This document shows, piece after piece, positions 1 through 64,000 of a stretch of DNA of 64,000 nt (position 1 is its first letter; the number at the start of each line of letters is the position of its first letter). The translations under genes and the position numbers were made by a program. This DNA comes from an uncultured Solirubrobacteraceae bacterium (GTDB lineage: Bacteria; Actinomycetota; Thermoleophilia; Solirubrobacterales; Solirubrobacteraceae), in contig CADCVR010000001.1 in the NCBI GenBank assembly GCA_902806205.1, positions 1 through 64,000 of the forward strand, given 5' to 3'. A model generated the notes under the pieces. It searched no databases and had not been told where the DNA came from. It saw nothing but the letters and a program-made list of their open reading frames with translations.

Positions 1-491
1 GGCGCGGCAGCCGGCGGCTTGGACGCCGGCGGGGGCGCGGCGGTGGGCGCCGGCGGCGGCGCGGGTCGCATGGGCGTCAGCGGGATGGGCGCTGCGGGCC
101 GCGGGACGTAGTCGTCGGAGCCGATGACCTTCGGGCCGACCGTCCTGGGACCCTTGCCCGCGGGGGGCGCGTCGACCGGCGGAGCGGTGGGTGTCTGGGG
201 CGCCGGCGGCGGGGCTTCGGCGAGCGCGCCACCGTTGGCGGTCCCGTTCCCGTTGGCCGGCGCCACCTCGGGCGGCGGCGGCACCGCCACCGCCTGCTTG
301 GTCGAGCCGAAGTCGAACGCCGCGGCGGGCGCTGATCGGTTCGTGAGCCCGAGGGTCGCCACCACCCGGTCCTCGTCGACCAGTGCCGACGCCGCGGGCA
401 CGGTGATTCCGGCGTCGCGAAGCTGCACGAGGAGGTCCATGACGGACATCCCGTGCTCCTTGGCGATCTGACTTGCCTTCTTCTCAGCCAC
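1..491 (-). CDS. infB: Translation initiation factor IF-2, N-terminal part (cut by window edge)
   Basis: The GTG start at 491 opens with VAEKKASQIAKEHGMSVMDL, a typical IF2 N-terminal helical domain (IF2_N) that continues through DLLVQLRDAGITVPAASALV. From about residue 65 the visible part is a Pro/Ala-rich, low-complexity linker, normal for the long actinobacterial IF-2. The GTPase domains lie beyond the left edge, so only about 163 codons are seen. IF-2 delivers initiator tRNA to the 30S subunit. The start overlaps the stop of ylxR by several bases (AGTGGCTGA), so the two are probably translationally coupled. It is the downstream gene of the rimP-nusA-ylxR-infB operon. Confidence 0.93.
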   Translation of the reverse strand, partial: MAEKKASQIAKEHGMSVMDLLVQLRDAGITVPAASALVDEDRVVATLGLTNRSAPAAAFDFGSTKQAVAVPPPPEVAPANGNGTANGGALAEAPPPAPQTPTAPPVDAPPAGKGPRTVGPKVIGSDDYVPRPAAPIPLTPMRPAPPPAPTAAPPPASKPPAAA

Positions 492-747
492 TGTTCGTCG
501 ATTCTAGAAGGTCTGTGGGTATGGACACCGCGCGCCTGAAGGCACGCGGGAAGGCGCGACGCGCTGCGGCACGTCGCGTGCAGCCCGCGCCGCACGTCCA
601 CGCTCCGCGGCCGGGGGCCGCACGTGTCGGGTCGGAAGCGACGCTCGGAACGCCGTTGCCCTGGGAAGGGTCGGCGACCAGGACGAAGCGGTGGAGCTCG
701 GTCTGCGGCCGGATCGTGCCGCAGCCGATGCAGCGCCGCGTGGCGAC
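484..747 (-). CDS. ylxR: YlxR/DUF448 family RNA-binding protein, no canonical start codon
   Basis: An 87-codon reading frame sits between nusA and infB. It begins around VATRRCIGCGTIRPQTELHR and carries the YlxR hallmarks: the RxCxxC element (CIGC), the basic patch, GRGAWTC, and a basic C-terminal half with RRAFPRAFRRAV. The position nusA-ylxR-infB is the conserved one. Going upstream from the C-I-G-C codons there is no in-frame ATG, GTG or TTG before a TGA inside nusA. The first residue that fits the family is encoded by GTC at 747-745, or possibly ACG two codons later. Either the gene uses a rare start by coupling to nusA termination (stop at 759), or one base has been lost or misread here. 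The coordinates assume the GTC. Confidence 0.8.
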   Translation of the reverse strand, partial: VATRRCIGCGTIRPQTELHRFVLVADPSQGNGVPSVASDPTRAAPGRGAWTCGAGCTRRAAARRAFPRAFRRAVSIPTDLLESTNSG

Positions 748-758
748 GTGGCCCCGCG

Positions 759-2243
759 CTACGACGCCGGCTTCCCGGCGGGACCGGCCTCGGCGGCCAG
801 CCCCTCCTCGCCGGCTCCGGCGTCATCTTCGACGGTGAGAACCCCCTCGGCCTGCGGTGCCGCGCCCTTCGCGGCGGCCAAGGACGCTATGGCCCGGGTG
901 ACGAGCTCGTGCACGCGCTCCTCGCCGGTCCCTCCGTCGGCGAGCTCGGCGAGCTCGCTCGCGGTCAGGTCGGCGATCACCGACGCGTCGGTGGTGTCGA
1001 AGCGGGCGAGCGCCTGGTGGGCGTCGAGGCCGCAGAAGTACGTCTGCGGCAGCGACGCGTTCGGGCAGCGTCGACCCGTCCCGAGGATCGCGTGGCAGCG
1101 GCCGTCGTCCTGCGCGCGCTGCTCCCCGTCCTCGTCGGGACCGTCGCGCGTGTCCTGCGCGAAGTCGGTCTCGGACTTGATGTCGATCCGCCACCCTGTC
1201 AGCCGGGCGGCCAACCGCGCGTTCTGACCCTCGCGGCCGATGGCCAGCGAGAGCTGGTCGTCGGGCACGATGACGGTGGCCTGACGGGCCTCGTCGTCGA
1301 CGAGCACCTCGCGCACGCGCGCCGGCGACAGGGCCTTGGCGACGAAGCGGGCGGGCTCGTCGTTGTAGGGGATGATGTCGATCTTCTCGCCGCGGAGCTC
1401 GGAGACGACCATCCGCACCCGTGAGCCGCGCGGGCCGACGCAGGCGCCGACGGGGTCGACGCCGTCGGCGTGCGAGACCACCGCGATCTTCGAGCGGTAG
1501 CCCGGCTCGCGGGCCACGTTCTGGATCTCGACGAGGCCGTCGGCGATCTCGGGGACCTCGAGCTCGAAGAGCGCCTTGATGAGCTCTGGATCACGCCGGG
1601 AGACGATGATCGACGGGCCCTTGGTGGAGGCCGAGACCTCCTTGATGACGGCCTTGACGCGCTGGTTGTGCTCGTAGCGCTCTCCGTCGACCTGCTCGCT
1701 CTTGGGCAGCAGCGCCTCGACGCGCTCGCGCAGCTGGATCAGCGTGTAGCGCGCGTCCTTCTGCTGGACGATGCCCGTGACGAGCTCGCCGACGCGATCG
1801 CGGTACTCCTCGAACATCATGTCCCGCTCGGCCTCGCGGATGCGCTGCAGGATGACCTGCTTGGCCGTCTGGGCGGCGATCCGCCCGAAGTCGTCGGGTG
1901 TGACGTCCTGCTCGCCGATCTGGTCGGCGTACTCCGCGAGCTTCTCCGAGTCGATCTCGACGTTCTCGGGCTCGACGAACTCGCCGGTCTCCTCGTCGAG
2001 ATAGGTGTTCTCGTCGATCGTCTCCACGATCAGATGGGCTTCGAGGCGGTCGGGGACCAGCAGTTCGACGACCCGGTAGTCGCCCGTGTCGGGATCGAGC
2101 TCGACCCGCGCGTACTTCGCCGAGTCGGGCTGCTTCTTGTAGGCGGACAGCAAGGCGTCCTCGAGCGCGGCCTGCAGCTTCTCGGGCGCGATGCCCTTCT
2201 CGCGCCCGAGCGCGCTCATCGCTTCCAGGATCTCGCGTGACAT
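759..2243 (-). CDS. nusA: Transcription termination/antitermination factor NusA with an extra Cys/His motif
   Basis: A 494-aa protein. NusA N-terminal domain about residues 1-125 (MSREILEAMSALGREKGI), S1 domain about 140-205, KH1 about 215-285 with VGPRGSR at 269-275, and KH2 about 290-355 with IGREGQNARLAARLTGW. It binds RNA polymerase and nascent RNA and modulates pausing, termination and antitermination. After KH2 there is an acidic linker and then C383-x9-C393-x10-C404-x4-H409, within RCHAILGTGRRCPNA and YFCGLDAH. This looks like a small zinc-binding knuckle and is not part of the NusA core. A short helical C-terminal segment (about 415-455) and an Ala/Glu-rich tail follow. It lies 5 nt downstream of rimP in the same operon. 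Confidence 0.96.
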   Translation of the reverse strand: MSREILEAMSALGREKGIAPEKLQAALEDALLSAYKKQPDSAKYARVELDPDTGDYRVVELLVPDRLEAHLIVETIDENTYLDEETGEFVEPENVEIDSEKLAEYADQIGEQDVTPDDFGRIAAQTAKQVILQRIREAERDMMFEEYRDRVGELVTGIVQQKDARYTLIQLRERVEALLPKSEQVDGERYEHNQRVKAVIKEVSASTKGPSIIVSRRDPELIKALFELEVPEIADGLVEIQNVAREPGYRSKIAVVSHADGVDPVGACVGPRGSRVRMVVSELRGEKIDIIPYNDEPARFVAKALSPARVREVLVDDEARQATVIVPDDQLSLAIGREGQNARLAARLTGWRIDIKSETDFAQDTRDGPDEDGEQRAQDDGRCHAILGTGRRCPNASLPQTYFCGLDAHQALARFDTTDASVIADLTASELAELADGGTGEERVHELVTRAIASLAAAKGAAPQAEGVLTVEDDAGAGEEGLAAEAGPAGKPAS

Positions 2244-2248
2244 GCCGG

Positions 2249-2668
2249 CTACTCCTCGACCAGGTTGGAACGGTGGATGTCGGCGTAGGGGATGCTGATG
2301 ATCCCGGTCTCCGCCGCCAGGGTGACCTCGGCGTCGGTGGCGCCGACCAGCTCTCCCGTGAAGGACTTGTGCCCGGCGACGCTGTCGCGCGTGCGCACCC
2401 GGGCCCGGCTGCCCAGGAACCGCCGGAAGTGCGCGGGCCGGGTGAGCGGGCGCTGGGTCCCGGGCGAGCTGACTTCCAGCGCGAAGCGCTCGCGAACGTC
2501 ATCCAGCGCGCGGGTGACGCGCTCGCAGACCTCGAGGGTGACGCCGTCGGGATGGTCGACGAAGAGCCGTAGCGTCCCCCCGCCGACGACCTCTGCGAGC
2601 AGCACTTCCACGTCCGGCGTCGCCGTGGCCAGGGTGGCTTCGACCTCTCTCTGTATGGGGTTGCTCAT
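2249..2668 (-). CDS. rimP: Ribosome maturation factor RimP
   Basis: A 139-aa protein with the RimP N-terminal alpha/beta domain (VEVLLAEVVGGGTLRLFVDHPDGVT), the conserved ALDD and LEVSSPGTQRPLTRP motifs, and a C-terminal SH3-like domain (about residues 85-139, FTGELVGATDAEVTLAAE). It helps assemble the 30S subunit. It is the first gene of the rimP-nusA-ylxR-infB operon; nusA begins 5 nt after its stop. A GC-rich hairpin lies 30-47 nt upstream of the start codon. Confidence 0.95.
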   Translation of the reverse strand: MSNPIQREVEATLATATPDVEVLLAEVVGGGTLRLFVDHPDGVTLEVCERVTRALDDVRERFALEVSSPGTQRPLTRPAHFRRFLGSRARVRTRDSVAGHKSFTGELVGATDAEVTLAAETGIISIPYADIHRSNLVEE

Positions 2669-2697
2669 CGCATATCTCCGCCTCTGGAAACGCCGAA

Positions 2698-2715
2698 GGC
2701 GGGCCTACGCCCGCC
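2698..2715 (-). promoter_or_regulatory. Stem-loop in the rimP leader
   Basis: A perfect 7-bp inverted repeat (GGCGGGC / GCCCGCC) with a 4-nt loop lies about 30 nt upstream of the rimP start. Many bacteria have a conserved stem-loop leader before rimP-nusA-infB, thought to act in operon autoregulation. There is no U-tract after this hairpin on the coding strand, so a leader/processing structure fits better than a terminator. Function here is inferred from position only. Confidence 0.45.
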
Positions 2716-2805
2716 TCCAAGTCCTGCCCGCCACGATTCTCTGCGCGACGGCGAAAGCTGTTCTTCGAGACTACCAAGCGACGTCACGACGCGCCGGCCC
2801 GCGGC

Positions 2806-3174
2806 TCAGGCGGCGTCGGCCTGCCGTCGGGCGCGCTCGCGGTACAGGCGGTAGTCCGCACGTTCTGGCCGCAGGGTCGCCGCGAGCGTGAGCGGCGCGC
2901 GGGCTTCGGCGTGGCGGCCGAGCTGCTGCAGGCAGCGGCCCAGGCAGAACAGCGCGTAGTCGTCCGTCGGATGCTGCGCGACGACCGCCTCGAACTCCTC
3001 CGCCGCCTCGCTGTAGCGCTGGGCGCCGAAGTAGGCCCGGCCGAGCGCCTCGCGCACCGAGGACTTGTCGGGCTCGAGCGCGCGGGCGCGGGCGAGCGGC
3101 ACGGCCGCGGCGTGAAAGTCGCGGCGTTCGAGCAGCTGCGTCCCGTTGCGAAAGAGGTCGTACGCGTCGTGCAT
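2806..3174 (-). CDS. Small tetratricopeptide-repeat protein
   Basis: A 122-aa protein starting MHDAYDLFRNGTQLLERRDF. It consists of about three TPR units; the clearest are AAAVPLARARALEPDKSSVREALGRAYF and YSEAAEEFEAVVAQHPTDDYALFCLGRC, with the usual alternating small and aromatic positions. There is no signal peptide or membrane segment, so it is probably a cytoplasmic protein-protein adaptor with unknown partner. The longer frame upstream of this ATG has no family features and is not used. It lies 88 nt downstream of the transglutaminase gene in the same direction. Confidence 0.8.
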   Translation of the reverse strand: MHDAYDLFRNGTQLLERRDFHAAAVPLARARALEPDKSSVREALGRAYFGAQRYSEAAEEFEAVVAQHPTDDYALFCLGRCLQQLGRHAEARAPLTLAATLRPERADYRLYRERARRQADAA

Positions 3175-3262
3175 TGCGTCGCGTCGAAGTGTAGTCGCGC
3201 CCGCGCAGGCTTTTGAGCAGGCCGGCGAACCCACCGCCCTCGAGCGGCTGAGGACGTCTCGC

Positions 3263-5602
3263 CTAACGCCGCGCCATCCGGGGCGGCAGCGCCCACCAGG
3301 CCCGCAGGCGGCCGCGGACGCCGAGGCCCGCAGCGAGCTCGTCGCGCAGCGCGGCGCGCTCCTCGCGCGTGGGGTCCTCCTGACCTCCGGCGTACCGCGC
3401 CAGGCGGAGCTTGCGGACATAGCCCTCCGCGGCCGGCGCTCCGGCGAGCGAGTGCTCGAGTGCATGCAGCGTCAGTTCCGGCGCGGCCGGCCGGCCGCTG
3501 CGGGCCAGCGCCCGGCGGAGCTCCTCCACCGCGGAGAGTGTCCTGGGCGGGTGCCGCCAGCGCCGCAACCCGAGGGCGATCAGCACGACCGCCAGGACTC
3601 CGGCGCCGAGCGGCACGGCGGGCGACGAGCTCCCGCCCGCCTCCCCGGCGCCGCGGCTCGTCGGGCCGGGGGCGGGCGCCGCGGGTTCGGGGATATCGCC
3701 GCGCGAGGCCGCCCCGTCGGCCCCGGACTCCGCCGCGGTCTCCCCCCCGTCGCCCGCGTCCTGCGCGGAGGGCGGGGCGACCGTCGGCGTGGGGTCGAAC
3801 GTCACCCAGCCGATGCCCGGGAAGAACGCCTCGACCCACGAGTGGGCGTCGAGGTCGCGGATGATGTACTGGCCGCGGTCGGAGTCGTAGCTGCCCGGGG
3901 TGAAGCCGGACGCGACACGCGCGGGAATCCCTGCCATCCGCAGCATGAGCGCCATGGCCCCCGAGAACTGCTGGCAGTAGCCCTCCTTGGTCTCGAAGAG
4001 GAAGGCCTCCAGCGGTACGGGTCGCCGGGCGGGGCGCTCGGTGTACCGGGTGCCCTGCTGGACGCGGCGGCGCACGCTCTTCACCAGGTCGAAGGGCGAG
4101 GTGGCCTCGGCGCGCAACTCCTGGGCGGCCGCCCAGGTACGTGCGTAGCTCGAGCGCTCGAGCAGCTCCTGCCCGCCCCGGAACGCCGCGCGCCCCGGGA
4201 CGAACGTCGTGGGCGGGGCGCGCTCGCCGAACGCCGGGAAGAGGATCGTCGTCGCCTCCGGCCCGCCCGGCGCCCGGCGGCCGGCCTCGGGGCCGCCCAC
4301 GCGCTCGGGAAGCTCCATCGTCAGGTCGCGCCGGACGTAGTCGGGGTACGTCGTCGGGGCAGCGCGCATCTGCCGCGGGGTCGGACGCGGCGTGTAGACC
4401 GAGGCGCTGTAGGTGTCGCCCGGCCGCAGCGGGCGGCCCGCGGTGCGGAAGGTGCCCGAGCCCGCGGCCTGCGCGGGCCCCGCCACCCCGGAGACCTGCG
4501 AGGCGAAGCCGGCGGTGAGGTACTCCTCGGAGCGCAGGCCGCGGACGGTCACGGCGATGTTCTGATACCAGTCGGGTTCTCCCGCGGGCCGGGGGGTGTC
4601 GACGAGATCGGGGTCGAAGGGCTGCTCGCGCACCCAGCGCACCCCGTCGAAGCGCCGCAGCACCGTCGCCTTCCAGTACGAGGGCTCCTTCGCCTTGATC
4701 CGGAGGAGCTCGCGACCGTCGCGTGGCCAGTCCAGCGGCGAGTAGCTGTGGTTCCAGTTGAAGGCGGCCTGGTTTCGCTCGCCGAGGTCGCCCGCCAGCC
4801 CGCGGTAGTCGAGCCAGGGGGTATCGCCGTCGAGTCGTGGGGCGACGAGCGCGGCGAGCGTGAGGGCGGTCAGGGCGGCGCCGAGCGCGATCAGCCGCGG
4901 GCGGCCACCGATGACGCCGGCCAGGCGATCTGCGCCGAGGAAGAGCGCGAGCAGCACGGCGAAGCCCGCGCCGGAGAAGAACGGCGACTCGGGGTTGCGC
5001 TCGACGACCGGCACGCCGTAGAGCAGGCAGAGCGCGAGCGCCACCGACACGCGCCGGCGCGGGCGCTCGGCGCGTCCCGGCGCGAATGCGAGCGCTGCGG
5101 CGAGCACGCCGAGCAGCGCGGCGCCCGAGAGCATGATCCAACGGACCCACTCGTCCAGTCCGCGGTAGGGCACGTTGAGGTTCGGAAGCGTGACGAGCGC
5201 CTCCGCCGCGCCCGTCGCGAGCTCGCTCCAGTTGCGCCAGCCGACGAAGCGCAGCGGGATGCCGGCGGCCGTCAGTCCCACGACCGCGCCGGTCGCGCAG
5301 AGCAGGCCGACGGCGACGCCCCGCCGGCGGGAGCCGGGCACCCGGGAGACGACCACCAGCGCGAGCGCGAGCGCGAGCGCCACCCCGGACATCTGCAGCG
5401 CGACGCCGGTCTGCGTCGGTGCGACCTGACGGACCCAGTGCAGACAGCCGTAGACGACCAGGGCGGCGAACGCGGCGAAGCGCAGCGGGCGGGCGAGCGA
5501 GCCCTCCCGCTCGGTCTGCCGGCGCGCGCGCCGCATGCGCCCGCCGTCGGCGACCGCCAGCACGCCCTCGGGCGGAGAAGGCGGAGCCAGCGTGGTGCTC
5601 AC
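3263..5602 (-). CDS. TgpA-like membrane transglutaminase (DUF3488-transglutaminase-DUF4129)
   Basis: A 779-aa membrane protein, start GTG at 5602, overlapping the DUF58 stop by 4 nt (GTGA). The N-terminal third is a set of hydrophobic helices (about residues 40-255, DUF3488). A large extracytoplasmic region follows, containing a transglutaminase core with the Cys-His-Asp triad visible at C543 (GYCQQFSGAM), H587 (DAHSWVEAFF) and D603 (FDPTP). Then come a low-complexity Gly/Ala/Pro linker, one more membrane helix (about 665-685) and a DUF4129-like cytoplasmic tail (VEELRRALARSG). It forms a unit with DUF58 and MoxR, a common arrangement. The substrate is unknown; cell-envelope protein processing or cross-linking is the usual suggestion. 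Confidence 0.9.
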   Translation of the reverse strand: MSTTLAPPSPPEGVLAVADGGRMRRARRQTEREGSLARPLRFAAFAALVVYGCLHWVRQVAPTQTGVALQMSGVALALALALVVVSRVPGSRRRGVAVGLLCATGAVVGLTAAGIPLRFVGWRNWSELATGAAEALVTLPNLNVPYRGLDEWVRWIMLSGAALLGVLAAALAFAPGRAERPRRRVSVALALCLLYGVPVVERNPESPFFSGAGFAVLLALFLGADRLAGVIGGRPRLIALGAALTALTLAALVAPRLDGDTPWLDYRGLAGDLGERNQAAFNWNHSYSPLDWPRDGRELLRIKAKEPSYWKATVLRRFDGVRWVREQPFDPDLVDTPRPAGEPDWYQNIAVTVRGLRSEEYLTAGFASQVSGVAGPAQAAGSGTFRTAGRPLRPGDTYSASVYTPRPTPRQMRAAPTTYPDYVRRDLTMELPERVGGPEAGRRAPGGPEATTILFPAFGERAPPTTFVPGRAAFRGGQELLERSSYARTWAAAQELRAEATSPFDLVKSVRRRVQQGTRYTERPARRPVPLEAFLFETKEGYCQQFSGAMALMLRMAGIPARVASGFTPGSYDSDRGQYIIRDLDAHSWVEAFFPGIGWVTFDPTPTVAPPSAQDAGDGGETAAESGADGAASRGDIPEPAAPAPGPTSRGAGEAGGSSSPAVPLGAGVLAVVLIALGLRRWRHPPRTLSAVEELRRALARSGRPAAPELTLHALEHSLAGAPAAEGYVRKLRLARYAGGQEDPTREERAALRDELAAGLGVRGRLRAWWALPPRMARR

Positions 5603-6756
5603 GCGGCCTCCCGGCGGGCCTCGCGCAGCGCGTAGCCCGTGCAGCCCGCCACGCTGAACACCGCGCGGCGTCCCGGCGGGAGCGCGCCCGCAGCCGTCGG
5701 GCGGCTGTCGTCCGGCAGGACCAGGACGCGCGTGGCACCCCCGCTGCCCTGCAGCGCGCGCGGCGTGCCGCCCACCGCCCGGGCCCCGACGTAGATCACG
5801 GCTCCCGCGCGGCCCGCCACGCCGGCCAGCCCCGGTCCCCCGTCGTCCCCGGTCACGAGCGCGAGACGGATGTGCGCACGCGGCCAGGCGTTCAGCCCCG
5901 GCTCGATGACGACCGGGCGACGATCGCCGGGCAGGAGGATCGAGCAGCCTCCCTGCTTGGCGAGGGTGACCGCGAGTGAGGCGACGGCGCGCACGGCGGC
6001 GTCCAGCGCCGCCTCCGGGTCCTCGGCCCCCGCGGTACGCGAGTCGAGCACGATCAGCGGCCGGCTGTCGCCGTCGGCGACCAGGCGACGCTCCCACAGC
6101 TCCCCGGTGCGTGCGAAGACCGACCACTGGATCCGCGAGGCGGGCGCGCCCGGGCGGTGCGGGCGGACACCGTCGAGCTCCACCTCGGCGGCCATCCGCG
6201 GGCGCCCCGATCGGGGGGAGAGCACACCGTCCTCGCCGGCGCGCGTGAGCGACGCGACCGGGCAGACGCGCGGAAGCACGAGGACCTCGGCTTCGACGCC
6301 GGTCGAGATCGTCACCCTCGCCAGTCCGAGAGGGTCACGGACGACGACGCGCACGGGCGCGAGGACGCGGCGACCGCGACGGGCGAAGGACGCGTTGATG
6401 CGCAGCGCCATCTCCCGCCGGCCGAGGGCGAGCGGGACGGGGGCGGGAAGCAGCGGGTGGTCGACGGCGCCCGTGAGCAGCGGCGTCAGCCCGGCGCGCA
6501 CCCGGACGCTCAGCGCGAGAGGCTGGTCCTCCATGACGGTCCGAGCGCCGATCTCACGCGCGACGCGCAGGCCGAGCGCGCCGAGGCCGACCCAGGCCAG
6601 GGCGAACACGCCGAGCAGCAGGAACGCCGCGCCGGGGACGTAGAGGGGCTCGGCGTCGAACGTGCCGCCCGCCAGGAGCAGCAGCACGCCGAGAGCGGCG
6701 GTGAGCGCGGCGGGCCGCAACGCCTCCCCCTCAGGACTCCGGTGATCAACAGCCAT
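5599..6756 (-). CDS. DUF58 domain protein
   Basis: A 385-aa protein. Two hydrophobic segments near the N-terminus (about residues 15-65) are followed by a beta-rich region and the DUF58 signature (LDGVRPHRPGAPASRIQWSV, then WERRLVADGDSRPLIVLDSR), which resembles a von Willebrand A-type fold. The start ATG is at 6756. The last four bases overlap the next gene. DUF58 proteins are nearly always paired with MoxR ATPases and are thought to be their membrane-anchored clients. Function is inferred from context. Confidence 0.88.
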   Translation of the reverse strand: MAVDHRSPEGEALRPAALTAALGVLLLLAGGTFDAEPLYVPGAAFLLLGVFALAWVGLGALGLRVAREIGARTVMEDQPLALSVRVRAGLTPLLTGAVDHPLLPAPVPLALGRREMALRINASFARRGRRVLAPVRVVVRDPLGLARVTISTGVEAEVLVLPRVCPVASLTRAGEDGVLSPRSGRPRMAAEVELDGVRPHRPGAPASRIQWSVFARTGELWERRLVADGDSRPLIVLDSRTAGAEDPEAALDAAVRAVASLAVTLAKQGGCSILLPGDRRPVVIEPGLNAWPRAHIRLALVTGDDGGPGLAGVAGRAGAVIYVGARAVGGTPRALQGSGGATRVLVLPDDSRPTAAGALPPGRRAVFSVAGCTGYALREARREAA

Positions 6757-6873
6757 CTGGACACCGTGAGAGGCATCGCCCGTGGTGCACGTGAGAGGGC
6801 TCGCTGTGGGCGCCGGGATTCATCACCAGGCTCTCAAGCATCCCGGATCCTGCGAGCGGACGAAGCGCAGCAC

Positions 6874-7845
6874 TCAGAGCGCCGAGGTGGCGGCCAGGGC
6901 GTCGCGGACGATCAGCTCGCCCGTGGCCTCGAGTGCCTGGGCGGCCGGCACGACGCGATGGCCGAGGACGAGCTCGGCGAGCTGCTGCACGTCGTCGGGG
7001 AGGGCGTGGTCGCGCCCGAGCAGCAGCGCGCGGGCCTTCGCCGCGCGCAGCAGCATGAGCCCCGAGCGCGGGCTGGCCCCGAGCTCGGAGCGCGGGTCGT
7101 CGCGCGTGGCGCGCAGGAGGGCGACCACGTAGGTGCGCAGCGCGTCGGAGGTGTGCACGCGGCGCGCGGCGTCCTGGGCGGCCAGCAGGTCGGCGGGGCC
7201 GCCGACGGGCTCGACGCTCTCCGTACGGTCGCCCGACTCGTGGTTGCGGAGCATCTCCGCCTCGGCCCGCGGCGTCGGGTACCCCAGCGAGACCCGGGCC
7301 ATGAAGCGGTCGACCTGCGCCTCGGGCAGCGGGTAGGTGCCCTCGAACTCGACGGGGTTCTGCGTCGCGAGCACGACGAACGGGCGGGCGAGCTCATGGG
7401 TGTGGACGTCGACGGTGACCCGCCGCTCCTGCATGCACTCGAGCAGGCCGGACTGCGTCTTGGGGGACGCGCGGTTGATCTCGTCGACGAGCGCGACGTT
7501 CGCGAAGATCGGGCCGGGGCGGAACTCGAAGCGCTCCTCGCGGCGGTTGTAGATGTTCGTGCCGACGACGTCGGCGGGCAGCAGGTCCGCCGTGCACTGG
7601 ATGCGCGAGAACTCGAGGCCCACCGCGCGCGCCAGCGCCCGGGCCAGCGTCGTCTTGCCGACGCCGGGCAGATCCTCGATCAGGATGTGGCCCTCCGCGA
7701 CGATGCAGACGAGCAGGTCGTCGAGCAGCCCCTCGCGCACCTCGACGGCGGAGCCGACGGCGCCCTTGAGGCCCCGGGCCAGCACCGTCGCGGCGGCGAT
7801 CTCGTTCGCCTCGACTCTGGCGGCGCCGGGATCGATCGAGGCCAC
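6874..7845 (-). CDS. MoxR family AAA+ ATPase
   Basis: A 323-aa protein, GTG start. Walker A is GVGKTT at 61-66, Walker B is VALVDEINR with D121/E122, and the MoxR signature SPKTQSGLLECMQERRVTVD and ATQNPVEFEGTYPLPEAQVDRF follow. A lid domain fills the last third (from about residue 230). MoxR ATPases act as chaperones in the maturation or activation of partner complexes. The partners are probably the DUF58 and transglutaminase products encoded just downstream (117-nt gap). The gene starts only 5 nt after coaBC and may be cotranscribed with it. Confidence 0.94.
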   Translation of the reverse strand: MASIDPGAARVEANEIAAATVLARGLKGAVGSAVEVREGLLDDLLVCIVAEGHILIEDLPGVGKTTLARALARAVGLEFSRIQCTADLLPADVVGTNIYNRREERFEFRPGPIFANVALVDEINRASPKTQSGLLECMQERRVTVDVHTHELARPFVVLATQNPVEFEGTYPLPEAQVDRFMARVSLGYPTPRAEAEMLRNHESGDRTESVEPVGGPADLLAAQDAARRVHTSDALRTYVVALLRATRDDPRSELGASPRSGLMLLRAAKARALLLGRDHALPDDVQQLAELVLGHRVVPAAQALEATGELIVRDALAATSAL

Positions 7846-7850
7846 GAGCG

Positions 7851-9119
7851 TCAGTCCCTGACCGTCGCGCCGTTGCGCATCCGCTCCACGAGCGACAGGA
7901 TGGCAAACGCCACGTCGCGTTTCGCCGATCGCCCGATGTGCTCCGCGCCGTCGGCGGTCACGAGCGTCACCTCGTTCTCGGACGCGTCGAAGCCGATGCC
8001 GTCGCCGGCGACGTCGTTGACGACGATCGCGTCGAGGCCCTTACGCTCGAGCTTCTCGCGCCCGGAGGCGACGGCGCCGGCGCCGGTCTCGGCCGCGAAG
8101 CCGACAAGCGTCTGCCCCGCCGCGCGGGAGGCGGCGAGCTCCGCGAGCACGTCCGCAGTCGGCTCCATCGCGACGACGAGGTTGGCGCGTCCGAGCTTCT
8201 TGAGCTTGTCGTCCGCCGGCGTCGCGGGCCGGAAGTCCGCCACGGCGGCGGCCATCAGCAGCACGTCGCACCCCGCGAACTCCGCCCGGCAGGCCACCTG
8301 CAGCTCGGCCGCCGTCTCCACGTCGAGGTAGCGCACCCGCGCGTCGCGCGGAAGGGCGACGTTCGCGGCCACGACGGAGACCTGCGCCCCGCGGTCGGCG
8401 GCGGCCTCGGCCAGGGCGAAACCCATGCGTCCGCTGGAGCGATTGCCGACGAAGCGCACCGCATCGATCGGCTCGCGCGTGCCGCCGGCGGTGACCAGGA
8501 CGCGCAGTCCCTCCCACGGACCCGGCGTGGGGCCGGGACGCCCAGCGTCGGCGAGCGTCGCCGCGAGCGTCTCGAGGATGACGGCGGGCTCGGCGAGCCG
8601 GCCCATCCCCCACTCGCCCTTCGAGCCGAGCGCACCCTGGGTCGGCGCGACGACCGTGGCGCCGCGCCGGATGAGCAACGCGAGGTTCGCCTGCGTGGCC
8701 GGGTGCTCCCACATGTGGGTGTTCATCGCCGGGGCGATCACCAGCGGGCACGTCGCCGCCAGTGCGGCGGACGTCAGCAGGTTGTCGGCCAGGCCGTGTG
8801 CGAGCTTGGCCAGCGTGTTGGCTCCGGCGGGGGCGACGACGTACGCGTCGGCGTGGGCGACGAGCGCGAGGTGCGAGAGCGGCTCGTGCTCCGGGAGGGC
8901 CTGGCCGGGGAAGGCGCCCCGGGCGGGGTCGTGCTCCCATTCGCTCGTCAGCACGGGCGCGCCCGTCAGGCCGGCGAAGGACGCAGGGCCGACGAAGCGC
9001 TGGGCGGCCTCGGTCTGCACGACCCGGACGGCGTGCCCGGCCTGGGTGGCCAGGCGCACGAGTTCCAGCGCCTTGTAGGCGGCGATCCCGCCCGAGACGC
9101 CGAGGAGGATCCGGGCCAT
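7851..9119 (-). CDS. coaBC: Bifunctional phosphopantothenoylcysteine decarboxylase / phosphopantothenate-cysteine ligase
   Basis: A 422-aa protein. CoaC (flavodoxin-like decarboxylase) occupies about residues 1-185, with GVSGGIAAYK at 8-17 and the signature PAMNTHMW. CoaB (ligase) occupies about 190-400, with the nucleotide-binding TAGGTREPIDAVRFVGNRSS and KLKKLGRANLVVAMEPTADV. It makes 4'-phosphopantetheine from phosphopantothenate and cysteine in CoA biosynthesis. It sits downstream of rpoZ, the usual actinobacterial order gmk-rpoZ-coaBC, but 191 nt now separate the two because of a small insertion element. Confidence 0.96.
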   Translation of the reverse strand: MARILLGVSGGIAAYKALELVRLATQAGHAVRVVQTEAAQRFVGPASFAGLTGAPVLTSEWEHDPARGAFPGQALPEHEPLSHLALVAHADAYVVAPAGANTLAKLAHGLADNLLTSAALAATCPLVIAPAMNTHMWEHPATQANLALLIRRGATVVAPTQGALGSKGEWGMGRLAEPAVILETLAATLADAGRPGPTPGPWEGLRVLVTAGGTREPIDAVRFVGNRSSGRMGFALAEAAADRGAQVSVVAANVALPRDARVRYLDVETAAELQVACRAEFAGCDVLLMAAAVADFRPATPADDKLKKLGRANLVVAMEPTADVLAELAASRAAGQTLVGFAAETGAGAVASGREKLERKGLDAIVVNDVAGDGIGFDASENEVTLVTADGAEHIGRSAKRDVAFAILSLVERMRNGATVRD

Positions 9120-9148
9120 CTTCTGGCTCTCGGATCCCCGACTCCTAG

Positions 9149-9310
9149 GAGCCTGTGGAAATATTCGCGCGCCCGCTCAGAACCACCTCGCGCGCACCAT
9201 CCGCCACCCGACGACTCGCAGATCCAACCAGGATCTGCCACGTCATCGCGCGACGCCCGGCACGGGCGATGTGGCTCAGAGCGGCCACACGGCGATACAT
9301 CAACAGACTC
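9149..9310. mobile_element. MITE-like element at the rpoZ stop codon (162 bp, flanked by CTAG)
   Basis: The segment begins GAGCCTGTGGAA and ends so that its reverse complement reads GAGTCTGTTGAT, a 12-bp imperfect terminal inverted repeat with 9 matches. It is bracketed by direct repeats of CTAG at 9145-9148 and 9311-9314, which look like target-site duplications. The right copy contains the rpoZ stop codon (TAG read on the minus strand). There is no meaningful ORF inside. Ends of the GA[GA]CCTGT type and short TA-centred duplications are typical of IS5-family transposases, so this is probably a non-autonomous derivative. A second element with similar ends lies at 22531-22696. Confidence 0.62.
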
Positions 9311-9538
9311 CTAGCGGTACTGGTATTTGATCTTGCCCGCGGCAACTTCCTCGAGCGCGATCGTGAGGTAGTTCTTCGAGCCCGTGTCGATCATCGGCGG
9401 CGGGAACTCGTCGAAGGTCCCCTCGCCGAGGTTGTGGTAGTACGAGTTGATCTGGCGGGCGCGCTTGGCGGCCACCAGAACGGACGCGTAGTTCGAGTCG
9501 ACGTTCTCGAGCAGGGTGTCGATGCGGGGCGAGATCAC
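9311..9538 (-). CDS. rpoZ: RNA polymerase omega subunit
   Basis: A 75-aa protein, GTG start overlapping the gmk stop (GTGA). It has the omega features PRIDTLLENVDSNYASVLVA followed by AKRARQINSYY and the C-terminal LTIALEEVAAGKIKY. Length and position behind gmk are normal for Actinobacteria. Omega assists assembly and stability of RNA polymerase. The stop TAG (9313-9311) lies inside a CTAG that flanks an insertion element. Confidence 0.95.
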   Translation of the reverse strand: MISPRIDTLLENVDSNYASVLVAAKRARQINSYYHNLGEGTFDEFPPPMIDTGSKNYLTIALEEVAAGKIKYQYR

Positions 9539-10092
9539 CCGTCGAGTGTAGCCCGTACGCAGGCCTCGAGCTCGTCGATCGCCCGGTCGAGGTCGTCGTT
9601 GACGACGACACGGGAGAACTCGCCGGCGGCGGCCAGCTCCTGCTCGGCCACGGCCAGGCGCCGCTCGATCTGCTCCGGCGGGTCGGTTCCGCGGCCGATC
9701 AGCCGGGTGCGCAGCGCCTCGAGGGAGGGCGGCGCGATGAAGATGCGGATCGCGTCGGGGAGCGCGGCCGCAACCTGGCGGGCGCCCTGCAGCTCGATCT
9801 CCAGCACGACCGGGTGGCCATCCGCGGTCCGCTTCTCCAGCTCGGAGCGCAGCGTCCCGTAGCGGCGGCCGGAGTACTCGGCGTGCTCGACGAAGTCCCC
9901 GGCGGCGGCGGCGCGGGCGAACTGCTGCGGGGTGAGGAAGTGATAGCTCTTGCCGTCCTGCTCCCCGGGGCGCGGGGGCCGCGTCGTGGCCGAGACGGAG
10001 AGCTCGAGCTCGGGGATGCGCTCGAGCAGCAGCTTGATCAGCGTCCCCTTGCCGACTCCGGACGGGCCGGTGATCACGTACACGCGCGCCAC
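9535..10092 (-). CDS. gmk: Guanylate kinase
   Basis: A 185-aa protein, GTG start at 10092. The P-loop GPSGVGKGTL lies at residues 9-18, with the GMP-binding region SVSATTRPPRPGEQDGKSYHF and the ALRTRLIGRGTD lid. It phosphorylates GMP to GDP with ATP. It overlaps rpoZ by 4 nt and follows the two mIHF genes, matching the actinobacterial order mihF-gmk-rpoZ. Confidence 0.96.
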   Translation of the reverse strand: MARVYVITGPSGVGKGTLIKLLLERIPELELSVSATTRPPRPGEQDGKSYHFLTPQQFARAAAAGDFVEHAEYSGRRYGTLRSELEKRTADGHPVVLEIELQGARQVAAALPDAIRIFIAPPSLEALRTRLIGRGTDPPEQIERRLAVAEQELAAAGEFSRVVVNDDLDRAIDELEACVRATLDG

Positions 10093-10127
10093 GAGGCGGC
10101 GAGGCTATCCGCGGCGGCGGTCGGCTA

Positions 10128-10421
10128 CTACCGGGGCAGCGAGGCGATGAGCGCCTCGCGCTGGCGCTGCGAGAGCCCGCCGATCGTCTTGCTCGCCGGG
10201 ATGGCGCAGTCTTTGAGAAGCTTGTTCGCCTTCACGCGGCCGTACTTCGGAACGGCCAGCAGCATGTCGACGACCTTCGCCGTCTCGGCGCATTGCGGCG
10301 GTTCTCGCAGCACGTCGCGCAACGAGACCCGACCGGCCTTGAGATTGCGCTTGAGCCTAGCCCGGGCGGAGCGGATCTCGTTCGCGAGTCGCAGCGCCTT
10401 CATGCGAGGGTCGTCGTCCAT
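10128..10421 (-). CDS. mihF: Actinobacterial integration host factor (mIHF), copy 2
   Basis: A 97-aa protein. Residues from about 40 on (PPQCAETAKVVDMLLAVPKY, then GRVKANKLL and ISASKTIGGLSQ-like sequence) match the helix-two-turn-helix (H2TH) DNA-binding core of actinobacterial IHF, a nucleoid protein unrelated to proteobacterial IHF. The neighbouring gene (10437-10778) is a clear paralogue; the two share VPKYGRVKANK and KTIGGLSQRQR almost unchanged. This copy is the shorter one and lacks the Pro/Thr-rich N-terminal extension. It lies 35 nt upstream of gmk, the usual single-copy position. Confidence 0.9.
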   Translation of the reverse strand: MDDDPRMKALRLANEIRSARARLKRNLKAGRVSLRDVLREPPQCAETAKVVDMLLAVPKYGRVKANKLLKDCAIPASKTIGGLSQRQREALIASLPR

Positions 10422-10436
10422 GTCCGGGCTCGCGGG

Positions 10437-10778
10437 CTACCGGCGCAGGGAGGCGATGAGCTCGTCGCGCTGACGCTGGGAGAGCCCGCCGATCGTCTTG
10501 CTCGGCGAGATCCGGCAGGCGACGATGACCTTGTTGGCCTTGACGCGGCCGTACTTCGGGACGGCCATCAAGATGTCGAAGACCTTCGCCGTCAGGACGT
10601 ACGCCGGCGGGTCCTGCAGGAGCGAGTGGATCGACACGCGGCCCGCCTTCAGCTCCTTCTTGAGCGTCGCCCGTCTTGAGCGCACCTCGTTGGCGACTTC
10701 CAGCGCGTCGCGGCGTTGTTTGATCGAACGCTCCGGCGTGGTGACGGGCTTTGCGGTACTCGTAGGAGCCGGTGGCAT
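10437..10778 (-). CDS. mihF: Actinobacterial integration host factor (mIHF), copy 1
   Basis: A 113-aa paralogue of the following gene. An N-terminal Pro/Thr-rich extension of about 20 residues precedes the basic helix (QRRDALEVANEVRSRRATLKKEL) and the H2TH core (LTAKVFDILMAVPKYGRVKA, then SPSKTIGGLSQRQR). It is expected to bind double-stranded DNA without strong sequence specificity and to shape the nucleoid. The stop lies 15 nt before copy 2, so the pair is probably one transcript. The 126-nt gap to pyrD upstream could hold its own promoter, but I see no convincing -35/-10 pair. Confidence 0.9.
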   Translation of the reverse strand: MPPAPTSTAKPVTTPERSIKQRRDALEVANEVRSRRATLKKELKAGRVSIHSLLQDPPAYVLTAKVFDILMAVPKYGRVKANKVIVACRISPSKTIGGLSQRQRDELIASLRR

Positions 10779-10904
10779 CGCCGGTGGACTTTACATCGCC
10801 CGGCCCTGCCGTGTGGTCCCCGCGCGGGAATTCGCCTGTACCTCGACATGAGCTTGACGGTCGTTGACCCTGCTCAAGCGTTTTGTGCGCATTTGCAGGA
10901 GACT

Positions 10905-11819
10905 TCAGGGACATACGCTGGCCTGGCCGCCTGGTGGCGTGCGCGCCCGGCCGGCGTTCTCCAACGCCTTCAGCTCCTCGGTTATTCGTCCAGCGGCCCT
11001 CGGATCACGGAAGCTCTCGGTGCCCACGGCGACCAGCGTGGCGCCCGCGGACAGCAGGTCGGCGGCGTGCCTGCCGTGCTGGACTCCGCCCATGCCGATG
11101 ATCGGCAACGCGACACGTTCGGCGACCGCCGCGACCTGCGCCAGGGCGACCACGCGGATCGCCGGGCCCGAGAGCCCGCCCTGCCCTGAGCCGAGCCAGC
11201 GCCCGCCTCTGCCGTCGGGATGCAGCGGTACGGCCCGCAGCGTGTTGATGAGCGAAACGGCGTCGGCTCCCGCCGCCTCGGCGGCTTGGGCGCAGAGCGT
11301 CACGTCGGCCGTGTTCGGGGTGAGCTTGACGATGAGCGGCTTGGCGGTCACGGCCCGCACCCGGCGCACGACGGCCTCCAGGTCGGACGGGACGGCGCCG
11401 ATGTCGAGCCCCGTCGCGACGTTGGGACACGACACGTTCAGCTCGAGCGCGAAGATCTCGGGTCGGTGGCCGACGGCGGCGGCGACCTCGGCGAGTTCCT
11501 CCCCAGTGCCGCCCATGACGTTCGTGATCAGCGGGACCGGCAGCATCGCGTAGCGCGGCAGGTCCTCGGCGAGGTAGGCCGCGACGCCCTTGTTCGGCAG
11601 GCCGATCGAGTTGACCATCCCCGCGGGGGTCTCCCACAGCCGTGGCGGCGCGTTGCCGTCGCGCGGGCGCAGCGTGATCGTCTTGGAGACGTAGGCACTG
11701 AACGGGAAGGCGGCGCGCAGGGCGGGGCCGAAGGCGCGCTCGGCGGCGATCGCATCGAACGTTCCCGAGCCGTTGACGACGCGATGCTCGAGCTGACGCC
11801 CGCAGAAGGTGACTGACAT
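10905..11819 (-). CDS. pyrD: Dihydroorotate dehydrogenase, class 1B catalytic subunit
   Basis: A 304-aa FMN-dependent TIM-barrel enzyme, start ATG at 11819. Visible motifs are VNGSGTFDA, KTITLRPRDGN, GLPNKG, the active-site loop ELNVSCPNV with its catalytic Cys, KLTPN, and GMGGVQHGRHAADLLSAGAT for phosphate binding. It oxidises dihydroorotate to orotate; the adjacent PyrK passes electrons to NAD. The start codon overlaps the stop (TGA) of the last mini-ORF of a tandem repeat array, as TGATG. The frame stays open upstream through the repeats without an ATG, so the start given is the one that fits the family. Confidence 0.95.
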   Translation of the reverse strand: MSVTFCGRQLEHRVVNGSGTFDAIAAERAFGPALRAAFPFSAYVSKTITLRPRDGNAPPRLWETPAGMVNSIGLPNKGVAAYLAEDLPRYAMLPVPLITNVMGGTGEELAEVAAAVGHRPEIFALELNVSCPNVATGLDIGAVPSDLEAVVRRVRAVTAKPLIVKLTPNTADVTLCAQAAEAAGADAVSLINTLRAVPLHPDGRGGRWLGSGQGGLSGPAIRVVALAQVAAVAERVALPIIGMGGVQHGRHAADLLSAGATLVAVGTESFRDPRAAGRITEELKALENAGRARTPPGGQASVCP

Positions 11820-11872
11820 CAGACCCTGCGGGTCGTGGCCGTGGGACGAGGCATCCTGCCGCGGCGTTTCAT
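11819..11872 (-). CDS. Mini-ORF C in the pyrK-pyrD repeat (17 aa), coupled to pyrD
   Basis: A variant copy, MKRRGRMPRPTATTRRV, ending in TGA rather than TAG. The TGA overlaps the pyrD ATG (TGATG). CAGGG lies 5 nt before that ATG, so the unit supplies both a coupling stop and a plausible ribosome binding site for pyrD. This gives the last repeat an obvious role even if the peptide itself has none. Confidence 0.38.
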   Translation of the reverse strand: MKRRGRMPRPTATTRRV

Positions 11873-11875
11873 CGC

Positions 11876-11929
11876 CTAGGCCCTGCGGGTCGTGGCCATG
11901 GGACGAGGCATCCTGCCGCGGCGTTTCAT
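11876..11929 (-). CDS. Mini-ORF B in the pyrK-pyrD repeat (17 aa)
   Basis: Identical in sequence to mini-ORF A. The ATG lies 3 nt after the TAG of A and 9 nt after a CAGGG that could act as a ribosome binding site. No similarity to a known peptide is recognised. Confidence 0.35.
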   Translation of the reverse strand: MKRRGRMPRPMATTRRA

Positions 11930-11932
11930 CGC

Positions 11933-11986
11933 CTAGGCCCTGCGGGTCGTGGCCATGGGACGAGGCATCCTGCCGCGGCGTTTCAT
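11933..11986 (-). CDS. Mini-ORF A in the pyrK-pyrD repeat (17 aa)
   Basis: The frame reads MKRRGRMPRPMATTRRA and then TAG. Its ATG lies 3 nt after the pyrK stop codon. The peptide is short, strongly basic (6 Arg, 1 Lys) and repeated in the next unit. Whether it is translated is not known; the tight stop-to-start spacing is what would be expected of reinitiation along the pyr operon mRNA. Confidence 0.35.
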   Translation of the reverse strand: MKRRGRMPRPMATTRRA

Positions 11987-11989
11987 CGC

Positions 11990-12867
11990 CTAGAGCGCCG
12001 GAACCGAGCGCAGGGTGCCGGCCGCCATGACCGGCCCGTCGACGCAGACGCGCGCGTAGCCGCCGGCCGTCAGCGGCACGACGCACCCGAAGCAGGCGCC
12101 GTAGCCGCAGGCCATGCCGCTCTCCAGCGCGAGCTGCGCCGGCACGCCGTTCCCCGTCGCCAGCCCGCGGACGGCTTCGAGCATCGCGGCGGGGCCGCAG
12201 GCGTAGACGAGCGCGTGCGGATCACGCTCGAGCTCTGCTCGCAGCAGGGCGGTCACGTAGCCGTGATGCCCGGCCGAGCCGTCGTCGGTCGCGAGCCGGG
12301 CGCCCGCGAAGGACGCCGCGACCTGGGCGTGGGCGGCGTCGCGGAAGCCCAAGAGCATCGTCGCCTCGATCCCGCGGTGGGCGAGCGCGCCCGAGAGCGC
12401 CATGACCGGTGGCAGCCCGATCCCGCCTGCGACCAGGATCGGCCGCCGCGCCCCGCCGAACGCCGGATCGCGCCCACCCCCCGGGTGCTCATCGGCACTC
12501 GGCGCGTCGGGAAGCGTGAAGCCGTTGCCCAGCGGGCCGGTGACCCAGAGCGCCTCGCCCTTCTTCAGCGTCGCGAGGCGATGGGTGCCGGGGCCGACGT
12601 CCTCGAGCAGGAACCAGAGGTGGCCGCCCGACGAGCCCATCGGCGAGAACGCGCGCGGCAGGTAGGGGCGCTCGTCCTCCCCGCCCCCCCAGCCGTGGAC
12701 GGTCGCGAGCATGTGGAACTGACCCGGGTCGGCCTGCGGCCCGTCGCGGTCGGCGACCTCGAGCAGGACGTAGGCGCCCACCTTCCGCGTGGAGACGACG
12801 AGCCCGCGGCGGCGCCCGAACGGCGCCAGCACGCGACCGTCCTCACCGCGCGCCACCTCCGGCGCGC

Positions 12868-12871
<4 letters not shown>
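11990..12871 (-). CDS. pyrK: Dihydroorotate dehydrogenase electron transfer subunit
   Basis: A 293-aa ferredoxin-reductase-like protein, GTG start at 12871 overlapping the carB stop by 4 nt. It has an FAD-binding barrel ([10 protein letters not shown]), an NAD-binding domain ([16 protein letters not shown]) and the C-terminal [2Fe-2S] cluster loop CGYGACFGC with a fourth Cys in YARVCVDG. It transfers electrons from PyrD to NAD. The stop is followed at once by the 57-bp repeat array. Confidence 0.94.
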
Positions 12872-15980
<3,109 letters not shown>

Positions 15981-15981
<1 letters not shown>

Positions 15982-17111
15982 TACGACGCCGCCTTGATCT
16001 GCGCGACGAAACGGTCGAACAGGTAGAGCGAGTCGTGCGGGCCCGGGCCGGCCTCGGGGTGGTACTGCACGGTGCCTCCGGCGACGTCGAGGAGCTGCAA
16101 ACCCTCGACGGTCCTGTCGTAGAGGTTGACGTGCGACAGGGCGGCCGCGCCGAAGTCGGTGTCCCAGCGGACGGGCGCGTCGGCCGCGATGGTGCCGCTG
16201 CCGTCCGGGGCCTCGACCGCGAAGCCGTGGTTCTGCGACGTGATCTCGATCGTTCCCGTCGCCAGGTCCTTGACGGGGTGGTTGCCTCCGTGGTGGCCGA
16301 AGGGCAGCTTGTAGGTCGTAAGTCCCACGGCGCGGCACAGCAGCTGGTGGCCGAGGCAGATGCCCCACACGGGCCGCTTGCCGATCAGCCGGCGGGTCGT
16401 GGCGACGACATGGCCCAGCGCGGCGGGGTCACCCGGGCCGTTGGCGAGGAAGAACCCGTGGGCGTCGGTGGCCAGCAGCTCCTCCGCGGTGACCGTGCAG
16501 GGGTGCAGCGTGACCTCCGCGCCGCGCGCGACGAGGTGCTTGACGATCGAGGTCTTGATGCCCGTGTCGATCGCGTGGATGCGGACGTCACCGCCCCGGC
16601 CGTGGGTGCTCGCCCGTGCCGGCGTCACCTCGCACGCGAGGTCGCGGCCGACCATGCCCGGCTCGGCGTCGAGCTCGGCGCGCGCGTCGTCCTCCCGGGT
16701 CGAAGCGCCGAACACGCCGCCCTTCATCGCGCCGGCCTGTCGGATGTGCCGCACGAGTGCGCGCGTGTCGACGCCGGTGATCGCCGGGACGCCGCAGTCG
16801 ATCAGCCAGTCCAGCCAGCCCCGCTCGGCCTCGGGCGCGTCCTCGCGGTTGACCGCCTCGCGCATGATCGCCGCGCGCGCCCACACCCGGTCGGACTCCA
16901 TCGCGCGCTCGCTGACGCCGTAGTTGCCGATGTGCGGGTAGGTGAACGTGAGCAGCTGGCCCGCGAAGGAGGCGTCGGTCAGCGACTCCTGGTAGCCCGA
17001 CATGCCGGTGGTGAAGACGACCTCACCGACGGCGTGCGCATCGGCGCCACAGGCAAGGCCGTCGAAGCGGGTGCCGTCCTCGAGCAGGACGTAAGCGGTG
17101 GCCGGGCGCAT
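15981..17111 (-). CDS. carA: Carbamoyl phosphate synthase small (glutaminase) subunit
   Basis: A 376-aa protein starting [18 protein letters not shown]. The CarA N-terminal domain covers about residues 1-145 ([20 protein letters not shown]). The class I glutamine amidotransferase domain follows, with the nucleophile in [14 protein letters not shown] and the His/Glu pair in [12 protein letters not shown]. It hydrolyses glutamine and channels ammonia to CarB. The ATG overlaps the pyrC stop (TGATG), and the stop overlaps the carB start. Confidence 0.97.
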
Positions 17112-18454
17112 CAGGCCAGGCTGAGCGCGAACGCGCGCTCCCGGTAGGCGACGGAGCCGGCCGCGACGGTCAGCAGGACCCGCCCGCGCAGCGTGCGGCC
17201 GCCGAAGCAGCAGTTCTCCGAGCGCGACGCGTAGCCCTCCGCGCCGACCTCCCAGTCCGCGGTTAGGTCGACGAGCACGACGTTCGCCGGCTTCCCGCGG
17301 ATGATCCGCGGGACGGGCAGGCCGAACAGGCCGCCACCGCTCGTCAGCTTCTCGACGACCAGGCCGAGCGGCAGCACGCCCGGCTCGACCAGGCCGCTGT
17401 AGACGGCCGCGAACGCCGTCTCGAGCCCCGTGGTGCCCATCGGCGCCTGCTCGAACGGCACCTCCTTCTCGTCGCGGGCGTGCGGCGCGTGGTCGGTCGC
17501 GATGCAGTCGATCGTGCCGTCGCGAAGCCCGTCGATGAGCGCCTGGCGATCCTCCTCGGTGCGCAGCGGCGGGTTCATCTTCATGCTCGTGTCGAGCGTG
17601 CGGACGGCCTCGTGCGTGAGCAGCAGGTGGTGCGGGCTGGCTTCGCAGGAGACCTGGACGCCCTGGGCCTTGGCGGTCGCCACGGCGAGCACCGACTCCT
17701 GGGCGGAGAGGTGCTGCATGTGGACGCGGGCCTCCTCGTAGCCGGCCAGGGCGCAGTCGCGCGCGACCAGGGTGCTCTCGCTCACCGACGGGATGCCGGT
17801 GAGCCCGAGCAGCGCGGAGATCGCTCCCTCGTGCATGACCCCCGCGCCCGACAGCGACGGATCCTCCTCGTGGAGGGCGATGACGCCGCCGCACAGGCGC
17901 TGGTACTGCAGCGCCTTGCGCAGCATGCCGGCCGAAACGACGGGGCGGCCGTCGTCGGTGAAGCCCAGCGCGCCCTGCTCGCGCAGCTCGGCCATCTCGG
18001 TGAGCTCCTGGCCGGCCAGTCCTCGCGTGATGGCGGGCATGAAGCCGACGGGCACGCGCGCGTCGCGCGCCGCCGCGTCGCGCAGCGACCGCAGCCCGGG
18101 CGCGGAGTCCACGACGGGGTTGGTGTTGGGCATGGCCACCACGGTGCAGTAGCCGCCGGCCGCCGCGGCCCGTGTCCCTGTCCCGAGATCCTCCTTGTGC
18201 TCCTGGCCCGGCACGCGCAGGTGGACGTGCGGGTCGACGAACGCGGGGAACAGATGGCGGCCCGCGCCGTCGACGACCTCCGCGCCCGGGGGCGCCTCCA
18301 GGCTGCCGGGCGCGCCGACCTCGCAGATCTCGCCTTCGCGGATCAGGACGTCGTGCGGCGCGTCGATCCCCGCGCGCGGGTCGACGACATGGGCGCCGCG
18401 GACCAGGAGGTCGACCACCGCGGTCGGTGCGCGTACGAGGGGATCGACGCTCAC
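17111..18454 (-). CDS. pyrC: Dihydroorotase (class I)
   Basis: A 447-aa amidohydrolase, GTG start at 18454 overlapping the pyrB stop (GTGA). Metal-binding motifs visible are DPHVHLRVPG, the His in ASPHHLLLTHE, and CIATDHAPHARDEK with the catalytic Asp. MNPPLR marks the substrate-binding region. It cyclises carbamoyl aspartate to dihydroorotate. Length and motifs are typical of the class I enzyme found in Actinobacteria. Confidence 0.96.
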   Translation of the reverse strand: MSVDPLVRAPTAVVDLLVRGAHVVDPRAGIDAPHDVLIREGEICEVGAPGSLEAPPGAEVVDGAGRHLFPAFVDPHVHLRVPGQEHKEDLGTGTRAAAAGGYCTVVAMPNTNPVVDSAPGLRSLRDAAARDARVPVGFMPAITRGLAGQELTEMAELREQGALGFTDDGRPVVSAGMLRKALQYQRLCGGVIALHEEDPSLSGAGVMHEGAISALLGLTGIPSVSESTLVARDCALAGYEEARVHMQHLSAQESVLAVATAKAQGVQVSCEASPHHLLLTHEAVRTLDTSMKMNPPLRTEEDRQALIDGLRDGTIDCIATDHAPHARDEKEVPFEQAPMGTTGLETAFAAVYSGLVEPGVLPLGLVVEKLTSGGGLFGLPVPRIIRGKPANVVLVDLTADWEVGAEGYASRSENCCFGGRTLRGRVLLTVAAGSVAYRERAFALSLA

Positions 18455-19428
18455 CGGGCCACCCCGGCCGCGGGGCTCGATGCAGGCGGGGGGGCGGCCC
18501 CGGCGTCGTCGCCCGGGCTCGCCCCCGGGGCGCGGTGGCCTGCGAGCACCTCGTAGAGGACGGCCATGCGGACGACGACGCCCGCCTCGACCTGAGCGGT
18601 GATCACGGCCTGGGGAGAGTCGACCACCTCGCCGCTGAGCTCCACCCCGCGGTTGACCGGGCCCGGGTGCATCAGCACCTGGTGCGACCGCAGGCGCCTT
18701 CCGTTGACCTGATAGACGGCGGCGTACTCGCGCAGGGACGGGACCCAGGCCTGGTCCGTGCGCTCGTGCTGCATGCGCAAGGCGTAGATCACGTCGGCTT
18801 CGGGGAGCTCGTCGAGGGTGAAGCGCACCGCGCAGCCGAGTGCCTCGATGCCGCGCGGGATCAGCGTGGGCGGGCCGCAGACGGTCACGCGGGCGCCCAT
18901 CTTCTGAAAGGCGAGGATGTTCGAGCGCGCGACGCGCGAGTGCAGCACGTCGCCGACGATCCAGATCGAGAGCCCGTCGAGCGACCCGCGCATGGAGCGC
19001 AGCGTGTGAACGTCGAGCAGGGCCTGGGTCGGGTGCTCGCGCTTGCCGTCGCCCGCGTTGATGATGGCCGCCGGCGTCCACCGGGAGACGAGCTCGGCCG
19101 AGCCGGCCCACGGCGTGCGGATCACGATCGCGTCGGGCTTGTGGGCGCCGAGGGTGAGGATCGTGTCCTTCAGCGACTCGCCCTTCTCGACGCTCGAGCC
19201 GCTCGCGGCGAAGTTCACGACGTCGGCGGAGAGACGCTTGGCGGCCAGCTCGAAGCTCGAGCGGGTGCGGGTGCTCGCCTCGTAGAAGAGGTTCAACACG
19301 GTCCGGCCGCGGAGCGCGGGAACCTTCTTGATCTCGCGCTCGGCGACCTCGGAGAACGATGCGGCGCGGTCGCAGATGCGCTCGATCGCGGCGCGGTCGA
19401 GGTCCTCGATGCTCAGCAGGTGGCTCAT
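18451..19428 (-). CDS. pyrB: Aspartate carbamoyltransferase catalytic subunit
   Basis: A 325-aa protein. Carbamoyl-phosphate binding motif EASTRTRSSFE near residue 50, the loop SSVEKGESLKDT, HPTQALLDVHT and the late MHPGPVNRGVEL. It condenses carbamoyl phosphate and aspartate. A Pro/Ala-rich tail of about 25 residues follows the usual end of the fold. The ATG overlaps the pyrR stop (ATGA). There is no pyrI, as is usual for Gram-positive-type operons. Confidence 0.96.
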   Translation of the reverse strand: MSHLLSIEDLDRAAIERICDRAASFSEVAEREIKKVPALRGRTVLNLFYEASTRTRSSFELAAKRLSADVVNFAASGSSVEKGESLKDTILTLGAHKPDAIVIRTPWAGSAELVSRWTPAAIINAGDGKREHPTQALLDVHTLRSMRGSLDGLSIWIVGDVLHSRVARSNILAFQKMGARVTVCGPPTLIPRGIEALGCAVRFTLDELPEADVIYALRMQHERTDQAWVPSLREYAAVYQVNGRRLRSHQVLMHPGPVNRGVELSGEVVDSPQAVITAQVEAGVVVRMAVLYEVLAGHRAPGASPGDDAGAAPPPASSPAAGVAR

Positions 19429-19979
19429 ACGGTGGCCTGGCTGCGCGGGGCGGAGATCGTCACGCGATCCTCGCCGTCGAGCTCGTCGAGCAGGACGTTG
19501 ACGCGCTCGCTGCGGGCGGTCGGAAGGTTCTTGCCGACGTAGTCGGGACGGATCGGGAGCTCCCGGTGGCCGCGATCGACGAGCACCGCGAGCTGGACGC
19601 GAGCCGGACGCCCGTAGTCGAAGATCGCCTCGATCGCCGCCCGGACGGTGCGCCCCGTGAACAGGACGTCGTCGATGACGACGATCGTGCGGCCCTCGAG
19701 GTCGAAGGGCACGCTCGAGGCGTGGACGACGGGCTGGTCGGGGCGCGTGGCGACGTCGTCGCGGTAGAAGGAGATGTCCAGGCCGCCCTGCGGCACCTGG
19801 GCGTCGAGCAGCTCGTCGAGCAGCTGCTTCAGGCGGGCGGCGAGCAGCGCGCCGCGGCGGTGGATGCCGACGACCGCGAGCCCCTGCGGCGCGGCGTTCT
19901 TCTCGACGATCTCGTGCGCGATCCGCACGAGGGTGCGCCGCATGCCGTCGCGGTCCAAGACCGTCTTGACTGGGATCAC
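19425..19979 (-). CDS. pyrR: Bifunctional PyrR: pyrimidine operon RNA-binding regulator / uracil phosphoribosyltransferase
   Basis: A 184-aa protein, GTG start at 19979. The PRPP-binding motif is TIVVIDDVLFTGRT, with FYRDDVATRPDQP upstream and LVDRGHRELPIRPDYVGKN downstream, all diagnostic of PyrR. In Gram-positive bacteria it binds a GNGAGG-type RNA hairpin when UMP or UTP is high and represses pyr genes. It is the first gene of the operon and has a good PyrR box immediately upstream. Confidence 0.96.
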   Translation of the reverse strand: MIPVKTVLDRDGMRRTLVRIAHEIVEKNAAPQGLAVVGIHRRGALLAARLKQLLDELLDAQVPQGGLDISFYRDDVATRPDQPVVHASSVPFDLEGRTIVVIDDVLFTGRTVRAAIEAIFDYGRPARVQLAVLVDRGHRELPIRPDYVGKNLPTARSERVNVLLDELDGEDRVTISAPRSQATV

Positions 19980-19993
19980 TTCGGTGCCTTCCT

Positions 19994-20007
19994 GGCCTCA
20001 CGGGACC
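19994..20007 (-). promoter_or_regulatory. PyrR binding box overlapping the pyrR ribosome binding region
   Basis: On the coding strand the leader reads GGTCCCGTGAGGCC, which fits the PyrR-binding consensus ARUCCNGNGAGGYU at nearly every position. It is followed directly by AGGAAGG, the probable Shine-Dalgarno sequence, then the GTG start about 10 nt on. No attenuator-type terminator is seen between box and start. Regulation is therefore more likely by blocking translation, the mode proposed for mycobacterial pyrR, than by attenuation. Confidence 0.72.
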
Positions 20008-20070
20008 GGGTTAAAGGACTGTCCGGCCGAGACTAGCAACGGCCCCGGCGGCAACGACCCGCGCCCGGCG

Positions 20071-20475
20071 TCACCGCCGGACGATGTCCACGTGGATCGT
20101 CGAGCCCTGCTCGATGAGCTCGCCCGGCGCGGGCCGCTGGGCGACGACCTCCCAGTTCTGGTCGCGGCGCACGCCGAACACGCCGCCGCCCGAGTCGACG
20201 GTGAGCTGGAAGCGCGCCCGCTGGGCGCGGAGCTTGGCGACGTCGAGCGGCTCGCCGACGATCGGCGGGATGAGCGCCTTGGTGATGAGCGTGCCGCCGT
20301 TGGTCACGGCTCCCGGCACGGTGATCCGCTGGGTCTCGGTGCGGGTGGCACCGTCGGCTCCGCCGAGCGTGGTGACCAGCAGGATCCCGAGCAGGAAGCC
20401 GCAGGCGGCGGCCAGCCCGAGGCTGATCCAGGGACCGCGGGGCGGTGGCCGGACGCGGGTGGGCGCCGTGCTCAC
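20071..20475 (-). CDS. Single-pass membrane protein with a PASTA domain
   Basis: A 134-aa protein. A short cytoplasmic N-terminus is followed by one membrane helix (about residues 17-38, ISLGLAAACGFLLGILLVTT), a linker, and one PASTA-like domain at about residues 70-134 (PPIVGEPLDVAKLRAQRARF, then VVAQRPAPGELIEQGSTIHV). PASTA domains bind peptidoglycan fragments or beta-lactams in penicillin-binding proteins and Ser/Thr kinases; here the domain stands alone. It overlaps the RNase Z gene by 4 nt (GTGA). Role unknown. Confidence 0.82.
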   Translation of the reverse strand: MSTAPTRVRPPPRGPWISLGLAAACGFLLGILLVTTLGGADGATRTETQRITVPGAVTNGGTLITKALIPPIVGEPLDVAKLRAQRARFQLTVDSGGGVFGVRRDQNWEVVAQRPAPGELIEQGSTIHVDIVRR

Positions 20476-21452
20476 GGCGCGGCCTCGGCCGGCGCCGGCC
20501 CGGCCGCGGGCGCACGCGCGACGTGATCCCAGCGGTGCAGGAGGGGCTCACCCTTCTCGGCGAGAGGGACGTCGATGGTGTCGAAGTCACGCGGCACCTC
20601 CGTGCGCCCGAACGTCGCGCGGGCCTCGTCGAGCAGCTCGCCGCCGGCGTAGCGCGTCGAGACGTGCGTGAGCGCCAGCAGCCGCACGCCCGCCTCGGCC
20701 GCCAGGCTCGCGGCCTGCGTCGCGGTGGAATGGCGCGTCTCGGCGGCGCGCTCGTGCTCGTCGGACATGAAGGTCGCCTCGTGGACGAGCAGGTCGGCGC
20801 CGTCGGCGGCGACGCGGACGGCGTCGCACGGCGTGGTGTCCCCCGAGAGGACGATGCGGCGACCGGGGCGCGGCGGCCCGACGACCTCCGCCGGATCGAC
20901 GCCGTCGACGTGCTCCCCGCGCTGGAGACGGCCGAGGTCTGGCCCGAACGGGACGCCGAGCGCCGCGGCACGCGCGGCGTCGAAGCGGCCGGGACGCGGT
21001 GATTCCACCAGGGCGTAGCCGAACGCGGTGCCGCGGTGGCGGACGTTGAACGCCTCGACGCAGTAGCCGCCGTCGAAGTCCAGCGCGTCGCCCGCGGCGA
21101 GGTCGACCACGTCGAAGGGGTACGGCAGGCGCCCGATGACGATCCCCATCGCTCCGATGAGCCGCTGGGTGCCGGGCGGCCCGTACACGGTGAGCGGCCG
21201 CTCGCGGTCGCGCAGCGCGAACGACTTGACCATGCCGAGCAGGCCGAGCCAGTGGTCGACGTGGTGGTGGGTGAGAAAGACGAAGTCGAGGTCGGCCAGT
21301 CCGACCGAGCGCAGCAGCTGGCGCTGGGTGCCCTCGCCGCAGTCGAACAGCAGCCGCTCGGATCCCCGCCGGACGAGCGTCGCCGGCAAGCCGCGCCGCG
21401 CGGTCGGCACGGAGCCCGCGGTGCCCGCGAAGAAGACGGAGAGGTCGGTCAT
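20472..21452 (-). CDS. rnz: Ribonuclease Z-type metallo-beta-lactamase
   Basis: A 326-aa MBL-fold protein. The metal site LTHHHVDHWLGL provides the HxHxDH signature. FDCGEGTQRQL, VLSGDTTPCDAV and HEATFMSDEHERAAETRHST are typical of RNase Z / ElaC, which matures tRNA 3' ends. The companion tRNA-Arg gene just upstream on the other strand has no encoded CCA, so it would need such processing. An Ala/Pro-rich tail of about 15 residues closes the protein. Confidence 0.88.
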   Translation of the reverse strand: MTDLSVFFAGTAGSVPTARRGLPATLVRRGSERLLFDCGEGTQRQLLRSVGLADLDFVFLTHHHVDHWLGLLGMVKSFALRDRERPLTVYGPPGTQRLIGAMGIVIGRLPYPFDVVDLAAGDALDFDGGYCVEAFNVRHRGTAFGYALVESPRPGRFDAARAAALGVPFGPDLGRLQRGEHVDGVDPAEVVGPPRPGRRIVLSGDTTPCDAVRVAADGADLLVHEATFMSDEHERAAETRHSTATQAASLAAEAGVRLLALTHVSTRYAGGELLDEARATFGRTEVPRDFDTIDVPLAEKGEPLLHRWDHVARAPAAGPAPAEAAP

Positions 21453-21515
21453 GGGCGCCGTGCGAGGGTAGTCGGATGCCGATCCCTCCCGGCGCGACTA
21501 TGCTCCTGCTCCAGA

Positions 21516-21588
21516 GCGCCCGTAGATCAGTGGATAGATCGTCCGCCTCCGGAGCGGAAGGCCGCTGGTTCGAATCCAGCCGGGCGCG
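21516..21588 (+). tRNA. tRNA-Arg (anticodon CCG)
   Basis: A 73-nt cloverleaf. Acceptor stem GCGCCCG / CGGGCGC, D arm GATC-AGTGGATA-GATC, anticodon stem TCCGC / GCGGA with loop CTCCGGA giving anticodon CCG, and T arm GCTGG-TTCGAAT-CCAGC. The discriminator base is G and CCA is not encoded. It reads CGG, a frequent arginine codon in this GC-rich genome. Confidence 0.97.
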
Positions 21589-21621
21589 CTCGTCAGAACC
21601 GTTGGCCGGTACCGTCTGGTG

Positions 21622-22530
21622 ATGCCTGAGGCCATGACCCCGGTCGGCTCCGTCGAGCTCTGCTACGAGACGTTCGGAGATCCGGGCGATCCGGCCGTAC
21701 TGCTCATCATGGGCCTCGGGACGCAGTTGCTCGGCTGGCCGGCGGAGTTCTGCGAGCTCATCGCCGCCGAGGGGTACTTCGCCGTCCGCTACGACAACCG
21801 CGACGTCGGGCGTTCGACGCACTTCTCCGGCCACCGGCCGCCCAGCGTCGTCGAGCTCGTCACCCGCCGCCCGAAGGATCCGGCCTACACCCTCGACGAC
21901 ATGGCCGACGACGCCGCCGGCCTCCTCGACGCGCTGGGCATCGACGCCGCGCACGTCGTGGGCGCCTCGATGGGCGGGATGATCGCCCAGCAGGTCGCCG
22001 TGCGGCACCCCGCCAAGGTCCGCTCACTCGTGTCGATCATGTCCACGACGGGCGCCCAGCGCGTCGGCCGGCCCGCACTGAAGGTGTTGCCGTTCCTGCT
22101 GAAGGCGCCGGCGACGGAGCGCGAAGCGGCGATCGAGCGGATCGTGGACCTCTTCGACATCGTGGGCTCACCGGGCTTCGAGCGGGACGTCGCGACGACG
22201 CGCGAGCTGGCGGGCCTGAGCTTCGACCGTTCGTCCGACCGCCGCGGGGCGGGCCGGCAACTCGCCGCGATCCTCGCGTCGGGCAACCGCGAGCGGCGCT
22301 TGCGCACGATCACCGCACCGACGCTCGTCATCCACGGCACCGACGACAAGCTGGTCGCGCCGTCGGGCGGCAGGGCGACCGCCAAGGCGATCGCGGGAGC
22401 GCGTCTCGAGCTCATCCGCGGCATGGGCCACGACCTGCCGCCCGGCGCGTGGAAGCGGATCGTCGGGCTCATCGCCTCGCACGCGCGAACAGCCGACGGC
22501 CGCGCCGCGGCGCCGTCGGCCGTGGAGTAA
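21622..22530 (+). CDS. Alpha/beta hydrolase
   Basis: About 302 aa from ATG at 21622; an alternative in-frame ATG at 21634 would remove four residues. The fold is clear: oxyanion motif VLLIMGLGTQ, nucleophile elbow VVGASMGGMIAQQ with catalytic Ser, acid in LVIHGTDDKLV, and His in GMGHDLPPG. The closest recognisable group is the esterase / haloalkane-dehalogenase-like family; the substrate cannot be told. The stop codon TAA (22528-22530) is the left copy of the target duplication flanking a MITE-like element. Confidence 0.87.
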   Translation: MPEAMTPVGSVELCYETFGDPGDPAVLLIMGLGTQLLGWPAEFCELIAAEGYFAVRYDNRDVGRSTHFSGHRPPSVVELVTRRPKDPAYTLDDMADDAAGLLDALGIDAAHVVGASMGGMIAQQVAVRHPAKVRSLVSIMSTTGAQRVGRPALKVLPFLLKAPATEREAAIERIVDLFDIVGSPGFERDVATTRELAGLSFDRSSDRRGAGRQLAAILASGNRERRLRTITAPTLVIHGTDDKLVAPSGGRATAKAIAGARLELIRGMGHDLPPGAWKRIVGLIASHARTADGRAAAPSAVE

Positions 22531-22696
22531 GAACCTGTTTTCAAAAATGAGGCGCCGTCGTGAGGGAGCCGGATCGTGGATGACCGGCGTCGCGCGATGC
22601 CGTGATCGATCCTGTTCGGATTGATGACGGCGTCGGGTGGCGTCGGTCGCCGCGAGACGGTTTCCCTCACGGCCGCGCCCTGTTCGAAACAGGTTC
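22531..22696. mobile_element. MITE-like element at the hydrolase stop codon (166 bp, flanked by TAA)
   Basis: The left end GAACCTGTTT is repeated perfectly as an inverted copy at the right end (AAACAGGTTC), and direct repeats TAA at 22528-22530 and 22697-22699 flank it. A second inverted pair (CGTGAGGGA at 22559-22567, TCCCTCACG at 22663-22671) lies inside. There is no transposase frame. The ends and the TNA-type 3-bp duplication resemble IS5-family elements of the IS1031 kind. The left TAA is the stop codon of the upstream hydrolase, so insertion left the gene intact. Confidence 0.75.
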
Positions 22697-22720
22697 TAAG
22701 CTCAGCCGCGCGCGCTGACG

Positions 22721-22927
22721 TCAGCGCAACGTCACCTGCTCCTCCCCCGCCGCGACCACGTCACCCGGGTGCAACTGGCGGCCGCGCCGCGTCTCCGGTT
22801 CACCGTTCACCGTGACCGCACCGTCGGCGAGGAGCTGCTTGGCCGCACCACCGGAGTCGGCGATCCCGGCGTGTTGCAGAAGCTGCCCGAGACGGATCAT
22901 CTCTCCACGGATCTGGACGTCGCGCAC
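22721..22927 (-). CDS. Small S4-domain RNA-binding protein (YbcJ/YaaA type)
   Basis: A 68-aa protein, start taken as GTG at 22927 because family members begin with a REVxIRxExIRLGQ-like segment, here VRDVQIRGEMIRLGQLLQHA. The S4 fold is visible as SGGAAKQLLADGAVTVNGEP followed by ETRRGRQLHPGDVV. Small stand-alone S4 proteins bind structured RNA, often rRNA; the exact role here is unknown. It is transcribed divergently from the SOS-box gene. Confidence 0.85.
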   Translation of the reverse strand: MRDVQIRGEMIRLGQLLQHAGIADSGGAAKQLLADGAVTVNGEPETRRGRQLHPGDVVAAGEEQVTLR

Positions 22928-22975
22928 CGCGCGGATCATGACGCGTTCGGCGACCGGTCGCCCTTGACCGTCGTG

Positions 22976-22989
22976 CGAACATACGTTCG
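22976..22989. promoter_or_regulatory. Candidate LexA (SOS) box
   Basis: CGAACATACGTTCG is a 14-bp palindrome around a 4-nt centre and matches the actinobacterial SOS box core CGAAC-N4-GTTCG. It lies in the divergent region between the S4 gene and the small gene at 22991. TTGACC at 22964-22969 followed 17 nt later by TCGTAT could be the promoter of the rightward gene, in which case LexA would cover its spacer. Confidence 0.6.
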
Positions 22990-22990
22990 T

Positions 22991-23308
22991 ATGACGAGCC
23001 AGGGGTCCGCCTACGCCCGCTTCCGCCGGGCCCTCGCCACCCAGAACCTGACGCTGATCCGGGCGGCCGCCGCCGAGCTCCCCCAGGTGCGCCTCGACGA
23101 CGCCCTGGAGGTCTGCGTGTTGCTCCGTGACCGCGAGCCGCAGCGCTACGAGGCCGCGGCGGTGCGGTGGATCGCACGCTTCTGCGTGGAGCGGGTCGAC
23201 GTCTCCCTGGAGGACGTCGACCACGCCACCCGCGCCTTCGCGCTCATGCGCCGCGGCGAGCCGGAGGAGGCGCTCACCGTGTTACAGGCGCTCTGCGCCG
23301 GGCCGTAG
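22991..23308 (+). CDS. Conserved hypothetical protein, probably SOS-regulated
   Basis: 105 aa, ATG at 22991, immediately after a candidate SOS box. The protein is helical and charged (YARFRRALATQNLTLIRAAA, LEVCVLLRDREPQRYEAAAV, RWIARFCVERVDVSLEDV). I recognise no catalytic motif, signal peptide or membrane helix. The start is uncertain: the only plausible promoter overlaps the ATG, so the message would be leaderless or the start would lie further in. The frame upstream of the ATG stays open but runs through the divergent S4 gene. It ends 3 nt before the stop of a convergent gene. Confidence 0.6.
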   Translation: MTSQGSAYARFRRALATQNLTLIRAAAAELPQVRLDDALEVCVLLRDREPQRYEAAAVRWIARFCVERVDVSLEDVDHATRAFALMRRGEPEEALTVLQALCAGP

Positions 23309-23311
23309 CGA

Positions 23312-24286
23312 CTACCGGAAGGAGCGGAGCTTCACGGTGCGGCCGACGTTGTTGGCGATATCGCCGCTGTTCGTCCCGACGAAGATGCGGTAGGAACCCC
23401 CGCGGAAGACCTTGACGCGGACCGCGTACTTCGAGCGATCGTCGCGGTAGTGGCGGGCGACCGTGCCGCCGATCGTGATCCAGCGGCCGTCGCGCAGCTT
23501 CTGGACGGCCACCTGCGCCCCGTCGCGGATCGGCGTGATGGAGCCGGCGAAGCGGACGGTGCGCCCGCGGCGAACCCGCGTGGAGCTCACGGCGGTGCGG
23601 ACGGTGACGGCCACGAGCGCGGTCACGATCGGGCTCGGGACCGCGCGGCCCGGGACCTGCACGCGAAACTGCGTGGTGCGTGTCAGGGAGAGGATCGGGA
23701 ACGCGAAGGTCCCCGTGGCGTTCGTGACCTGCGGATTTCCGACGGGGGCGAAGCCCGCGGTGAACGGGAAGGCGTTCTGCTGCAGCACGATCTGACGGTT
23801 GGCGTTGTCGGTGCCCGAGAGGACGCCGCCGACCGTCGTGGAGCCGCCGAACGCAACGGGGTTCGGGGTGGCCGCGAGCGACAAGCCGAGCGGCTGCTTG
23901 CGGGTCTTGAAGGTCCGGTCGGCGCCCCGCGAGGTGCCCGCGCCGCTCCTCGCGACGATCCGGTAGTGGTAGGTCGTCGCAGGCGCGAGCCCGGCGACGT
24001 TGGCAGAGACAGACTTCGTCGAGGTGCCCTTGCCGACCGCCACGGGCGCGGTGGCGGCGCCGTAGGCCCGCGTCGGGCCGTACTCGAAGGCGTAGCTCGT
24101 CTGCACGTCGTTCGGGTTCACCGTGCCGCGGACGGTCGCGGAGCTCTGGGTGACGCTCACGGCGCTGCCGGTGATGACCGCCGGCGCGCTGGCGGCCACG
24201 GCCGCGGCCGGGGCGACGAGAAAGAGGATGAGCAGGACGATGGGTAGGAGTGCGCACGGCCGGGGTGAGGAGGTCATGCCTGACAT
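23312..24286 (-). CDS. Secreted protein with a fibronectin type III-like domain
   Basis: 324 aa. ATG at 24286 is preceded by AGGGAAG; an alternative ATG lies at 24277. The N-terminal signal peptide is PIVLLILFLVAPAAAVAASA. The Fn3-like domain spans about residues 35-125 (SVTQSSATVRGTVNPNDVQT, YAFEYGPTRAYG, GLAPATTYHYRIVA). Two further beta-rich domains follow (about 130-225 and 230-324), the last with RVRRGRTVRFAGSITP and YRIFVGTNSGDI. Its job at the cell surface is not known. Confidence 0.82.
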   Translation of the reverse strand: MSGMTSSPRPCALLPIVLLILFLVAPAAAVAASAPAVITGSAVSVTQSSATVRGTVNPNDVQTSYAFEYGPTRAYGAATAPVAVGKGTSTKSVSANVAGLAPATTYHYRIVARSGAGTSRGADRTFKTRKQPLGLSLAATPNPVAFGGSTTVGGVLSGTDNANRQIVLQQNAFPFTAGFAPVGNPQVTNATGTFAFPILSLTRTTQFRVQVPGRAVPSPIVTALVAVTVRTAVSSTRVRRGRTVRFAGSITPIRDGAQVAVQKLRDGRWITIGGTVARHYRDDRSKYAVRVKVFRGGSYRIFVGTNSGDIANNVGRTVKLRSFR

Positions 24287-24328
24287 TCTTCCCTCGCGAG
24301 GACGGCCGGGCGTGAGGAGATCGTGAGA

Positions 24329-26662
24329 TCAGCCCGCGGGCAGGCGCTGCACGGTGGAGAGGAGCGGGGCGAACAGGTCGCCCTGCCCGGCCACCCGGCG
24401 GAGCACCTCGTCGGAGGTGAAGGCCAGCTGCTCGGGGTCGCCGCCGGCCTCGCACGCGCGCACCTCGTCCCACGTCACGGGCGTGGAGACCGTCGGCCGC
24501 TCGCGGGCGCGCAGCGAGTAGACGTTCACCGTCGTCTTGTGCTCGTCGTTCTGGCTCCAGTCGACGAGCACCTTGCCCTTGCGCAGCACCTTGGTCTGCT
24601 TGGAGACCACCAGGCCGGGCTCCTCCGCCTCCAGAAGCTCGGCGACGGCCTTGGCGAAGCCCTTGGCGTGCGGCTCGGTGGCGTCGGGGTCGTTGAGCGG
24701 CACGTAGAGCTGCAAGCCCTTGGAGCCGCTCGTCTTGGCCCAGGTCTCCAGGTTGAGGCCCCGGAGCATCCCCTCGAGCCACAGGCCGACGGTGCAGCAC
24801 TCGACGATCGTGGCGGGCGGGCCGGGGTCGAGATCGAAGACGATCATCGTCGGTGTGTTCGGTGCCGCGGCGCGCGCCATCGGCGTGTGGAGCTCGAGGT
24901 CGGCGAGGTTCGAGAGCCAGGCCAGGGTCGGACGGTCGTCGCAGAGCACGTAGTCGATGTCGCCGACGCGCGCGGTCCGCACCCAGTCGGGCCGGTGCGA
25001 CGGCGCGTTCTTCTCATAGAAGAACTTCCCGTCGACCCCGTTGGGGTAGCGCTTGAGGGTCAGGGGCCGGCCGGCGAGGTGGGGCAGGAGCACGTCGGCG
25101 ATGCGCAGGTGGTAGTCCAGGACGTCGGTCTTCGTGAAGCCGACGGCGGGATACAGCACCTTGCGCGGATTGCTCAGACGCACCGGGACGTCGTCGACGA
25201 CGAGCTCAGCGGCCTTGGCGTCCTCCCGGACGACCTCCCAGGCCGGCTTGTCGTCGCGCAGGCCCTTGTAGGACGGATGGCGCAGCTGCCCGTCCGGGGT
25301 CCATTCGGTGAACTCCACCTCGGCGAGGTAGCGCGGCTTCACCCAGATCGCCTCGCGGGGAGGCTTCGGACCCGGCGCGGTGAACGGCGTCGTCGCCTGC
25401 TCGAGCGGCCCGAGCAGCCCGGCCAGGCGATCCAGCTCGGCCTGGGTGAAGCCCGTGCCGACGCGCCCGGCGTAGCGCAGCCCGCCCTCCTCGTGGGCGC
25501 CGACCAGCAGGGCGCCGATGCGGTCGCGGCGGCGGCCGGTCCCCGGGATCCACCCGCAGACGACGAGCTCCTGGCGCTGCACGAGCTTGACCTTCAGCCA
25601 CCCGTTCGCCCGGCGGCCGGGGTCGTAGGGGCAGTCCAGGCGCTTGGCCATGACGCCCTCGAGACCCTGCGTCTTCGCGGCCGCGAGCACCTGGGAGCCG
25701 TGCCCGACGACGTGGTCGGGCACCGTCCAGCGCGGCGCGTCGGCGATGAGCTCGCGAAGCCGCGCGCGGCGCTCGGTGTAGGCAAGCCGGGTGAGGTCGT
25801 GCCCGTCGAGCCAGAGCAGGTCGAAGACGACGTAGGAGACGGGCGCCGTCTTGGCCAGCCGCCGCGCGGCGCTCTCCGAGCTCAGGTGCATGCGTCCCTG
25901 CAGTGCGGAGAAGCTCGGGGTCCCGTCCGGGCCGAACGCGACGACCTCCCCGTCGAGGATCGCCCGGTGGTGGCTCAGCGCGCGGTTGAGGGCCTTGAGC
26001 TCGGGATAGCGGCCGGAGACCTCGTTCTGGTTGCGGGTGAAGAGCTTCAGCGTCCCGGGCTCGGAGACCGCGATCGCGCGGATGCCGTCCCACTTGATCT
26101 CGTACGCCCAGCGCAGGTCGTCGTCCGGCGGCAGCTCCCCGCTTCGGGCGAGCATGGGCGCGACCCACTCCGGCATGGGCTCTGCGTCGGGATCGGCCGG
26201 CCCGCCCATGAGGTGGATCATCCAGTCCTTGGGGTCATCCTCCTTGTCGAGCGGGAACAGCGCGTAGCGCGCGTCGACCCGGTCGCCGTGGAGGTGCACC
26301 TCGATCTTGCGCGGCTCCCACTTGAGCACGTCGTAGGTGCCGTGATCCCAGATCGTCATCGAGCCCGCGCCGTAGTTGCCCTCCGGGATCTCCCCGTGGA
26401 AGTCGAGGTACTCCAACGGGTGGTCCTCGGTGTGGACCGCGAGATGGTTGCGCCCCGGCTCGACGGGCAGCGCGTTGGGCACGGCGAAGGAGACCAGTAC
26501 CCCGTCGCGCTCCAGGCGCAGATCCCAGTGCAACCGCGTGGCGTGGTGCTCCTGGACGACGAAGCGCGGCGCGGCGGCCTTCGCGCGGCGCTTCGGCTTG
26601 GCCTTCGGCTCGGGCGTCGCGCCGAAGTCCCGCTTGGCGTCGTACTCAGCGAGCGGCTTCAT
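24329..26662 (-). CDS. ligD: ATP-dependent DNA ligase LigD (PE-ligase-polymerase)
   Basis: 777 aa with three domains. A 3'-phosphoesterase at about 1-165 (FVVQEHHATRLHWDLRLERD, HTEDHPLEYLDFHGEIPEGN). The ligase at about 170-475, with the adenylation lysine in EIKWDGIRAIA and ILDGEVVAFG. The primase-polymerase at about 490-777 (LSNPRKVLYPAVGFTKTDVL, IVFDLDPGPPA, KTSGSKGLQLYVPL). It repairs double-strand breaks by non-homologous end joining with Ku. No ku gene is in this window. The order PE-LIG-POL is that of Pseudomonas LigD rather than the POL-PE-LIG of mycobacteria. The start overlaps the upstream gene by 17 nt. Confidence 0.95.
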   Translation of the reverse strand: MKPLAEYDAKRDFGATPEPKAKPKRRAKAAAPRFVVQEHHATRLHWDLRLERDGVLVSFAVPNALPVEPGRNHLAVHTEDHPLEYLDFHGEIPEGNYGAGSMTIWDHGTYDVLKWEPRKIEVHLHGDRVDARYALFPLDKEDDPKDWMIHLMGGPADPDAEPMPEWVAPMLARSGELPPDDDLRWAYEIKWDGIRAIAVSEPGTLKLFTRNQNEVSGRYPELKALNRALSHHRAILDGEVVAFGPDGTPSFSALQGRMHLSSESAARRLAKTAPVSYVVFDLLWLDGHDLTRLAYTERRARLRELIADAPRWTVPDHVVGHGSQVLAAAKTQGLEGVMAKRLDCPYDPGRRANGWLKVKLVQRQELVVCGWIPGTGRRRDRIGALLVGAHEEGGLRYAGRVGTGFTQAELDRLAGLLGPLEQATTPFTAPGPKPPREAIWVKPRYLAEVEFTEWTPDGQLRHPSYKGLRDDKPAWEVVREDAKAAELVVDDVPVRLSNPRKVLYPAVGFTKTDVLDYHLRIADVLLPHLAGRPLTLKRYPNGVDGKFFYEKNAPSHRPDWVRTARVGDIDYVLCDDRPTLAWLSNLADLELHTPMARAAAPNTPTMIVFDLDPGPPATIVECCTVGLWLEGMLRGLNLETWAKTSGSKGLQLYVPLNDPDATEPHAKGFAKAVAELLEAEEPGLVVSKQTKVLRKGKVLVDWSQNDEHKTTVNVYSLRARERPTVSTPVTWDEVRACEAGGDPEQLAFTSDEVLRRVAGQGDLFAPLLSTVQRLPAG

Positions 26663-27389
26663 CAGCCCCTTCGAGTGCCCGCAGCGCCCGGGCCGGCAAC
26701 CCGCCGATCAGCCAGCCACCCGGAAACTCCCCGCCGTTGACGACCGCACCCGCGGCCACCACGGCGTTCTCCCCGATGCGGGTGCCGCGCAGCAGCACGC
26801 AGTTGGCCGAGACCGCCACGTTGCGCGCGAGCACGATCGGATCGGCCTTGATCGGCCGCCGCAGCACGGGCTCGGGGTCATCGCCGACCGTGTGGTCGGA
26901 GTCGATGAACGACGCCCGCTCGCCGATCGCACCGTGCGCGCCGATCGTCACGCCGGCCGTGGCGTGGACGTGGACGCCGCGGCTGAGCACCGTCCCCTCC
27001 CCCACGTCGAGCACCGACTTGGACTTCAGGAGCACGAGGTCGCGCACGTGCACGTCGCCCGCCAGGCGGATCGTGCCGCCCTGCAGCTGCACGCGGCAGA
27101 ACGCCTCGAACGTCGTGCGGTCCCCGACCTCCAGGACGTTGGGCGTCCCCGTCCAGACCTCGAGCACGAGCTGGCGCCCGAGCTTCACCCCGCGCCCGAG
27201 CCGGATCGTCAAGGATCCCGGTCCGTTCGCCCCGATGACCGGCTCGAGCCGCGGGAGCGTCCAGAAGCGCGGCGCGCCGGCGATCTCCCAGCGCACGGCG
27301 ACCCCGAGCCGCCCGAGCCGCGCCGACACCACGCGCCGCCAGAGGGCGAAGCGCGCCGCCGCGAGCGTGTGGGCGAGGCGCGTCAGCAC
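26646..27389 (-). CDS. Left-handed beta-helix acyltransferase-like protein
   Basis: 247 aa, GTG start at 27389. The C-terminal two thirds show hexapeptide-repeat spacing (VLDVGEGTVLSRGVHVHATA, GVTIGAHGAIGERASFID, NVAVSANCVLLRGTRIGENA, VVAAGAVVNGG) and end with GGWLIGGLPARAL, as in maltose/galactoside O-acetyltransferases. The acceptor is unknown; sugar O-acetylation of surface glycans is likely. A helical N-terminal segment of about 40 residues precedes the helix. It overlaps ligD by 17 nt, though no functional link is apparent. Confidence 0.82.
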   Translation of the reverse strand: MLTRLAHTLAAARFALWRRVVSARLGRLGVAVRWEIAGAPRFWTLPRLEPVIGANGPGSLTIRLGRGVKLGRQLVLEVWTGTPNVLEVGDRTTFEAFCRVQLQGGTIRLAGDVHVRDLVLLKSKSVLDVGEGTVLSRGVHVHATAGVTIGAHGAIGERASFIDSDHTVGDDPEPVLRRPIKADPIVLARNVAVSANCVLLRGTRIGENAVVAAGAVVNGGEFPGGWLIGGLPARALRALEGADEAAR

Positions 27390-27554
27390 CCACCGGAGGC
27401 TATCCGGAGGGGCCGGGGTCGGCGGACGAGCAGCTCCCGTCGCGACCACCTCGAGGAAGTGACCAGCACATGGAAATTCTTCGCCGTATAGACGCACGGG
27501 GGGTAATATTGCGCCCGCCGCTGGGGCGAGGGCCGAACCATTCCGGGAGGGGCC
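27390..27554 (+). promoter_or_regulatory. Promoter and leader region of the secreted metzincin-like gene
   Basis: This divergent region holds two AT-rich hexamers on the plus strand that could be -10 elements: TATAGA at 27487-27492 and TAATAT at 27504-27509. No convincing -35 is seen for either. GGGAGGGG just before the ATG at 27555 is a strong ribosome binding site. The AT-rich patch is conspicuous against the GC-rich surroundings. Confidence 0.35.
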
Positions 27555-28346
27555 ATGAAGAGACTGCTGAGAACTCTGGCTGCCGGGGCGGCGCTGTCGG
27601 CCGTCGCCGCGGCGCCGGCCGCCGCGAGCCACTCGTGGAACAACTACCACTGGGCACGCACGGCCAACCCGTTCACCCTCCAGGTGGGCGACAACGTCCT
27701 CGGTGACTGGGACACGCACCTCAGGACGGCCAACGGGGACTGGTCGGCGTCGGCGGTCATGGACACCCCGACCGTGCCCGGCACCTCCAACCGGCGCTGC
27801 TCGATGACCGCCGGCACCGCCCAGGTCTGCAACGCCAAGTACGGCAACAACGGCTGGCTGGGCCTCGCGAGCATCAACCTCAGCGGCTCCCACATCATGC
27901 AGGCCTCCGCGAAGATGAACGACACGTACTTCGCCGGCGCGACCTACAACAACCCCAACGAGAAGCTGCACGTGATGTGCCAGGAGATCGGCCACACCTT
28001 CGGCTTGGGCCACACCAGCGAGGACGGCTCCTCGCAGAACACGTGCATGGACTACTTCTCCAACACCGGCACCGCCGCGACGAGCACCACCAGCACCCAT
28101 CCCAACCAGCACGACTACGACCAGCTGGCGGCCATCTACAGCCACACCGACAGCATGAGCACGCTGGCCTCGTCCCCCGCGACGTCAGCCGGGATGGCCG
28201 GCCGCTCCGACGCACGCGCCTACCGCACCCAGCGCACCGACCGCGGTAACCACAGCGAGATCATGGAGCACTTCTCCGACGGGACCACGCGGATCACCGA
28301 CGTGCTCTGGGCCGACGGCCCCCGGCCGACCGTCGACCGGGGCTGA
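27555..28346 (+). CDS. Secreted metzincin-like protein with QExxH in place of HExxH
   Basis: 263 aa with a signal peptide (MKRLLRTLAAGAALSAVAAA, cleavage near residue 25). The motif MCQEIGHTFGLGH aligns with the metzincin HExxHxxGxxH except that the first zinc-ligand His is Gln143; E144, H147 and H153 are kept. A Met-turn-like CMDY follows at 164-167. Cys142 and Cys164 may form a disulfide, as may Cys82/Cys92. About 90 hydrophilic residues follow (STTSTHPNQHDYDQLAAIYS, then a charged tail). Metzincins such as matrixins are zinc endopeptidases. With a changed ligand it could be an active variant family, a binding protein, or inactive. Confidence 0.78.
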   Translation: MKRLLRTLAAGAALSAVAAAPAAASHSWNNYHWARTANPFTLQVGDNVLGDWDTHLRTANGDWSASAVMDTPTVPGTSNRRCSMTAGTAQVCNAKYGNNGWLGLASINLSGSHIMQASAKMNDTYFAGATYNNPNEKLHVMCQEIGHTFGLGHTSEDGSSQNTCMDYFSNTGTAATSTTSTHPNQHDYDQLAAIYSHTDSMSTLASSPATSAGMAGRSDARAYRTQRTDRGNHSEIMEHFSDGTTRITDVLWADGPRPTVDRG

Positions 28347-28390
28347 GCCTCCCCCGCGGGCGCCGGGACGCCCGCCGGCTGCATCGGGTG

Positions 28391-28663
28391 CTAGCCCCCG
28401 GCGACCGCCGGGAGGATCTGCACTTCCGCGCCGGCCGGGACCGGGGTCTTCAGGCCGTCGCCGAAGCGGATGTCGTCCCCGTTGACGTAGACGTTGACGA
28501 AGCGCCGCAGCGTCCCGTCGGCGTCGGCGATGCGGTCGCGCAGCTCCGCGTGCAGCGCGTAGAGCGCGTCAAGTACCGCGCCGACCGTCTCACCCTCGAC
28601 GCGGACCTCGCCGTCGCCGCCGGCGGCCGCGCGCAACTGCGTGGGCAGCTTGACGACGGCCAT
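28391..28663 (-). CDS. MoaD/ThiS-family sulfur carrier protein
   Basis: 90 aa, ATG at 28663 overlapping the stop of the upstream PLP enzyme (TGATG). The ubiquitin-like fold is indicated by VKLPTQLRAAAGGDGEVRVE, LRDRIADADGTLRRFVNVYV and NGDDIRFGDGLKTPV. It ends in AVAGG, the free C-terminal Gly-Gly that is adenylated and thiocarboxylated in this family. No molybdopterin or thiamine gene is nearby. Being cotranscribed with a threonine-synthase-like gene under a SAM riboswitch suggests it donates sulfur in a methionine-related pathway. Confidence 0.88.
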   Translation of the reverse strand: MAVVKLPTQLRAAAGGDGEVRVEGETVGAVLDALYALHAELRDRIADADGTLRRFVNVYVNGDDIRFGDGLKTPVPAGAEVQILPAVAGG

Positions 28664-29922
28664 CAGACCGCCGCGCCGGCGAACTCGGCCTCGAAGGCCT
28701 CGTAGGTCGGCTCGATCGTGTGAACCGCGAACGAGTCGCGGACCGCGTCGAGGGTCTTGAGCCCGTCGCCGGTGATCACGAGCACCACCCGCTCGCCGGG
28801 GTCGATCGCGCCCTGCTCGGCGAGCTTGGCCAGCGTGGCCGCGGTGGTTCCGCCGGCGGTCTCGGTGAACACCCCGGTGGTCTCCGCGAGCAGCCGGATC
28901 CCGCGGCGGATCTCGTCGTCGGTGACCTGCTCGATCGAGCCGTTCGTCGCACGGGCGACTTCGAGGGCGTACGGCCCGTCGGCGGGGTTGCCGATCGCCA
29001 GCGACTTGGCGATCGTGTCGGGCTTGACGGGCTGGCAGAAGTCGCGGCCGAGCTCGAAGGCGTGGGCGACGGGGTTGCAGCCCACGGCCTGCGCACCGTT
29101 GAACGTGGGGCGCGACCCGCTGATCAAGTTGATCTCGCGCCACTCCTCGAAGCCCTTGTCGAGCTTCGTGAACAGCGAGCCCGAGGCGATCGGCGCGACG
29201 ATCCGGTCCGGCGTGCTCCAGCCGAGCTGCTCGGCGATCTCGTAGGCCAGCGTCTTGGAGCCCTCGGCGTAGTAGGGGCGCATGTTGACGTTGACGAAGG
29301 CCCACCCCTCGCGCTCGCCCGAGAGCTCGACGCAGAGGCGGTTGACGTCGTCGTAGTTGCCCTTGACCGCCACGACGTTCGTGCCGTAGACGCCCGTGGC
29401 GAGGATCTTCTGCTCCTCCAGGTTCGACGGGATGAACACGTAGCTCGGCAGGCCGAGCGCGGCGGCCTGGGCGGCCACGGCGTTGGCGAGGTTGCCGGTG
29501 GAGGCGCAGGCCAGCGTCGTGAAGCCGAGCTCCTTCGCGCGCGCCGAGGCGACGCTGACGACACGGTCCTTGAAGGAGTGCGTGGGGTTCGCGGCGTCGT
29601 TCTTGACCCAGACCTCGCGCAGCCCGAGGCGCTCGGCCAGCCGGTCGGCGCGGATCAGGGGCGTGCACCCCGCGGGAAGCCCGCCGGCGGTCGAGTTGCG
29701 GCTCGCGGAACCGGGCTGGCCGCTTTCGAGCGGCAGGAAGTCGGCGTAGCGCCAGATGTTCTGTGGGCCGCCCTGGATCTTGCGGCGCAGCTCGCCGACG
29801 TCGTGGACGTCAGGAGCCGAGTAGGCGACCTCGAGCGGGCCGAAGCACCGCTCGCAGACGTAGCGTGCTTCCAGGGCGTACTCCGTCTTGCACTCCCGGC
29901 ACTTCAACGCGGTTGCGGCCAT
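28663..29922 (-). CDS. thrC: Threonine synthase-like PLP enzyme under SAM riboswitch control
   Basis: 419 aa. An N-terminal zinc ribbon (C8, C11, C23, C26) precedes a fold-type II PLP enzyme. The PLP lysine is K118 in NPTHSFKDR. CASTGNLANAVAAQAAALGL and the Gly-rich cofactor loop IASGSLFTK follow. Sequence motifs match threonine synthase, which converts O-phosphohomoserine to threonine. The start ATG at 29922 lies directly after a terminator-like hairpin and a SAM-I riboswitch, and the stop overlaps a MoaD/ThiS gene. That context fits methionine or homocysteine synthesis better than threonine synthesis, so an O-phosphohomoserine-dependent sulfhydrylase activity is a possible alternative. Confidence 0.85.
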   Translation of the reverse strand: MAATALKCRECKTEYALEARYVCERCFGPLEVAYSAPDVHDVGELRRKIQGGPQNIWRYADFLPLESGQPGSASRNSTAGGLPAGCTPLIRADRLAERLGLREVWVKNDAANPTHSFKDRVVSVASARAKELGFTTLACASTGNLANAVAAQAAALGLPSYVFIPSNLEEQKILATGVYGTNVVAVKGNYDDVNRLCVELSGEREGWAFVNVNMRPYYAEGSKTLAYEIAEQLGWSTPDRIVAPIASGSLFTKLDKGFEEWREINLISGSRPTFNGAQAVGCNPVAHAFELGRDFCQPVKPDTIAKSLAIGNPADGPYALEVARATNGSIEQVTDDEIRRGIRLLAETTGVFTETAGGTTAATLAKLAEQGAIDPGERVVLVITGDGLKTLDAVRDSFAVHTIEPTYEAFEAEFAGAAV

Positions 29923-29923
29923 G

Positions 29924-29957
29924 AAAAACGAAAACCTCCGGTCGGGTGGCGGAGGTT
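29924..29957 (-). terminator. Intrinsic terminator of the SAM riboswitch expression platform
   Basis: An 8-bp stem (AACCTCCG / CGGAGGTT) with a 9-nt loop is followed on the minus strand by TTTTCGTTTTT, running to 2 nt before the thrC ATG. Position and U-tract are those of a riboswitch-controlled terminator. It would form when SAM is bound and stop transcription into thrC-moaD. Confidence 0.8.
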
Positions 29958-29984
29958 CGCTTTGAGTCGAGGCGCGGAGCTCCG

Positions 29985-30092
29985 GCCACATCTGTCAGGA
30001 ATTGGCACCTTTCTCGCTGCTCGCGCTGACGCTTGCAAGTGGTTGCCGGGGTTTCGTCGGGCCAGTCCCTCCACCCCTCTGGATGTGTCCAG
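29985..30092 (-). ncRNA. SAM-I (S-box) riboswitch
   Basis: The minus-strand sequence contains the full S-box core: CCAGAGGGGTGG, AGGGACTGGCCCGACGAAAC, CCCGGCAACC, a variable P3/P4 arm, then AAAGGTGCCAATTCCTGACA. The closing helix P1 pairs ACACATC (around 30082-30088) with GATGTGG (around 29986-29992). These are the conserved K-turn, pseudoknot and ligand-binding elements of the class. It lies about 65 nt upstream of the thrC start and normally turns genes off when S-adenosylmethionine is plentiful. Confidence 0.96.
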
Positions 30093-30200
30093 CTATGTGA
30101 CCCGGCAGTGTAGCGGGTCGCCGTGACGCCGCAACCGCCGGTACACTGCTCACCCGAGAGCGCACCATGCCAGAGATCGCCGACGAGCCCCGAAGTTCCC

Positions 30201-31199
30201 GTGCCGAACCTTCCCAAGCCACCCCGCTTGCGGCGGCCGGACCGTGCGCGCTCCGGCGGCACCGCGCACGACTCAGAGCCTGAGCCGCGCGCCTACGAGG
30301 CCGTCGAGTTCGACGGCCTGCGGTGGATCAACATCGAGCGTCCCCGCCCGGCCGACCGTGCCTGGCTCGAGGAGCACTTCGACTTCCACCCGCTCGACTA
30401 CGAGGACGTCTTCTCGCGCAACCAGCGCCCGAAGGTCGACGAATACCCCGGGTACCTCTTCGTGGTCCTGCACTTCCCGGCCTACGACAAGAAGATCGGG
30501 CGCCTCAACCAGGCCGAAGTCGACATCTTCATCGGGCCGGACTACGTCATCACGCTCCCGAACGAGCCGATCCAACCGCTCGAATATCTCTACGAGCGCT
30601 GCCGCACGCGGGAGGAGGACCGCGAGCAGCTGTTCGCCAAGGGACCCGGCTACCTGCTCTACAAGATCGTCGACGGCTGCGTCGACGCAGCGTTCCCGAT
30701 GCTCGCCAAGATCGGCAACAAGCTCGAGAACCTCGAGGAGGACATCTTCGAGGGCCGTTCGAAGGCGATCGTCCGCGACCTCTCCAACGCCAAGCAGGAG
30801 ATCATCAACTTCCGCAAGATCACGCGCCCGCAGCGCGCCGCGCTGCGTGATCTCGAGCGCACCAAGCGCTACATCCCGGAGAACCTCGACATCTACTTCG
30901 ACGACATCAACGACGCGTCGGAGCGCATCTGGGACATGCTGGAGAACTACAAGGAGGTCGTCGAGGGGCTGGAGAGCACGAACGAGTCCGTGCTCACCCA
31001 CGAGGCCAACGACGTCCTGCGCCTGCTGACCGCGCTCAGCGCGGTGATCCTGCCGCTGACGCTGATCACCGGCGTCTTCGGGATGAACGTCAAGGTCCCC
31101 GGTGAGGCCGAGTTCTCCGGCTTCGTCGTCGTCATCGCCGTGATGCTCGCGCTCACCGGCGGCCTGATCTACGTCTTTCGCAAGCGCGGGATCTTCTAG
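30201..31199 (+). CDS. corA: CorA-family divalent metal ion transporter
   Basis: About 332 aa from GTG at 30201. The frame stays open to another GTG at 30123, inside the riboswitch promoter region, so the start is uncertain and no clear ribosome binding site is seen for either. A large cytoplasmic funnel domain (VEFDGLRWINIERP through the long helix with EGRSKAIVRDLSNAKQEIIN) leads to two C-terminal membrane helices. The first ends in the selectivity motif GMN (TLITGVFGMNVKVPG), and the protein closes with the basic YVFRKRGIF. CorA proteins import Mg2+ (sometimes Co2+ or Ni2+) as pentamers. Confidence 0.92.
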   Translation: MPNLPKPPRLRRPDRARSGGTAHDSEPEPRAYEAVEFDGLRWINIERPRPADRAWLEEHFDFHPLDYEDVFSRNQRPKVDEYPGYLFVVLHFPAYDKKIGRLNQAEVDIFIGPDYVITLPNEPIQPLEYLYERCRTREEDREQLFAKGPGYLLYKIVDGCVDAAFPMLAKIGNKLENLEEDIFEGRSKAIVRDLSNAKQEIINFRKITRPQRAALRDLERTKRYIPENLDIYFDDINDASERIWDMLENYKEVVEGLESTNESVLTHEANDVLRLLTALSAVILPLTLITGVFGMNVKVPGEAEFSGFVVVIAVMLALTGGLIYVFRKRGIF

Positions 31200-31212
31200 G
31201 CGGCGGGAGACG

Positions 31213-32691
31213 TCAGCCGCGGTGGGGCGAAGGCGGCGGCGGTAGACCCGCCGCCTCGGACGCGCGCAGCATGGCGGGCAGCGGCGCCGTGCCGGTCTGG
31301 TCGCCAGGCGGTCCCCCGGCGGGCTGGCCGAGCAGCCGGCGGGTGAGGGCGGAGCGATCCTCGAGGAGATCGTCGAGCGCCTCGCCCGCGTCCGCGACGG
31401 TGGCCCGCCCACCGTGGCGCAGCGCGGCCCGTAGCGCGGCTTGACGCATGAGCTCCTTGACGAACGCACCGCTGACGCCGTCCGTGCGCTGCACCAGGTC
31501 CGCCTCGGCGTCCTCGTCCAGGACGATCTCGCGGGCGTACAGGCGCAACAGGCGCAGGCGGGCCGCCGCGCCGGGGAGGGGGAACTCGACGGCGAGGTCG
31601 ATGCGTCCGGGACGCGCGACGAGCGCGGGTTCGACGATGTCGGGGCGGTTGGTCGTCAGGAGGAACAGCAGATCGGCGTCCTCGTCGAGGCCTTCCATCT
31701 GGTTGAGCAGCTCGAAGAGGACACCCTGGTTGCCCCCCGGCATGGTGCGCTCTGCCGCCACCAGGTCGACGTCCTCCAGCACGACCGTGGCCGGCGCGAG
31801 CTCGCGCGCGAGGCTGAGGGCCTGTTCGATCAAGCCGAGTCCGCGGCCGGTGAGCAGGATGGTGCTGCGTCCGGGCATGACGCCGAGCAGGTAGCTCACC
31901 GTGAGCGTCTTGCCCGTGCCGGGTGGCCCGTGCAACAGGACACCGCGCTTGACGTGGTGGTGAACCTGGCGTAGCCGCTCGACCTGGGCGGCGATCCCCA
32001 CGGTGTGGCGCTCGATGCGCTCCAGGATGCCGTCCGGCAGGACGACCGCGTCCCGCTCGACGGCGCGAACAGCGTGGAACTGCACGCGCACGGTGTGGTC
32101 CTGGTGCTGGTGTAGCGAGATGACCCGGCCGCGGTACACGTTGTGCTCGCGCATGGCCACCCGGAGCTTGCCGAGCAACGCCGGGACCGCCTCGCGATCC
32201 GGGGAGACCCCCTCGACGCGCAGGCCGCTGCCGCCCATGGGCCGCGGAGCGGCGCGGGAGATCACCAGCGCGACCGGCGCGCCCTCATGGCCGGCGAGGT
32301 ACAGACCGGCGGAGACGCACTGCACGACCCGGCCGTCACCCACCTCCACGTTGGTGTACTGCACCGGACCCAGGCCGACGGGCCCGGTCACCGTCTGCCC
32401 GGCCAGCAGGTCCCGCAAGACCACGTCCACGAAGCTCGATTGGCGCACGGAATAGCCGATGACCTCGGCGTCGGCCACCACCGCGTCCAGGGCCAACTGG
32501 AGGTTCGGGTGATCCGTCGCCGCGAACTCCGCCAGGGTCGACGGCAGCTCGAGAGGGTCCGCTCCCAGGTGGGCGCGCAGCCGCGCCGCAAGGGGCGACT
32601 CGGGCCGCCGCGCCACCGCGGTCATCGCGGTCACGAACTCATGGAAGTCTGCGGCGAACTTCCCGACGTCCGGAATCCCGTGCTCGGTCAT
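31213..32691 (-). CDS. AAA+ ATPase, FtsH/26S-like, no protease domain
   Basis: 492 aa. Residues 1-240 are a domain I do not recognise, with patches of beta structure (GLGPVQYTNVEVGDGRVVQC, HTVRVQFHAVRAVE). The AAA module follows: Walker A GPPGTGKT at 255-262, Walker B TVVLEDVD with E306/D307, sensor 1 LLTTNRPDIVEPALVARPGR with its Arg fingers, and a lid to about residue 450. There is no HExxH protease motif. It probably remodels a protein substrate. It has no functional partners next to it: corA is convergent and the methyltransferase behind it is a separate unit. Confidence 0.86.
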   Translation of the reverse strand: MTEHGIPDVGKFAADFHEFVTAMTAVARRPESPLAARLRAHLGADPLELPSTLAEFAATDHPNLQLALDAVVADAEVIGYSVRQSSFVDVVLRDLLAGQTVTGPVGLGPVQYTNVEVGDGRVVQCVSAGLYLAGHEGAPVALVISRAAPRPMGGSGLRVEGVSPDREAVPALLGKLRVAMREHNVYRGRVISLHQHQDHTVRVQFHAVRAVERDAVVLPDGILERIERHTVGIAAQVERLRQVHHHVKRGVLLHGPPGTGKTLTVSYLLGVMPGRSTILLTGRGLGLIEQALSLARELAPATVVLEDVDLVAAERTMPGGNQGVLFELLNQMEGLDEDADLLFLLTTNRPDIVEPALVARPGRIDLAVEFPLPGAAARLRLLRLYAREIVLDEDAEADLVQRTDGVSGAFVKELMRQAALRAALRHGGRATVADAGEALDDLLEDRSALTRRLLGQPAGGPPGDQTGTAPLPAMLRASEAAGLPPPPSPHRG

Positions 32692-32760
32692 GGCTGCACG
32701 CTACGCCGCGCCGCAGCCCGGCGCAACGCCGCGCTTGACACTGTCCCAGGCGCGCCGAGC

Positions 32761-33450
32761 TCAGTTCCGCACGGTCCGCGCGAGGCAGAACTGCGTCCCT
32801 TCGCCGACGAGCGCGGCCATGCGCATGCCGCCCTCGGCCACCGCGGCGTACAGCGCCTCGAGGGTGACCGCCGAGCCCCGCCACGCCGGGTCGTCCTGGC
32901 CCTTCGGCGCCCGGCCGAGCGCGACCTTCAGCCGCGACGGCGTCGGGTTCCCGGCGGCGTGGATCGAGGGGTCGTTGGACACCTGGAACGCCGCCCAGCC
33001 GCCCGGCTTGAGGACCCGGCCGATCTCACGGACGTAGCCCAGCGTGATCGCAGGGTCGGGGATGTGCTGGAAGACGACGAGCGAGACGACCGCGTCCACG
33101 CTCGCGTCGGCGAGCGGGCCCAGCCCGGCGCCGTCGCCCTGGTGCAGCGTGACGTTCGCCACGGCGCCGAGGTTGACGCGCGCACGGGCGAGCATCTCCG
33201 CGGAGACGTCGATCCCGTGGACATGCGCGGTGCGCGAGGCGATCGCCCGGGTGAGGCGTCCGACCCCGCAGCCGACGTCGAGCACCGTGTCGCGCGGGTC
33301 GAGTCGGGCGCCGACGGCGTCGAGCATCCGCTCGAGGTCGGTCTCTCCCGCGGTCCAGAACCGCTCCTCGTCGCCGGCGTTGTAGTCCAGGCGGTTGTCG
33401 ACGAAGTAGTTTGCGTTCTCGCGGGCCCGGGCGTCCCAGAAGTCCGCCAT
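32761..33450 (-). CDS. Class I SAM-dependent methyltransferase
   Basis: About 229 aa from MADFWDARARENANYFVDNR; an ATG 24 nt upstream (33474) is an alternative start. Motif I VLDVGCGVGRLTRAIA, the acidic residue in HGIDVSAEMLARAR, and motif IV region VDAVVSLVVFQHI identify a UbiE/BioC-type fold. The substrate is unknown. It is divergent from the glycosyltransferase at 33506 and shares a 55-nt promoter region with it. Confidence 0.84.
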   Translation of the reverse strand: MADFWDARARENANYFVDNRLDYNAGDEERFWTAGETDLERMLDAVGARLDPRDTVLDVGCGVGRLTRAIASRTAHVHGIDVSAEMLARARVNLGAVANVTLHQGDGAGLGPLADASVDAVVSLVVFQHIPDPAITLGYVREIGRVLKPGGWAAFQVSNDPSIHAAGNPTPSRLKVALGRAPKGQDDPAWRGSAVTLEALYAAVAEGGMRMAALVGEGTQFCLARTVRN

Positions 33451-33505
33451 GTGCGTGCCCGTATCGTCTGGCATGCGGCGGCACGGTACCGGTAGCGTCG
33501 CCGGG

Positions 33506-34453
33506 GTGAGCACCCCCGCCGTCAGCGTCGTGATCGCCGCGCGGGACGCCGCCGGCACCCTGCCGGTGACGCTGGCCGCCCTCGCCGACCAGGAGCCCGC
33601 CCCCACGTTCGAGGTGCTCGTCGTCGACGACGGCTCGACCGACACGACGGCGGCGATCGCGGCCGCCCACCCGGTCGTGACCGCCGTACTGCTGAGCACG
33701 GGCGCCGGCCCCGGCACCGCACGCAACGTGGGCATCGCCGCGGCGCGCGCACCCGTGGTGGCGTTCACCGACGCCGACTGCGCGCCCGCGCCGGGCTGGC
33801 TGGCCGCCGGGCTGGCGGCGCTCGCGTCCGGGGCGGACGTGGTGCAAGGACGCGTCGACGCCGCCGGACCGAGCGGACCGTGGGACCGCACCGTCTCCGT
33901 CGGCGGTCCGTCCGCCCTCTACGAGACGGCCAACCTCTTCGTGCGAACCACCCACCTGCGAGCGATCGGCGGCTTCGAGCCGTGGCTGCGGCCGCGCCGG
34001 TCGAAGGAGCTCGGCGAAGACGTCTGGCTGGGCTGGCGGCTGCGCCGCGCGGGCGCCCGCGTCGCCTGGGCGCCCGGCGCAGTCGTCCACCACGCGGTCT
34101 TCCCCCGCTCGCCGGGGGCGTTCCTCGCCGAGCGGGCGCGCGTGCGCTTCTTCCCGCTGATGGTCCGGCGGATCCCGGAGTTGCGGGAGGCGCTCCTCTG
34201 GCACGGCTGGTTCATCAATCGCCGCCAGGCCTGCTTCGACCTCGCGCTGCTCGCAGTCCTGGCGGCCGGCGCGGGGCGGCGGCCCATGGTTCTCCTGCTC
34301 GCCGGGCCCTACGCCCGCGAACTGTGGCGGGGCGCGCGCGGCGCGGGCCGGCGCCGCGCGCCCGCGATCGCCGCCGTGCACCTCGCGGCCGACGCGGTGT
34401 CCGCGGGCGCGCTGGCCGTGGGCAGCGCCCGGGCGCGGGCGCTCGTTGCCTGA
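33506..34453 (+). CDS. Family 2 glycosyltransferase
   Basis: 315 aa from GTG at 33506 (VSTPAVSVVIAARDAAGT). GT-A fold signs: VSVVIAARD, VLVVDDGSTDTT, the DxD-like FTDADCAPAPGWL, and LGEDVWLGWRLRRAG near the acceptor site. Two hydrophobic segments near the C-terminus (LALLAVLAAGA; PMVLLLAGPY) suggest membrane association. The donor and acceptor cannot be told. It is followed by a lipid kinase-like gene, so a role in glycolipid synthesis is possible. Confidence 0.85.
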   Translation: MSTPAVSVVIAARDAAGTLPVTLAALADQEPAPTFEVLVVDDGSTDTTAAIAAAHPVVTAVLLSTGAGPGTARNVGIAAARAPVVAFTDADCAPAPGWLAAGLAALASGADVVQGRVDAAGPSGPWDRTVSVGGPSALYETANLFVRTTHLRAIGGFEPWLRPRRSKELGEDVWLGWRLRRAGARVAWAPGAVVHHAVFPRSPGAFLAERARVRFFPLMVRRIPELREALLWHGWFINRRQACFDLALLAVLAAGAGRRPMVLLLAGPYARELWRGARGAGRRRAPAIAAVHLAADAVSAGALAVGSARARALVA

Positions 34454-34521
34454 AGCCCCGCCACCCCGCGGACTGGCCGGGTGTCGGTAACCGGCCGGAC
34501 GACCGCGGGTACCGCTCGGAG

Positions 34522-35505
34522 ATGCCGCCGATCGACACCCTCGAGCGCCTCGGCGACGCGTTCGCCCTCACCACTCCGATCGAACGCAAGCGGATGCTCG
34601 TGATCGTCAACCCGTACGCGACGACGGTCTCCGACCGGCTGAAGAACCTCGTCGTCTCCGCGCTCCAGGGCCGCTACGACGTGCACGCCATCGACACCGT
34701 CGCCAAGGGGCACGCGACGCGGCTCGCGCGGGAGGCCGCCGACGAGGGCTTCGACGTGGTCGTCGCCTTCGGTGGGGACGGCACGCTCAACGAGGTGGCC
34801 AACGGCCTGGCCGGCTCCCCCACGCCGCTGGCGACCCTTCCCGGCGGCTCGGCCAACGTCTTCGGCAGGATGCTCGGGATTCCGGGTGACATCGTCGATG
34901 CCACCGAGCACCTGCTGTGCCTCGCCGACGACTTCCGCCCGCGGCAGGTCGACCTGGCCCGCGTCAACGACCGCTGGTTCACGTTCTCGGCCGGGATGGG
35001 CCTCGACGCCGCGGTGGTCGCGCGCGTCGACGCGCACCCGCGACTCAAGGCGAAGCTCGGCCCGAAGTACTTCACCGCCGCGGCCGTCTCGACGTTCTCG
35101 CGCCGCTACGTCATCGACGCGCCGCGCCTGGAGGTCGAAGCCGACGGGAGCCTTCTCACCGGCGGCGTCAGCGTGTTCGTGCAGAACGGGGACCCGTACA
35201 CGTACTTCGGCGACCTGCCGATCCACGTGGCCGAGCACAGCCGCCTGAACTCCGGGCACCTCGCGGGCGCGGTGCTCACCCGTGCGCGGCTGACCGACAT
35301 CCCCTCGCTCGCCTACCGGGCCTTCTCGGCGCGCGGCAGGGTGACCGCGGCCAAGGCCGTACGGGGCTTTCACGAGGTGACCGAAATCGTCGTGCACTCG
35401 ACGGACGGCGCGCCGATCGCCCTCCAGGTCGACGGGGACTACATCGGCAGCGTGACCCGGGCGAGGTTCGACCTCGCGGCGGGCGCGCTGACCGTCGTGT
35501 CGTAG
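34522..35505 (+). CDS. Diacylglycerol kinase / sphingosine kinase-like protein
   Basis: 327 aa, ATG at 34522 with CGGAG upstream. The catalytic domain signature FGGDGTLNEVANGLAGSPTP and LPGGSANVFGRMLGIP is clear, and the C-terminal beta domain ends with IALQVDGDYIG. The family phosphorylates diacylglycerol or related lipids (DgkB, YegS, BmrU types). It follows a GT2 gene by 68 nt on the same strand and ends 7 nt before the stop of convergent relA. Confidence 0.9.
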   Translation: MPPIDTLERLGDAFALTTPIERKRMLVIVNPYATTVSDRLKNLVVSALQGRYDVHAIDTVAKGHATRLAREAADEGFDVVVAFGGDGTLNEVANGLAGSPTPLATLPGGSANVFGRMLGIPGDIVDATEHLLCLADDFRPRQVDLARVNDRWFTFSAGMGLDAAVVARVDAHPRLKAKLGPKYFTAAAVSTFSRRYVIDAPRLEVEADGSLLTGGVSVFVQNGDPYTYFGDLPIHVAEHSRLNSGHLAGAVLTRARLTDIPSLAYRAFSARGRVTAAKAVRGFHEVTEIVVHSTDGAPIALQVDGDYIGSVTRARFDLAAGALTVVS

Positions 35506-35512
35506 TGGCGGC

Positions 35513-37810
35513 TCAGCCGACGCCGGGCGTGACGCGGTACGCGTCGAAGACGCCCTCGATCGAGCGCAGGCGGTTGACGGTCGCCTTCAGCACCCGCGTG
35601 TCGCCCACCTCGACGACGAACGTGTTCCTCGACATCGGGGTGCTCACGATGCAGCGGGCCTCCACGATGTTGATGCCCGCCTCGGCGAACGTCCGCGAGA
35701 GCTCCTCGAGCAGGCGGGTGCGGTCGTAGGCGTCGATCTGCAACTCGACCTTGAAGGCGGTCTCGTGCTCGCCCTCCCAGTGCACGCGGACGAAACGCTC
35801 GGCATCCTTGCGCAGCGCGGCGGCGTTCGGGCAGTCGTCGCGGTGGATGGTGATGCCGCGCCCGAGCGAGACGTAGCCGACGATCGGGTCGCCCGGAACG
35901 GGCCGGCAGCACTTCGCCATCCGCAGCAGGACCTCGTCGACGCCGTCGACCATCACGCCATAGCTCTTGCTCGTCCCGGTCGGCGCGCGGCGCTGGCGGC
36001 GCGTCGTGACCAGCGACTCGACGGTGTTCTGCTCCGCCTCGGCCGCCTCCCCCTGCTTGAGGCGGTGCAGGACCTTGTTGACGACGACCTTCGGCGCGAT
36101 CTTCGCGCCGCCCAGCGCGATGTAGAAGTCCTCGGCCTTGCGGAAGCCCATCTCACGGATGACGTCGGCCAGCAGCGGCGAGCCGGAGATCTTCTGGGCC
36201 GGCAGCCCGCTCTTGTTGAGGGTCTCCTGCAGCAGCGCCCGGCCCGTGTGCTCGGTGTCCTCGCGGGACTCGGCCTTGAACCAGGCGCGGATCTTGTTCC
36301 GGGCGCGCGTCGTGCGGACCATCGCGATCCAGTCGCGCGAGGGACCGCGCTCGCGGTTGGCGGTGAGGATCTCGACGATGTCGCCCGACCGCAGCTCGTA
36401 GTGCAGCGGGACGATCTTGCCGTTGACCCGCGCGCCGACGCAGCGGTGGCCGATCTCCGTGTGGACCTCGTAGGCGAAGTCCAGCGGCGTGGCGCCGGAC
36501 TGCAGCGACTTGACCTCGCCCTTCGGCGTGAAGACGAAGACCTCCTCGTCGAAGAGGTCGACCTTCAGGTTCTCCATGAACTCCTGGGGGTCCTGGAGCT
36601 CCTTCTGCCAGTCGAGCAAGGAGCGCAGCCACTTCAGCTTCGCTTCGCCCTCCGAGAGCGGCTTCCCGCCGGTGCCCTCGACCTCGACCTTGTAGATCCA
36701 GTGCGCGGCGACGCCGTACTCGGCCATGTCGTGCATCTCGCGCGTGCGGATCTGGATCTCCAGCGGCAGCCCCTGCGGTCCGATCACCGTCGTGTGCAGC
36801 GACTGGTACATGTTGAACTTCGGCATCGCGATGAGATCCTTGAAGCGGCCGGGCAGAGGCTTCCAGGACGAGTGGATGACGCCGAGGGCGCCGTAACAGT
36901 CCTTCACCGAGTCGACGATGACCCGCATCGCCGTGAGGTCGTAGATCTCGTTGAACTCGCGGCCCTTCTTGGTCATCTTGGAGTAGATCGAGTAGAAGTG
37001 CTTCGCCCGGCCGGAGATCTCGGCTCTGATTCCCAGCGCCTCCAGATCGGCGGCCAGCCCCTCGCCCGCGGCGCGCACGTAGTCCTCGCGCTCCTCGCGC
37101 TGCTGGTTGACCAGCCCCTTGATCTCCTGGTACTTGCGCGGGTGCAGCGCCGCGAACGCCAGGTCCTCGAGCTCCCACTTGATCGCGTGGATGCCGAGCC
37201 GGTGCGCGATCGGGGCGTAGATCTCCAGGGTCTCCTTGGCCTTGTCGATCTGCTTCTGCTTGGGCATCGCGGCGATCGTCCGCATGTTGTGCAGGCGGTC
37301 GGCCAGCTTGATCAGGATGACGCGGATGTCCGTCGCCATCGCGACCATCATCTTGCGGTAGTTCTCGGCCTGCGCCTCGTCGCGCGACTGGAACGTGATG
37401 CCCGTGAGCTTCGTGACGCCGTCCACGAGCAGGGCGACCTCGTCGCCGAAGTTCTCGCGGACCTCGTCGAGCGACGCACTGGTGTCCTCGACGGTGTCGT
37501 GCAGCAGCGCCGCGACGAGCGTCTCGGTGTCCAGGCGCATGCCCGCGCAGATCTTCGCCACGCCGACGGGATGGACGATGAAGTCCTCACCCGACTTGCG
37601 GCGCTGGTCGGCGTGGTGCTCACAGGCGAACACGAAGGCCGCCTCGACGCGGTCGCGATCGACGGCGACCGCCGCGTCGTGCGCGTGCTCCTCGACGATG
37701 GCATAGAGGTCGGCCAGCAGCCGACGTTCGCGCGCGCTGAGCTCGAGGGCGGGCGGGGTGGGTCCGGCGGGCGACTTCACGCCACCTGCGGCTGCGCGCT
37801 CCTCAGCCAT
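35513..37810 (-). CDS. relA: (p)ppGpp synthetase/hydrolase, RelA/SpoT homologue
   Basis: 765 aa, ATG at 37810. The hydrolase HD domain covers about residues 50-200 (HHADQRRKSGEDFIVHPVGV, LLHDTVEDTSA, LADRLHNMRT). The synthetase domain covers about 255-375 (GRAKHFYSIYSKM, YDLTAMRVIVDSVKDCYGAL, YQSLHTTVIGPQG). Then come TGS (EVFVFTPKGEVKSLQSGATP), a Cys-containing region (MAKCCRPVPGDPIVG) and a C-terminal ACT domain. Both catalytic halves look intact, so it should make and degrade the alarmone. It overlaps the recJ stop by 34 nt. Confidence 0.96.
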   Translation of the reverse strand: MAEERAAAGGVKSPAGPTPPALELSARERRLLADLYAIVEEHAHDAAVAVDRDRVEAAFVFACEHHADQRRKSGEDFIVHPVGVAKICAGMRLDTETLVAALLHDTVEDTSASLDEVRENFGDEVALLVDGVTKLTGITFQSRDEAQAENYRKMMVAMATDIRVILIKLADRLHNMRTIAAMPKQKQIDKAKETLEIYAPIAHRLGIHAIKWELEDLAFAALHPRKYQEIKGLVNQQREEREDYVRAAGEGLAADLEALGIRAEISGRAKHFYSIYSKMTKKGREFNEIYDLTAMRVIVDSVKDCYGALGVIHSSWKPLPGRFKDLIAMPKFNMYQSLHTTVIGPQGLPLEIQIRTREMHDMAEYGVAAHWIYKVEVEGTGGKPLSEGEAKLKWLRSLLDWQKELQDPQEFMENLKVDLFDEEVFVFTPKGEVKSLQSGATPLDFAYEVHTEIGHRCVGARVNGKIVPLHYELRSGDIVEILTANRERGPSRDWIAMVRTTRARNKIRAWFKAESREDTEHTGRALLQETLNKSGLPAQKISGSPLLADVIREMGFRKAEDFYIALGGAKIAPKVVVNKVLHRLKQGEAAEAEQNTVESLVTTRRQRRAPTGTSKSYGVMVDGVDEVLLRMAKCCRPVPGDPIVGYVSLGRGITIHRDDCPNAAALRKDAERFVRVHWEGEHETAFKVELQIDAYDRTRLLEELSRTFAEAGINIVEARCIVSTPMSRNTFVVEVGDTRVLKATVNRLRSIEGVFDAYRVTPGVG

Positions 37811-40215
37811 GCGTCTCCCTCGGTGTGGCGGGCGGCACAGGCCGCGAACGTCGGGGCCCGCTCCAGCGCCGTACGCCGCGCGAACGGCGGGACCGTGATC
37901 GCGATGGGCCGCAGCTGCAGCTCGACGAGCCCGAGCTCGCGCAGCACGGCGAGGACCCGGCCGGCGGCCACGGGCGAGCACGGCAGCGCGGCCTCGACGT
38001 CACCGGGCGCCCGGCGCAGCAGCCGGTAGGCGGCGGTGATGTGGTCGCGCAGCGCATGCTGCTCGTCGTGAACATGCTGGGCAAAGCGTAGCTCAGCCGC
38101 ACCCCAGCAGAGATGGGCCAGTTGCTCCGGGCGCCCCGACTCCACCAGCGCCTGCAGCGCGGGGTGCGGCGGAGGATCGAGCGCCACGACGTGAGGCACG
38201 CCGGCCGTCAGCGCCGGGTCGCGCTCCAGCGCCGTCCAGGAGCACAGCGCGAACCCCCCGAGCAGGGCTTGCAGGTGCTTGCGGCGCCGTCGCGCGTCGG
38301 CGCCGACGACGAGGACGGGCTCTCCCGAGGCGACCAGCGCGGTGAGCAGCCCCGCGATCCCGGCACCCCGCCGGTCACAGATCGTTCGCCGGCTGCAACC
38401 GGCCCCGCCGACCTGCGCCGCCGCGTACGCCGTCGGGGGGGTGTCGAGCTCGAGGCGGACGGCCTCCTCCCAGCTCTCGGGCTCGCCGACGAGCGCGATC
38501 GGCGCGGGCTCGCAGGCCAGCGCCTCGCTGAGCACCAACCGCGGCTCGACGACGCCGTTCCACTCGTTGCGCTCGAGCTTGAAGACCGCGTCGACGCCCG
38601 TGGCGGCCGCTTCGGGCAACGTCGTCACCTGGAACGCCACGGCGCTCGCCCGGCGCCCGCCGGACTCGACGGTGAAGCGCAGGTGCCGGCCCTCCCCCAT
38701 CGGGCGGGGGTCCACGAGGCGCGCCGCAGGGACGAGCAGCCGCGGCTCGGGGTTGCCCATCCCGAACGGCGCGAGGCGCACGAGCTCCTCGGCGAGGTCG
38801 AGGCCGAGCTCGTCGCCGGAGACGACCGCATCGGCGCGCTCCCGGCGCACGAGGTCCTCCGGGCTGAGCACGGCCTCGGCGTGCGCGCAGAACGCGGCGC
38901 GGAAGGCCTCGAGCTGCTCGAAGGCCACGGTGCAGCCCGCGGCGGCGCGGTGCCCACCGTGACGGCTGAGGTACGCCGCGCAGGCGTTCAGGCCGCCGAG
39001 CAGGTCGAAGGCGGGGATCGACCGTCCGGAGCCCGTGCCCGTTCCGGCGCCCTCCGCGAAGGCGACCACGACGACAGGCCGGTGGTGGCGGTCGGCGATC
39101 CGCGAGGCGACGATGCCGATGACCCCGGCGTGCCAGCCTTCGCCGGCCAGCACGAAGGCCGCTGAGGGCCCGAGCCCCGCCTCCTCACGCGCCCGCTCAA
39201 GGGCCACGACCTGCGCCTCGGCCTCGAACAGGATCCGCTGTTCGGTGTGGCGACGCTCACCGTTGAGGCGATCGAGCTCCTCGGCGATCGCCTCGGCGCG
39301 CGCCGGATCCTGCGTGCGGAGGAGCTCCACCCCCGCGTCCGCGCGCTGCATCCGGCCCGCCGCGTTGATCCGGGGCGCGAGGCGGAAGCCGATCGCGCCC
39401 GCGTCGACGGCCCCCGGGTCCACCCACGCGACGCGCAGGAGCGCGCGCAGGCCCGGCTTCCGCGTTCCCGCGATCGCCCGCAGCCCCGCCCGCACCAGGC
39501 GGCGGTTCTCTCCCACGAGCGGCACGCAGTCGGCGACCGTCGCGAGGGCCACGAGGTCGAGGTCCGCGTCAGCTGCTGCCGGGTCGAGCCCCGCCGCAGC
39601 GAGCAGCGCGCGCGCGAGCTTGTGCGCGACCCCGGCAGCGCACAGCTCGGGCACGGGGTAGCCGTTGAGCGCCGGGTGCACGATCGGGCAGGCGGGAAGG
39701 CGGCCGTCCGCTCGGGCCGAGTGGTGGTCGGTGACGAGCACGTCCATCCCGGCGGCGCGCGCGGCGGCGACCTCCTCCACCGCGGTGATCGCGCAGTCGG
39801 CGGTGATCAGCAGCCGCGTCCCGCGAGCGGCGAGACGCTCGACGGTCGCCAGGGCGAGGCCGTAGCCGTCCTCGGCGCGGGAGGGCATGAACCAGTCCGC
39901 GCGGGCGCCGAGCGCCTCGAGCGCGTTCAGCAGGATCGTCGTGGAGCAGACACCGTCGACGTCGTAGTCGCCGTGGACGGTGATCTTCGCGCCCGCGGCG
40001 ACGTGGCGCAGCACGAGCGCCACCGCCGTATCGATGCCCGCGAACAGCGCGGGGTCGTGATCGTCCTCGGCGGCCAGCCACGCGCGCGCTGCCCGAGGGT
40101 CGGCCAGGCCACGACGGACGAGGATCTGCGCGAGCGGCCCCGAGCAGCCGAGGGCGGCCCGGAGGGCGAGCACGTCGGCGTGCCGGCACGGATCGAGGCG
40201 GAGCCGGGGGGTCAC
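37777..40215 (-). CDS. recJ: Single-stranded-DNA-specific exonuclease RecJ
   Basis: 812 aa. DHH-family metal motifs: GDYDVDG at 82-88, ITADCAIT near 137-144, and TDHH with D163-H165-H166 region. The DHHA1 domain follows (HAGVIGIVASRIADRHHRPV, SRHGGHRAAAGCTVAF). An OB-like domain (PMGEGRHLRFTVESGGRR) and a long C-terminal extension of about 200 residues complete it. The extension has a decayed helicase-like look (EPVLVVGADARRRRKHLQAL). It degrades ssDNA 5' to 3' in recombination and repair. Confidence 0.93.
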   Translation of the reverse strand: MTPRLRLDPCRHADVLALRAALGCSGPLAQILVRRGLADPRAARAWLAAEDDHDPALFAGIDTAVALVLRHVAAGAKITVHGDYDVDGVCSTTILLNALEALGARADWFMPSRAEDGYGLALATVERLAARGTRLLITADCAITAVEEVAAARAAGMDVLVTDHHSARADGRLPACPIVHPALNGYPVPELCAAGVAHKLARALLAAAGLDPAAADADLDLVALATVADCVPLVGENRRLVRAGLRAIAGTRKPGLRALLRVAWVDPGAVDAGAIGFRLAPRINAAGRMQRADAGVELLRTQDPARAEAIAEELDRLNGERRHTEQRILFEAEAQVVALERAREEAGLGPSAAFVLAGEGWHAGVIGIVASRIADRHHRPVVVVAFAEGAGTGTGSGRSIPAFDLLGGLNACAAYLSRHGGHRAAAGCTVAFEQLEAFRAAFCAHAEAVLSPEDLVRRERADAVVSGDELGLDLAEELVRLAPFGMGNPEPRLLVPAARLVDPRPMGEGRHLRFTVESGGRRASAVAFQVTTLPEAAATGVDAVFKLERNEWNGVVEPRLVLSEALACEPAPIALVGEPESWEEAVRLELDTPPTAYAAAQVGGAGCSRRTICDRRGAGIAGLLTALVASGEPVLVVGADARRRRKHLQALLGGFALCSWTALERDPALTAGVPHVVALDPPPHPALQALVESGRPEQLAHLCWGAAELRFAQHVHDEQHALRDHITAAYRLLRRAPGDVEAALPCSPVAAGRVLAVLRELGLVELQLRPIAITVPPFARRTALERAPTFAACAARHTEGDAWLRSAQPQVA

Positions 40216-40226
40216 CCCGTCAACCT

Positions 40227-40272
40227 AAGGGGCGGCGAGGACGGAAACCAAGGGGCGGCGAGGACGGAAACC
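40227..40272. repeat. Two perfect tandem 23-bp repeats upstream of recJ
   Basis: The unit AAGGGGCGGCGAGGACGGAAACC without interruption occurs twice in direct tandem, at 40227-40249 and 40250-40272, just before the recJ start. It lies where the recJ promoter or leader should be. Its function is unknown; a recent slippage duplication is the simplest explanation. Confidence 0.9.
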
Positions 40273-40285
40273 GCCGGCGGCCCGG

Positions 40286-40329
40286 GAGCACCGCGGGCGG
40301 CGCAGTGCCGCCGGGGTGCCGCGGTGCTC
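40286..40329. terminator. GC-rich hairpin behind the secDF operon
   Basis: An 11-bp perfect stem (GAGCACCGCGG / CCGCGGTGCTC) encloses a second hairpin (GGCGGC / GCCGCC). It lies 3 nt beyond the stop of the small membrane protein gene and before recJ in the reading direction. No long U-tract is seen, which is common for actinobacterial terminators. Confidence 0.55.
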
Positions 40330-40332
40330 GGG

Positions 40333-40629
40333 CTACGCCGGGCGCCCGACGCCGAGCGCGTCGGGACTCTCCGCCCGCTCACGCCGGAGACCGACGAAGT
40401 ACACGATGCCCATCCCGACCACCGTGCCGGGAATCCCCTCGAAGAACGTGGTCAGGTTCACCGCGTCGCGGCTCGGGACACCCAAGCCGTGCAGCACCAT
40501 TCCCCCGAGCACCGAGCCCACCATCGCTCCGAGGAACGCCCCGGCGATCCCGCCCGCGAAGTGGTCGGGCAGATAGACCGTGAAGTGCCAGATCGCCAGG
40601 CCGACCATGACCCACACCAGGACGGCCAT
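40333..40629 (-). CDS. Small three-helix membrane protein (GlsB/YeaQ/YmgE-like)
   Basis: 98 aa, ATG at 40629 overlapping the secDF stop (TGATG). Three hydrophobic segments: VLVWVMVGLAIWHFTVYL, a Gly-rich GGIAGAFLGAMVGSVLGGMV, and GTVVGMGIVYFVGL. The Gly-rich pattern resembles the transglycosylase-associated GlsB/YeaQ family, which has stress-related but poorly defined roles. Coupling to secDF may be only positional. Confidence 0.7.
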   Translation of the reverse strand: MAVLVWVMVGLAIWHFTVYLPDHFAGGIAGAFLGAMVGSVLGGMVLHGLGVPSRDAVNLTTFFEGIPGTVVGMGIVYFVGLRRERAESPDALGVGRPA

Positions 40630-43562
40630 CAGCGCGGCCTCCCGTGCTTCTTGTTGCGCTTGGGCTTGGGGCGCGTGTCCTTCATGACGGTGTCCTCCGG
40701 GAGTGCGTCGGCCGCAGAGTCGCGGACGGGCGGCGGGGTGTCGGCGACGGCGGGCCGGTCGGGTTCGCGGCGCCGGCTTCCCGTCGGCACGACCTCGGTC
40801 TCGCGCTCGGCGACCTGCGTCGGGGCGGCGTCGGCGTGCAGCTCGCGGACCATCTGGTCGAACTCCGCCTTGGGCACCGCACGCTCCGGGCTCTCCGGCG
40901 CCGTCAACCGCGGTCGCGGGGCCTGCTTGACCTCCGCGTTGACGTCGAGCTTCGTGTCCGCGAACGGCGGCACGTGGCCGAGCTGGGCGACCAGCGCCTC
41001 GCGACGGCGGCGGAACACGGGTTCGCGCTCCTTCCACTGCGTGAGCACCGGCGAGGAGATGAAGATCGACGAGTAGCCCCCGGAGACGGTGCCGACGAGC
41101 AGCGCGAACGCGAAGTCCTGCAGGGTCTCGCCGCCGAAGAAGTACAGCGCCACGATCGGCAGCGACGCGCAGGTCACCGTCGAGATCGAGCGCACGACGA
41201 CCTCGTTCATCGAGCGGTTGGAGATCTGGCTGAACGCCGCCCGGGGCATGCGGGGCACGTTCTCCCGCAGCCGGTCGTTGACGATGATCGTGTCGTAGAG
41301 CGAGAAGCCCAGGACGGTGAGCAGCGCAGCGACGGTGGCGCTCGTCACCTCCCGACCGGTCACGGCGTACAGGCCCGCCACCAGCAGCAGGTCGTGCAGC
41401 AGCGAGATCGCCGTGGTCGCGGCGTACTTCCACTCGAAGCGCAGCGCGATGTAGACCGCGATCAGCAACAGGGAGACGATCACGGCGATCACCGCGCTGC
41501 GGGCGACCGACTGGCCGAACGTCGGACCGACGGACTGCACCTGAGGTGCGCCCCGGGTGTCCCCGAACTCCTTGACCAGAGCCTGGTTGACCTCGTTGAC
41601 GCGGGTCGGGGTGAGCTCGCCCGTGGAGATCTGGACGGTGTTGGGACCGAGCTCGGAGCCCGTCACGCGCTGGACGTCGGCGCTCGCGGTGCCCTCCCTG
41701 GCCAGCACCTCGCGGACCTGGTCCTCGGTGACCGGCTGGGCGAAGGCGGCCTGGATCCGGGTGCCCGACTCGAAGTCGATGCCGAACGTGATGCCCTTCG
41801 TCGCGATCGCCAGCGCGCCCGCGAGCAGGATCACGCCGGAGAGGGTGAACATGTACTTCGTCGCGCCGTTGAAGTCGAAGCGCCGCTTCGTGCCGTGCGT
41901 GCGAGCACCCACCAGACGCGGGTTCTTCAGCGCGTTGGCTCCCGTGACGCCGAGCAGCGCCTGGGTCGCGAGCACCGCCGAGAAGAGCGTGACGATGACT
42001 CCCAGACCCAGGGTGAGCGCGAAGCCGCGCACCCCGGCCGTGGAGAGGATGAAGAGGATGAACGCCGTGAGCAGCGTGACGACGTTCGCGTCGATGATCG
42101 TCGACAGGCCCTTGCGGTAGCCCAGGCCGATGGCGGAGGCGATCGATCTGCCCGCGAAGACCTCCTCCTTGACCCGTTCGAAGATGACGATGTTCGCGTC
42201 GGCGCAGACGCCGATCGTCAGCACGAGGCCCGCGAGGCCCGGGAGCGTCAGCGTCACCGGGATGAGCTTGATCAGCGCGAAGAGATAGACGGCGTAGATC
42301 AGCAGCGCGCCGACGGCCAGCACGCCCAGCACGCGGTAGAACACGAGGAGGAACAGCGCGACGACCAGGAAGCCGACCCCGGCCGCGACCAGCCCCTGGT
42401 CGAGCGCCTCCTGACCGAGGGTGGCGGAGACCTGCGACTGCGAGATCGGCTCGAGCGCGATCGGCAGCGCGCCGTACTTGAGCTGGTTGGCCAGCGCTTG
42501 GGCCGACTTCGTGGTGAAGCCGCCGGAGATCTCCGAGCCCGCCGAGCCGTCGATGCCGTCCGGGTTCTGCGCGAAGTCGATGAACGGAACGGAGACCAGC
42601 TGGTCGTCGAGGACGATCGCGAAATGCTGGGCGCGGCTCTGGGTGTCCGAGACGGTCTGGCCGTCGGCGGTCACGACGAACGACTGGCCGCGCTGGGCGA
42701 TCTCCCGGGTGACCTCCTGCCACTTCTTCGCGCCCTTGCCGGTGAACTCGAAGGTGACGTTCGGGCCGCCGCCGCCCGGGCCGTTGGAGAAGTTCTGCTC
42801 CGGGTTCTTGATGTCCGTGCCCGCGAGCGCCACGTCGTCGCGCAGGACGTACCAGCTGTCGGGCCCCGGATCGCTCGCATCCGCGTTGGGGTTGATCGAC
42901 TCGGCCTGGACGAGGACGGTGCCCTCGTTGACCTCGACGACGCGCGCATCCTTCGGAGCGCCCTTCGCGGCCTCGGAGTCGCGGAGGGTCTGCTCGGACT
43001 CCTCCGGGCCGGCGATGACCTTCCGCTGCTCGTCGTCGACGAGGTAGTACTTCGTCCCCGTCGCCGAGTTGAGGTCGGTGAGCGGCGGGCAGCGCTTGGC
43101 ACGCGCCACGGCGTCGTAGAGCTTCAGGCCGCCCTGCCGGCCGGCGCTCGGGCCGCCCGTGACCGAGAAGTCGGTCGGCGCGGGCTTGCAGTCCTTGCCG
43201 AGGACGTTCTTCTCCCAGTCGTAGAACTGCAGCTGGGCGGTGGTGCCGACGACGCGGGCGGCCTCCTCGGCGTTCGTGACGTTCGGCAGCGAGACGACGA
43301 TCTGGTCGCCGTTCGAGTTCTGGATCTCCGGCTCGGCGACGCCGAGCGCGTCGACGCGCTGGCGCATGATGTCGATCGCGCGGGTCACCGACTCGCTCGT
43401 GACCTTGGTGGTGTTCGTCGGCTTGGCCTGGTAGACGAGCTCGACCCCGCCCTTCAAGTCGAGCCCGAGGCGGGTCGGCTTGGTGGCGAGCGTCACCGCG
43501 GCCGCCGCGAGGAGCGCGCCGACGAGAACGAGGATGAGGATGTTGCGGCGGCGATCGGTCAT
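40629..43562 (-). CDS. secDF: Fused protein translocase subunits SecD-SecF
   Basis: 977 aa in a single chain. The SecD half (about 1-550) begins with one membrane helix, then LGLDLKGGVELVYQA, the large P1 extracytoplasmic domain and five helices (GLVLTIGVCADANIVIFERVKEE). The SecF half (about 560-870) contains TFGIDFESGTRIQAAF, the second periplasmic domain, and LTVLGFSLYDTIIVNDRLRE. A hydrophilic Pro/Arg-rich cytoplasmic tail of about 110 residues follows. SecDF uses the proton gradient to aid late steps of Sec export. Fusion is usual in Firmicutes and seen here in an actinobacterial setting, where secD and secF are more often separate. Confidence 0.95.
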   Translation of the reverse strand: MTDRRRNILILVLVGALLAAAAVTLATKPTRLGLDLKGGVELVYQAKPTNTTKVTSESVTRAIDIMRQRVDALGVAEPEIQNSNGDQIVVSLPNVTNAEEAARVVGTTAQLQFYDWEKNVLGKDCKPAPTDFSVTGGPSAGRQGGLKLYDAVARAKRCPPLTDLNSATGTKYYLVDDEQRKVIAGPEESEQTLRDSEAAKGAPKDARVVEVNEGTVLVQAESINPNADASDPGPDSWYVLRDDVALAGTDIKNPEQNFSNGPGGGGPNVTFEFTGKGAKKWQEVTREIAQRGQSFVVTADGQTVSDTQSRAQHFAIVLDDQLVSVPFIDFAQNPDGIDGSAGSEISGGFTTKSAQALANQLKYGALPIALEPISQSQVSATLGQEALDQGLVAAGVGFLVVALFLLVFYRVLGVLAVGALLIYAVYLFALIKLIPVTLTLPGLAGLVLTIGVCADANIVIFERVKEEVFAGRSIASAIGLGYRKGLSTIIDANVVTLLTAFILFILSTAGVRGFALTLGLGVIVTLFSAVLATQALLGVTGANALKNPRLVGARTHGTKRRFDFNGATKYMFTLSGVILLAGALAIATKGITFGIDFESGTRIQAAFAQPVTEDQVREVLAREGTASADVQRVTGSELGPNTVQISTGELTPTRVNEVNQALVKEFGDTRGAPQVQSVGPTFGQSVARSAVIAVIVSLLLIAVYIALRFEWKYAATTAISLLHDLLLVAGLYAVTGREVTSATVAALLTVLGFSLYDTIIVNDRLRENVPRMPRAAFSQISNRSMNEVVVRSISTVTCASLPIVALYFFGGETLQDFAFALLVGTVSGGYSSIFISSPVLTQWKEREPVFRRRREALVAQLGHVPPFADTKLDVNAEVKQAPRPRLTAPESPERAVPKAEFDQMVRELHADAAPTQVAERETEVVPTGSRRREPDRPAVADTPPPVRDSAADALPEDTVMKDTRPKPKRNKKHGRPR

Positions 43563-43569
43563 GAGGTCC

Positions 43570-44019
43570 TCAAGAGTTCGGCGTGAGGACGATCAGCAGG
43601 CCGCCGTCGTCGTCGTAGGCCGGGAAGAGATCGGCTTTGGCCGTGGCCGGCAGGTCGCCCTCGGCGTTGACCTGCACGTCCTTGCCCAGCTGTCGAACCC
43701 CCCACTCCAGCGCGGTGGAGACCGGATCGGGCTCCTCGGAGAAGCGCAGGCCGAGCACCTCGCCGACGGAGCGGCCGATGACGCGCTGGTCGTCGAGGCC
43801 GGTCAGCTCGAAGGAGCCGCGCCCGCAGGCGATGACGTTGCCGTCGCGGTCACAGGCGAAGAACGCGGCGTTCGGCGCGGGGTAGTAGTCGTCGAGCAGC
43901 TCGAACAGGAAGCCGAAGCCGCACTTCTGGCAGCCCTTGGGAGTCGTCCGAAAGCCTGCGGTGCGGTCGGTCGCGGTGCTGCGGTTCGCGCAGTTGGGGC
44001 AGATGAAGAGATGGGCCAT
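43570..44019 (-). CDS. Zinc-ribbon plus PAS-like domain protein
   Basis: 149 aa. The N-terminal C-x2-C pair (FICPNCANRSTA) and a second pair (KGCQKCGFGF) form a probable zinc ribbon within 35 residues. The rest resembles a PAS domain (YYPAPNAAFFACDRDGNVIA, GRGSFELTGLDDQRVIGRSV, GEVLGLRF). No output domain is present. It ends 7 nt before secDF, so the two are likely cotranscribed. A sensory or regulatory role is inferred, with ligand unknown. Confidence 0.75.
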   Translation of the reverse strand: MAHLFICPNCANRSTATDRTAGFRTTPKGCQKCGFGFLFELLDDYYPAPNAAFFACDRDGNVIACGRGSFELTGLDDQRVIGRSVGEVLGLRFSEEPDPVSTALEWGVRQLGKDVQVNAEGDLPATAKADLFPAYDDDGGLLIVLTPNS

Positions 44020-44225
44020 CGGGCTGGGACAGGGTAGAGAAGAGCGACCCGGATCGTCCCCATGGTTCCTGCGCTGCTCACGCCAGCCGCACCTCCGCTC
44101 GCTGCATGGTAGACGCTCGCGAGCCCGAGTCGCGGCGGTAGAGGCCAGATGCGACGCGGGCGGGGCGATCGGAAACGCTCAAGCGCCCTGGCGCCGCAGG
44201 CCGCGGGTGACCCACAGCATCCTGC

Positions 44226-45463
44226 TTACGCGCCGAGGTAGGCGTAGGAGCGCGGCGTCGTCTCGGCCACGACGGCCAGCCCCTCGCCCTCCGTGGTCGG
44301 GAGCATGACGCGGCCCTGCGCGTCGGTCACGAGCCGCGCTCGAACCTCATTCCCCCGGCGGAACTGCACCGCCACGCCGGCCAGCGGCCGGCGGCCGGTC
44401 ACCGTGCCGGCCCGGAGCGTCGTCTGCAACACGGTCGCCACCCTGCGGGAGCTCGAGATGCGCGGCGGCAGTAGGCGCTCACCGCCGGACCGGGCGAGCA
44501 CGATCCGGCACGGCGCTTCGAAGGCGACGGCGTCATCGTCCTCGATGTCGCCGACCGTGCAGCCGCCCTCGCTCGGCGCCTCGACGAGGGCCATGGCGCG
44601 GTCGTCGGCGTCCCACTCGACGATGCCCATGCCGCCCGACGTGCGCTCCTGCAGCCCACGGCCACGCGCGCGGAAGTCGGCGAAGGCGTACGCCACGCCC
44701 GCGGTGACCTCGTCGAAGAGCGTGGTGACACCGCTGCGGGTGACCACCGGCCCGCGCAGCTCGGCGTACTCCTCGCCGTACGCCCGCTCCCCGCGCAGCC
44801 GCGCCCGGCCGGAGCCCGGACGCGTGACCGAGAGCGCCGACGAGCCGTTCCCGATGTCCGACGGCCCGTCACCGACGACGGCGAGCGTCCGCCCGTCCGT
44901 GTCGATCTCGACCGACGAGACGCCCCGGGCAACGGCCTCCCGGCGCACCGGCCCGCCGTCCAGCGACCGGGAGCGCACCGTGCGGCCGTCCGCCCAGTAG
45001 ATCCGCCCCCGCCCGATCGTCACGTCGAGCGCGCGGACGCCCTCGACCACGACCTGTGAGCGACGCGCGGAGGGCGAGAAGGCCACGAGGTCGCAACGCC
45101 CGCCGCAGCGCTCGTACCCACGACGGGCCGGCCGCGGCGGTCACGGCCGACGTCGACCGGACCCGTGCCGCGCCCGGCGGACAGGCGCTTGGCGGGCGCA
45201 TCGCCGTCGTGCACGACGATCTGCACGCCGCCCGTGCCGACCCGCCGGCTGTAGGCCAGGACCGACCCGCTGATGCCGACTCCCAGCGGTTCACTGACCT
45301 CGGCCACCACCCGGTCGGGCACGGGAGCCGCCGACGCACCGGTGGGCAGTCCGAGGGCCAGCGCGAGGACGCCGACGGCCATCGCCAGCCGTCGAGCGTC
45401 CCGTCGCTCGCTCCGGGAACTCAGGCTGCGGTGCGTCGGGGTGGACGCGCGGTGGATGGGCAT
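44226..45463 (-). pseudogene. Secreted beta-propeller-like protein, interrupted by a frameshift
   Basis: Two overlapping frames make one protein. The upstream part (45463 down to about 45117) has a signal peptide (LAMAVGVLALALGLPTGASA) and reads to GTGPVDVGRDRRGRPVV. The downstream part then continues as YERCGGRCDLVAFSPSARRS to the stop at 44226. In the first frame the text after GRPVV loses family character, while the second frame has no start of its own. Adding one base at about 45116-45122 (a GGG run) would join them. The repeated short strand motifs and C-GGR-C pair recall extracellular propeller-like proteins. It is either a real inactivation or a sequence error. Confidence 0.7.
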
Positions 45464-45541
45464 GCGGCCGGAACGTGTCCGGCCCGCGGAAGGTGACGCC
45501 GCGCCCCCGTGAGGGACCTGAGCCGGATTCGCCGGCGTGAC

Positions 45542-46576
45542 TCAGAACAGCTTCGCCTCGGCGGGCGCCTCCAGCCCGAGGTGCGCGTAGGCGCGCGGGG
45601 TGGCCACGCGCCCGCGTGGGGTGCGCTTCAGCAGACCGCAGATCAGCAGGTACGGCTCGTAGACGTCCTCGAGCGTGTCGGCCTCCTCTCCCACCGTCAC
45701 CGCCAGCGTCGAGAGTCCGACGGGGCCACCGCCGAACTTCTCGCAGATCGCGCCGAGGATCTCGCGATCGAGGCGGTCGAGTCCGAGTTGGTCGACCTGC
45801 AGCAGGTCGAGCGCGTGGCGGGCGACCTCGTCGGTCACGACGCCGCCTGCGCGGACCTCCGCGTAGTCGCGCACCCGCTTGAGGAGGCGGTTGGCCACGC
45901 GCGGAGTGCCGCGGGAGCGAGCGGCGATCGCCTCGGCGCCCGCGCCGGCGAGCTCGACGCCGAGGATCGCGGCGCTCCGGCGCACGATGGTCGCGAGCTC
46001 GCGCGGGCCGTAGGGCTCGAGGCGGTGCTGGATGCCGAAGCGGTCGCGCAGGGGCGTCGTCAGCCGGCCGGCGCGCGTCGTGGCACCCACCAGGGTGAAC
46101 GGCGGCAGGTCGAGCGTCATGACCCGCGCCCCGGCCCCCACCCCGACGGTGATCGGGAGCTGACGGTCCTCCATCGCGGGGTAGAACGTCTCCTCGAGCG
46201 CGCGGGACAGTCGGTGGATCTCGTCGACGAAGAAGATCGAGCGCGGTTCCAGCGCGGTGAGGAACGCGGCGATGTCCCCCTTGCGCTCCAGCGCGGGCGC
46301 GGCGGTCTGCACGAACCCGACGCCGAGCTCGGCCGCGAGGATCTGCGCGAGCGACGTCTTGCCCAGGCCGGGCGGGCCGGCGAGCAGCACGTGGTCGAGT
46401 GCCTCGCCCCGCGCCGCGGCAGCCTCGATCGAGACCTGGAGCTGATCGACGATGACGTCCTGTCCGACGAACTCGTCGAGGCTCCGCGGCCGGAGCGTGA
46501 TCTCTGTCGCATCGTCCTCGACGGTCAGGCCGGGGGTCTGTATGCGGTTCCCGTCGGGTTCCGGGGTGCGGATCAC
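45542..46576 (-). CDS. ruvB: Holliday junction branch migration ATPase RuvB
   Basis: 344 aa, start overlapping the ruvA stop (GTGA). Walker [17 protein letters not shown], Walker [10 protein letters not shown], sensor [19 protein letters not shown] and the C-terminal winged helix ([20 protein letters not shown]) are complete. It drives branch migration with RuvA during homologous recombination. Confidence 0.97.
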
Positions 46577-47163
46577 CGGCGCGACGCCTTCAACGCCGCG
46601 GCGATGAGCGCCTCGGCCGTGTCGCCCATGACGCCGCGCAGCAGCTCGTCGACTTCGGCCGGGGCGTATCCGAGCTCCTCGAGGCCCTCGCGGGCAAGCG
46701 AGCGCGGGTCGTCGGCCCGGAGCGGATCGCTGCCCTCGGCGGGTGCGGTACCGCCCGCCGGACCCACCTTGTCGCGCAGCTCGACGATGATCCGCTCGGC
46801 CGTGCGCTTCCCGACTCCCGGCGCTGCCTGGAAGCGCTTGGCGTCCCCGCGGGCCAGGGCCGACATCAGTTCGCGGGGCGGGGCGCCCGAGAGGATCGCC
46901 TGCGCGACCTTCGGCCCCACGGACTGCACTCCGAGCAGCAGGAGGAACAGGTCGCGCTCCGCCTCGGTGGCGAACCCGTACAGCGTCAGGGCGTCTTCCC
47001 TGACGACGAGGTGCGCGTGCAGCGAGACGGGCGCCCCGGCGGCGGGCACGTGGCGCAGGGTCTCCGCGGAGACGTTGAGGCGGTAGCCGACGCCCGAGGA
47101 GGTCTCGACCACGACGTGGTCGGGACGCCGCACGGCCACCTCGCCGGCGACGAGGGCGATCAT
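46573..47163 (-). CDS. ruvA: Holliday junction DNA-binding protein RuvA
   Basis: 196 aa, ATG at 47163 overlapping the ruvC stop (ATGA). N-terminal OB fold ([20 protein letters not shown]), helix-hairpin-helix motifs ([37 protein letters not shown]), and a C-terminal helical domain III that contacts RuvB ([16 protein letters not shown]). It binds four-way junctions. Confidence 0.96.
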
Positions 47164-47699
47164 GCCGTGCGCCCCGTAGCCGCCGCTCCCCGGGACGCGC
47201 GGATCTTCGCGGCGCTCAGCCCGGCGTGGTTGGCGTGACAGATCGCGACGGCGAGCGCGTCGGCGGCGTGGTCCGGGCGGGGCAGCTCGGTGAGTCCCAG
47301 CAGGCTCTGCACCATCCGCTGGATCTGGTCCTTCTCCGCCCTGCCGGAGCCGCAGACCGCGCCCTTGACCTGCTGCGGCGTGTAGTCGTGGCAGCCGATG
47401 CCGCGCTGGCCGGCGGCGAGCATCACCACGCCGCGGGCCTGGCCGACCGCGAGCGCGGACTGCACATTCTGGCCGAAGTAGAGGGCTTCGAGTGCGACGG
47501 CGTCGGGCTCGTGGCGCAGGATGAGCTCGGCGACGGCGGTGTGGATGCTCGCGAGGCGGCGCGCCGGGGCGCTTTCGGGGCGGGTCGTGACGCAGCCGCC
47601 GTCGAGCGCGACCAGGCGGCCGGACCGCCGCTGGACGACGCCGTAGCCCGTGTTGGCCAGGCCGGGGTCGATGCCGAGGACGATCACCACGGGACCCAT
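47160..47699 (-). CDS. ruvC: Crossover junction endodeoxyribonuclease RuvC
   Basis: 179 aa. RNase H-like nuclease with the acidic residues in [35 protein letters not shown] and the C-terminal [16 protein letters not shown]. It cuts Holliday junctions symmetrically. It is the first gene of a compact ruvCAB operon; no LexA-type box was seen upstream. The start is GTG or ATG at the N-terminal [11 protein letters not shown], where the upstream frame offers nothing better. Confidence 0.96.
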
Positions 47700-47819
47700 T
47701 CTGGGTCAAGGGTCGGATGCCTTCCCGGACCGATGACCGATCGCGCCCACGCCCACCGGCACCGAGGCCGCTGCGACGGCGAAGCCGACCGTCATGGCCC
47801 GCGCGAGAGAAGCATCCGC

Positions 47820-49202
47820 TCAGGCGTGGACGGATGCCCACGTGGTCGTCGGGCCCTGCAGGCGCTCGAACGCCGCGACGACCTCTGGGTCGAAGTGCGT
47901 GCCGCTCTCCGAGCGGATGACGTCCAGGGCCCTCGCCGCCGGCCAGGCCTCTTTGTAGGGACGTGCGTGGGTCAGCGCGTCGAAGACGTCGGCGACGGCG
48001 ACGATGCGGCCTTCGATCGGGATCTCGGCGCCCTGCAGGCCGTCCGGGTAGCCCGTGCCGTCCCAGCGTTCGTGGTGCGACAGTGCGATCGCGGCCGCCA
48101 ACTGCAAGACCGGGAAGTCGCTGCCGCACAAGATCTCGGCCCCGATCCTCGCGTGCTCTTGCATCTGTGCGTGCTCTGCGGGGGTCAGGCGGCCCGGCTT
48201 GAGCAGGATCGTGTCCGAGACGCCGATCTTGCCGACGTCGTGCAGCGGCGCCGCCTCCTTGAGTTGGACGGCGAACTCGGGGGTCAGACCGAGTTCGGCG
48301 GTGATCGCAGCGGCGCAGAGCCCGACCCTGCTGGTGTGCTGGTGGGTGTCGTCGTCGCGGAACTCCGCCGCGACCGCGAGCCGGCGAAGGCTGTCCACCC
48401 TGGCGACGTCGAGCGCCGCGGTGCGCGCCAGAACCGCACGCTCGAGCACCTCGGCGTGGTCGGCGAGGACGGTCTCGGCCTCGTGTTGGACGGTGACATC
48501 GCGAGCGGTGGCGTAGATCACCCCCTCGTCGACGTCGAGGTGGGCATTCCACTCAAGCCAGCAGTAGTTCCCGTCCGCCGTGCGGTATCTGTTCCTGAAG
48601 TTGACCACGTCGCCGTCGCGCTCCAGACGTGCCGCGGCCCTGCTGGTGGCTTCCACGTCATCGGGATGGATGAAGTCGACGATCGGGCGCGACAACAGGG
48701 TCGCGCGTGGCAGACCGAGGACACGCTCCCAAGCGGGATTGAGCGTCAAGAAGAAGCCGTCGCGCCCCGCCGTGGCGATCATGTCCAACGACATGTCCTG
48801 CGCGTGGATCAGGGATTTCTCAAGGGCTCTGCGCATGTCTGCGGTCCAACCGATGCCGGCGCCGATCACCAGGAAGGCCGTCGCCCGTGTGAGATAGTCG
48901 ATGGCGCCGATCGCGTTGGAGGCGGTGGCGTCCCAGACCGCGACGAGCGTGATGGCCGACGACGCCGCGGCGAGACCCCCTCGCAGACCGAACTCGAACG
49001 CCACGATCGCGATCGGCACCACGAACATGAGCAGCACCGCGTCAGCGATCTCGGCGTTGCGCGTGCGGGCCAGATAGAGGCCGGCGAACAGCAGCGCGGC
49101 CGCCGCGCACGCCCCGAGACGGCGCAAGGCCAACCGCGGCGCGGTCCTGGCGCCGAAGGGACTCTCGGGAGCTGCCTGAGCGGCCGTCGACGACCTTCGC
49201 AT
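47820..49202 (-). CDS. Membrane PAS-HD-GYP protein, probable cyclic-di-GMP phosphodiesterase
   Basis: 460 aa. Three or four hydrophobic helices (about residues 25-115) form a membrane sensor region. A PAS domain follows at about 130-255 (DGFFLTLNPAWERVLGLPRA, IHPDDVEATSR). The HD-GYP domain covers about 275-455, with the HD pair in LHDVGKIGV, HHERWDGTGYPDGLQG, which contains the GYP triad, and VADVFDALTHARPYK. HD-GYP enzymes linearise cyclic-di-GMP. No partner cyclase is in the window. It has no close upstream neighbour. Confidence 0.92.
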   Translation of the reverse strand: MRRSSTAAQAAPESPFGARTAPRLALRRLGACAAAALLFAGLYLARTRNAEIADAVLLMFVVPIAIVAFEFGLRGGLAAASSAITLVAVWDATASNAIGAIDYLTRATAFLVIGAGIGWTADMRRALEKSLIHAQDMSLDMIATAGRDGFFLTLNPAWERVLGLPRATLLSRPIVDFIHPDDVEATSRAAARLERDGDVVNFRNRYRTADGNYCWLEWNAHLDVDEGVIYATARDVTVQHEAETVLADHAEVLERAVLARTAALDVARVDSLRRLAVAAEFRDDDTHQHTSRVGLCAAAITAELGLTPEFAVQLKEAAPLHDVGKIGVSDTILLKPGRLTPAEHAQMQEHARIGAEILCGSDFPVLQLAAAIALSHHERWDGTGYPDGLQGAEIPIEGRIVAVADVFDALTHARPYKEAWPAARALDVIRSESGTHFDPEVVAAFERLQGPTTTWASVHA

Positions 49203-49641
49203 CAGCAGCCGCCCGCTTGCGGACGAAGCAGCGCCCGGGTTGCGCGCGTGTCCTCAGGGGCCGTTGCGTCGACCCCGACGACGGTCTTGCCCCCACGCGA
49301 ACTCACGATCCGTCCAGCGGGTGCACCGTGGTGGGCGCGGCGCGGCGCCGGGGCGCCGGGCGGTCGAGCGGCAACGCGGATGTTGTCGACGAATCGGATG
49401 AGAACATGGGGTTCTCTGCTGCGGCGATGGGAACGCTGGCGGGGAAGTGGAGGAGTTCGGTGGCGCCGGGCTTCACCCGCCGACGGTGCAGACCGGAAAA
49501 CGGCGTCACGCTCAAGACTTCTGAGTGAACCTCTCTCCTAACCGATCGAGGCCGCGCTTGTCAAGGCACGGGTCAGCGTTCTCACAGGCCACGTCGGAGC
49601 TCGGCCGACTCGCGGACGTCCTCGGAGCTGGCTGTCCTGCC
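49203..49641. other. 439-bp gap between yebC and the HD-GYP gene with no supported gene
   Basis: Only short frames occur here and none has a family motif or good start. The longest on the minus strand (49303-49515, 70 codons) has an irregular composition and no ribosome binding site. I looked for a cyclic-di-GMP (GEMM) riboswitch because of the HD-GYP gene downstream and did not find its core. The promoter of the HD-GYP gene must lie within. Confidence 0.6.
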
Positions 49642-50394
49642 TCAGCCGCTCGCGATCCGCTCCATCACGTCGGCGGGGGCGTCGAAGTTCGCGTGGACCT
49701 CCCCGACGTCGTCGCTCTCGTCGAGCGTGTCGATGAGCCGCATGAGCTTCTTGAGCGCCTCCTCGTCGAGCTCGACCCTCGTCTTGGGACGCCATACGAC
49801 TTCGGCCGACTGCAGCTCGATCTCGGCCGCCTCGAGGGCGGCGCGGACGCCGGGTAGGTCGGCGGGTGCGGTGAGGATCGCGATCGTCTCCTCGTCGGCC
49901 TCGATGTCCTCGGCGCCCGCCTCGACGGCGACGAGGAGGTCGTCCTCGGAGTAGCGCTCGCCGTCGACGACGATCACGCCCGTCTTGTCGAAGAGGTAGG
50001 CGACCGAGCCCGGCTCGCCGAGCGCGCCGCCCGCCTTCGTGAGCGCGGAGCGGACCTCCGCTCCCGTGCGGTTGCGGTTGTCCGTCAGGCCTTCGATGAG
50101 GAGCGCCACGCCGCCGGGGCCGTAGCCCTCGTACATGACCTCCTGGAAGTCGGCCTCGTTGGCGCCGGCTCCCGTGCCCTTGTCGATGGCGCGCTGGATG
50201 TTGTCCTTGGGCATCGAGGCGTCCTTGGCCTTCTGCACCGCGAGCGCGAGCGACGGATTGCCCTCGATGTCGCCGCCGCCGGTCTTCGCCGCCACGGTGA
50301 TGTGGCGGGAGAGCTTCGTGAACATCGCGCCGCGCCGGGAGTCGGTGATCGCCTTCTTGTGCTTGATCGACGCCCACTTCGAATGTCCGGACAT
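49642..50394 (-). CDS. yebC: YebC/PmpR family transcriptional or translational regulator
   Basis: 250 aa, ATG at 50394. The N-terminus MSGHSKWASIKHKKAITDSR is the strongly conserved YebC signature, followed by RRGAMFTKLSRHITVAAK and YEGYGPGGVALLIEGLTDNR. All three domains are present (C-terminal TLDESDDVGEVHANFD). The family was long called a transcription regulator. More recent work ties YebC to relief of ribosome stalling at polyproline, relevant in such a Pro-rich proteome. Confidence 0.95.
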   Translation of the reverse strand: MSGHSKWASIKHKKAITDSRRGAMFTKLSRHITVAAKTGGGDIEGNPSLALAVQKAKDASMPKDNIQRAIDKGTGAGANEADFQEVMYEGYGPGGVALLIEGLTDNRNRTGAEVRSALTKAGGALGEPGSVAYLFDKTGVIVVDGERYSEDDLLVAVEAGAEDIEADEETIAILTAPADLPGVRAALEAAEIELQSAEVVWRPKTRVELDEEALKKLMRLIDTLDESDDVGEVHANFDAPADVMERIASG

Positions 50395-50404
50395 GTCGTC
50401 GATC

Positions 50405-51469
50405 CTAACCGCGCAACTCGGCGTACAGCGCGGCGTAGGCCTCCGCGGTGGCGTGCCGCGAGAAGCGCTCCGCGCGGGCGCGGCAGGCGACCGGAGTCGC
50501 GCGGTCGCGGGCCCGGTCCAGCGCGCGCTCGAGCGCAGCGGCGAGCTCTCCGGGCGTGTCGCCCGTGAAGTGCTCCCCCACGCCGTCGACGAGCTCGTGG
50601 TTCGACCCGACCACGGTGGTGCCGCAGGCCAGCGCCTCGGCGAGCACGAGGCCGAAGGCCTCCCCGAAGCTCGGCAGCGCGTGGACCCATGCCTCGCGGT
50701 TGGCGGCCACGAGCGCCTCGCGTCCGTCGAGGTCGCGCCGTTCGATCCCCGGACCGGTCGGGTCGCTCGCCCCGCCGCGCCCCGACAGCAGCAGCCGCGC
50801 TTCGGGATGACGCTTGCGCAGGAGCGCGAACGCGCCGGCCAGCAGACCGACGCGCTTGCGCGGCTCGGCCGGGTCGGCGGCGCAGAGGATCGTCGGCGTC
50901 GCGGCCCGCTCCTGCGGCGCGGGGGTGAACGCGTCCAGGTCGACGCCCGGTGCGATCGCGCGGGCCTCGACCCCCAGCCAGTAGGCGAACGCGTCGGCGG
51001 CCTCCCGCGAGAGCGCGACCACGGCGTCGGCCTCCGCGCAGGCGCGGACCAGCAGCTCCTTGCGCCAGCGCCGGTTCGCGAGCCCCTGGCGGTGCGGGAC
51101 TCCCATGAACGAGAAGACGACGGGCCGCCCGCGCTCACGGCCCCAGCGTGTCGCGGCCAGCGCGTCGGTGGCAAAGAACGGGTGGGCGACGTCGGGGTCG
51201 AAGCGGCGCAGCGCGACGTAGGAGAGCGGGACGTGCGTGAGGTGCTGCTCGTAGAGCCGGCGCTCGAGGCGGCGACCGCCCGGCGGGCGCCAGACGCGCT
51301 GGACCTGCAGGCCGTCCTCGACGACGGTCTCGGGCCGCCCAGGGTGGCTGGTGATCAGGCGCACCTGGTCGCCCCGGGCGATCAGGCCGTCGGCGAGGTC
51401 ACGCGCGACCCGCTCCGAGCCGCGACGGACTTCGGGCCAGAAGACGGGGTTGAGCAGCGCGACCCTCAC
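50405..51469 (-). CDS. Family 4 glycosyltransferase
   Basis: 354 aa, GTG start. The N-terminal Rossmann domain has FWPEVRRGSERVARDLADGL, and the C-terminal domain has ILCAADPAEPRKRVGLLAGA and the GT4 signature SFGEAFGLVLAEALACGTTV. It transfers a sugar from an activated nucleotide donor with retention of configuration. It heads the surface-glycan cluster at its left end; the next GT gene is 10 nt upstream. Confidence 0.88.
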   Translation of the reverse strand: MRVALLNPVFWPEVRRGSERVARDLADGLIARGDQVRLITSHPGRPETVVEDGLQVQRVWRPPGGRRLERRLYEQHLTHVPLSYVALRRFDPDVAHPFFATDALAATRWGRERGRPVVFSFMGVPHRQGLANRRWRKELLVRACAEADAVVALSREAADAFAYWLGVEARAIAPGVDLDAFTPAPQERAATPTILCAADPAEPRKRVGLLAGAFALLRKRHPEARLLLSGRGGASDPTGPGIERRDLDGREALVAANREAWVHALPSFGEAFGLVLAEALACGTTVVGSNHELVDGVGEHFTGDTPGELAAALERALDRARDRATPVACRARAERFSRHATAEAYAALYAELRG

Positions 51470-51479
51470 CTCGAGCTCC

Positions 51480-52457
51480 TCACAGCAGCGGCGAGCGGTG
51501 GTGGATGGAGCCGCGGACGAGCGCGGCGACCTCGGCGCAGTCGACGAGCGCGTTGACGGGCAGTTCGCTCAGCGCCCGCAGGCGCCCGCGCGCGCCCGGG
51601 CCGTAGGACGGCGCGGCCAGGCGCGCCCAGGGCACCACGAGCGCGAGTGCGAGCACGTTGCGGCGCGGCCGCGTCACTCCGAGGCCGAGGCCGAGCAGGG
51701 CGGGGCCCAGTAGGGCGTGGCGGCGCTTCCAGAAGACCCGCAGCGGGAAGTTGCGCCGCAGCGACGGGTGACGCGCGACGACTGCCGCCATGTGACGCCA
51801 GCGCTGGGAGTCGCGCACACGCGCAGGGAGACCGGGCACCTCGATGCAGTGGAAGGTGAGCATCGCCGGGGCGCCGGTGTACGGCACGCCGGTCGCACGG
51901 GCGCGGAGCGCGAGGTCGGTGTCCTCCCCGGCCGCCTCCGGGAGGGTGTCGTCGAAGCCGTCGACGGCCTCGAGCGCGTCGCGCGGGTAGGCGATGTTGC
52001 AGGTCTGCGCCCAGGTGACGGGGGGCGCGATCTCCTGGGAGCGCCAGCCCGCGACGGCGACGAGGGCGAGCTCGTCGGGATCGGGCCGGGTCGCGCCCTG
52101 GACGATCGCGCCGGGCCGCGCGCGGACGGCCGCCAGCGTCTGGGCCAGCCACTCCGCGGGCGGGCGGCAGTCGTCGTCGGTGAAGACGACCGTCGGCGCC
52201 GCGGACGCGCGCCAGGCGGCGTTGCGCTTCTCCGCCGGACCGGCCCCGGGCGCGAAGGTGAGCGTCCGCAGCACGCCGGCGCGGGCGAGCGGATGGCCGG
52301 CGAGCAGTACGGCGGTCTCCGGGCCGGCCGAGTCGTGGGCCACGACGAGCTCCCACCGCTCGTGCGCCAGCGTCTGGTCCGCCAGGGCGTTCAGCAGCCA
52401 GCGCAGGCGCAGCGGACGATCGTGGGAGGCGACGACGACGCAGAGCTCCGGCGTCAC
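51480..52457 (-). CDS. Family 2 glycosyltransferase, copy A
   Basis: 325 aa from GTG at 52457 (VTPELCVVVASHDRPLRLRW); an ATG at 52520 would add 21 Arg-rich residues. GT-A motifs: VVVASHDRPLR, VVFTDDDCRPPAEWLAQ (DDD metal site), WAQTCNIAYPRDALEAVDGF and GEDTDLALRAR. A hydrophobic region at about 225-280 may tie it to the membrane. It is clearly related to the neighbouring gene 52564-53559 along its full length, so the pair arose by tandem duplication. Confidence 0.87.
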   Translation of the reverse strand: MTPELCVVVASHDRPLRLRWLLNALADQTLAHERWELVVAHDSAGPETAVLLAGHPLARAGVLRTLTFAPGAGPAEKRNAAWRASAAPTVVFTDDDCRPPAEWLAQTLAAVRARPGAIVQGATRPDPDELALVAVAGWRSQEIAPPVTWAQTCNIAYPRDALEAVDGFDDTLPEAAGEDTDLALRARATGVPYTGAPAMLTFHCIEVPGLPARVRDSQRWRHMAAVVARHPSLRRNFPLRVFWKRRHALLGPALLGLGLGVTRPRRNVLALALVVPWARLAAPSYGPGARGRLRALSELPVNALVDCAEVAALVRGSIHHRSPLL

Positions 52458-52563
52458 GCGACGCCTCCGCCGGCCCGCCCGGGCGCCGAGGGGGCGAAAC
52501 CGGGGGTCCAGCCACCGCATCCGCCCCCTCGCGGCGCCGGGCCGTGCGCGGCGCGCGGCGCGC

Positions 52564-53559
52564 TCACAGCATCACCGTCCGGTGGCGGATGCTCCCGCGC
52601 ACGAGCGCGGCGATCTCCGCGGCGTCGACGAGGACGCGGCCCGGGAGCTCGAGGATGCCGCGAATCCGTGCCCGGGGGCCGGAGCCGTAGCGCGGGGCGG
52701 CCTCGAGGGCGTAGGGCAGGGCGAGGGCGCAGGCGAGAAGCGCCCGCTGCGCGGGGGGGCGACCGCGCGCAGGCGGAAGCCCCGGCACGAGCCCCAGCGC
52801 CGCGAGGGCGAGCAGCGCGTGCGAGCGCCGCCAGAAGACACCGAGCACCAGGTGGCGCCGCACGCCGGCGTGCGCCTTGGCGACTCCCGCCAGCCCGGCC
52901 CAGCGCGGGATCGAGCGCAGCTTCGCGAGCAGGCCTCCCGCCTCGACGCAGTGGTAGGTCAGCACCTCGGGCGCACCGGCGTAGGCGGCGCCGAACGCGC
53001 CGCGGGCACGCAGCGCGAGCTCCGTGTCCTCCCCTGCGCTGAGCGTCTCGTCGAAGCCGCCCGTCGCCTCCAGGAGCGCGCGGGGATAGACGATGTTGCA
53101 CGTCTGTGCCCACGGCACCGGCGGCTCGATGTGCTGGGTGCGGGCGTGCGGTGCGGCGACGAGGTGGGCTTCGGCCGGGTCGGGACGCGTGGCGCCCTGG
53201 ACGATGGCGCCCGGTTGCTCGCCGGCGGCGGCCAGCGCACCGGCCACCCAGCCCGCGGGCGGTCGGCAGTCGTCGTCCGTGAAGGCCACGACGGGCGCCC
53301 GGGCGGCGCGCCAGCCCGCGTTGCGCTGCCGCGCCGCGCTCCCCGTCCCGGCCGGGAGACGGAGTGCCCGCAGGACGCCGGCCCGGGCGAGCGGATGGGT
53401 CGCGAGCAGCCGTGCGGTCTCCTCTCCCGCGTCGTCGAAGCAGACGACGACCTCCCACCGCGTCCGGTCGAGGTCCTGCTCCTCCAGGGCGTTGAGCAGC
53501 CAGCGCAGCCGCAGGGAGCGCTCGTGGGAGGCGACCACGACCGCAAGCGCCGGCCTCAC
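52564..53559 (-). CDS. Family 2 glycosyltransferase, copy B
   Basis: 331 aa, GTG start overlapping the dehydratase stop (GTGA). Same plan as copy A: VVVASHERSLRLRWLLNALE, VVAFTDDDCRPPAGWVAG, WAQTCNIVYPRALLEATGGF, GEDTELALRARGAF, and the closing VDAAEIAALVRGSIRHR. Shared blocks show tandem duplication with enough divergence to suggest different donors or acceptors. Neither product has a signal peptide. Confidence 0.87.
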   Translation of the reverse strand: MRPALAVVVASHERSLRLRWLLNALEEQDLDRTRWEVVVCFDDAGEETARLLATHPLARAGVLRALRLPAGTGSAARQRNAGWRAARAPVVAFTDDDCRPPAGWVAGALAAAGEQPGAIVQGATRPDPAEAHLVAAPHARTQHIEPPVPWAQTCNIVYPRALLEATGGFDETLSAGEDTELALRARGAFGAAYAGAPEVLTYHCVEAGGLLAKLRSIPRWAGLAGVAKAHAGVRRHLVLGVFWRRSHALLALAALGLVPGLPPARGRPPAQRALLACALALPYALEAAPRYGSGPRARIRGILELPGRVLVDAAEIAALVRGSIRHRTVML

Positions 53560-54515
53560 CCCAGGGCCCCTGGGTGCGCGCGATACCAGTCGACGGTGCG
53601 GCGCAAGCCCTCGCGCAACCCCACCCGCGGCGCCCAGCCCGTCAAGGCCCGCAGCTTGCCCGAGTCGACGTACTGGCGGTCGATCTCCCCCGGCAGCACG
53701 CCCGTCCCGCGGAAGTCCGCCTTCACGTCGCTTCCGGCGACCTCCAGCAGCAGGTCGACGACCTCGCGGACCGCGTGCGGCTCGTCGCCGCCGACGTTGA
53801 ACGCTTCTCCTGCCGCGCCGCCGGAGATCGCCCCGGCGATCGCGAGGTAGGCGGCGGCCGCGTCCGCGGCGAAGAGGTAGTCGCGCTCGGGCGAGCCGTC
53901 GGAGCGGATGACCGGCGCGCGGCCCGCGATGACGCTCGCCACGAGCTCGGGGACCAGGCGCGACGCGTTCAGGTCACCCGGGCCGTAGACGTTGGCCACC
54001 CGGGCGACCGCCACGGGCAGGCCGAAGGTGCGGAAGTACGAGCGGCTGATGAGGTCGGCGCACGCCTTGCTCACGTCGTAGGGGAAGTGCGCCTCGAACT
54101 CGGAGTCCTCGCGGTAGGGCAGCCTGGCCTTCGGGCCGTAGACCTTGTCCGAGGCGGCCACGACGACGCGCTCGACCGCCTGCAGCCGGCAGGCCTCCAG
54201 GAGATTCCAAGTGCCGCGCACGTTGGTCTCGAAGGTCGGCAGTGGCGAGCGGTTCGCCTCTCCCACGATGGATTGCGCCGCGAGGTGGAACACGGTGTCG
54301 GAGCCCTGCTCGGTCAGAGCGCGCCCGAGCCGCCCGACGTCGGCGACGTCGCCCTCGACGACGGTGCACCGCGCCTCCAAGCCCTCCGTGGCGAGGACGC
54401 TCGGCTTCGCGGGTGCGCGGCGCAGCAGCGCGACCTCCACCCCGCGATCCAGCAGCGCCTCGACGAGCCACCGGCCGATCACCCCGTGAGCGCCGGTGAC
54501 GAACGCGCGCCTCAC
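53556..54515 (-). CDS. rfbG: NAD-dependent sugar-nucleotide dehydratase, probably CDP-glucose 4,6-dehydratase
   Basis: 319 aa from GTG at 54515. Rossmann motif TGAHGVIG at 7-14, catalytic Y146-x3-K150 (FPYDVSKACADLISRSYF), and DKVYGPKARLPYRED and ANVYGPGDLNASRLVPE, which are typical of the CDP-glucose dehydratase branch of the SDR superfamily. The adjacent gene encodes a glucose-1-phosphate cytidylyltransferase, which would supply its substrate. The pair makes CDP-4-keto-6-deoxyglucose for deoxysugars. It overlaps genes on both sides by 4 nt. Confidence 0.85.
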   Translation of the reverse strand: MRRAFVTGAHGVIGRWLVEALLDRGVEVALLRRAPAKPSVLATEGLEARCTVVEGDVADVGRLGRALTEQGSDTVFHLAAQSIVGEANRSPLPTFETNVRGTWNLLEACRLQAVERVVVAASDKVYGPKARLPYREDSEFEAHFPYDVSKACADLISRSYFRTFGLPVAVARVANVYGPGDLNASRLVPELVASVIAGRAPVIRSDGSPERDYLFAADAAAAYLAIAGAISGGAAGEAFNVGGDEPHAVREVVDLLLEVAGSDVKADFRGTGVLPGEIDRQYVDSGKLRALTGWAPRVGLREGLRRTVDWYRAHPGALG

Positions 54516-55234
54516 GCCTTCCAGAGCTTCCAGGGCGGCGCTCCGCCGGCCCACAGGTCGTTCAGGGTGATCGCGTCCTTGTAGGTGTCCATGCAGTCCC
54601 AGAAGCCCGTGTGGCGAAACGCGCGCAGCTGGCCGTCGGCGGCCAGGCCCTCCAGGGGCTCACGCTCGAGGGTCGAGGAGTCCGAGAGGTAGTCGAGCAC
54701 CTCCGGCTCGAAGCGGAAGAACCCGCCGTTGATCCAGTGCTCCGAGCGCGGCTTCTCTCGAAAGCCCGTCACGCGGTTGTCCGCGTCGAGCTCGGTGACG
54801 CCGAACTGCAGCTCGGGCCGCACGACGGTCATCGAGGCGTGGGCGCCGTGGGCGCCGTGGAACTCGAGCAGGGCGCGCAGATCCACGTCGGCGACCCCGT
54901 CGGCGTACGTCGCGCAGAAGGCCCGGCCGGCGATCGCTGCGCCGACGCGCTTGATCCGCCCGCCCGTCTGCGTGTCCTCGCCCGTGTCGACGCAGCGCAC
55001 CGCCACGCCCGCCGGCCACTCCTGCCCGGCGGCCCACTGCTCGATGAGCGCTCCCTTGTGGCCCGTGCACAGGACGAACTCGTCGAAGCCCTGGACGGCG
55101 TAGAGCCGGATGACGTGCCAGACGATGGGGCGCCCGCCGATCTCGACGAGGGGCTTCGGGATCTCCTGGGTCTTCTCCTGCAGCCGGGTTCCCCGCCCGC
55201 CGCAGAGGATCACGACGGGGCCGCGATCGGTCAT
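54512..55234 (-). CDS. rfbF: Glucose-1-phosphate cytidylyltransferase
   Basis: 240 aa. The nucleotidyltransferase signature LCGGRGTRLQEKTQEIPKPL is followed by TGHKGALIEQW, DTGEDTQTGGRIKRV and FREKPRSEHWINGGFF, all characteristic of the RfbF/AscA group. The closing FWDCMDTYKDAITLNDLW is also conserved. It makes CDP-glucose from CTP and glucose-1-phosphate. The ATG overlaps the upstream methyltransferase stop. Confidence 0.92.
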   Translation of the reverse strand: MTDRGPVVILCGGRGTRLQEKTQEIPKPLVEIGGRPIVWHVIRLYAVQGFDEFVLCTGHKGALIEQWAAGQEWPAGVAVRCVDTGEDTQTGGRIKRVGAAIAGRAFCATYADGVADVDLRALLEFHGAHGAHASMTVVRPELQFGVTELDADNRVTGFREKPRSEHWINGGFFRFEPEVLDYLSDSSTLEREPLEGLAADGQLRAFRHTGFWDCMDTYKDAITLNDLWAGGAPPWKLWKA

Positions 55235-55893
55235 CGCAGGCGCTCCCTGATCACCCGGGGCGCCTGGCGCACGAGCGCGCGGGCGAGCTCCCGCGGGGGG
55301 TAGTTGAAGATGCCGACGCGCACGCGTCCGCGACCGGCGTCGTAGTGGCGCTGGGCCGCCGCCAGGCTCGGCAGGCGCTCGACCGTCAGGGACAGCTCGC
55401 GGCCCTTGACGCCGACGCCGACCACCTGGCTCGGGAAGCCCGGGTGCCCGATCCCGGCCGCCCAGACCGCGTCGAAGCCCTGCCCGAGCATCGCGCGAAA
55501 CGCCTCCGGGGTGAAGCGGAAGTAGTCGTTCGGGTAGGCGTGGATGCCGAAGAGCATCACGCTCGCGATCACGCAGATCCCGCCGGGCGCGGTGACGCGC
55601 GCGAGCTCCCGGCAGGCCTGAGGCGGGTCCTCGCAGTGCTCGAGCGTGTCGAGGCACAGCGCCGTCCCGACGCTCGCGTCGGCGAGCTCGAGGGCACGCA
55701 GGTCCATGACCGCGTCGACTCCCGGGCCCGGGCGCATGTCGACGCCCGTGAACGGGACGTCGCAGAACAAGGTCCTCAGGTCACCGTCCTGATCGGGTTC
55801 GACCTGCAGGGAGCCGAAGTCGTAGACGGGGCCGGGCATCGCCTCGACGCGCTGCAGATCGGCGACGAAGTGCCGGATGAGCTCCTGGGCCAT
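55231..55893 (-). CDS. SAM-dependent methyltransferase in the glycan cluster
   Basis: 220 aa. The core has VYDFGSLQVEPDQDGD, FTGVDMRPGPGVDAVMDLRA for the cofactor, LCLDTLEHCEDPPQACREL, and TAPGGICVIASVMLFGIHAYPNDYFRF. That last block (typical of methyltransferases near O-antigen-type genes) suggests a sugar or lipid-linked glycan acceptor. It lies at the head of the rfbF-rfbG-GT operon. Confidence 0.82.
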   Translation of the reverse strand: MAQELIRHFVADLQRVEAMPGPVYDFGSLQVEPDQDGDLRTLFCDVPFTGVDMRPGPGVDAVMDLRALELADASVGTALCLDTLEHCEDPPQACRELARVTAPGGICVIASVMLFGIHAYPNDYFRFTPEAFRAMLGQGFDAVWAAGIGHPGFPSQVVGVGVKGRELSLTVERLPSLAAAQRHYDAGRGRVRVGIFNYPPRELARALVRQAPRVIRERLR

Positions 55894-55906
55894 GCGGGCG
55901 CGGACC

Positions 55907-57139
55907 CTACTTGGCGGCCGGAGCCGGGACCGCCTCGGGCGCCACGGCGGCCACGGACGGGCCGGTCGGCGTCACGACGTCCGCGGACCGCGGCCGCCGG
56001 CCCGGCAGGCGCGGCGGGCGGCCGGTGATCGCGGGGCGCTCGACGAGCCACCACAGCAGCGAGGCCAGCGTGACGCTGCCGGCCAGCATGCCGCCGAGGA
56101 CGAAGGCGAGCGTGGCCGCGGGGCCGAAGCCGGCCGGCACGTGGCGGATGAGCTCGGCGCCGACGCCGATGTGGACGAGGTAGATGCCGTAGCTCCAGCG
56201 CCCGAGCGCGTGGGCCACGCGGGTGTCGAGCAGGCGCGGCGTGGTGCCCGTCGTCCACTGCCAGACCAGCGCGCCGCCGACGAGGCCCGTGCCGCAGCCC
56301 GTGTAGGCCAGCAGCGTCGGAACTCGTCCGTCGTCGAGGTTGAAGAGCACGAGGGCCGCCACGCTCAGCAGACCGAGGGCGCCGAGTCCCAGCCCCAGCG
56401 CCCGGCCCTCGCGGCGGCCGGGCAGCCGGGTGCGCGCCGCGGGCTCGAGCGCCGCGAGCACGAGCCCGGGCACGAACGCCCACGCGAAGCTCGCCAGTGT
56501 GCGCGCCCCCGCGGTCTCGAGCGTCTCGGGCGGCCCCGCCCGCAGCACGAAGCTCACCACGAAGGCCACCGCGAGGACCGCGAGCAGCGCACGGCGGCGC
56601 CTGACCGGATCGGCCCTCCTGCCGCCCGCGCGCACCGCGAGCACCGCCAGCAGGGGAACCGAGAGGTAGAACATGAACTCCACCGCGAGCGTCCAGCCCT
56701 GCGGCAGCACGAACTCGGCGTTGCCGTCGATGAAGACGTGCCCGAAGGCGAACAGGGCGGCGACGTCGCGCGTCCCCGCGCCCGAGTTGCCGAACCAGAG
56801 CAGCGTGACCCCCAGGACGAGCCAGAACGCCGGCATGATGCGCCGGACGCGGCGCATGACGTAGGCGCCGGGCCGTGGGAACGGGCTGTCGCTCAGCCAC
56901 GCGCGCACCCACGGTCCGCCGATGAGGTAGCCCGAGAGCACCAGCAGCACGTACAGGCCGACGCTCATCCGGACGAAGACGTCGCCGACGGGGCCCCAGT
57001 CGACGCCGGGCCGGCGCTCCGCCACGAGGAAGAAGACGCCGAGGAAGCCGTGGAAGGCGATGATCCCGAGGGCCGCGACGCCGCGCAGGCCGTCGCCCGC
57101 GATGACGTACCCCTCGGTGTCGCGTGCGCTTCCGGCCAT
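55907..57139 (-). CDS. Acyltransferase 3 family membrane protein
   Basis: 410 aa from ATG at 57139. About ten membrane helices. The family start is visible as GDGLRGVAALGIIAFHGFLG with the catalytic-type His, followed by VGLYVLLVLSGYLIGG, RRVRRIMPAFWLVLGVTLLW and LPQGWTLAVEFMFYLSVPLL. These enzymes O-acylate exported sugars or lipids. Placed at the head of the glycan cluster, it probably acetylates the same polysaccharide. A Pro/Ala-rich tail of about 35 residues follows the last helix. Confidence 0.9.
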   Translation of the reverse strand: MAGSARDTEGYVIAGDGLRGVAALGIIAFHGFLGVFFLVAERRPGVDWGPVGDVFVRMSVGLYVLLVLSGYLIGGPWVRAWLSDSPFPRPGAYVMRRVRRIMPAFWLVLGVTLLWFGNSGAGTRDVAALFAFGHVFIDGNAEFVLPQGWTLAVEFMFYLSVPLLAVLAVRAGGRRADPVRRRRALLAVLAVAFVVSFVLRAGPPETLETAGARTLASFAWAFVPGLVLAALEPAARTRLPGRREGRALGLGLGALGLLSVAALVLFNLDDGRVPTLLAYTGCGTGLVGGALVWQWTTGTTPRLLDTRVAHALGRWSYGIYLVHIGVGAELIRHVPAGFGPAATLAFVLGGMLAGSVTLASLLWWLVERPAITGRPPRLPGRRPRSADVVTPTGPSVAAVAPEAVPAPAAK

Positions 57140-57208
57140 CCCGGCGCGAGAGTAGGCGATGGTCCGTCGTGGCGCGAGGGTGGTCGGTTCCCGCCGTAGC
57201 CTGAGCCC

Positions 57209-58618
57209 ATGGCCGCCGACGCCTCCGTCATCTGGTTCCGCCGGGACCTGCGGGTGCGCGACCATCCCGCCCTGGTGGCCGCCGCCGCCCACGAGCGCTG
57301 CGTCCCCGTCTTCGTCTTCGACCCCCGCCTGCTGACCACGGGGCGCTTCCCGAGCGCGATCCGGACGCAGTTCATGCTCGGGTGCCTGGCAGAGCTCGAT
57401 CGGGCGCTGCGCGAGCGCGGCGGCAGGCTCGTCGTGCGCTTCGGCCGGCCCGAAGAGGAGATTCCGCGCCTCTGCGCCGAGGTCGGCGCGAGCGATCTGT
57501 ACTTCACCGCCGACGTCGCGCCGTGGGCCCGGGGCCGTGACCAGCGGGTCGTCGAGACACTCGACGGGGTGCGCGGCCACGGACTGCCGGGCGCCTGCGT
57601 CGTCGACGATCCCGCCGCGATCCGGACTCGGGCCGGCGCGCCCTACGCCGTCTTCTCCCCCTTCGCCCGGACGTGGCGGACGGTTCCCCGGCGGGCGCCG
57701 CTCGACGCGCCGCCCGAGGTGCGCACTCCGGCGGACGTCGAGGCGGGCGAGCTGCCGTCGCTCGAGGAGCTCGGCCTCCCCGAACCGCCTTCGCGCGGGA
57801 CGTTCGCGCCGGGCGAGGACGCGGCGCGCGCGCAGGCGACGGCGTTCCTGCGCACCGGGCTCGCGCATTACGCCGACCGCCGCGACGCGCCCAAGGGCGG
57901 CTCGTCGCGCCTGTCCCCGTACCTGCGGTGGGGCTGCCTGTCGGCGCTCAAGCTCGACGTGCGCGTGGCCGAGGCGTCCGGCCCGGGCGCCGACGAGTAC
58001 CGCACGGAGCTCGCCTGGCGCGACTTCTACGCCGCGGTGCTCGTCCACTTCCCCCACGTGACCCGCCTGGAGTACATCGAGCGCTTCCGAGAGCTCGAGT
58101 GGGCCGACCCGACAGAGCACCTCGACGCCTGGACGGAGGGCCGCACGGGCTACCCGCTCGTCGACGCGGGAATGCGGCAGCTCGCGCACGAGGGCTGGAT
58201 GCACAACCGGGTGAGGATGGTCGTCGGCTCGTTTCTGACCAAGGACCTGCACCTCGACTGGCGTGAGGGCGAGCGGATCTTCATGGAGCGCCTGCTCGAC
58301 GGGGACATGGCCGCGAACAACGGCGGCTGGCAGTGGATCGCCTCCACGGGCACGGACCCCAAGCCGTACTTCCAGCGCCTGTTCAATCCCGTCACCCAGC
58401 AGGAGAAGTTCGACGCCGACGGCGAGTACGTGCGCAGGTGGTGCCCCGAGCTCGCGCGCGTCCCCGCCGAGAAGCTCTCCAGGCCGTGGACGATGTCCGT
58501 CGAGGAGCAGGAGTCCGCGGGCTGCCGGATCGGCGTGGACTACCCCCCGCCGATCGTCGACCACGCGCAGGAGCGCCGGCGGGCGGTCGAGCGCTACCGG
58601 GCGGTCGCGGGTCGATAG
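57209..58618 (+). CDS. phr: Deoxyribodipyrimidine photolyase
   Basis: 469 aa. The N-terminal photolyase domain covers about 5-130 (VIWFRRDLRVRDHPALVAAA). The FAD-binding domain covers about 200-465, with SRLSPYLRWGCLS, TGYPLVDAGMRQL, WMHNRVRMVVGSFLTKDLHL, NNGGWQWIASTGTDPKPYFQ. These are the class I CPD photolyase signatures. It repairs UV-induced cyclobutane dimers with blue light. It is divergent from the acyltransferase and convergent with the next GT gene. Confidence 0.95.
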   Translation: MAADASVIWFRRDLRVRDHPALVAAAAHERCVPVFVFDPRLLTTGRFPSAIRTQFMLGCLAELDRALRERGGRLVVRFGRPEEEIPRLCAEVGASDLYFTADVAPWARGRDQRVVETLDGVRGHGLPGACVVDDPAAIRTRAGAPYAVFSPFARTWRTVPRRAPLDAPPEVRTPADVEAGELPSLEELGLPEPPSRGTFAPGEDAARAQATAFLRTGLAHYADRRDAPKGGSSRLSPYLRWGCLSALKLDVRVAEASGPGADEYRTELAWRDFYAAVLVHFPHVTRLEYIERFRELEWADPTEHLDAWTEGRTGYPLVDAGMRQLAHEGWMHNRVRMVVGSFLTKDLHLDWREGERIFMERLLDGDMAANNGGWQWIASTGTDPKPYFQRLFNPVTQQEKFDADGEYVRRWCPELARVPAEKLSRPWTMSVEEQESAGCRIGVDYPPPIVDHAQERRRAVERYRAVAGR

Positions 58619-58653
58619 CGCGCGGCGCCGGCGGTGCGGTTCCCCGACACCGC

Positions 58654-58704
58654 GGCGGCGTGTGCTCAGATCTCCCTCTGCGGTGGATCTGAGCACACGC
58701 CGCC
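58654..58704. terminator. Perfect 19-bp hairpin between convergent genes
   Basis: GGCGGCGTGTGCTCAGATC at 58654-58672 is repeated exactly in inverted form at 58686-58704, with a 13-nt loop. It lies between the ends of phr (plus) and the GT4 gene (minus), so a bidirectional terminator is the simplest reading. There is no U-tract on either side. A stem this long and perfect may also be a mobile or dispersed repeat. Confidence 0.65.
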
Positions 58705-58708
58705 ACGA

Positions 58709-59839
58709 TCAGCCGGCCGCCACGCGCTCGGCGAGCGTCACGATCTGCGCGACCCACGCGGCCTCCGTGAAGCGTGCCGCGGTCTCCCGCCCGCCCGCGA
58801 CAAGCCGCGCGCGCAGCTCCGGATCGTCGCGCAGGCGCTCCGCCGCCCCCCGGAGCCCCGCGGGGTCGCCGGGCGCGACGAGCAGGCAGTTCTCCCCGTC
58901 GCGCAGGTACTCCGCCGAGCCGCCCGTGCCCGTCGCCACGACGGGGCGCCCGACGGCCATCGCCTCGAGCGGCACGAGACCCCACGGCTCGGCCCATCTG
59001 ACGGGGAAGAGCAGCGCGTCGGCGGCGGCCAAGGCTCCCGCAGGGTCGCTCGCCGGGCCGGTGAAGGCGACCGCGCGCCCCCCGGCGAGCGACTGCAGGT
59101 CGGAGAGGTGGGCGGGCTCGGCGGGACCGGCGACCGTGAGGCGCATCCCGCCGGGCAGCGCGGCGATGGCGTCGGCGACGCCCTTGCGCTCCTCCACCCG
59201 CCCGAGCACCAGCAGCTCTCCGCGCCACGGGGGCGCCGGCGACGCCGGAAAGCGCTCCGGGTCGATTCCGGGCGACTCGACGGAGGCTCGGGCCGGGTCG
59301 ATCCCCACTCCCGCGCGCACGAGCAGGTCGCGGGTGTAGGCGGAGTTGAACGACCACCGGTCGATCCGCGCGGGGTCGTAGCGGTGCCCGGCGAGCCGGC
59401 CCCAGCGGGCGGTCCAGCGATCGACCCGCGGGCCGTACGTCGGCCAGCCGTCGTGCACCACCGCCAGCTGTGGCGCCGCGGTGCGCGCGTTCAGCCCCAG
59501 CCCCATGCCGCCCATGGAGAACCAGACGACGAGTTCGGCCCCCCGCTCGTTCGCGGCGAACACCCGCGCGTTGTGGCGCTCCAAGTCGCGGGTCGCGCCG
59601 AGCCCGAGAGGCAGGAACTCGTGGTCGCGCCAGTACCAGCGCAGCGCGCGGTGGACTCCCGGCTCCTCGTCGGCCGGCGGGACCCCCGGCTCGCGGTGGT
59701 CCGTCGTGAGGACGGTCACCGCGTGACCCGCGGCGGCCAGGCCCGCGACCGCGGCCTGCCACACGCGCTCGTACCCGCCCGTGCCGTGCGGCGGGTAGCG
59801 GTTGCCGACGGTCAGGACGCGCACGTACCGCGCGACCAT
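58709..59839 (-). CDS. Family 4 glycosyltransferase
   Basis: 376 aa from ATG at 59839 (MVARYVRVLTVGNRYPPHGT). The N-terminal glycine-rich acceptor loop is YPPHGTGGYERVW, the phosphate-binding R/K pair lies in VLGRVEERKGVADAI, and the GT4 signature EPWGLVPLEAMAVGRPVVAT with GGSAEYL. Donor and acceptor are unknown. It is divergent from the phosphomannomutase gene that could feed its donor pathway. Confidence 0.9.
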   Translation of the reverse strand: MVARYVRVLTVGNRYPPHGTGGYERVWQAAVAGLAAAGHAVTVLTTDHREPGVPPADEEPGVHRALRWYWRDHEFLPLGLGATRDLERHNARVFAANERGAELVVWFSMGGMGLGLNARTAAPQLAVVHDGWPTYGPRVDRWTARWGRLAGHRYDPARIDRWSFNSAYTRDLLVRAGVGIDPARASVESPGIDPERFPASPAPPWRGELLVLGRVEERKGVADAIAALPGGMRLTVAGPAEPAHLSDLQSLAGGRAVAFTGPASDPAGALAAADALLFPVRWAEPWGLVPLEAMAVGRPVVATGTGGSAEYLRDGENCLLVAPGDPAGLRGAAERLRDDPELRARLVAGGRETAARFTEAAWVAQIVTLAERVAAG

Positions 59840-59881
59840 ACTCAGCGGCTTCCGGCAGGGGGATGGGTAGGTTTCAGCGCC

Positions 59882-61276
59882 ATGCCCGTCTCTCCCGAGA
59901 TCTTCAAGGCCTACGACATCCGCGGCCTCTACGGCGAGGACATCGACGGCGACGCCGCCGAGCAGATCGGCCGGGCGTTCGCGCGGGTCATCGCGCAGCT
60001 CGCGGGCAAGGAGGTGGGCGATGTCACCGTCGGCCTCGGGCGCGACATGCGGCTCACCGCTCCCGAGCTTGCCGGCCGTTACCGGGACGGGATCGTCTCC
60101 GAGGGCGCCGCGGTCGTCGACGCGGGTCAGGTCGGAACCGAGATGCTGTACTTCCTGGTCGGCTCGCGCGACCTGGACGGCGGGCTGATGTGCACCGCCT
60201 CGCACAACCCCAAGCCGTACACGGGCGCCAAGCTCGTCAAGCAGGGCGCGATCGCGCTCAGCGGTGACGAGGGCATCGGGGAGATCCGCGACCTCGTCCT
60301 CGGTGGGGGCCTGGACGACGAGCCCCCGGGCGGCGGGAGCGTCTCGGAGGTCGACTTGTACGCCGAGTTCGCCGAGCGGGCGCTGAAGTTCATCGACCCT
60401 GCGCGAGTCAGGCCGCTGAAGGTCGTCGTGGACGGCGGCAACGGCATGGCCGGGCCGATGGTCGGTCCGCTGCTCACCCGTCTGGGGCTCGACCTGGTCG
60501 AGACCTGCTGGACCCCCGACGGCAACTTCCCCGACCACGAGCCCAATCCGCTGCTGCCCGAGAACCGCCAGTTCATCATCGACAAGGTCCTCGAGACGGA
60601 CGCCGACCTGGGCATCGCCTGGGACGGCGACGCGGACCGCTGCTTCTTCATCGACGACGAGGGGGCGTTCGTCGACGGCGACTTCCTCACGGCGATCCTC
60701 GCCGAGCACCTGCTCGAGAGAAGACCGGCACCCCACCCGCCCACGACGATCCTCTACGACGCGCGGGCCTCGCGCGCCGTCGCCGACACGGTCGGCGCGG
60801 CGGGCGGCACCGCCGAGGTCAACCGCATCGGGCACGCGTTCTTCAAGACGCGGATGAAGAACGAGGGTTCGCTGTTCGGAGGTGAGGTCTCGGGCCACTA
60901 CTACTTCCGCGACTTCTACTGCGCGGACTCCGGGACGATCCCCGCGCTGCTGATGCTGGAGAAGCTCTCGGTGGAGGGCAAGAAGCTCTCGGAGCTCGTC
61001 GGTTCCTACCGCGCCAAGTACTTCATCTCGGGCGAGATCAACTCGACGGTCTCCGACGCTCCGGGGAAGATGGCCGAGCTCGAGGAGCGCTACGGGTCCC
61101 AGCCCGGAGCGACCGTCACACACGTCGACGGGGTCTCGGTGGACTTCGAGGACTGGCACTTCAACGTGCGCTCCTCGAACACCGAGCCGCTGCTGCGCCT
61201 GTGCCTGGAGTCGCTCGTCTCTCCGGCGGACATGGAGGCCAAGCGCGACGAGCTGCTCGGAATCATCCGCGCATGA
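59882..61276 (+). CDS. manB: Phosphomannomutase / phosphoglucomutase
   Basis: 464 aa. Catalytic serine S107 in CTASHNPKPYTGAK, the metal loop AWDGDADRCFF with D248, D250 and D252, the substrate loop GGEVSGHYYF, and the phosphate-binding SSNTEPLLRLCLE near the C-terminus. It interconverts hexose 6- and 1-phosphates, providing mannose-1-P or glucose-1-P for nucleotide sugars. It could supply the glucose-1-phosphate used by the cytidylyltransferase at 54512. It overlaps the next gene by 4 nt. Confidence 0.95.
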   Translation: MPVSPEIFKAYDIRGLYGEDIDGDAAEQIGRAFARVIAQLAGKEVGDVTVGLGRDMRLTAPELAGRYRDGIVSEGAAVVDAGQVGTEMLYFLVGSRDLDGGLMCTASHNPKPYTGAKLVKQGAIALSGDEGIGEIRDLVLGGGLDDEPPGGGSVSEVDLYAEFAERALKFIDPARVRPLKVVVDGGNGMAGPMVGPLLTRLGLDLVETCWTPDGNFPDHEPNPLLPENRQFIIDKVLETDADLGIAWDGDADRCFFIDDEGAFVDGDFLTAILAEHLLERRPAPHPPTTILYDARASRAVADTVGAAGGTAEVNRIGHAFFKTRMKNEGSLFGGEVSGHYYFRDFYCADSGTIPALLMLEKLSVEGKKLSELVGSYRAKYFISGEINSTVSDAPGKMAELEERYGSQPGATVTHVDGVSVDFEDWHFNVRSSNTEPLLRLCLESLVSPADMEAKRDELLGIIRA

Positions 61277-62289
61277 GCGACGCGCCCGCGGACGCGGCGC
61301 TCGCCCGCATGGCCGCCGCGGGGGTGCACCGCATCGCGGTCCCGACGCCGTTCCTCGTCGGCCGGGTGAACACCTATCTGGTCGAGGACGAGCCGTTGAC
61401 GCTCGTCGACAGCGGGCCGAACTCGGCCACCTCGATGGCCGAGCTCGAGAAGGGGCTCGCCGCACGCGGCCACGCCGTCGGGGATCTCGGGCGCATCGTC
61501 ATCACCCACCAGCACATCGACCACATCGGTCTGGTGCAGCTCCTGGTGGACCGCTCCGGCGCGGAGGTGTGCGCGCTCGACCGCCTGGCTCCGTGGCTCG
61601 CGAGCTACGCCGAGCACATGGACGCAGACGACGCGTTCGCCGAAGCGGTCATGGAGCGCCACGGCATCCCGCACGAGCTGCGCCTCGGGCTGCGAGCGGT
61701 GGTCCAGCAGTACCGCGCGTGGGGCGGCGGCGCGCAGGTCGACACGCCGCTGGCCGACGGCGGCTCGCTGGCCTTCCGCGACCGCACATGGTCGGTCCAC
61801 CACCGGCCGGGCCACTCCCCTTCGGACACGGTCTTCGCCGATGCCGCGCGCCGGATGCTGCTCGGGGGCGACCACCTCATCGGCCACATCTCCTCCAACC
61901 CGCTCGTCACGCGGCCGCTGGAGGGCGGGGATCCCGACGACCGCCCGCGCGCGCTGCTCGACTACATGAACTCGATGCGCGCGACGGCGGCGATGGAGCT
62001 CGACGTCGTGCTGGCGGGCCACGGCGAGCCGGTCACCGACCACCGTGCCCTCGTCGAAGGGCGCCTGCAGATGCATGAGCGCCGGGCGGAGAAGATCGCG
62101 ACGCTGCTCGCCGACGGACCGGCCACTGCGTTCGAGGTCGCCCAGAGCATGTGGGGCAACATCGCGGTCACCCAGGCCTACCTGACCCTGAGCGAGGTCC
62201 TCGGCCACGTCGACCTGCTGCTCGACCGCGGGGAGGTCGTCGAGGAGCGTGACGCCGAGGGCGTCACGCGGTTCCTCCTGCCGGGCTGA
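61273..62289 (+). CDS. MBL-fold metallohydrolase
   Basis: 338 aa. Metal site THQHIDHIG with H79, H81, D83, H84, then the later His residues in HHRPGHSPSDTVF, LLGGDHLIGH and VLAGHGEPV. A C-terminal helical segment (VEGRLQMHERRAEKIATLLA) resembles the LACTB2/glyoxalase II-like group. The substrate is unknown. Its ATG overlaps the manB stop (ATGA). Confidence 0.87.
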   Translation: MSDAPADAALARMAAAGVHRIAVPTPFLVGRVNTYLVEDEPLTLVDSGPNSATSMAELEKGLAARGHAVGDLGRIVITHQHIDHIGLVQLLVDRSGAEVCALDRLAPWLASYAEHMDADDAFAEAVMERHGIPHELRLGLRAVVQQYRAWGGGAQVDTPLADGGSLAFRDRTWSVHHRPGHSPSDTVFADAARRMLLGGDHLIGHISSNPLVTRPLEGGDPDDRPRALLDYMNSMRATAAMELDVVLAGHGEPVTDHRALVEGRLQMHERRAEKIATLLADGPATAFEVAQSMWGNIAVTQAYLTLSEVLGHVDLLLDRGEVVEERDAEGVTRFLLPG

Positions 62290-62307
62290 AGCGGCGACCA
62301 TGCACGG

Positions 62308-63012
62308 ATGGCAGGCTCCAACGGTCGCAATCCGCGCACCCTCAAGAGGCGGGACGCCTCGACCACCACTACCGTGACCGACGCCCTCGCCGCCGCCTAC
62401 GAGAACCCGCGCCCGGAGCTGCAGGCCCGTGTCCCGCGCGACGCGCGGCGCGTCCTCGACCTCGGGTGCGCCTCGGGCGCCCTGGGGGCGGCGCTCAAGG
62501 CGCGGCAGGACTGCCATGTGCTCGGCGTGGAGCGCGTGCCCGGCTACGCGGCGCGGGCGCGGGAGCGACTCGACGAGGTGCTCGTCACCGACGTCGAGGC
62601 GCTCGACTTCGCCCGCCTGGCGCCCGTCGACTGCCTGATCTGCGGCGACGTGCTCGAGCACCTGGTGGACCCATGGCGCGTGCTCGGCGACGCCGCCGAG
62701 CTGCTGGCGCCGGGCAGTACCGTCGTCGTGTCGCTGCCCAACGTCCGCTACTGGGAGACCTTCTGGCAGCTCGGCGCCAAGGGGACGTGGCCCCGGCGGG
62801 CGGTCGGAATCTTCGACCGGACGCACCTGCGCTGGTTCACGCTGCGCGACGCCTACGGCCTGCTCGACCAGGCCGGCTGCGACGTGGTGGCCGTCGACCG
62901 GCTCTACCGCCTCGGTCCCGAGCGCCCGCCGCTGCGCGGCGCGCTCGTCTCCCGGCTGCCCGGGCGCACCCTGCTGACCTTCCAGCACGTGCTCCTGGGC
63001 CGGCGGCGCTGA
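62308..63012 (+). CDS. Class I SAM-dependent methyltransferase
   Basis: 234 aa from ATG at 62308. Motif I VLDLGCASGALGAALKARQ, acidic residue in VLGVERVPGYAARAR, LICGDVLEHLVDPWRVLGDA, and LPNVRYWETFWQLGAKGTWP. Similar enzymes act on glycan or lipid substrates in surface polysaccharide loci, but this is not proven here. The stop overlaps the next ATG (TGATG). Confidence 0.86.
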   Translation: MAGSNGRNPRTLKRRDASTTTTVTDALAAAYENPRPELQARVPRDARRVLDLGCASGALGAALKARQDCHVLGVERVPGYAARARERLDEVLVTDVEALDFARLAPVDCLICGDVLEHLVDPWRVLGDAAELLAPGSTVVVSLPNVRYWETFWQLGAKGTWPRRAVGIFDRTHLRWFTLRDAYGLLDQAGCDVVAVDRLYRLGPERPPLRGALVSRLPGRTLLTFQHVLLGRRR

Positions 63013-63626
63013 TGGAGCTGCTCGAGCTCGACACGCCACACGGCCCGGCCCGCGCGCACCTGCACGCGGCCGTGAAGCCGGTCGGCGCGCTCCTGCTCGG
63101 TCACGGCGCGGGCGGATCGGTCACCGCGAGGGATCTCGCGGCGGTGACGGAGGCGGCGCTCGCGGCTCGCGTCTCCGTCGCGCTCGTGGAGCAGCCCTAC
63201 CGGGTGGCGGGCCGCAAGGCGCCCGCGCCGGCCCACCAGCTCGACGCGGCTTGGACCGCGGCGGCCGCGCAGCTCCGCGGGGGACCGCTCGCCGGGCTGC
63301 CCGTCGTCGCGGGCGGGCGCTCTTCGGGTGCCCGGGTCGCCTGCCGCACCGCTGCGGCGACCGGTGCCCGAGGCGTGCTCTGCCTCGCGTTCCCGTTGCG
63401 CCCGCCGGCGCGCAAGACGGGCGCGGTGGCGAAGGACCGGACTTCCGAGCTGGAGGCGGTCGCCGTGCCGCTCCTCGTCGTGCAGGGCTCCGGCGACCCG
63501 TTCGGCATGCCGAGGGCCGCGCCGGGGCGCGAGGTGGTCGCCGTGCGGGGCACGCACGCGCCGACGAGCGACGTCGAGGCACTGGCGGCGGCGGTCGCGG
63601 CGTGGCTGCCCGGCGTGCTGGCCTAG
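63012..63626 (+). CDS. Small alpha/beta hydrolase of the KANL3/TEX30-like group
   Basis: 204 aa. GALLLGHGAGGSVTARDL contains the oxyanion region, VVAGGRSSGARVACRTAAA contains the likely nucleophile Ser, and LLVVQGSGDPFG and VRGTHAPTSD contain the acid and His. It is shorter than a typical hydrolase with few cap insertions. Substrate unknown. The stop TAG lies in a CTAG followed by a short inverted repeat at 63623-63645. Confidence 0.82.
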   Translation: MELLELDTPHGPARAHLHAAVKPVGALLLGHGAGGSVTARDLAAVTEAALAARVSVALVEQPYRVAGRKAPAPAHQLDAAWTAAAAQLRGGPLAGLPVVAGGRSSGARVACRTAAATGARGVLCLAFPLRPPARKTGAVAKDRTSELEAVAVPLLVVQGSGDPFGMPRAAPGREVVAVRGTHAPTSDVEALAAAVAAWLPGVLA

Positions 63627-63645
63627 GAGATCGACAGTCTCCTAG
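63623..63645. repeat. Short inverted repeat bracketed by CTAG (possible element scar or terminator)
   Basis: GAGATCGACAGTCTC sits between two direct copies of CTAG (63623-63626 and 63642-63645). Its right part CGACAGTCTC resembles the right end of the element at 9149-9310 (CAACAGACTC). The sequence also folds into a 9-bp stem with a 7-nt loop, so a terminator behind the hydrolase gene is an equally good reading. The left CTAG contains that gene's stop codon. Confidence 0.4.
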
Positions 63646-63650
63646 GCTCG

Positions 63651-64000
63651 ATGGCCATGACCGCTGGAACGGACGCGGCGCTCGAACGCGCCAAGGCGAC
63701 GAAGTTCTACCACGTGCTCGAGCTCACTCCGGAGTACACGACGCCGGGCTGGTTCGATCTGCGCCCCTACGTCGACGAGTACGGCATTCCGGCCGACCTG
63801 ACGGGCATGCGCGTACTCGACGTGGGGACCTGGGACGGCTTCTGGGCGTTCGAGCTCGAGCGCCGGGGGGCGCAGGTGGTGGCCCTGGACCTCGATTCGG
63901 AGCGTGATCTCGACTGGCCGCCGCGCCGGCGCCCCGCGCAGTACGACGCCGGCGGCCCGCGCGGGCAGGGCTTCCACCTGGCCAGGGAGATCCTCGGCTC
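63651..64000 (+). CDS. Methyltransferase, CmoB/DUF1698-like (cut by window edge)
   Basis: The first 116 codons are visible, from ATG at 63651 or 63657. FYHVLELTPEYTTPGWFDLR is followed by motif I RVLDVGTWDGFWAFELERRG and VVALDLDSERD. The arrangement (a tPGwFDlRP segment before motif I) resembles methyltransferases related to tRNA (mo5U34) methyltransferase CmoB, although that name cannot be confirmed from the fragment. The rest lies beyond the right edge. Confidence 0.8.
   Translation, partial: MAMTAGTDAALERAKATKFYHVLELTPEYTTPGWFDLRPYVDEYGIPADLTGMRVLDVGTWDGFWAFELERRGAQVVALDLDSERDLDWPPRRRPAQYDAGGPRGQGFHLAREILG

What the first reader, a model, noticed from the sequence alone, without database searches (positions are those of the whole stretch)
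28391..30092. SAM-I riboswitch controls a threonine synthase-like gene fused in operon to a MoaD/ThiS sulfur carrier
The sequence shows a complete SAM-I riboswitch, a terminator platform, then a threonine synthase-like PLP enzyme overlapping (TGATG) a ubiquitin-like protein ending in Gly-Gly. SAM-I switches regulate methionine and SAM genes. Switching off threonine synthesis in response to SAM makes little metabolic sense on its own. Mycobacteria have a parallel: CysM uses O-phosphoserine and the thiocarboxylate of CysO to make cysteine. By analogy (inference) this pair could make homocysteine from O-phosphohomoserine and a MoaD-type thiocarboxylate. That would be an O-phosphohomoserine sulfhydrylase route. 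The conservative alternative is a true threonine synthase whose expression balances the branch point at O-phosphohomoserine.
Basis: partly seen in the sequence, partly recalled or inferred. Interest (0 to 1): 0.78.

Follow-up and report, generated by a model that had tools for sequence, protein, structure and literature searches.

The report
SAM-switched MetM/MetO homocysteine synthase operon
A two-gene operon under an RNA switch that senses SAM (the cell's methyl donor made from methionine) very probably makes the methionine precursor homocysteine from a threonine intermediate, with sulfur handed over by a small ubiquitin-like protein; the route was first published in 2024, so this is a well-supported further case, not a new one.

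Summary
A SAM-I riboswitch (RF00162, 74 bits) and a terminator/antiterminator platform lie in front of a threonine-synthase-like PLP enzyme. Its stop codon overlaps (TGATG) the start of a 90-aa ThiS/MoaD-fold protein ending in Gly-Gly.

The same genome has a separate thrC beside hom and near thrB. It has no MetX and no MetA/HTS, and its only PF01053 enzyme is a cystathionine gamma-lyase. It has MetH, and one MoeZ-type E1 in a MoeZ-CysO-CysM-JAMM cluster. Among 119 genomes of the class, 25 of 29 without any PF01053 enzyme carry this gene. The same riboswitch class precedes metY in several relatives.

This is, however, the MetM/MetO pathway reported for Streptomyces by Hasebe et al. 2024, where metM also has an upstream SAM riboswitch (as cited in PMC12172450; the original was not available here). 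It is a new member of a known kind. The same arrangement recurs across Actinomycetota and in some Verrucomicrobia.

One correction: the riboswitch lacks the P4 hairpin. P4-less versions recur in three actinobacterial lineages, without the PK-2 pseudoknot that replaces P4 in SAM-IV. Enzyme activity was not tested.

The parts
29985..30089 (-). SAM-I riboswitch aptamer (P1, P2, P3; P4 hairpin absent)
   Evidence: RF00162 74.1 bits, gathering 44.4, E 1.7e-15; 10-nt J3/4-to-P1 linker instead of P4
29980..29989 (-). Antiterminator 5' strand GUGGCCGGAG (the P1 3' strand and its flank)
   Evidence: Pairs with 29946-29954; it forms spontaneously in the MFE of the transcript cut before the terminator 3' arm; covaries with its partner across relatives
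29946..29954 (-). Antiterminator 3' strand CUCCGCCAC, overlapping the 5' arm of the terminator
29933..29957 (-). Intrinsic-terminator hairpin; its 3' arm holds a GGAGG (29935-29939) that may be the ribosome-binding site of metM, so the hairpin may also mask translation
   Evidence: -15.5 kcal/mol, z -2.3; U-rich tail 29923-29934 read
28663..29922 (-). metM: threonine-synthase-like PLP enzyme, 419 aa, predicted O-phosphohomoserine-dependent homocysteine synthase
   Evidence: PALP PF00291 246.9 bits; TIGR00260 273 bits; MetM-type rather than ThrC-type residues; AlphaFold model pLDDT 86.5
28391..28663 (-). metO: ThiS/MoaD-fold sulfur carrier, 90 aa, C-terminus ILPAVAGG
   Evidence: ThiS PF02597 55.4 bits; NF041918 73.5 bits, cut-off 60

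Best explanation
This is a metM-metO operon. A MoeZ-type E1 encoded elsewhere in the genome adenylates and sulfurates the C-terminal Gly-Gly of MetO. MetM, a threonine-synthase paralogue, takes O-phosphohomoserine, eliminates phosphate on PLP and lets the MetO thiocarboxylate attack at C-gamma. Homocysteine is then freed from the carrier (probably helped by the JAMM protease) and methylated by MetH. A SAM-I riboswitch shuts the operon off: SAM stabilises P1, which frees the terminator; without SAM the P1 3' strand pairs with the terminator's 5' arm and transcription runs through. Shown here: gene structure, family membership, the riboswitch and its conserved alternative pairing, and the genomic gap that this enzyme fills. 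Inferred: the reaction, the identity of the E1 and the protease, and the sign of regulation.
For: Second ThrC next to hom, with thrB about 1.4 kb away on the same contig. No MetX match at E<=1e-30, no HTS match, and the only PF01053 protein is a cystathionine gamma-lyase (NF005758, 449 bits against a cut-off of 440); genome 97% complete. MetH present, 995 bits, just under the 1010.85 cut-off. A single ThiF/MoeZ-like E1, a CysO-like carrier, a CysM-like enzyme and a JAMM protein in one cluster. In the class, 60 of 119 genomes carry the gene at >=50% identity, and 25 of the 29 genomes without any PF01053 enzyme do (Fisher p 1e-5). The same riboswitch family sits in front of metY (often metY-metX) in G117, G114, G003, G015, G069 and G110 (coordinates). 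Positions that separate MetM from ThrC in the same class (R215, Y218, S222, S247-G248, S307, A309, T355) stay invariant out to Nitrospira, Aquificota and Verrucomicrobia. A carrier gene lies within 800 nt downstream in 77 of 81 named loci and a SAM riboswitch upstream in 64 of 80 scanned. Antiterminator complementarity covaries: 37 of 71 loci against 13 expected on permutation. Published precedent: MetM/MetO, with a SAM riboswitch at S. albulus metM (PMC12172450).
Against: No biochemistry on this protein. S. albulus MetM was not aligned directly. The cyanobacterial homologue (51.6% identical to MetM) makes threonine from O-phosphohomoserine and deaminates threonine in vitro, and did not raise methionine in vivo (PMC12172450), so some family members are not purely homocysteine synthases. 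Several metM genes of family f6, and G023, lack an adjacent metO. Some genomes carry metM together with MetX and PF01053 enzymes. The genome is a draft of 108 contigs, so absences are about 97% safe. The co-occurrence test ignores phylogeny.
Confidence: 0.9

Rival explanations
1. A true threonine synthase whose expression is tuned by SAM to balance the O-phosphohomoserine branch point; the carrier gene is incidental (for example for molybdopterin or tRNA thiolation).
For: TIGR00260 thrC cut-off is exceeded (273 against 167 bits). The closest solved structures are threonine synthases, the best full-length one being Arabidopsis ThrC solved with SAM (Z 47.6). A cyanobacterial homologue makes threonine in vitro.
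Against: A separate hom-linked ThrC exists. Shutting threonine synthesis off at high SAM would run opposite to the SAM activation of plant ThrC (established knowledge). Canonical homocysteine enzymes are missing. ThrC-invariant residues are replaced at many positions. The carrier is linked across phyla.
Confidence: 0.05
2. A homocysteine synthase that uses free sulfide rather than the carrier thiocarboxylate in vivo, the carrier being accessory.
For: Several metM loci lack an adjacent carrier gene.
Against: Overlapping reading frames here and a carrier within 800 nt in 77 of 81 named loci; the carrier C-terminus ILPAVAGG or close variants is strongly conserved; published precedent for the thiocarboxylate (Hasebe et al. 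2024, as I recall its abstract).
Confidence: 0.05

Closest known systems
MetM/MetO homocysteine synthesis of Streptomyces albulus (Hasebe et al. 2024, doi 10.1128/aem.01247-24; read only through PMC12172450 and memory)
   Same: ThrC-like enzyme, adjacent small sulfur carrier, upstream SAM riboswitch, O-phosphohomoserine as substrate
   Different: Another class of Actinomycetota (kin of Solirubrobacteraceae); overlapping reading frames; P4-less riboswitch; activity not measured here
CysM/CysO/Mec+/MoeZ cysteine synthesis of Mycobacterium tuberculosis
   Same: PLP enzyme plus Gly-Gly carrier thiocarboxylate and a phosphorylated amino-acid substrate; the window's genome also carries this system on contig 34
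   Different: CysM is a cysteine-synthase-family enzyme doing beta-replacement on O-phosphoserine; MetM is of threonine-synthase type and would do gamma-replacement on O-phosphohomoserine
Threonine synthase (ThrC)
   Same: Fold, PLP lysine motif SFKDR, substrate O-phosphohomoserine
   Different: Substituted active-site neighbourhood, carrier partner, SAM riboswitch; the genome has a separate ThrC
HcyS/HcyD-MetY route of Wolinella succinogenes (from memory)
   Same: Protein thiocarboxylate used to make homocysteine
   Different: Uses a MetY-type enzyme of another PLP fold and an O-acyl homoserine

Membership tests
MetM/MetO pathway | Threonine-synthase-like PLP enzyme distinct from the genome's own ThrC | tested here: met
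MetM/MetO pathway | Adjacent ThiS/MoaD-fold carrier ending in Gly-Gly | tested here: met
MetM/MetO pathway | SAM riboswitch upstream, as at S. albulus metM | tested here: met
   precedent in PMC12172450
MetM/MetO pathway | Fills the gap left by missing canonical homocysteine synthesis | tested here: met
   O-phosphohomoserine supply by ThrB
MetM/MetO pathway | Direct sequence similarity to S. albulus MetM | not tested
   The S. albulus sequence was not held; other Actinomycetes with the same riboswitch-metM-metO order (Nonomuraea, Actinomadura, Kribbella) match at 53-61%
MetM/MetO pathway | Makes homocysteine from O-phosphohomoserine and carrier thiocarboxylate | not testable with these tools
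   needs an enzyme assay
Threonine synthase (ThrC) | Passes the TIGR00260 cut-off | tested here: met
   273.3 against 167.1 bits
Threonine synthase (ThrC) | Keeps residues invariant in the ThrC paralogues of the same class | tested here: not met
   Many positions differ, e.g. R215, Y218, S222, S247, S307, A309, T355
CysM cysteine synthase | Passes the cysKM family cut-off | tested here: not met
   TIGR01136 44.6 against 344 bits
SAM-I riboswitch (RF00162) | Passes the gathering score with P1-P3 core | tested here: met
   74.1 against 44.4 bits
SAM-I riboswitch (RF00162) | P4 hairpin | tested here: not met
   Deleted in the Rfam alignment; 10-nt linker
SAM-IV riboswitch | PK-2 pseudoknot that accompanies loss of P4 | tested here: not met
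   P3-loop complementarity to the region after P1 is no better than shuffles over 33 P4-less RNAs

The most novel reading that the evidence does not exclude
The operon's switch belongs to a minimal, P4-less subclass of SAM-I riboswitch (P1-P2-P3 only, with a fixed linker of about 10 nt and no PK-2) that has arisen in at least three actinobacterial lineages in front of metM, and that still binds SAM and terminates transcription. In this genome both cysteine and methionine would be made through ubiquitin-like thiocarboxylate carriers sharing one E1 enzyme.
Probability: 0.5. Interest if true: 0.42.

Novelty: new member of a known kind. Interest (0 to 1): 0.3.

Why it matters
It indicates that the 2024 MetM/MetO route is the likely sole homocysteine source in a large part of the class around this genome (Thermoleophilia), where automatic annotation calls the enzyme threonine synthase and would wrongly report methionine auxotrophy. 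The riboswitch gives a built-in marker for finding the route in other genomes. The P4-less riboswitches offer a natural test of how little of the SAM-I scaffold is needed.

Tried and rejected
A PK-2-type pseudoknot in the window RNA (GCGCGAGC in the P3 loop against GCUCcGCGC after P1) looked attractive by eye; it is not shared by relatives, and the statistics show no excess, so a SAM-IV or SAM-I/IV reading was dropped. His115 (NPTHSFKDR) looked like a MetM signature within the class, but Acidimicrobiia members have Gly there. The sigma-70 and terminator scans found nothing; the terminator is outside their loop limit. The original MetM paper could not be read. In the literature searches I found no description of P4-less SAM-I RNAs, but these searches were limited.

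Full report
Observation. On the minus strand Rfam finds one SAM riboswitch at 29985-30089 (74.1 bits, gathering 44.4). It is followed by a hairpin AACCTCCG-N9-CGGAGGTT with a broken U tract that runs into an ATG at 29922. The 419-aa product is a PALP enzyme that passes the thrC model. Its TGA overlaps the ATG of a 90-aa ThiS-family protein ending ILPAVAGG. The flanking genes are convergent (27555-28346, +) and divergent (30123-31199, +), so the operon is just these two genes.

What the genome says. The window lies in a 3.38-Mb draft in 108 contigs, 97% complete; its closest named relatives are Solirubrobacteraceae MAGs (80% identity). A second ThrC lies on contig 61 directly after hom, with thrB about 1.4 kb further on. 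No MetX was found at E<=1e-30 and no homoserine transsuccinylase/transacetylase of the MetA kind. One good PF01053 protein exists, and it passes the cystathionine gamma-lyase equivalog cut-off, while all homocysteine-forming models are far below theirs. MetH is present. One contig carries a rhodanese-E1 (MoeZ-like), a CysO-like carrier, a CysM-like enzyme and a JAMM protein, the set known from mycobacterial cysteine synthesis (PMC3227635). MoeZR sulfurates several carriers there, so the single E1 here could serve MetO too (inference).

Survey. In 119 genomes of the class, 60 have the enzyme at 50% identity or more (counted by hand; G100, which has only a fragment at a contig end, and the split G085 are included). 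25 of the 29 genomes without any PF01053 match have it, against 35 of 90 with one (Fisher p 1e-5). Some genomes without a match were not printed and were assigned by elimination, and phylogeny is not corrected for. A SAM aptamer was found upstream of all 58 class loci examined, and a carrier gene follows in 49. In relatives the same riboswitch family precedes PF01053 genes, often followed by metX (G117, G114, G003, G015, G069, G110; coordinates). So the SAM-riboswitch regulon swaps metYX for metM-metO. In 81 named loci a carrier gene is within 800 nt in 77, and 64 of 80 scanned have the riboswitch: all Actinomycetota but one and some Verrucomicrobia, but no Nitrospirota, Nitrospinota or Aquificota.

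Enzyme. Against 21 ThrC paralogues of the same class, MetM differs at many otherwise invariant positions, and several of these (R215, Y218, S222, S247, G248, S307, A309, T355) remain invariant in 24 MetMs that include Nitrospira, Aquificota and Verrucomicrobia members. A model (pLDDT 86.5) matches threonine synthases best; Arabidopsis ThrC covers the whole length (Z 47.6, 2.2 A over 405 residues). Plant ThrC is activated by SAM (established knowledge), whereas here SAM should switch the gene off. This contrast argues for a methionine-side role.

Riboswitch mechanism. The transcript cut before the terminator 3' arm folds by itself into the antiterminator, with GUGGCCGGAG (29980-29989) paired to CUCCGCCAC (29946-29954); the longer transcript folds with P1 plus the terminator. 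The five nucleotides at the P1 3' flank find their exact complement downstream in 37 of 71 loci, against 13 on permutation and 6 on shuffling: GUGGC with GCCAC, GUGAG with CUCAC, GUGAC with GUCAC, GUGGG with CCCAC. This is good evidence for a SAM-OFF attenuator; the sign is inferred from the architecture. A GGAGG in the terminator 3' arm may also couple it to translation.

P4. The window aptamer has no P4. About 32 other metM aptamers lack it too: in Solirubrobacteraceae (and G087 of the same order), in family f6 of the class, and in Acidimicrobiia, mostly with a 10-nt linker (one search counts 34 in all, of which L144 is a regex artefact; L072-L074 match a GACG just before GATG, so their true linker is also about 10 nt). 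SAM-IV also lacks P4 but has PK-2 and P5 (PMC6890682). No PK-2 signal is present here.

Novelty. I recall from its abstract that MetM plus thiocarboxylated MetO turns O-phosphohomoserine into homocysteine; I could not read the paper itself. The case here is a further member, with lineage-wide genomic evidence and a reduced riboswitch.

Noticed in passing
window 29985-30089 (-); L008-L010, L012-L014, L016, L018, L020, L023, L072-L075, L136-L140, L146, L158-L159, L161, L164, L168-L169, L180, L186, L188, L191, L196, L206: SAM-I aptamers without P4, usually with a 10-nt J3/4-P1 linker and no PK-2, recur in three actinobacterial lineages in front of metM.
   Followed up: partly
L110 / L113 (G000 contig 34): The genome's CysO-like carrier ends in ...ILPAMAGGA, one residue beyond Gly-Gly, so it would need trimming (perhaps by the JAMM protein in the same cluster) before activation; MetO ends cleanly in Gly-Gly.
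   Followed up: no
L014, L067, L069, L070, L072, L074, L075, L204, L210: metM genes with no carrier gene within reach downstream; the sulfur donor there is unknown.
   Followed up: no
L170, L176, L178, L181, L187, L193, L200, L202-L204, L211, L214: Nitrospirota, Nitrospinota and Aquificota carry MetM-type genes, mostly with metO, but without a recognisable SAM riboswitch.
   Followed up: partly
L073 (G085 contig 1, 2108650-2109836): metM is split into two overlapping frames behind an intact riboswitch, in a genome that also has MetX and four PF01053 matches; possibly a decaying gene or an assembly error.
   Followed up: no
window 27555-28346 (+): Convergent gene for a secreted protein with a zinc-metalloprotease-like motif (HVMCQEIGHTFGLGHT).
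   Followed up: no
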